Shown here one piece after another: positions 1 to 22,437 of a stretch of DNA of 22,437 nucleotides. This stretch comes from Mariprofundus sp. (lineage in GTDB: Bacteria; Pseudomonadota; Zetaproteobacteria; Mariprofundales; Mariprofundaceae). The notes beneath the pieces were generated by a model. The model was given only the letters and a program-made list of their open reading frames with translations. It was not told the DNA's origin and did not search any database. Each line of letters opens with the position of its first letter. Position 1 is the first letter of the stretch. The translations under genes and the position numbers were made by a program. The DNA is taken from contig JAUZQI010000157.1 of the NCBI GenBank assembly GCA_030951095.1, positions 1 to 22,437 on the forward strand. Reading direction: 5' to 3'.

Positions 1-191
1 TTTGGGCGTATCCATTCTGTTTTAACCGGGTGAATGTGGAACCTGCCGAAAGCGTATTTGTTGGGCGCATTCAGTGCGGCAATATCCACCCTGCCTTTCT
101 CTTCATCATTCACTGTGACCCAGATAAGATCATTGTCGCCAGGGTCCTGCCACTCAGGAAGAATTGAAACGACCGTTCCTTTTTTGATCAT
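1..191 (-). CDS. Small hypothetical protein, C-terminus cut by window edge
   Basis: A minus-strand frame opens with ATG at 191 behind a strong ribosome binding site (AAAGGAGG, about 6 bases upstream) and stays open to the window edge, giving at least 63 residues. It begins MIKKGTVVSILPEWQDPGDN and continues with a strand-rich, acidic middle (VTVNDEEKGRVDIAAL) and an aromatic/His-rich end. There is no signal peptide or membrane segment. I do not recognise the family. The composition suggests a compact beta-rich domain of perhaps 65-75 residues. The strong start signal and clean frame make it a real gene, but no function can be assigned. Confidence 0.7.
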   Translation of the reverse strand, partial: MIKKGTVVSILPEWQDPGDNDLIWVTVNDEEKGRVDIAALNAPNKYAFGRFHIHPVKTEWIRP

Positions 192-241
192 TGGTAGCCT
201 CCTTTGAATCAGTATTATTCTGCCATAAATATCCTTTATAT

Positions 242-481
242 TCAAGTAAGTACTGATTCATTGCGGCTGCTTCCGTGCGGTTTCCAAAAGTCGGTTATGA
301 TATTTTGGGCGGGCTTGGGCTGGAGACTTATGGGGCTGATTTTGAACTGCTCCTGAAGCTGCCAAAAACGCATGTCTGGACTGTGGTTGATGGTGGCGAC
401 GATGCGGATCAATGAATGCTGCCCGGCCAGTAAGCGTGCCAGCGTGGTCTTGCCATATTCAATATAAAGTTCATTACAGGG
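242..481 (-). pseudogene. Remnant of a P-loop ATPase (ExeA/MshM-like)
   Basis: The minus-strand frame between a TAG (482-484) and a TGA (242-244) encodes 79 residues without a convincing start. It contains YGKTTLARLLAGQ followed by a strand (LIRIVATINHSP). This resembles the Walker A region and beta-2 strand of ExeA/MshM-type secretion ATPases (GKTTLxRxLL...ALIxNPxL). The glycine-rich loop before GKT is damaged, and the N-terminal part and all downstream motifs are absent. It is therefore read as an eroded fragment. The family call is inference. An overlapping plus-strand open frame (257-415) also looks protein-like but has no start signal. Positions 482-613 hold nothing I can recognise. Confidence 0.3.
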
Positions 482-613
482 CTATGATCACAGTCTGCAC
501 TCAAATTGTTTCACTGATGTTGAGAATTTCCGGAAACTTCGGGCAGCTCCTTGCGCTCAAAAGCTGGCTGTTTCCGGTTTTAACGAGGCTGGCTGTAGTT
601 TCGGGAAGTGGTT

Positions 614-1330
614 TTATAAGCCTTTCAGCATGGATTCAACATCAGCTGCCGCCTGTTGCAGACGTTCGGGGTTCTGGCTGGACAGGCATATCTTGCCGCA
701 GGGGTCGGGGCCGCAGCGGCCCGGGTAGGAACCGATTTCGACATCGTCATATTGTTGTTGAATCGCGGTAAGACCGGCGGCGAACTGGCTTTCGGGCAGG
801 GTGACTTCAATTTCATGGCGCTGGTAGGGCGTTGAGCCGAAATCATCCAGAATCGATGTCAGTTGCGAGGCGAAAATATACGGCACGCCGGCAAGAATAT
901 ACACATTTTCAACACGTGCGCCCGGTGCAATGGTTTTTTCGCAGCGGATCAGCGAGGCGGTGGCCGGCACGCGAGTCATGCGTTTGCGGCCATCGTTCAT
1001 GCCCTCATTGCCATAGAATTCAGTCATGGCCTGCACAATGAAACGATGTTCGATCAATTCGACGCTGAAAGCTCTGGCAACTGATTCCATGGTGATATCA
1101 TCATGTGTGGGGCCGATGCCACCGGAAGTAATCACGGCATCGAACTGATTTCTCAATCGATTCAGGGTGGATACAATAGCTTCATCCAGATCGGGAACCA
1201 CAGCGATTTCTCCCAGCTTGCAACCGCGATTGAACAGTTCCTGCGCAGCCAGATATGCATTGGCTTCACGAGTGCGCCCGGAGAGCACTTCGTTGCCGAT
1301 GGCCAGCATGGCTGCAGTTTGATGTTTCAT
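614..1330 (-). CDS. CinA N-terminal / molybdopterin-binding domain protein
   Basis: This 238-residue protein has the MoCF_biosynth (MogA/CinA-N) fold. Residues 9-29 contain AIGNEVLSGRTREANAYLAA, the nucleotide-binding start typical of CinA. Residues 68-78 contain TSGGIGPTHDD, the family's GG-G-PT-DD loop. The C-terminal PncC/NMN-deamidase domain of full-length CinA (about 400 residues) is missing, so this is the short stand-alone type found in many proteobacteria, whose substrate is unsettled (ADP-ribose or NMN metabolism has been proposed for relatives). The C-terminus carries CGPDPCGKIC, with three cysteines. It lies 78 bp downstream of htpX on the same strand and is probably co-transcribed with it. 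Confidence 0.85.
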   Translation of the reverse strand: MKHQTAAMLAIGNEVLSGRTREANAYLAAQELFNRGCKLGEIAVVPDLDEAIVSTLNRLRNQFDAVITSGGIGPTHDDITMESVARAFSVELIEHRFIVQAMTEFYGNEGMNDGRKRMTRVPATASLIRCEKTIAPGARVENVYILAGVPYIFASQLTSILDDFGSTPYQRHEIEVTLPESQFAAGLTAIQQQYDDVEIGSYPGRCGPDPCGKICLSSQNPERLQQAAADVESMLKGL

Positions 1331-1354
1331 GCTCGCAGGGTCGGGTGAGCAGGA

Positions 1355-1392
1355 GCAGGAGTCAAGTGTCGTTTTTCGCGCAGGACTCCTGC
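1355..1392. repeat. Inverted repeat between htpX and cinA-like gene
   Basis: A perfect 9-bp inverted repeat, GCAGGAGTC (1355-1363) and GACTCCTGC (1384-1392), is separated by 20 bases. It lies in the 78-bp gap between htpX and the CinA-like gene. No T-run follows on the minus strand, so it does not look like a Rho-independent terminator. It could be an mRNA processing or stability hairpin. Confidence 0.4.
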
Positions 1393-1408
1393 CTGTTATT
1401 TCCGGGAC

Positions 1409-2317
1409 TTATTGCCTTGGTAGTGCCCTCAGTGCTGCAATGCGTGCTGCTGTTGGCGGGTGGGTGGCAAACAGGTGTGAGATTCCGGTTGATTTGCCGT
1501 GAATTTTCATGGTAGCCAGTGCATCATCACTCATACCTTCTTCCCGATGCTCCGAAGCCAGCGTTTGTTGCGACAGTGTTTCGATTTTCTGCAGGGCAGC
1601 AGCCATGGATGCGGCACCGACTGCGCCGGCGGCAAAGGCATCGGCACGGAATTCACGGCGGCGAGAAAACCAGCAGATGGGAATCATGGCCAGAATGGAG
1701 AGTACAAACTGCAGCGCCATATAGACGGCAAAACCCATCCAGTAATTGCGCTCCATCAGGGGGCGGGAAATCATGCGGGCGATGAAATAAACAAAGGTAT
1801 TCATGAGTCCCTGAAGCAGGGTGGTAGCCATCATGTCGCCATTGGTGACATGACCCATTTCATGGGCAATGACAGCCCTGAGTTCGGCATCTGAAAGATT
1901 CGTGGCCAGTCCGGAGGATACGGCCACCATGGCGTTGTTACGGGTAGGCCCGGTAGCAAAGGCATTGGGCACATCATCCCAGTAGACCCAGACTTCGGGC
2001 ATCTTGATGCCTTCACGCTTGGCCAGTTCGGAAACCGTGTTGAATACGATTTTTTCCTTTGGCGTGGACGGGATGGTGATTTGCTGCATGCGCATGCCGC
2101 GTTTGGCCAGCCATTTGGACAGGAACAACGAAATGAATGCGCCGCCGAAACCGAAGACCATGGCCCAGGCGAATTCATATGTGGCTACCGAACCGCGCAG
2201 ATCGATGCCGAAATTCGGCAAGACCACTTCGATAAGAATGGTGCCGGTAATCGCCAGCGTGAAAAAGATGAGCAAATTGGTGACAATTAACAGAAAAATG
2301 CCTTTGAACCACTGCAT
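1409..2317 (-). CDS. htpX: HtpX membrane zinc metalloprotease
   Basis: This is a 302-residue M48B peptidase of the inner membrane that degrades misfolded membrane proteins together with FtsH. Two N-terminal membrane segments (about residues 6-32 and 48-68) precede the catalytic domain. The zinc site HEMGH is at 152-156 and the third ligand is Glu222 in RREFRADAFAAG. Two further hydrophobic stretches lie at about 168-184 and 194-216. Length and motif order match E. coli HtpX (293 residues). The ATG is preceded by AAGGAG at good spacing. It is transcribed divergently from lon, so two quality-control proteases share a 94-bp intergenic region. Confidence 0.97.
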   Translation of the reverse strand: MQWFKGIFLLIVTNLLIFFTLAITGTILIEVVLPNFGIDLRGSVATYEFAWAMVFGFGGAFISLFLSKWLAKRGMRMQQITIPSTPKEKIVFNTVSELAKREGIKMPEVWVYWDDVPNAFATGPTRNNAMVAVSSGLATNLSDAELRAVIAHEMGHVTNGDMMATTLLQGLMNTFVYFIARMISRPLMERNYWMGFAVYMALQFVLSILAMIPICWFSRRREFRADAFAAGAVGAASMAAALQKIETLSQQTLASEHREEGMSDDALATMKIHGKSTGISHLFATHPPTAARIAALRALPRQ

Positions 2318-2338
2318 TCAAAACTCCTTGGGGACAGA

Positions 2339-2367
2339 TTGCCTAAATGTGAGGGTGTCAGTATGTT
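2339..2367 (+). promoter_or_regulatory. Candidate sigma-70 promoter for lon
   Basis: TTGCCT (2339-2344) and TATGTT (2362-2367) are separated by 17 bases and match the -35 and -10 consensus at 4 of 6 positions or better. They are suitably placed for a transcript starting near 2374 with a leader of about 38 bases before lon. No heat-shock sigma-32 consensus was evident. Confidence 0.4.
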
Positions 2368-2411
2368 AGTCAAGCCTTGAAATCGAATGAACTTTGCCTT
2401 AAAAAGAGCTA

Positions 2412-4859
2412 ATGAGTTCAGATACGATACACGACCCCGAAATTCTCGATGAAGCTTCCACTGGCAGTGCCAGCAAAGAAGCGCAACTGGTACGCACCGA
2501 AGATGTTCTGCCGCCGCAATTAACACTGCTACCCTTATCCAATCGGCCACTGTTTCCCGGCCTGGTGGTGCCGCTGATTTATGAAGGCGAGGAGATGGGA
2601 GAGATTGTTCGCGATCTGGCAGCCAGCCATGAGCAGCATGTCGGACTGGTGCTGGTGCGTGATGAGGATGAATCCTATGCGCCGGAGAACCTGTATGAAG
2701 TGGGTGTAGTTGCCCGCATCGCCAAGGCGGTAGAGATTGAGGGGCACGGCTTGCATCTGGTTGTGGAATGTCTGCGCCGTTTTCGCATTGACGGATTCCT
2801 TTCCAGTGAAAATCCGATTCGTGTGCTTGCCCATTACCGGCCTGAAACATCCTATGAGGATAACATCACACTGCGGGCCTATACCGTAGCTATCGTCAAT
2901 ACGATCAAGGAATTACTCAAACATAATCCGCTGTATGAAGAAGAACTGCGCCTGTTTGCTTCGCGCTTTGATGTCAATGAGCCGAATCGGCTGGCCGATT
3001 TTGCCGCCAGTCTGACGACAGCCAGCCGTGAGGATTTGCAGGATATTCTCGAGACCGAGCCGATTTTTGAGCGGCTGAAAAAAGTGGTGTCATTACTCAA
3101 TCGGGAACTCAATGTCAGCAAGGTACAGACAAAAATTCGCGAGAATATCGATGAACGGGTTTCCGAACAGCAGCGCAAATTTTTCCTGCATGAGCAACTG
3201 CAGGAAATTCAGCGCGAACTGGGTATGAATGAGGATCCACAGGAAAAAGAAATTGAGGGTTTTCGCAAAAAAGCGAAGAAACTGAATTTCAGCGAAGAAG
3301 CCGAAAGCGCTTTTGACGAGGAATTAAACAAGCTGGTTATGCTGGAGAGCGCGTCGCCGGAATACAGTGTGACACGTAATTATCTGGATTGGCTGACCTG
3401 TTTACCGTGGGGCAAAACATGCCGTGAGCGCTATAACCTGAATAGTGCATCGCGGGCATTGAACAGACACCATTCCGGCCTTGAGGATGTCAAGGATCGC
3501 ATTCTGGAATTTATTGCCGTGGGCGCACGCAAAAAGGCAGTCGGTGGCTCGATTATTCTGTTTGTCGGGCCTCCGGGCGTAGGCAAAACCTCGCTGGGCA
3601 AGGCCATTGCTGAAGCGGTGGGGCGCCCGTTTTACCGTTTCTCTGTTGGAGGCATGCGGGATGAGGCCGAAATTAAGGGGCATCGCCGTACTTATATCGG
3701 GGCTATGCCGGGAAAAATTATACAGGCACTGAAACGGCTCGAAGTGGCCAACCCGGTGATTATGATCGATGAAGTGGACAAGATCGGCTCCGATTTCCGT
3801 GGTGATCCGGCATCAGCCTTGCTGGAGGTGCTTGATCCGGAACAGAACTCCGATTTCATGGATCACTATCTGGATGTGCGTTTCGATTTGTCACAGGTGT
3901 TGTTTCTGTTGACGGCCAATCAGCTCGATACTGTTCCTCGACCATTGCTGGATCGTGCCGAGATTATTCGGTTGCCCGGTTATATGGCCAGCGAGAAGGT
4001 GGAGATTGCCCGTAAACATCTGTGGCCGGCCCAGTTGAAAGAGCATGCCTTATCGCGCAACGAAGTGACGCTGACCAAAGCGGTGATTCAGCATCTGGTT
4101 GAAGATTATGCCAGGGAGCCGGGTGTGCGCAGACTGGAAGGTTTGATGAAAAAAATCCTGCGTAAGGTGGCACGCAAACTGGCTGAAGCAAATGCCGAAG
4201 GCAGCGAGGCGGTTCCGCTACGTATTGGTGTTTCGGAGATCGCTGACTATATCGGCCAGCCACGTTTTCGTGAGCAGGCCATCAAACAGGGGGTCGGCTT
4301 GTCTACCGGGCTGGCATGGACTGCCATGGGCGGTACTACGCTGACACTGGAGGCAACGGTTGTTCATCGTGACCGGCGCGGTATGAAAATCACCGGCCAG
4401 CTGGGCAAGGTGATGCAGGAATCATCCGAAATCGCCTATTCCTATATTGTGGCGAATCTGGCCCGTTTCAGTGCGGATAAAGATTTCTTCGACAAGGCGT
4501 TTGTGCATCTTCATGTGCCGGAAGGTGCGGTGCCGAAAGATGGCCCCAGCGCGGGCATTGCCATGGCCACGGCATTGCTGTCTCTGGCGCTGGGGAAGGC
4601 GCCGGCCAGTATCGCCATGACAGGCGAGATGACGTTGACCGGAGAGGTGTTGCCCATTGGCGGGGAAAGGGAAAAACTGCTGGCGGCCAAACGCCTCGGT
4701 ATATCCGAAGTGATTCTTCCGGCGGCCAATGAAGTGGATGTGGATGAGTTGCCTGATTCCGTGTGCGAAGGGTTGACCATTCACTACGCCGGGCATTTCA
4801 GAGATGTGGCCAGACTGATGTTCGGTATCCGGATGAAATCGGCGAGAAAACAACAATAA
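2412..4859 (+). CDS. lon: Lon ATP-dependent protease (LonA)
   Basis: This 815-residue cytoplasmic AAA+ serine protease is slightly longer than E. coli Lon (784) because of an N-terminal extension of about 30 residues. The LON substrate-binding domain spans about 35-235, followed by a helical region. Walker A is GPPGVGKT at 386-393, with Walker B (VIMIDEVDK) about 65 residues later. The protease domain carries the Ser-Lys dyad: Ser713 in PKDGPSAG and Lys755 in GGEREKLLAAK. A weak ribosome binding site (AAAGAG) precedes the ATG. The first base of the duplicated target site of MITE copy A is the last base of the stop codon. Lon degrades misfolded and regulatory proteins. Confidence 0.98.
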   Translation: MSSDTIHDPEILDEASTGSASKEAQLVRTEDVLPPQLTLLPLSNRPLFPGLVVPLIYEGEEMGEIVRDLAASHEQHVGLVLVRDEDESYAPENLYEVGVVARIAKAVEIEGHGLHLVVECLRRFRIDGFLSSENPIRVLAHYRPETSYEDNITLRAYTVAIVNTIKELLKHNPLYEEELRLFASRFDVNEPNRLADFAASLTTASREDLQDILETEPIFERLKKVVSLLNRELNVSKVQTKIRENIDERVSEQQRKFFLHEQLQEIQRELGMNEDPQEKEIEGFRKKAKKLNFSEEAESAFDEELNKLVMLESASPEYSVTRNYLDWLTCLPWGKTCRERYNLNSASRALNRHHSGLEDVKDRILEFIAVGARKKAVGGSIILFVGPPGVGKTSLGKAIAEAVGRPFYRFSVGGMRDEAEIKGHRRTYIGAMPGKIIQALKRLEVANPVIMIDEVDKIGSDFRGDPASALLEVLDPEQNSDFMDHYLDVRFDLSQVLFLLTANQLDTVPRPLLDRAEIIRLPGYMASEKVEIARKHLWPAQLKEHALSRNEVTLTKAVIQHLVEDYAREPGVRRLEGLMKKILRKVARKLAEANAEGSEAVPLRIGVSEIADYIGQPRFREQAIKQGVGLSTGLAWTAMGGTTLTLEATVVHRDRRGMKITGQLGKVMQESSEIAYSYIVANLARFSADKDFFDKAFVHLHVPEGAVPKDGPSAGIAMATALLSLALGKAPASIAMTGEMTLTGEVLPIGGEREKLLAAKRLGISEVILPAANEVDVDELPDSVCEGLTIHYAGHFRDVARLMFGIRMKSARKQQ

Positions 4860-4862
4860 AAT

Positions 4863-5022
4863 CAGCCACTTGCAAAAGTCATGAACGGCAGTTTGGTTCC
4901 CCGCGCCGGCGCGCTGCGAACTGGAATTTCGGAGAATAGAACCACCATGCTCCTCATTCCATTCCAAAAATGCACTTAAAGTGGGATTGCAACGCATCCA
5001 TTCAGACTTTTGCACGTGGCTC
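4863..5022 (+). mobile_element. MITE copy A (160 bp), 4-bp duplication AAAT
   Basis: This non-autonomous element has terminal inverted repeats CAGCCACTTGCAAAAGTC (left) and GACTTTTGCACGTGGCTC (right), each one base off the family consensus GAGCCACTTGCAAAAGTC. It is flanked by AAAT at 4859-4862 and at 5023-5026. The centre folds as a hairpin around GGAG...CTCC and the loop AACCA. It belongs to subfamily I, with copies D and E. It lies between the convergent genes lon and lspA and touches the lon stop codon. Confidence 0.9.
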
Positions 5023-5052
5023 AAATGAATGCCGGGGTTGCCCGGTCGCAGA

Positions 5053-5529
5053 TTAGTTTTTTCTGAAGCTGGTGATCAGCAGCAAAACAACGGCGACGGA
5101 GATGCAGGCATCGGCAATGTTGAATGCGGGCCAGTGATATTCGGTGCCGCCAATACGCACATACCAGTCGATGAAATCGACCACGTATCCCAACTGAATT
5201 CGATCCCAGATATTGCCGACAGCGCCGGTCAGGATGAGCACCAGAAGCCATGAGGTGATACCGGGGCGTTGGCGCTCCTGCCACCACCAGAACAATACAG
5301 CGATGGCAATACCAATCGTGATGCCCGGCAACAGCCACAGACGCAATGAAACAGGCAGTTCGGCAAATATCGAAAATGCCACGCCGGGATTGTAGGCGCG
5401 GATAACATTGAAAAAACCGTCAATGACAGTAAAGGCATGAAAGTCCGGTTGCTGGATCCACCATTTGGATAGTTGGTCGGCAGCGATCAGCAGGCAGAAT
5501 AGTCCGAGCTGTTTTTGTGTTCGGGGCAT
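5053..5529 (-). CDS. lspA: Lipoprotein signal peptidase II
   Basis: This 158-residue integral membrane aspartyl protease removes the signal peptide from diacylglyceryl-modified prolipoproteins. It has four hydrophobic segments (about 8-22, 62-83, 92-109 and 136-155). The family motifs are present: the early AADQLSK (16-22), NPGVAFS (47-53), and the catalytic aspartates Asp118 in VVDFIDWY and Asp140 in FNIADACI. The length matches the family (160-170). AAGGA lies about 7 bases before the ATG. ileS and fkpB, often its neighbours, are not next to it here. Confidence 0.96.
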   Translation of the reverse strand: MPRTQKQLGLFCLLIAADQLSKWWIQQPDFHAFTVIDGFFNVIRAYNPGVAFSIFAELPVSLRLWLLPGITIGIAIAVLFWWWQERQRPGITSWLLVLILTGAVGNIWDRIQLGYVVDFIDWYVRIGGTEYHWPAFNIADACISVAVVLLLITSFRKN

Positions 5530-5551
5530 GGATCAATCCTTTTGAGTGTAA

Positions 5552-5749
5552 CATGCAACAAACAACGCACGTAAGGGAAACTCTGCGGCTACGGGCTATG
5601 AAGTCAAACTTCTTCCAGACAGTTACGGTTCAGTCGGCGTATTTTATGACGCAGATCACATTTTGTATCTGCAGTTCCATTATTGTTTGCCTTATTGTCC
5701 GAGCTTTGGCGGCATTGTTGCTGCATCCTGGGTTTATCTCGCGAGATGA
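5552..5749 (+). pseudogene. Possible 3' remnant of an unknown plus-strand gene
   Basis: A frame of 65 codons runs between a TAA and the TGA at 5747-5749 without any ATG or GTG. It encodes a protein-like string (GYEVKLLPDSYGSVGVFYDA, then DHILYLQFHYCLPYC). It is followed 11 bases later by a hairpin with a T-run, as would be expected at the end of a gene. I read it cautiously as the 3' end of a lost gene. No family is recognised, and it could be chance. It accounts for most of the 305-base gap upstream of lspA. The last 12 bases before and into its stop form a perfect palindrome (5736-5747). Confidence 0.2.
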
Positions 5750-5760
5750 CTCGACAATCA

Positions 5761-5831
5761 CTAACCCGGGTGAATATGCTTCTCTATCCCCCCCCCATCC
5801 CTGATGCATATTCCCCGGGTTAGTTGTTTTT
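5761..5831 (+). terminator. Hairpin with C9 loop and T-rich tail, terminator-like
   Basis: CTAACCCGGGTGAATATGC (5761-5779) pairs with GCATATTCCCCGGGTTAG (5806-5823), giving 18 base pairs with one bulged T. The 26-base pyrimidine loop contains nine consecutive C (5788-5796). TTGTTTTT follows at 5824-5831. The form is that of a plus-strand intrinsic terminator with an unusually large loop. No intact plus-strand gene lies upstream; only the remnant at 5552-5749 does. A similar hairpin with a C9 tract lies upstream of glnA. Confidence 0.5.
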
Positions 5832-5834
5832 ACA

Positions 5835-5995
5835 GAGCCACTTGCAAAAGTCGTGAGCGGCAATCTTACTCTCCACTCCGGCATATTTCCAGGCTGAATC
5901 TTCGAGGCATGGAACCACCATGCCCCTCAATCCAGCCTGAAAATCCACTCAAAGTGGGATTGCATCTTATCCACCCAGACTTTTGCAAGTAGCTC
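5835..5995 (+). mobile_element. MITE copy B (161 bp), 4-bp duplication TACA
   Basis: The ends are GAGCCACTTGCAAAAGTC and GACTTTTGCAAGTAGCTC, flanked by TACA at 5831-5834 and 5996-5999. It belongs to subfamily II. The centre pairs CAGGCTG with CAGCCTG and GGCATGG with CCATGCC around the loop AACCA, the best-preserved hairpin of the five copies. The right half has a smaller imperfect hairpin (ATCCACT/AGTGGGAT). It lies 3' of coaX on the minus strand. Confidence 0.92.
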
Positions 5996-6054
5996 TACAG
6001 TCTCTGATTTTCGACATGATCCGGTTCATCACCGGGGCGATTTTCGGGCTTCAT
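5995..6054 (-). CDS. Possible 19-residue peptide downstream of coaX
   Basis: A short minus-strand frame, MKPENRPGDEPDHVENQRL, starts 24 bases after the coaX stop codon, with GAAAGAAT as a weak ribosome binding site. Its TAG stop is formed by the last base of MITE copy B plus TA of the target duplication. Removing the element would restore TAA at the same codon. The peptide is very hydrophilic and rich in charged residues. No family is recognised. It may be chance; the support is its operon position and the stop-codon coincidence. Confidence 0.25.
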   Translation of the reverse strand: MKPENRPGDEPDHVENQRL

Positions 6055-6077
6055 ATTCTTTCAAAATAACGGAACGT

Positions 6078-6866
6078 TCAGGCTTGACTAAAATGCCTTT
6101 TGGCCAGCAAATGCAAGCCGGTAAGAGTCAGGTGGGGCAGGTGATGATCAATGTCCGGCAGGTCATCAATGAGCAGTGGAATCAGGCCGCCGGTGGCAAT
6201 GATTGGTGCATGCTGATATCCATGTTGTTGCCGCAAGCGTTTGATCAGTCCGGAGATCGCATCAATTGCTGCCCAGTAACTGCCGGACTGGATGCTGGAG
6301 ATGGTGTCGCGACCAATCAGTTCATCATGCCGTTTAATGGATACTTCCGGCAATTTTGCAGCACGCTGGCATAATGCTGATAAGGCCATTTCAATACCCG
6401 GCAGAATCAGTCCTCCGGCGTAATGCCCCTGCGGGGAAACAATATCGAATGTTGTGGCTGTACCGCAGTCCAGCACAATCACCGGTGCCCCGAATCTCTC
6501 GCGTGCTGCTACCGCATTGACGATACGGTCTCCTCCGACCTCTCTGGGGTTTTTGTAATCAACAGCCATGCCGGTTTTGACTTCGCCGCTTCCAACCATA
6601 GCCGGCTGCCTGCCGCAAATGCGCTGGCAGGCACCAGCCAGCGGTGTATCCAGATGCGGCACAACGCTGGCTACCATAATACCCTGTACCTGGTGGGCAG
6701 GTTGGCCGGATTGTTCAAACATACCGTGTAACTGCCATGCCAGTTCATCGGGTGTAAGCTGGCGCTCGCTGGACAGGCGCCAGTGGGTGATCAGCTGCTC
6801 CCCTTCAAACAGACCGAAGACCATTTGGGTATTACCGATATCGGCCACCAGCAGTTTCTGATTCAT
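6078..6866 (-). CDS. coaX: Type III pantothenate kinase
   Basis: This 262-residue cytoplasmic enzyme of the ASKHA fold phosphorylates pantothenate in the first step of coenzyme A synthesis. Type III markers are visible: the N-terminal phosphate loop DIGNTQMVFGLF (9-20), the substrate motif VGGDRIVNA around 110-118, and LDCGTATTFDIV around 132-143 followed by GGLILPG. The length matches the family (about 255). Its ATG overlaps the birA stop by four bases (ATGA), so translation is coupled. The arrangement birA-coaX is common in proteobacteria. Positions 5996-6077 downstream hold only the possible 19-residue frame. Confidence 0.96.
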   Translation of the reverse strand: MNQKLLVADIGNTQMVFGLFEGEQLITHWRLSSERQLTPDELAWQLHGMFEQSGQPAHQVQGIMVASVVPHLDTPLAGACQRICGRQPAMVGSGEVKTGMAVDYKNPREVGGDRIVNAVAARERFGAPVIVLDCGTATTFDIVSPQGHYAGGLILPGIEMALSALCQRAAKLPEVSIKRHDELIGRDTISSIQSGSYWAAIDAISGLIKRLRQQHGYQHAPIIATGGLIPLLIDDLPDIDHHLPHLTLTGLHLLAKRHFSQA

Positions 6867-7825
6867 GATAACAACTCCAGATCTCCGGCGATAATGCGTT
6901 TGACGCCGTTGCCGGTATCCAGCAACAAGGCACCATCGTCATCCAGTGCAGTGGCAGTACCCTCGATGTATTGCCGGCCATCGTACACACTGACTCTGGC
7001 ACCCGAGGCTGCGTGGGCTTGCCACCAGGCACGGTGGACGGGGGCAAAGCCATGCTGCAAATAGATATCGTACCATTGATCAACTGCATTCAGAATAGCG
7101 ATGGCCAGTTCTGTTTTGGAGGCAGTTGAGGTGCTTATCGTGGTCAGGTCGGTAGCCGGTTTATTGATGTCGGATGGCCAGCCGTCAGCGGGTGCAGTCA
7201 GGTTAATGCCGAAGCCGAGTACAACAGTATGGACACGGCCGGGCTCGGCGCGCATTTCAGTCAGGATGCCGGCAACTTTTTTACCGTTGTGGAGCAGATC
7301 ATTGGGCCATTTGATACGGATATCCGGTGCATAACGGCTTAAAACTTCGTGCAGGGCAACCGCAGTCAGTAACGATAATTGCGGCACTTGTTCCGGGGGT
7401 AAATCAGGGCGCAGCAGAATACTGGCTGCCAGCGATGCGGGCATGGTATGCCAGATTCGCCCCAGCCTTCCCTTGCCGTGAAGTTGTCGGTTGGCGAAAA
7501 TCACCAGACCTTCCTCCGCGCCTTTCTCTGCCTGTTGCATGGCATCCTGATTGGTCGAGCCTGTTTCCTCGAGTATCATGATCTGTTTGCCGATGCGCCG
7601 GGTGGATAATTGTGCCTTGAGCAATCCTGCACTGAATATTTCTGAATTCAGAACATAACCTTTGCCGGGCTGCGCTTCGATGGCAATGCCATTTTTTTTC
7701 AGTATCTGGATATGTTTCCAGATGCCGGCACGTGACAGCCCCAGTTCGGACGCCAGATCGTCGCCGGAAACAGGTGTTTGACTCATGCCGAGCCGGGTCA
7801 GAATATGTTCACGAGCCTTGCTCAA
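6863..7825 (-). CDS. birA: Bifunctional biotin ligase / biotin operon repressor
   Basis: This 320-residue protein has an N-terminal winged helix (about 1-62; LSRAGIWKHIQILKKNGI is the recognition region), so it is the DNA-binding type II BirA. The catalytic domain carries GSTNQDAM, the biotinyl-AMP loop GKGRLGRIW (GRGRRGRxW in E. coli), KWPNDLL and KKVAGILTEMR with the biotin-contacting lysine. A C-terminal SH3-like domain ends the protein. It attaches biotin to the BCCP subunit of acetyl-CoA carboxylase. Its start overlaps the nadC stop by ATGA and its end overlaps coaX. No bio operon or BirA operator is seen in this window. Confidence 0.96.
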   Translation of the reverse strand: MSKAREHILTRLGMSQTPVSGDDLASELGLSRAGIWKHIQILKKNGIAIEAQPGKGYVLNSEIFSAGLLKAQLSTRRIGKQIMILEETGSTNQDAMQQAEKGAEEGLVIFANRQLHGKGRLGRIWHTMPASLAASILLRPDLPPEQVPQLSLLTAVALHEVLSRYAPDIRIKWPNDLLHNGKKVAGILTEMRAEPGRVHTVVLGFGINLTAPADGWPSDINKPATDLTTISTSTASKTELAIAILNAVDQWYDIYLQHGFAPVHRAWWQAHAASGARVSVYDGRQYIEGTATALDDDGALLLDTGNGVKRIIAGDLELLS

Positions 7826-8691
7826 GAGAGATATCCGGAGGCAGGGTCATCTGTATGAACGATTCGCATGGACAGGTCGAGCACCGGTGCAGAGTGGGTA
7901 ATGGCACCAATGGCGATGCGATTGACGCCAGTATCAGCATAGGCGCGGGCATTGCTCAGGGTGATATTTCCGCTGGCCTCCAGCAGGATTGAGGCAGGCA
8001 CAATCATTCGTGCCTGCCTGACCATGGCCGGATCCATATTGTCGAGCAGAATAATATTCGGGCGAACCGCAATCGCCTCGGTTACTTCATCCAGTGTCTC
8101 GCATTCCACTTCAATCCATATTGTATGATCATCCTGATTGCTTCGATTGTTTTGATGGCAGGCGTTGACTGCAGCCGTGATCGAGCCACATGCCTCGATA
8201 TGATTTTCCTTGATCAGCATACCGCTTTGCAGGTCCATACGATGATTAATGCCGCCGCCGTGAAGGACCGCCTGTTTTTCCAGATGCCGGAATCCCGGTG
8301 TGGTTTTGCGGGTATCAGCGATTTGGCAATCTGTTCCCTGCAGTGCATCTGTGAAGTCCCGGGTTGCCGTGGCAATGCCGGATAAATGTTGCAAAAAATT
8401 CAATGCGGTGCGTTCGGCTGCCAGCAGTGAACGCACCGGGCCGTTTAATTCGCCAATGACATGGCCGGCCTCCACCCGGTCTGCATCGGCGCTTTGCCAG
8501 TTGCAGTGAATAGACTTATCCACGGCGGCAAACACTGCATTCGCAACCGGGATGCCGGATATCACGCCGGTATCTTTGGCGGTAATACGGGCGGAGCCTT
8601 GCAAGTCGGCAGGAATGGTCGCTGTAGCAGTCAGATCGTTGAACACAGCATCTTCGGCCAGTGCCAGTTCAATCAGGGAGATAATATTCAT
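7822..8691 (-). CDS. nadC: Nicotinate-nucleotide pyrophosphorylase (carboxylating)
   Basis: This 289-residue quinolinate phosphoribosyltransferase converts quinolinate and PRPP to nicotinate mononucleotide in de novo NAD synthesis. Family motifs are clear: ERTALNFLQHLSGIAT, DTRKTTPGFRHLEKQAV, GGGINHRMDL, KENHI, LLDNM, and EASGNI with the phosphate-binding GVNRIAIGAIT near the end. The length agrees with the family (about 280-297). No good ribosome binding site precedes the ATG. It is the first gene of the nadC-birA-coaX unit, diverging from the cyclase gene across 136 bp. nadE, the last step of the same pathway, lies at 14417-16021. Confidence 0.97.
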   Translation of the reverse strand: MNIISLIELALAEDAVFNDLTATATIPADLQGSARITAKDTGVISGIPVANAVFAAVDKSIHCNWQSADADRVEAGHVIGELNGPVRSLLAAERTALNFLQHLSGIATATRDFTDALQGTDCQIADTRKTTPGFRHLEKQAVLHGGGINHRMDLQSGMLIKENHIEACGSITAAVNACHQNNRSNQDDHTIWIEVECETLDEVTEAIAVRPNIILLDNMDPAMVRQARMIVPASILLEASGNITLSNARAYADTGVNRIAIGAITHSAPVLDLSMRIVHTDDPASGYLS

Positions 8692-8827
8692 GGTGTCTGA
8701 ACTCTAGGAGTCTGTCTGAAAAGTGCATCCTTCATTTTTTCGACATGCAGGCAGAGCAATCTTGGTGGGATATTGCAGACACGGATTGCATGTTCTGGAT
8801 AAAATCAGGATGATGCAGGTTATGAAG

Positions 8828-11038
8828 ATGGACAGTGAAGGACGCCATGACAGGGCGACGATTCTGGTTGTTGATGATACACCCGAGAATATCGATGTGC
8901 TCAGGGGATTATTGAAAGCTCATTATAAGGTGCAAGTGGCCATTAACGGTGAACAGGCATTGAAACTCTGTTTTTCGGATCAACCACCCGATCTGGTTTT
9001 GCTGGATGTTATGATGCCAGGTATGGATGGTTTCGAAGTTTGTCGCAGGTTGAAAGCAGAGCCGCGCACCGAGGGTATGCCTGTTATTTTTGTAACAGCC
9101 ATGAATGAAGTTCGCAATGAGGTACAGGGATTTGAAGCCGGTGGTGTGGACTATATCAACAAGCCTGTGACACCGGCGATTGTCCTGGCCAGAGTCAAAA
9201 CCCATCTTCAATTGCGTTCAGCCTATCGTTTTATTCGGGATACATTCGGGCGTTATCTGTCGGATGAAATTGTCGATAATCTGATCGATTCGCCTGAAGG
9301 CTTGAGACTGGGAGGCGAAAAGCGCCACCTGACTATCATGATGGCAGATTTGCGCGGTTTCACATCCATTGGTGAGCGCTTGCCGGCGGAAACTGTGGTT
9401 AAAATGATCAATATATTCCTTGGCCATATGACCGAAATCATTCAGAAACATCAGGGTACCATTGATGAATTTATCGGTGATGCCATTCTGGCGATTTTCG
9501 GAGCGCCGATTCTGCGCGAGGACGATGCATTGCGGGCAGTCAGGTGTGCTCTGGAGATGCAACTGGCCATGCAGGAAGTGAATCGTCAATTTATACAGGC
9601 AGGCTTTCCCGCTATCGAGATGGGTATTGGTATCAATACCGGCGAGGTGATTGTAGGTAATATCGGTTCGAAGAAACGTACCAAATACGGTGTGGTTGGC
9701 CGGGTGGTAAATACCACATCAAGAATCGAGTCCTATACCATCGGTGGCCAGATTCTGGTTTCCGAAAATACAAAAGAAGAGTGCCGTGGTCTGCTCAGGG
9801 TTGACGGACAGATGGAAGTCATGCCCAAAGGTTTGAGTGAGGCTATCACTATCTATGATATCGGTGCTATATCAGGTGATGAGCCTGTGCAGCTACCTGA
9901 ACCTGAATCAGTTGAGCTGATACAACTGGAGAGACCTGTCGATGTCCGTATTTTACCGATGACCGGCAAGCGCATGGCGGATGGTTTTAAAGGCAGGATT
10001 CTTAAACTCGGACAACGCGTCATGCAGATTATGGCTGATCAGCCATGCGGTGATTTCAGTGACCTCAGAATTGTGCTTTTGGACGAAGCCGGGAACATTC
10101 TGACAAAAGAACTATATGTGAAAGTGATGCGGCAGATTGATGTGGAGCCGATCATTTTTCATGCTCACGCCACATCATTATCTCCGGTTGCGGAGCGCTT
10201 GTTTCAGACGCTATGCAAGCGTGAGGACAAAGAGGATGCAAGGTCTGTTCGCATACTTCACATGACTGATTTTCATATTTATACCGATCCTGAGCGCATG
10301 ATCAAAGGGATTTGTTCCAACGACAGTCTGGCTGCGGTATTTGAGCATGCCCACCATTATTGCCCTGATCCTGATGCCATTATTCTCGGTGGTGATCTGG
10401 CGCAGGATGAATTGCCATCCACCTACAAGCGACTGGCGGCGATGCTTGGCCAGTGGTCGTCACCATTTATGGTGACACCGGGGAACCATTCCAGCTTGCC
10501 GGCTTTGCGTCATACCCTGATTCCTGCCCTGAAGACAATATTCAGTTATTCGGACTGTCTTACCATGGCCGGATGGAAGGTGATTGCACTGAACTCACAT
10601 GAACGGGGCAGTGTTGGTGGCCTGCTTGCCGATGCGGAACTGGATCGACTGGAACAACTTCTCTCTGCAAAGGATTATATCCATGCGCTGATTGCAATAC
10701 ATCATCATCCGGTTGATATCGGTAGTGGCTGGCTGGATAACATCGGCTTGAATAATCAGGACAGACTGTGGTCAGTCATCGATCATTTTCCACAGGTGCG
10801 CGCAATGATATGCGGGCATATCCACCAATCATTGGATGTGATGCATGGTAGCGTTCGTATCCTCGGTACACCTTCGACCTGTATGCAGTTTATGCCGTTG
10901 CAGGATAATTTTTGTATGGATGAGGTTTCTCCGGGTTATCGCTGGCTGGAATTGTTACAGGACGGTTCAATCCGGACGGGCGTTGAACGCATCGAAGGGT
11001 TTATTCCACCAGACCTGAATGACGACGATTTCTATTGA
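8828..11038 (+). CDS. Receiver-nucleotide cyclase-PilZ-like-metallophosphoesterase fusion
   Basis: The open frame begins with GTG at 8723 (771 codons). I prefer ATG 8828 because AGG lies 8 bases upstream and the preceding 35 codons look non-coding; ATG 8822 is an alternative. Residues are numbered from the GTG. The receiver domain spans 45-165 (Asp51/52, phosphoacceptor Asp95, Thr125, Lys147). The class III cyclase spans about 200-355 (metal Asp209 and Asp253, transition-state Asn330 and Arg334). A PilZ-like barrel spans about 404-500 and lacks RxxxR and NxSxxG. A CpdA-type metallophosphoesterase spans 510-728 (Asp516, His518, GGD558, GNH589, His662, GHIH 698-701). Both catalytic domains keep their metal ligands. 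It should make, and perhaps also hydrolyse, a cyclic nucleotide under phosphorylation control. No membrane segment is present. MITE copy C overlaps its TGA. Confidence 0.93.
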   Translation: MDSEGRHDRATILVVDDTPENIDVLRGLLKAHYKVQVAINGEQALKLCFSDQPPDLVLLDVMMPGMDGFEVCRRLKAEPRTEGMPVIFVTAMNEVRNEVQGFEAGGVDYINKPVTPAIVLARVKTHLQLRSAYRFIRDTFGRYLSDEIVDNLIDSPEGLRLGGEKRHLTIMMADLRGFTSIGERLPAETVVKMINIFLGHMTEIIQKHQGTIDEFIGDAILAIFGAPILREDDALRAVRCALEMQLAMQEVNRQFIQAGFPAIEMGIGINTGEVIVGNIGSKKRTKYGVVGRVVNTTSRIESYTIGGQILVSENTKEECRGLLRVDGQMEVMPKGLSEAITIYDIGAISGDEPVQLPEPESVELIQLERPVDVRILPMTGKRMADGFKGRILKLGQRVMQIMADQPCGDFSDLRIVLLDEAGNILTKELYVKVMRQIDVEPIIFHAHATSLSPVAERLFQTLCKREDKEDARSVRILHMTDFHIYTDPERMIKGICSNDSLAAVFEHAHHYCPDPDAIILGGDLAQDELPSTYKRLAAMLGQWSSPFMVTPGNHSSLPALRHTLIPALKTIFSYSDCLTMAGWKVIALNSHERGSVGGLLADAELDRLEQLLSAKDYIHALIAIHHHPVDIGSGWLDNIGLNNQDRLWSVIDHFPQVRAMICGHIHQSLDVMHGSVRILGTPSTCMQFMPLQDNFCMDEVSPGYRWLELLQDGSIRTGVERIEGFIPPDLNDDDFY

Positions 11039-11197
11039 GCTACTTGCAAAAGTCTGGCTGGATAAGGTGCAATCCCACTTTGAGTGGATTTTCAGGCTGG
11101 ATTGAAAGATATGGTGGTTCCATGTCTCGAAGATTCAGCTTGGAAATACGCCGAAGTGGGGAAGCAGATTGCCGCTCACGACTTTTGCAAGTGGCTC
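11037..11197 (-). mobile_element. MITE copy C (161 bp), 4-bp duplication TATT
   Basis: The ends are GAGCTACTTGCAAAAGTC and GACTTTTGCAAGTGGCTC, flanked by TATT at 11033-11036 and 11198-11201. It belongs to subfamily II and lies in the opposite orientation to the other four copies. Its central hairpin is degraded (CATGG faces CCATA), so it is probably older than copy B. Its first two bases complete the TGA stop of the cyclase gene. It fills the gap between convergent genes. Confidence 0.92.
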
Positions 11198-11212
11198 TAT
11201 TGATCAGGATAA

Positions 11213-11953
11213 CTACAACAGCCACATGACAAAACCCATGCTCAGCATGGCGGCAGGAGCATTCCACTGGCCCGGCACGAGTGCCCGGGTGGCTGAAGCT
11301 GCCATGGCTGTAATCAGTGTTGCAATCAGCAGCGTTTGCCAGTCCGTACCGTGAAATACGTGCAGACTCCAGCACAGCAGGATTGTGCATATTACAATCA
11401 GCACCAGATGGCTGGCCAGTGTCTGTTCCGGGTGGGCGGGGAAACCCAGTTTGAGGAAGGCGAATTTATGCACAGCCAGTTGATCGACCAGGTCTACCGA
11501 TCGAAAAGCCAGGCAAAGGCAGAGCGCCAACCCGAAACCGAACTCAGGTATATGTTGAAACCAGATGCCTGCAATGATTAAGGCAGTCAGAAAATGGGCC
11601 ATCGGTGGCAATGGGAGAACAGGATATATTCTGAGTTCTGAATCCATTGTTTGCGTCGTCCATGCTGCTCGCAGTTGTTGCCAGAAAGGTGATGTGAGCA
11701 GGCAGGATAACACAGCCGGAAGCATCAGTGCTGCCAGCCCGATCCAAAGCCAGCGGGCATCAACATAGACCGGCCACATCAGCACCCAGATGGTTAACAG
11801 GGGCGGAATGGCATATTGAATGCTTTCCGGTGGTATGCCCCGACGCAGAAGCATTACCGAAAACCATGCCAACTGCAACACACCCAACACAACAAGTGCG
11901 TTCAGCACAAGATCACCTGTGGCAATATGTTCAAACATGGACTGATCTATCAT
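11213..11953 (-). CDS. Polytopic membrane protein, possible CTP-transferase/dolichol-kinase-like fold
   Basis: This 246-residue protein has about seven hydrophobic segments (about 15-36, 47-62, 70-88, 115-132, 137-150, 182-200 and 205-245). A soluble loop near 150-175 contains HKFAFLKLGFPAHPEQTLAS. The closing ATRALVPGQWNAPAAML resembles the conserved end of the dolichol kinase/phytol kinase/DGK1 superfamily (E...DN...P). The usual KT(x)EGS motif would correspond to HPEQTLAS and is not intact, so any kinase activity is doubtful. No clear ribosome binding site precedes ATG 11953; ATG 11938 is an alternative. The membrane location is well supported; the family link is inference. Confidence 0.75.
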   Translation of the reverse strand: MIDQSMFEHIATGDLVLNALVVLGVLQLAWFSVMLLRRGIPPESIQYAIPPLLTIWVLMWPVYVDARWLWIGLAALMLPAVLSCLLTSPFWQQLRAAWTTQTMDSELRIYPVLPLPPMAHFLTALIIAGIWFQHIPEFGFGLALCLCLAFRSVDLVDQLAVHKFAFLKLGFPAHPEQTLASHLVLIVICTILLCWSLHVFHGTDWQTLLIATLITAMAASATRALVPGQWNAPAAMLSMGFVMWLL

Positions 11954-12074
11954 GTGCGTTACACTAACTGCTCGTCTGCTTTGCCGAAAGGCGGGCTAAT
12001 GGTTAGGCTGCCGATAAGTTTGTATTGAACATGATGATTAACAACGCGCCTGCATGATTTTTCTACCCCATGAC

Positions 12075-12099
12075 AAGATTTTATATCATGGAGTGGAAA
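12075..12099. promoter_or_regulatory. Inverted repeat in the rpiA leader
   Basis: A short inverted repeat, CCATGA and TCATGG, brackets the A/T-rich core ACAAGATTTTATA just upstream of rpiA. The T/A-rich core could hold a -10 element (TTATAT), so the repeat could be an operator. No protein can be named. It lies in the 174-bp region between the divergent membrane-protein gene and rpiA. Confidence 0.25.
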
Positions 12100-12127
12100 A
12101 AAATCCATGTGCGTCAGGAGGGAAATG

Positions 12128-12796
12128 ATGACTCAGGATGAAATGAAACAGAAAGTGGCCGAAGCGGCGCTGAAATATGTCAAGGAGGATACGATTATCG
12201 GTGTCGGAACCGGCTCCACTGCCAATCTGTTTATTGACGCACTGGCGGGCATGAAGACTGGCATTATCGGAACAGTAGCCAGTTCGGAAGCAACGGCTGA
12301 ACGCTTGCAGGGGCATGGTATTTCAGTACTGGAATTGAACGAAGCACTTTCTCAGGTGGATTCACTATCCGTGTACATCGATGGGGCGGATGAATTTGAT
12401 GGTGGTAAAAACCTGACCAAGGGTGGTGGCGGCGCACTGACACGCGAGAAAATTGTAGCGGCGGCTTCCGATGCATTTATCTGCATTGTGGATGAGAGCA
12501 AGAAGGTTGACCATCTCGGTGCTTTCCCCTTGCCGATTGAAGTGATTCCAATGGCCGGAGGGCTGGTTGCCAATGTGGCCAGAGAGCTGGGTGGAAAACC
12601 GGAACTGCGTGAAGGCTTCATGACAGATAACGGTAATATTATTATTGATGTGCACGGTTTAAGCATTACCGATGCACGCGGGCTGGAAGATCATCTCAAC
12701 AGCATCCCCGGTGTTGTGACCAATGGCATTTTTTCGCATCAGGGCGCGGATGTTGTCCTTATGGGGACACCGGATGGTGTGGAAATTATTGAGTGA
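12128..12796 (+). CDS. rpiA: Ribose-5-phosphate isomerase A
   Basis: This 222-residue cytoplasmic enzyme interconverts ribose 5-phosphate and ribulose 5-phosphate in the pentose phosphate pathway. I chose the second of two adjacent ATGs because AGGAGG lies 6 bases upstream and the N-terminus [18 protein letters not shown] aligns with E. coli RpiA (MTQDELKKAVGWAALQYV). Motifs are [15 protein letters not shown] (25-39), DGADEFD with Asp85 and Asp88, and [11 protein letters not shown] with Lys98 and the catalytic base Glu107. The length matches E. coli (219). Its TGA stop overlaps a GTG that opens the frame leading into the receiver gene. Confidence 0.97.
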
Positions 12797-12921
12797 AAGC
12801 GCGCGGTTGGCCGGAACATAAATACAGCACAACGGACAAAAGCGCGATTTCAGAAGCTACTGATGATCTGTCTGAGGCCGCTCCATTAAACCCCGATCAA
12901 GCCGATCAGCAAGGGCTATGA
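12793..12921 (+). other. Open leader frame ending in UGA, in phase with the receiver domain
   Basis: A GTG at 12793 overlaps the rpiA stop (GTGA) and opens 42 codons rich in Ala, Asp, Glu and Gln (SEATDDLSEAAPLNPDQAD). It ends at TGA 12919-12921. The same frame continues directly into the receiver domain (QPEGTILIVDDDE). In hybrid histidine kinases, the acidic linker before the C-terminal receiver usually ends W-x-G-x-GTILVVDDE, and the UGA sits at that Trp position. This suggests a TGG to TGA nonsense change or a read-through site. Confidence 0.45.
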
Positions 12922-12945
12922 CAGCCGGAGGGCACGATACTGATC

Positions 12946-13287
12946 GTGGATGATGATGAGAACATCAGGCTGGTTACATCGGCCATGGTGGAAGATATGG
13001 GCCTTAAGGCCATGAGTGCCTGGAATGGCCTTGAAGCACTGGATTTGTATCGCCGGTATCAGGATGAAATAACTGGTGTTCTGATGGATATGAGCATGCC
13101 AGAAATGGATGGCAGAGAATGTTGCCGTGAGCTGCTTAACATGAACCCGGCAGTGAAGATTATATTTGCCAGTGGTTATAATGAACAGGATACAGTCGCC
13201 CGTTTTGGCGGCCGGGGATTGGCCGGATTCATCCAGAAACCTTATTCGCCGGGTGCACTGAAGGCGGTTTTGAAAAAAGCGCTGTAA
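12946..13287 (+). CDS. Response regulator receiver domain protein with unclear start
   Basis: The only canonical start is GTG 12946, which gives 113 residues but removes strand beta-1 (TILIV). SD-like GGAGGG at 12927-12932 is better spaced for the non-canonical codons ATA 12937 or CTG 12940. Receiver features are complete from there: acidic triad VDDDE, phosphoacceptor Asp48 (numbered from the GTG) in LMDMSMPEMDG, Ser in FASGYN and Lys in FIQKPYSPGAL. The ending GLAGFIQKPY is typical of C-terminal receivers of hybrid sensor kinases. No output domain or kinase is next to it. It is either a stand-alone CheY-like protein, a read-through product from 12793, or a decaying fragment. Confidence 0.75.
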   Translation: MDDDENIRLVTSAMVEDMGLKAMSAWNGLEALDLYRRYQDEITGVLMDMSMPEMDGRECCRELLNMNPAVKIIFASGYNEQDTVARFGGRGLAGFIQKPYSPGALKAVLKKAL

Positions 13288-13371
13288 TAAATTGCTGTTT
13301 TTCTCAGTCAGAGTGTTCATAAAAGCATTTCCGACTATTGATGCCGTTGTTTCATTGCCCGGGCCAGGGCG

Positions 13372-13377
13372 TATGAT
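13372..13377 (+). promoter_or_regulatory. Candidate -10 element close to the queA start
   Basis: TATGAT lies 8 bases before the queA ATG, with a poor -35 (GTTTCA, 17 bases upstream). There is no Shine-Dalgarno sequence between. If used, the transcript would begin within a few bases of the ATG and be nearly leaderless. Confidence 0.3.
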
Positions 13378-13385
13378 TTGCCGCC

Positions 13386-14420
13386 ATGCAAGTCAGAGAT
13401 TTCGATTATGAACTACCTGAACACTATATAGCCAAACAACCGCTGGAAGGACGGGACTCTTCCCGTCTGCTCTGTTTGTCCGGGATAGGTGACGAAATTC
13501 TGGATCGCCAGATTCGTAATTTACCCGATCTGGTGCAACCAGGCGATATCTGGGTGCTGAATGATACGAAAGTGATTCCGGCCCGACTGGTCGGGCAGAA
13601 GGAAAGTGGAGGTAAGGCAGAGGTGTTGCTGCTTGAGCCTGCCGGCACTGCTGATGTCTGGCATGCATGGGGCAAGGCCAACAAGCCGTTGAAGCCGGGC
13701 ACCATCATCACGTTTTCCGGGTCATTTTATGCCGAAGTGCTGGAACGCAATGGTAAAAATATTGAGGTGCGGCTGGTTTCTGATGATGTACCTTCAGCTA
13801 TTGAAACGTATGGGCATATGCCGTTGCCTCCTTATATCAATCGTCCGGATACCGAGGCCGATAAATCCAGATATCAAACTGTATTTGCACGCCATTGCGG
13901 AGCTGTCGCCGCACCGACCGCCGGGTTGCATTTAACGGAAGAGCTGATGGTAGCCATGCAGGCGGCTGGAGCAATATTTGTACATGTCACCCTGCATGTC
14001 GGTCCCGGCACATTTGAACCGGTGCAGGTCGAAAATCTGAGCGAGCATGTGATGCATGAGGAAGCCTATATTGTACCCGATGAAACGGCGGAGATTGTCA
14101 ACCGGGCCAGATCAGAAGGCCGACGTGTCGTCGCCGTGGGTACGACCAGCTTGAGAACACTGGAAGCTGCCGGTCAGGGTGGCCGTTTGAAGGCGGGCGC
14201 AGACAGGACTGCCATCTTTATCAGTCCGGGTTACCATTTCCAGATGGTGGATGCCCTGCTGACCAATTTCCATTTGCCCGGATCAACCCTGATTATGCTG
14301 GTGGCGGCGCTGGCAGGGCGTGAACGCGTGCTATCCGCCTATGAACATGCTAAAGCGAGTGGGTATCGTTTCTATTCCTATGGTGATGCAATGTTTGTAC
14401 CGCATTTGAGTTACCCATGA
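13386..14420 (+). CDS. queA: S-adenosylmethionine:tRNA ribosyltransferase-isomerase
   Basis: This 344-residue enzyme transfers the ribosyl moiety of SAM to preQ1 at the wobble position of GUN-anticodon tRNAs, forming epoxyqueuosine. Family signatures are visible: DFDYELPEHYIAKQPLEGRDSSRLL at the N-terminus, VLNDTKVIPARL (about 58-69), HMPLPPYI, CGAVAAPTAGLHLTE, HVTLHVGPGTFEPV, and FHLPGSTLIMLVAAL near the end. The length matches the family (340-360). No tgt gene follows as in E. coli. Instead the stop overlaps the nadE start (ATGA), indicating translational coupling. Confidence 0.98.
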   Translation: MQVRDFDYELPEHYIAKQPLEGRDSSRLLCLSGIGDEILDRQIRNLPDLVQPGDIWVLNDTKVIPARLVGQKESGGKAEVLLLEPAGTADVWHAWGKANKPLKPGTIITFSGSFYAEVLERNGKNIEVRLVSDDVPSAIETYGHMPLPPYINRPDTEADKSRYQTVFARHCGAVAAPTAGLHLTEELMVAMQAAGAIFVHVTLHVGPGTFEPVQVENLSEHVMHEEAYIVPDETAEIVNRARSEGRRVVAVGTTSLRTLEAAGQGGRLKAGADRTAIFISPGYHFQMVDALLTNFHLPGSTLIMLVAALAGRERVLSAYEHAKASGYRFYSYGDAMFVPHLSYP

Positions 14421-16021
14421 AAATAGTTATTGCCCAGATTGCTCCCCGTGTCGGTGATTTAACCGGCAATGTGCGTTTGATCCGTGATGTCGCAAATATG
14501 GCAGAACAGTCCAGGTGTGACCTGGTCGTATTCCCGGAACTTGCCATTACCGGCTATCCGCCAGAAGACCTGCTTAAACGACCTGCATTTATGGATGAGG
14601 TTGAGGTGGCAGTAGATGCTGTTGTAGCTGCAAGCCACAATACCTGCGTGGTATTCGGAGCGCCGCGCCGTGATGGTGACGTGCTCAGAAACAGCGTGGT
14701 TCTGGCTCGCTGCGGCAAGGTGGCTGGCATCTATGATAAACAATTCCTGCCCAATTACGGCGTGTTCGACGAGCAGCGTTACTTTGAAGCGGGTAGTGGC
14801 GATATTTGTGTGTTTGATGTGAATGGCTGGCAGGTTGGTATCAGTATTTGCGAAGATTTGTGGCATGACAAACTGGCGGCCCGACAGGTAAACCTGACCT
14901 GTGATGTCTGGCTTAATTTGAATGCATCGCCATTTCATGTGGCCAAGCAGACTGAACGGGAAATTCTGGTGCAGCGGCGGGCTCAGGAATTTTCCGCACC
15001 GCTGGTCTATGTGAACCCGGTTGGCGGGCAGGATGAAATCGTATTTGATGGTGGTTCCCTGGTGGCCGATGGCGAGGGGAATCTGGTAATGCGGGCTCCG
15101 TTGTTTGAGGTCTGGCAAGGCGAAGTTGATACAGCTCAGGCAGGAGAAGCGCAAATTGCTGCTTTGCCGCCGCCGATTGAACAAATTCACCGGGCGCTGG
15201 TGATGGGCGTAGCCGATTATGTGCTGCGCAACGGGTGTTTACAGGTGGTGATTGGTCTTTCAGGCGGTATTGATTCGGCCTTAACAGCCGCTATTGCGGT
15301 CGAGGCGCTGGGGGCTGAACATGTGCTGGGTGTGTTGATGCCATCGCGCTATTCCAGCGATCATTCGATTACTGATGCCGAAGCACTGGTGGAGAATCTG
15401 GGCATCGAAGCGATTACCCTGCCGATTGCCGAAGGGGTTGATGTGGTCGAATCCACGCTGGCTGATATTTTTGCAACCTGGGGTAAGTCGGAAGCGGATA
15501 TCACCGAAGAAAACATTCAGGCGCGCATGCGCGGCCTGTTGTTGATGGCGATTTCAAATAAAACCGGACGCATGGTATTGACCACGGGCAATAAATCAGA
15601 AATGGCAGTTGGATATGCAACGCTGTACGGTGATATGGCCGGCGGTTTTGCCATGCTCAAGGATGTCTATAAAACCGACGTGTTTGCGTTATGCCGCTGG
15701 TTGAACCGTGAACGCGAAGTGATTCCGGAAAATACGATCACGAAGCCGCCATCCGCTGAACTCAGACCTGATCAGAAAGATTCGGATTCTCTGCCTGATT
15801 ACGATGTACTCGATGCTATTCTTGCCGCCAATATCGAGGAGAGACTGGGTGTGGATGAAATCACTGCACGGGGTTACGATCAAGCGGAAGTCAAACGTGT
15901 GGTACGCATGCTGCAACTGGCCGAATATAAACGTCGACAAGCACCTCCGGGCGTGAAAATAACCGAGCGCGCCTTTGGCCGGGATAGACGATATCCGATT
16001 ACACACGGGTTTTGGGAATAA
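14417..16021 (+). CDS. nadE: Glutamine-dependent NAD+ synthetase
   Basis: This 534-residue two-domain enzyme amidates nicotinic acid adenine dinucleotide to NAD+. The N-terminal carbon-nitrogen hydrolase (glutaminase) domain, about 1-245, has the catalytic triad Glu41 (FPELAITGYPPEDLL), Lys108 (YDKQFLPNYGVFDE) and Cys145 (ISICEDLW). The C-terminal ATP pyrophosphatase domain starts near 258 with the PP-loop SGGIDSA at 282-288. Conserved TGNKSEMAVGYATLYGDMAGG and the C-terminal KRRQAPPGVKIT follow. Length and order fit the bacterial glutamine-dependent class. The start overlaps queA by four bases. MITE copy D begins three bases after its TAA. Confidence 0.98.
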   Translation: MKIVIAQIAPRVGDLTGNVRLIRDVANMAEQSRCDLVVFPELAITGYPPEDLLKRPAFMDEVEVAVDAVVAASHNTCVVFGAPRRDGDVLRNSVVLARCGKVAGIYDKQFLPNYGVFDEQRYFEAGSGDICVFDVNGWQVGISICEDLWHDKLAARQVNLTCDVWLNLNASPFHVAKQTEREILVQRRAQEFSAPLVYVNPVGGQDEIVFDGGSLVADGEGNLVMRAPLFEVWQGEVDTAQAGEAQIAALPPPIEQIHRALVMGVADYVLRNGCLQVVIGLSGGIDSALTAAIAVEALGAEHVLGVLMPSRYSSDHSITDAEALVENLGIEAITLPIAEGVDVVESTLADIFATWGKSEADITEENIQARMRGLLLMAISNKTGRMVLTTGNKSEMAVGYATLYGDMAGGFAMLKDVYKTDVFALCRWLNREREVIPENTITKPPSAELRPDQKDSDSLPDYDVLDAILAANIEERLGVDEITARGYDQAEVKRVVRMLQLAEYKRRQAPPGVKITERAFGRDRRYPITHGFWE

Positions 16022-16024
16022 TGA

Positions 16025-16185
16025 GAGCCACTTGCAAAAGTCGTGAACGGCGATTTACTTCCCCCCTCCGGCGCATTGTCGAACTGGAATTTCGGAGAAT
16101 GGAACCACCATGCTCCTCATTCCATTTCAAAAATTCACGCGAAGTGGGATTGCAACCCATCCACTCAGACTTTTGCAAGGGGCTC
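16025..16185 (+). mobile_element. MITE copy D (161 bp), 4-bp duplication ATGA
   Basis: The ends are GAGCCACTTGCAAAAGTC and GACTTTTGCAAGGGGCTC, flanked by ATGA at 16021-16024 and 16186-16189. It belongs to subfamily I and is very close to copy E throughout. The duplicated target begins with the last base of the nadE stop codon. It separates nadE from the glutamate-synthase-like gene; the remaining 95 bases before that gene show no clear promoter. Confidence 0.93.
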
Positions 16186-16284
16186 ATGAGATAAATCATT
16201 TGTATCTTACAGTCGATACTTTCAGCATTCATGTAATCAAAGTGCCATGCATCACGACATTACCCTGTAAAAAGCGGGGACTCT

Positions 16285-17799
16285 ATGTTCAGTGAATTCA
16301 TCGAAAATATTTATAATGGTTTGTCAGCGTTGCTGTTGATTCTTCTGGTCGGATTGCTGCTGACGGTGCTGGTTATGTTTGTCATTGATGTCACCCAGAG
16401 CCGCAATGCGGTGCGGCGTAATTATCCGGTAATCGGGCGTTTTCGCGCCCTGTTTGAGCATCTTGGTACATTCTTTCGACAATACTTTTTTGCCATGGAT
16501 CGGGAGGAGATGCCGTTTAATCGCGCTTTGCGTGATTGGGTGTATCGCGCTGCCAAAAATCAGGATAGTACCATTCCGTTTGGTTCGACCCGTGATGTCA
16601 GTCCGGTCGGCAGTATCTCTTTTGTCAATTGTCCTTACCCGACGCTCGATAGCGATGCCGTGCCCGCTCAGGCTATGATTATCGGGCCGGATTGTATTCG
16701 CCCGTTCGAAGCGGCCAGTCTGTTCAATATTTCCGGTATGAGTTATGGCGCGTTGTCGAAAGTGGCCGTGCAGGCCTTGTCGCATGGGGCGGCCAAAGCC
16801 GGTTGCTGGATGAATACCGGCGAAGGGGGGTTATCATCGCACCATTTATCGGGCGGCTGCGATATTGTCATGCAGATCGGTACTGCCAAATACGGCGTGC
16901 GCGATGCAGAGGGTAATTTTTCCGATGAAAAGCTGCGTGAACTTGCCGCTATTGAACAGGTCAGGATGTTTGAAATCAAACTCAGCCAGGGCGCCAAGCC
17001 GGGCAAGGGCGGCATTTTGCCGGGTATTAAAGTCACGGCTGAAATTGCCGCGATCCGTGGCATTCCCGAAGGGCACGATTCTATCAGTCCGAATCGGCAT
17101 GTGGAGATTGATAGTCCCGGTGAATTATTGGATATGGTGAGGCATATTCGCGAAATGACTGGCAAGCCGGTCGGATTCAAGCTGGTCTTGGGCGGTTGCA
17201 ATGCACTGGATCATTTGTTCGATGAAATCAAACGGCGTGGCGATCATTCCGCGCCCGATTTTATCACGCTCGATAGCGCCGATGGCGGTTCCGGTGCAGC
17301 ACCGCAACCGTTGATGGATTTCATGGGAATGACGCTCAAAGAGAGTCTGCCCATGCTGGTCGATCATCTGGTTGGCTACGGGTTGCGGGATCGTGTTCGC
17401 ATCATCTGTTCGGGCAAGTTGATTACGCCCTCGGGCGTAGCATGGGCGTTGTGCATGGGTGCAGATTTCGTGGTGTCGGCGCGCGGGTTTATGTTTGCTC
17501 TGGGTTGTATTCAGGCTATGCAATGCCATCAGAATACCTGTCCGACCGGCATTACCACGCATCAGAAACGTCTGCAGCACGGCCTTGACCCGCAGGACAA
17601 ATCGGTGCGCGTGGCGCATTATGTTGAGAATATGTTACATGATGTGGGCGTGATTGCGCATTCCTGTGGCGTTAAACGCCCGCGCCAGTTGCAACGCCGC
17701 CATGCGCGGGTGGTTATATCGGACGGCAGTAGCACGGGGTTGCATATGATTCATCCGGAGACAGAAGCCGGTTTTCCGCACGGGAAGCCAAAGGAGTAG
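16285..17799 (+). CDS. Membrane-anchored FMN-binding glutamate synthase-like protein
   Basis: This 504-residue protein of the GltB central-domain family (alpha/beta barrel with FMN and Fe-S) has one N-terminal membrane helix at about 14-37. The barrel carries FNISGMSYGALSKVAVQALS, GEGGLSSHH, the FMN-loop region QGAKPGKGGILPG and the typical LDSADGGSGAAPQPLMD. A 3Fe-4S cluster motif, Cys408-x5-Cys414-x4-Cys419 (CIQAMQCHQNTCPTGIT), is intact. The N-terminal glutamine amidotransferase and the C-terminal GXGXG domain of GltB are absent, so it is not a complete glutamate synthase. The substrate is unknown. Its TAG stop lies inside the ribosome binding site of the downstream dehydrogenase, with which it is co-transcribed. 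Confidence 0.93.
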   Translation: MFSEFIENIYNGLSALLLILLVGLLLTVLVMFVIDVTQSRNAVRRNYPVIGRFRALFEHLGTFFRQYFFAMDREEMPFNRALRDWVYRAAKNQDSTIPFGSTRDVSPVGSISFVNCPYPTLDSDAVPAQAMIIGPDCIRPFEAASLFNISGMSYGALSKVAVQALSHGAAKAGCWMNTGEGGLSSHHLSGGCDIVMQIGTAKYGVRDAEGNFSDEKLRELAAIEQVRMFEIKLSQGAKPGKGGILPGIKVTAEIAAIRGIPEGHDSISPNRHVEIDSPGELLDMVRHIREMTGKPVGFKLVLGGCNALDHLFDEIKRRGDHSAPDFITLDSADGGSGAAPQPLMDFMGMTLKESLPMLVDHLVGYGLRDRVRIICSGKLITPSGVAWALCMGADFVVSARGFMFALGCIQAMQCHQNTCPTGITTHQKRLQHGLDPQDKSVRVAHYVENMLHDVGVIAHSCGVKRPRQLQRRHARVVISDGSSTGLHMIHPETEAGFPHGKPKE

Positions 17800-17802
17800 C
17801 CC

Positions 17803-19260
17803 ATGAACAGCACTGAACATTTCCTGCTTATGATTGCGGATGCAGCTAAAGTGACAGGTGAGCGTAAATCACTGGAAGTAAAATCACCCTATGATGATGC
17901 CCTGATCGCGACTGTGGAGATGGCCAATGCCGAAACTGTGGAACTGGCATTGGCGCATGCCAGCCACTTGTTCGCCGACAGACAAGGCTGGATCCCCGTT
18001 GATCAGCGCATAGTGATTTTGGAGCGCATGATCGAATTATTGAAGGCGCAGGCTGAAGAACTGGCGCTGGGCGCAGCGCAGGAGGGCGGCAAGCCATTGA
18101 TTGATTCGCGTATCGAAATGGCGCGATGTGTCGACAGCATTCGCATTTGCATGGATACGATGCGCACCGATGCCAGCCGCCAGCCGGTGATGGGGGTGAA
18201 TGCCGCCTCAAAACATCGCGCGGCGCTGATGCAGAAAGAGCCGATAGGAGTGGTGGTGGCGGTCAGCGCTTTTAACCACCCGCTCAACCTGATTGCGCAT
18301 CAGGTTGGCCCGGCGATTGCGGCGGGTTGTCCGGTGATTGTCAAACCGGCCGAGGATACGCCGTTATCATGTTTAAGATTGACGCGATTGTTTCATCAGG
18401 CTGGTCTGCCTGAAGGGTGGTTGCAATGCGTTGTGCCGGAATCGAGAGCACTGGCCGAAGCATTGGTGACTGATGCGCGGGTGGGCTTCTTCAGTTTTAT
18501 CGGCAGCTCTAGAGTCGGTTGGTATTTGCGCTCGAAACTGGCACCGGGAACGCGCTGCGCGCTGGAGCATGGCGGCGTTGCGCCGGTGATCGTGTGCAAG
18601 GATGCGGATTTAAAAATAGCATTGCCGGGCCTGATGAAAGGCGCATTTTACCATGCCGGTCAGGTATGCGTGTCGGTGCAACGCATTTTCGCGCATACGT
18701 CGATTGCACGTAATCTGGCGGATAACATGGCCAAACAGGCCAAAGCATTGGTGGTGGGAAATCCTGTGTCCGACACTACCGAAATTGGCCCATTGATTCG
18801 TTCAGGGGAAGTGGATCGCGTGGATTCATGGGTGAAAGATGCGGTGGCCGGCGGCGCGACGCTGTTGTGCGGAGGCGATAAAATGAATTTCCATTGCTAT
18901 GCACCGACTGTCTTGTTCGATCCCGCGTGTGATGCCACGGTGTCCACCAACGAGGTGTTCGGGCCTGTGGCGTGCGTCTATCCCTTTGACGAACTGGATG
19001 CGGCGATTGATGAAGCCAATGCGCTGGAAGTGGCATTTCAGGCTTCGGTTTACAGCCGTAAACTGGATACGGCGCTTGGCATTGCCAATCGTCTGAATGC
19101 CTCAGCCGTGATGGTCAACGACCACACCGCATTCCGGGTGGACTGGATGCCGTTTGCAGGTTTAAGGCATTCCGGTCTCGGTGTTGGCGGCATCCCGTTC
19201 GCCATCCGAGACATGCAAGCCGAAAAAATGATTGTCATCCATTCGGAAGGCATTGCATAG
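17803..19260 (+). CDS. NAD(P)-dependent aldehyde dehydrogenase
   Basis: This 485-residue member of the ALDH superfamily oxidises an aldehyde to a carboxylate. The N-terminal cofactor domain has the family's SAFNHPLNL with Asn158, and KPAEDTPLS with Lys181. The glycine loop FIGSSRVG follows, then the general base Glu255 in LEHGGVAPV and the catalytic Cys289 in GQVCVSVQR. NEVFGPV is present near 385 and FAGLRHSGLGVGG near the end. The substrate cannot be read from the sequence; relatives include glycolaldehyde, lactaldehyde and glyceraldehyde-3-phosphate dehydrogenases. AAGGAG of its ribosome binding site overlaps the upstream stop codon, so the two genes are tightly linked. Confidence 0.95.
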   Translation: MNSTEHFLLMIADAAKVTGERKSLEVKSPYDDALIATVEMANAETVELALAHASHLFADRQGWIPVDQRIVILERMIELLKAQAEELALGAAQEGGKPLIDSRIEMARCVDSIRICMDTMRTDASRQPVMGVNAASKHRAALMQKEPIGVVVAVSAFNHPLNLIAHQVGPAIAAGCPVIVKPAEDTPLSCLRLTRLFHQAGLPEGWLQCVVPESRALAEALVTDARVGFFSFIGSSRVGWYLRSKLAPGTRCALEHGGVAPVIVCKDADLKIALPGLMKGAFYHAGQVCVSVQRIFAHTSIARNLADNMAKQAKALVVGNPVSDTTEIGPLIRSGEVDRVDSWVKDAVAGGATLLCGGDKMNFHCYAPTVLFDPACDATVSTNEVFGPVACVYPFDELDAAIDEANALEVAFQASVYSRKLDTALGIANRLNASAVMVNDHTAFRVDWMPFAGLRHSGLGVGGIPFAIRDMQAEKMIVIHSEGIA

Positions 19261-19270
19261 AAACAAAATC

Positions 19271-19603
19271 ATTTACCGCAGAGGGCGCAAAGGTTCGCAA
19301 AGGAAAACCATGCAGTAGGAAATTGAACGATATGTATGAGCCACTCGCAAAAGTCGTGAACGGCGATTTACTTTCCCACTCCGGCGCATTGTTGAACTGG
19401 AATTTCGGAGAATGGAACCACCATGCTCCTCATTCCATTCCAAAAATTCACTCGAAGTGGGATTGCAACTCATCCACTCAGACTTTTGCAAGTGGCTCGT
19501 ATGTGAACTGAAATATTGATTTAAACCGGGATACTCGATGAGTGTGGTTTAATAAAGATTTTATTTTTCCTTTGCGAACCTTTGCGTCCTTCGCGGTGAA
19601 AAT
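19271..19603. repeat. Long inverted repeat enclosing MITE copy E
   Basis: The left arm 19271-19307 and right arm 19565-19603 are 37-39 bases long and complementary. A 22-bp perfect core (19286-19307 with 19565-19586) is built from the unit CGCAAAGG repeated. The motif, ACCGC-GAGG-CGCAAAGG, resembles the purine-rich CGCAGAGG/CGCGAAGG repeats seen between genes in many bacteria. Without copy E the loop would be about 92 bases. Inside it, TTAAACC (19521-19527) pairs with GGTTTAA (19546-19552), followed by a T-rich run. This fills the 371-base gap between the dehydrogenase and the ThDP enzyme. Confidence 0.8.
19338..19498 (+). mobile_element. MITE copy E (161 bp), 4-bp duplication GTAT
   Basis: The ends are GAGCCACTCGCAAAAGTC and GACTTTTGCAAGTGGCTC, flanked by GTAT at 19334-19337 and 19499-19502. 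It belongs to subfamily I and is nearly identical to copy D. It inserted inside the loop of the long inverted repeat 19271-19603, so it is younger than that repeat. It is the only copy not touching a plausible stop codon. Confidence 0.93.
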
Positions 19604-19631
19604 ATTTTGACTTGTCTGTAAGGAGTTGGTT

Positions 19632-21284
19632 ATGAAAACATCGGAATTATTGGTGCGTTGTCTGGAGGCCGAGGGTATTGAATATATTTTCGGCGTGCCG
19701 GGCGAGGAAAACGCCGATTTTATGATGGCGTTGGATCAGTCCGAATCGATTCGCTTTATACTCACGCGCCATGAGCAAGGTGCAGCATTCATGGCCGAAG
19801 CGTACGGACGCTTGACCGGCAACCCCGCCGCATGTCTGGGTACGCTGGGGCCGGGGGCGACTAATCTGATTACCGGCGTGGCCGATGCCAACATGGATCA
19901 TGCGCCGATGCTGGTGCTGACCGGCCAGGGCTCAACCACGCGGCTTCACAAGGAATCGCATCAGATTATGGATGTGGTCAGCATGTTCAAGCCGGTGACC
20001 AAGTGGGCAACTTCCATCCGGCATCCCTCTGCGGTGCCGGAGATTGTGCGCAAGGCTGTGCGGCTGGCGCGCAGTGAAAAGCCGGGCGCTTGTCATATCG
20101 AATTGCCCGAAGATGTGGCCAAAATGGCAACGGATGCCAAACCGATGCAACCTATCCGTTATCGCCGTCCCGTGGCTGATCCGGAACAGATTGAGGTTGC
20201 TTTTACCATGTTGAGAAACGCCAAACGGCCCATCATTCTGGTCGGTAACGGTTGCGTTCGCCACGATGCCAGCCGTGAACTGCGCCGCTTTTGCGAGGCT
20301 ACGGGCGTGGGTGTGATCAACACGTTCATGGCCAAGGGTTGCGTGGACGCTGATGCAGATTATTGCCTCTATACCATCGGCCTGCAGGCCAAAGACGTGG
20401 TGGCCTGCGCACTGGATGCCGCCGATCTGGTAATCACGCTGGGTTATGACATGGTAGAATATCACCCACGACTGTGGAATTCGGAGCGCAACAAACGTAT
20501 TATCCATATTGATTTCCAGCCGGCAGAAATTGATGAGCATTATCAGCCCGAGTTGGAACTGATCGGCGATTTAAGTCATACGCTGGTCACCATCAATACC
20601 AATATCGAACAGCTTGGGCCGGTTGAACGCAATTTGAACCAGCAGCGTGAAACGCGACATCAGATGCATTTAGAATTAACACGCTACGCCGCAGATGAAA
20701 CCGAGCATGCCATCCGGCCCCAAAAGGTGCTGGCCGATGTGCGCAAGGTGATGGGACGAGAAGATATCCTGCTCTCCGATGTTGGGGCGCATAAAATGTG
20801 GGTGGCACGCCAGTATCAATGTCATGAACCCAATACATGCCTGATTCCCAACGGTTTCTGTTCGATGGGATTTGCCTTGCCCGGCGCGATTGGCGCATCG
20901 CTGGTTCATCCGGAACGGCAGATTCTGGCCGTCTGCGGCGATGCCGGTTTTATGATGAATGTGCAGGAAATGGAAACGGCCAAACGATTGAACAGCAATA
21001 TCGTGGTCATGGTGTGGGAGGATCACGCCTATGGGCTGATTGCCTGGAAACAACAAAATCAGTTCGGTCACCACACTGACCTGAGTTTCGGCAATCCGCA
21101 GTGGATGTTATTGGCCAAAGCATTTGGCTGGCATGGGCATCGCGTGGAATACAGTGCAGACCTTCAGGAAACGCTCAAGACAGCATTTTCAGAATCCGGC
21201 CCCAGCCTGATTGTCGTTCCCATTGATTATCGTGAAAACATGAAACTGACTGAGCGTCTGGGCAATATCGTCTGTGCAATTTAA
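19632..21284 (+). CDS. Acetolactate synthase-like ThDP-dependent enzyme
   Basis: This 550-residue enzyme has three-domain ThDP architecture: PYR domain (about 1-170), central domain (about 185-325) and PP domain (about 360-535). The ThDP-activating Glu48 lies in RHEQGAAFMAEAYGR, and the Mg-diphosphate motif begins GDAGFMMN at 436-443, followed by WEDHAYGLIAWKQQ. TLGPGATNLITGVADA is typical of acetohydroxy acid synthases. The ending IDYRENMKLTERLG resembles catabolic AlsS-type enzymes. No ilvN regulatory subunit follows, so a role in branched-chain synthesis is less likely. The start is ATG 19632, with AAGGAG 6 bases upstream, rather than TTG 19626. It probably belongs to the same functional cluster as the two upstream genes. 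Confidence 0.92.
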   Translation: MKTSELLVRCLEAEGIEYIFGVPGEENADFMMALDQSESIRFILTRHEQGAAFMAEAYGRLTGNPAACLGTLGPGATNLITGVADANMDHAPMLVLTGQGSTTRLHKESHQIMDVVSMFKPVTKWATSIRHPSAVPEIVRKAVRLARSEKPGACHIELPEDVAKMATDAKPMQPIRYRRPVADPEQIEVAFTMLRNAKRPIILVGNGCVRHDASRELRRFCEATGVGVINTFMAKGCVDADADYCLYTIGLQAKDVVACALDAADLVITLGYDMVEYHPRLWNSERNKRIIHIDFQPAEIDEHYQPELELIGDLSHTLVTINTNIEQLGPVERNLNQQRETRHQMHLELTRYAADETEHAIRPQKVLADVRKVMGREDILLSDVGAHKMWVARQYQCHEPNTCLIPNGFCSMGFALPGAIGASLVHPERQILAVCGDAGFMMNVQEMETAKRLNSNIVVMVWEDHAYGLIAWKQQNQFGHHTDLSFGNPQWMLLAKAFGWHGHRVEYSADLQETLKTAFSESGPSLIVVPIDYRENMKLTERLGNIVCAI

Positions 21285-21469
21285 TTTGTAAGCAACTTGA
21301 GCCACCATAGACCACTTCAATATCCAGGCAGAATCGACGCGTACACGCTGACGATAACGAAGGAAAACAGACGTGTAATACGTGAACAGACCCCGAAAAA
21401 TTGACTGCCTTGGCTACCAGTTTCTGCCGGATGAAAACCGCTTGTCTGTAGCAAATGGGTAGCTGACCC

Positions 21470-21537
21470 GATTGGGGGATGCACGCCTCCTTCCCATCTC
21501 CCCTTTCCAGGTCGCGTGCATTCCCAATCCCCCCCCC
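21470..21537. repeat. Hairpin with pyrimidine loop and C9 tract upstream of glnA
   Basis: GATTGGGGGATGCACGC (21470-21486) pairs with GCGTGCATTCCCAATC (21514-21529): 8 inner and 7 outer base pairs with a small asymmetric internal loop. The 27-base loop is pyrimidine-rich. Nine C residues (21529-21537) run out of the right arm. There is no T-run, so it is not a standard terminator. It is the most structured part of the 395-base gap between the ThDP enzyme and glnA. The rest (21285-21469 and 21538-21664) shows only a small repeat, TGCAGG/CCTGCA, near 21550-21573, and no sigma-54 consensus. Confidence 0.5.
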
Positions 21538-21679
21538 TCCTGTTATTCATGCAGGGCTTGAATGTTTCCTGCAATAATGCGCGACAGGTTCTGCTGCTAA
21601 CATATTCATCTTGTGACAAAGTCCCGCTTCCTGTTTTTACCGGGTGGGATTTTCTGTATACATAGAGAGGAGAGCAAAA

Positions 21680-22437
21680 GTGAGTGACGCAATTCAACAG
21701 GTCTTAGACCTTGTAAAAGAAAACGAGTGCGAATTTGTCGATGTTCGTTTTACGGACACCAAGGGCAAATGGCAGCATGTAACATTTCCAATCGGCGAGT
21801 TTAACGAAGATTGCTTCGAAGATGGTTTTGCCTTTGACGGTTCTTCGATTGCCGGCTGGTGTGAAATTAATAATTCCGATATGGCACTGATTCCTGATCC
21901 GGAAAGTGCCAATATAGATCCGTTCTTTGAAGCCTCCACTCTGGTGCTGGTGGCACAGGTGATCGATCCGATTACCGGTCAGGATTATAATCGTTGCCCG
22001 CGTCAGGTGGCGCAGCGCGCTTTGAGCTATATTCGCACAGCAGGTATCGCGGACACCGTCTATTTTGGCCCTGAACTGGAATTTTTCGTATTTGACGGCA
22101 TGCGCTATAAAAACGAGATGGGCGGTTGCAGTTATGAAATCGAATCGGAAGAAGCTGCATGGAGTTCCAATGCAAGCTATGAAGGCGGCAATACCGGCCA
22201 TCGTCCGGGCGTGAAGGGCGGTTATTTTCCAGTGCCTCCTGTCGATTCTCTGCATGAAATGCGTAACGACATGAGCCTGGTGATGACTGATCTGGGTATG
22301 ACCATGGAATGTCACCACCATGAAGTGGCGACTGCCGGTCAGTGTGAACTGGCCATGCGTTTCGGCCAGCTTATCGAGCAGGCCGACAAGGCGCAGTGGT
22401 ATAAATATGTGGTACACAATGTTGCCGATGCACATGG
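21680..22437 (+). CDS. glnA: Glutamine synthetase type I, N-terminal 252 residues
   Basis: The frame starts with GTG 21680 behind GAGAGGAG and runs off the window. The product begins MSDAIQQVLDLVKENECEFV and is the N-terminal half of a GSI (about 470 residues when complete). The beta-grasp domain contains FDVRFTDTKGKWQHV-like sequence and the family motif FAFDGSSIAGW. The catalytic domain begins with YFGPELEFFVFD (metal-binding Glu residues), followed by GGYFPVPPVD and the conserved MECHHHEVATAGQCEL. It condenses ammonia with glutamate using ATP. The adenylylation site and C-terminus lie outside the window, so regulation cannot be judged. Confidence 0.97.
   Translation, partial: MSDAIQQVLDLVKENECEFVDVRFTDTKGKWQHVTFPIGEFNEDCFEDGFAFDGSSIAGWCEINNSDMALIPDPESANIDPFFEASTLVLVAQVIDPITGQDYNRCPRQVAQRALSYIRTAGIADTVYFGPELEFFVFDGMRYKNEMGGCSYEIESEEAAWSSNASYEGGNTGHRPGVKGGYFPVPPVDSLHEMRNDMSLVMTDLGMTMECHHHEVATAGQCELAMRFGQLIEQADKAQWYKYVVHNVADAH

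Follow-up and report, generated by a model that had tools for sequence, protein, structure and literature searches.

Can a single bacterial polypeptide both synthesize and hydrolyze a cyclic mononucleotide as the output of a receiver domain? The question is raised by one gene of Mariprofundus sp. (assembly GCA_030951095.1, 1.65 Mb, estimated 78% complete), located in contig JAUZQI010000157.1; the window analyzed here is this contig in full (22,437 nucleotides). The open reading frame at 8723-11038 on the forward strand encodes 771 residues from a GTG codon with zero internal stops, and all residue numbers given below refer to this frame. Three Pfam domains were detected, each above its cut-off: Response_reg (residues 47-158, 91.8 bits), Guanylate_cyc (residues 201-355, 97.8 bits against a cut-off of 21.9) and Metallophos (residues 510-702, 46.1 bits). 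Together with a barrel recognized by its predicted fold, these matches bear out the order receiver, cyclase, PilZ-like barrel and metallophosphoesterase in one frame, which an earlier note had proposed from the letters of this DNA. The real start is probably near 8822 rather than at GTG 8723. The database copy and its three closest homologs are all 738 residues long, which points to the ATG at 8822 (fused gene 8822..11038, + strand, 738 residues), and the stretch upstream of 8822 is poorly conserved in two close relatives, which argues for a start within about 8810-8828.

The receiver (REC) domain (8861..9196, + strand) carries the phospho-acceptor Asp95 together with Asp51, Asp52, Thr125 and Lys147. 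This set of phospho-Asp, acidic pair, Thr and Lys is identical in all 26 fused sequences compared (P0002-P0023 plus four genomic loci, with L006 and L007 repeating P0018 and P0021, and with P0024 left out). A signaling helix with a cyclase-transducing element follows (9197..9322, + strand, residues about 159-200, placed by alignment to chain 6fht_A); it contains FGRY, which the accessible text of PMC5995499 gives as a motif of this element. In the class III nucleotide cyclase domain (9323..9787, + strand), the metal-binding Asp209 and Asp253, the base-selecting Glu249 and Gly323, and the transition-state residues Asn330 and Arg334 are likewise identical in 26/26 fused sequences. The CpdA-like metallophosphoesterase (10250..10999, + strand, residues 510-759) presents nine metal-site residues, Asp516, His518, Asp558, Asn588, His589, His660, His661, His699 and His701, identical in every fused sequence covering them, with gaps in the truncated sequences P0015 and P0023. 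Both active sites thus keep their metal ligands, as the earlier note had stated, with every residue tested conserved in the fused copies. The three positions it had singled out for mutation correspond to the phospho-Asp of the receiver (D95), the second metal Asp of the cyclase (D253) and the His of the phosphoesterase GNH motif (H589).

Between the two catalytic domains, the PilZ-like region (9875..10231, + strand, residues about 385-503) comprises a six-stranded barrel, a C-terminal helix and a linker, modeled by AlphaFold2 with a pLDDT of 79.9. A Foldseek search with the barrel model returned PilZ domains for all seven matches at E ≤ 0.001. Pfam gave no match for the barrel of the window protein and a PilZ match in none of 18 members of the family, so that the description of the middle domain as PilZ-like holds for the predicted fold and finds no counterpart in the domain model or in ligand motifs. 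PilZ receptors of c-di-GMP bear the motifs RxxxR and [DN]xSxxG. Both are absent from the window protein's barrel; [DN]xSxxG occurred in 0/18 members, and RxxxR was found by bare pattern in eight of the 18, all split (positions 59-60 or 104-109), and in none of five fused members. Judged from its residues, the barrel does not belong to the canonical c-di-GMP receptors.

The proposed resemblance of the phosphoesterase to CpdA/Icc was upheld by model scores. The CpdA model (NCBIfam PRK11148) gave 217.5 bits over residues 503-759; this lies below the equivalog cut-off of 225, and the domain is accordingly named CpdA-like. Three unfused relatives scored 249.6, 220 and 222.7 bits on the same model (the first two from split loci) and E. 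coli CpdA 518.5 bits, while the 2',3'-specific SpdA model gave 82.9 bits for the window protein and 84.3 bits for E. coli CpdA itself. Identity to E. coli CpdA was 37% over 249 aligned positions. The metal-site motifs are common to both proteins, with the gene free-standing in E. coli and fused here. The closest solved relatives by sequence were 2dxl, labeled 'Phosphohydrolase' and presumably GpdQ (71.2 bits), and Rv0805 (58 bits). The genome itself encodes one other metallophosphoesterase, by eye not CpdA-like. Elsewhere, a CpdA-like protein at L077:3404-4774 (+) has a 456-residue frame with approximately 190 N-terminal residues lacking a Pfam match, possibly a frame extended upstream.

For the cyclase, the best solved matches were 6fht_A (262.5 bits) and then 2w01_A (231.2 bits). 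We take the latter chain to be the guanylyl cyclase Cya2 of Synechocystis, which the structure table labels adenylate cyclase, and 6fht to be a chimera containing the Cya2 E488K variant. At the first base-selecting site 6fht_A has Lys and 2w01_A has Glu; the window protein has Glu, as in 2w01_A. According to the accessible parts of the respective papers, Cya2 has guanylyl cyclase activity and an E-G base-selecting pair (PMC4215837), and the E488K variant incorporated in a chimera has adenylate cyclase activity (PMC5995499). Since the window protein shares the pair with Cya2, as Glu249 and Gly323, cGMP is by its sequence more likely the product than cAMP. Glu249 is constant in all 79 tabulated sequences (26 fused, 13 split, 34 unfused and 6 outgroup, some of them repeats), and its partner is Gly in 26/26 fused sequences; among split relatives it is Gly in 6/13 and Ala in 7/13. 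One Cya2 feature is missing: a Tyr described in the available text of PMC4215837 as raising guanylyl cyclase activity corresponds to Ser333 in all 26 fused sequences. The same genome encodes a second class III cyclase with Lys and Thr at the base-selecting sites, expected from these residues to be of the adenylyl, cAMP-making type. At L029:1199-2643 in this genome, a 126-residue gene, PilZ-like by eye, overlaps the Lys/Thr cyclase by 4 nt.

The earlier note had called the fusion unfamiliar and suggested looking for the same architecture elsewhere. A search of 5.8 billion proteins identified 23 clusters in which a single chain carries both the cyclase and the phosphoesterase, that is, 22 besides the window's own; 22 of the 23 carry all three Pfam domains, and P0024 lacks the REC domain. 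Fused matches were also present in at least five of 100 genomes searched, the own genome included (G000, G004, G018, G022 and G042), with at most about ten candidates scored per genome and full-length matches heading the matches listed. The four fused loci named below are those of G018, G004, G022 and G042 and hence add no further cases; protein and locus searches both rest on shared words. With the phosphoesterase as the query and proteins of about 424-1349 residues considered, no cyclase-CpdA fusion was found outside this group: apart from the fused clusters, which made up 23 of the 25 matches, two proteins came up, P0057, with Metallophos alone and from a contig of 3.2 kb, and P0122. The last of these, 503 residues long and from a 921-kb contig, joins a CpdA-like phosphoesterase to a TraB-family domain (PF01963).

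The fused gene is under purifying selection, and neither active site is decaying. Compared with two close fused relatives, dN/dS was 0.04-0.05 for REC, 0.085-0.095 for the cyclase, 0.12-0.14 for the barrel and 0.13 for the phosphoesterase, and 0.21-0.29 for the linker (24 codons). Against a third, distant fused relative the values were 0.04 (REC), 0.13 (cyclase), 0.29 (barrel) and 0.16 (phosphoesterase) at a dS of 1.1-2.6. Across the distant fused relatives, dN/dS ranged from 0.04 to 0.37 in one, and dS was saturated in most parts of the other.

In other Mariprofundus genomes the same parts occur in the same order, and in some of these genomes with the same neighbors, as two genes: a receiver-cyclase-PilZ-like protein and a separate CpdA. 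Of 15 unfused loci, 13 have a cpdA-like gene immediately after the cyclase gene, and in the remaining two the cyclase stands alone. The spacing in these 13 loci is -10 nt (two loci), -4 nt (six), +2 nt (two) or 97-109 nt (three), so that the genes overlap in eight. Named strains of Mariprofundus ferrooxydans, M. micogutta and M. erugo possess this two-gene form, and the adjacency of the separate genes in relatives supports a shared pathway. Among the best 80 of 400 related CpdA loci, four were fused, 10 had a class III cyclase gene just upstream and 66 had none within the sequence available; several of these loci end at contig ends, and the cyclase profile was built from this family and one other cyclase, such that distant cyclases could escape it.

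Flanking genes link the two forms. In the window, the fused gene is preceded by a divergent nadC-like gene for quinolinate phosphoribosyltransferase (7822..8691, - strand; QRPTase_N and QRPTase_C) and followed by a convergent gene for a 246-residue protein with no Pfam match (11213..11953, - strand) and by a gene at 12107..12796 (+ strand), which, judged by its sequence, is probably rpiA-like. Homologs of the three were found at 7, 9 and 8, respectively, of 14 named related loci (four fused and 10 split), several of which run into contig ends. A nadC homolog on one side and a homolog of the 246-residue protein on the other are present at the fused loci L056 and L057 and at the split loci L062, L067, L068 and L073. 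At some other loci a single side is matched, and the window's neighbors are not found at the fused loci L058 and L060. These markers, common to fused and split loci, indicate that the fused gene of the window's branch occupies the two-gene site of its relatives. Beyond the rpiA-like gene, the window encodes an orphan single receiver (12946-13287, + strand) whose top-scoring NCBIfam model is that of CckA, in its receiver part; at L056, too, a receiver-containing reading frame follows the rpiA-like gene.

Phylogenetic trees suggest a single origin of the fused form. In the phosphoesterase tree (51 sequences, rooted on two long solo proteins that the tree program flagged; P0018 and P0021 left out as repeats, P0024 included), the 25 fused sequences group together in a single clade (99/95) that contains no split or solo sequence, and this clade meets two groups of split pairs in an unresolved fork. 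The cyclase-domain tree (77 sequences, 71 of them different; P0018 and P0021 omitted as repeats of L006 and L007) requires one change between the fused and split states. With the fused sequences at its base, this tree would imply that the ancestral gene was fused and came apart later; its six outgroup sequences are scattered, some on long branches. Fusion is favored because the CpdA-like gene occurs in 12 other genomes where, as sampled, this cyclase is not beside it, and one fusion is the simplest history. Most likely, therefore, two neighboring genes that often overlap were joined once, in the Mariprofundaceae, to give this gene, and splitting of an ancestral fused gene may be the alternative direction.

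Potential partners in signaling were sought around the gene and in the rest of the genome. Four cNMP-binding stretches were detected in three proteins of the own genome, one of them a Crp-type regulator with a cNMP-binding domain, the kind of gene that the earlier note had recommended looking for. A protein with two such stretches is encoded at L032:1282-2358 of this genome. CRP-type sites were not enriched in the window (8 matches versus 10.7 expected by chance). A cNMP-binding protein was encoded near the gene in five of the 14 named loci (4/10 split, 1/4 fused), as sought by BLAST with five such proteins, a search that distant ones could escape. The fused locus of isolate M1294 (Mariprofundaceae) also encodes a TPR protein that contains two cNMP-binding stretches (L060:841-2016, +); its reading frame shares 4 nt with the beginning of the fused gene, and the protein is, on this arrangement, likely an operon partner and effector. 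Beside the split pairs of L062 (4822-5445, -), L067, L068 and L073, a convergent gene encodes a cNMP-binding protein; its motif FGEL...RRTA or RRSA was read in L062 and L067 only. Pfam identified no kinase and no cNMP-binding protein in the two immediate neighbors of the window's fused gene, and 12 HATPase_c matches occur in the own genome. The split pair of Mariprofundus erugo lies beside a gene for a hybrid histidine kinase with HAMP, HisKA, HATPase, two REC and Hpt domains (L063:4857-7952, -), a candidate phosphodonor.

From this arrangement of domains, we infer that both enzymatic activities are present and act on the same messenger. A histidine kinase would phosphorylate Asp95, and the signaling helix would pass this change to a class III cyclase dimer, which would turn a purine nucleotide, most likely GTP, into the cyclic nucleotide. 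Hydrolysis of 3',5'-cyclic nucleotides would fall to the CpdA-like domain of the same polypeptide, so that a single molecule could set the balance between synthesis and breakdown and permit fast shut-off of the signal. That the protein is such a two-way cyclic mononucleotide enzyme, serving as a response-regulator output with one fusion origin in the Mariprofundaceae, is the reading we favor and consider reasonably probable. The predicted model counts against it to the extent that its pTM of 0.53 is too low to fix the domain arrangement.

The fusion might, in principle, be an assembly artefact or a frame error joining two genes, since relatives do have its parts as separate genes, in four cases with the same flanking genes. 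The earlier note had named a frame error between residues 360 and 510 as what would separate the two genes, but the 22 other fused clusters exclude it; together with four other genomes, the single clade and low dN/dS before and after the junction, they rule out an artefact of either kind, to which we give a negligible chance. The remaining alternatives accept the fusion and concern its substrates. Were the Glu/Gly pair not to dictate the use of GTP in this protein, it could make and degrade cAMP: CpdA is a cAMP enzyme, and the Tyr that raises activity in Cya2 is Ser here. However, Glu249 is constant in all 79 sequences and its replacement in Cya2 E488K goes with adenylate cyclase activity (accessible text of PMC5995499), which makes a cAMP cycle improbable.

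The two domains could also act on different substrates. In one such scheme the cyclase makes cGMP and the CpdA-like domain destroys cAMP, so that activation would raise one messenger and lower the other. The Glu/Gly pair, the best match of the phosphoesterase to a cAMP phosphodiesterase model and the second, Lys/Thr cyclase as an expected source of cAMP all fit this scheme, but the CpdA proteins of E. coli and P. aeruginosa are termed 3',5'-cNMP phosphodiesterases in the part of PMC4222275 available, and we regard an exchange of messengers as unlikely. Alternatively, the phosphoesterase might hydrolyze 2',3'-cyclic nucleotides or other phosphodiesters, and the fusion would then tie cyclic-nucleotide synthesis to another substrate; the earlier note had named action on unrelated phosphodiesters only as contrary to its reading, and the sequence by itself would allow it. 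There is a precedent in SpdA, whose gene lies at the Sinorhizobium cyaD1 locus: it was expected to be a 3',5'-cAMP enzyme and turned out to be active on 2',3'-cNMP (same source), and the similarity to 2dxl (71.2 bits) and Rv0805 (58 bits) would also be compatible with it. This alternative is quite improbable given that the CpdA model outscores SpdA by 217.5 to 82.9 bits, that two split relatives reach 249.6 and 220 bits on the CpdA model, and that over a third of aligned residues (37%) are shared with E. coli CpdA. The two-way enzyme acting on one messenger remains our preferred reading.

GGDEF-EAL and SpoT-type proteins unite within a single polypeptide two opposing enzymes, one that makes a nucleotide messenger and one that hydrolyzes it. 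The window protein shares this opposed-pair logic with them, whereas the domains and messengers are unrelated. Cya2 has the same base-selecting pair, but in the accessible text of PMC5995499 it bears a CHASE2 sensor and a membrane segment where the window protein has a REC domain; no phosphoesterase is described for it, and it has Tyr at the position of Ser333. A precedent in composition is CAPE of Marchantia polymorpha and other streptophytes, which, like the window protein, unites a class III cyclase and a phosphodiesterase on one chain, with both activities demonstrated for MpCAPE (available part of PMC5159850). In contrast to the window protein, CAPE is a plant protein with two membrane-spanning segments, an adenylyl cyclase and a class I phosphodiesterase, the latter at the N terminus (PMC8115329, as far as accessible), and no receiver is mentioned in the text available. 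The class I phosphodiesterase domain is absent from the window protein, whose phosphoesterase is Metallophos by Pfam. In the cGMP pathway of Xanthomonas, a class III cyclase is linked to a cNMP-binding effector, and the accessible text describes this cyclase with TPRs and not with a phosphodiesterase domain (PMC3770947). A literature search by title and start of abstract, with few subscription journals covered, found no bacterial cyclase-phosphodiesterase fusion. The modules of the protein are thus known ones, and no description of this combination turned up in the literature and sequence searches made. It is possible, and we propose this tentatively, that the protein is the first example from bacteria of a single chain that both synthesizes a cyclic mononucleotide and breaks it down, directed at cGMP and with its direction set by phosphorylation of the receiver.

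If true, this would provide the cyclic-mononucleotide counterpart of GGDEF-EAL and SpoT. Because the two-gene form is alive in cultured relatives, the effect of having one chain is directly measurable, and comparison of fused and two-gene forms offers a direct test of whether joining alters the speed or noise of the signal. A switchable cyclic-nucleotide tool might also be built on this protein. What cGMP does in bacteria has been called poorly understood (accessible text of PMC3770947), and on cyclic-nucleotide signaling in iron-oxidizing Zetaproteobacteria nothing was found beyond work on CpdB-like proteins in a literature search at the level of titles and abstract openings. Some iron-oxidizing bacteria of the Mariprofundus group place a probable cGMP maker and a probable cyclic-nucleotide phosphodiesterase under one receiver, a pointer to cyclic-nucleotide signaling in the iron-oxidizing Zetaproteobacteria.
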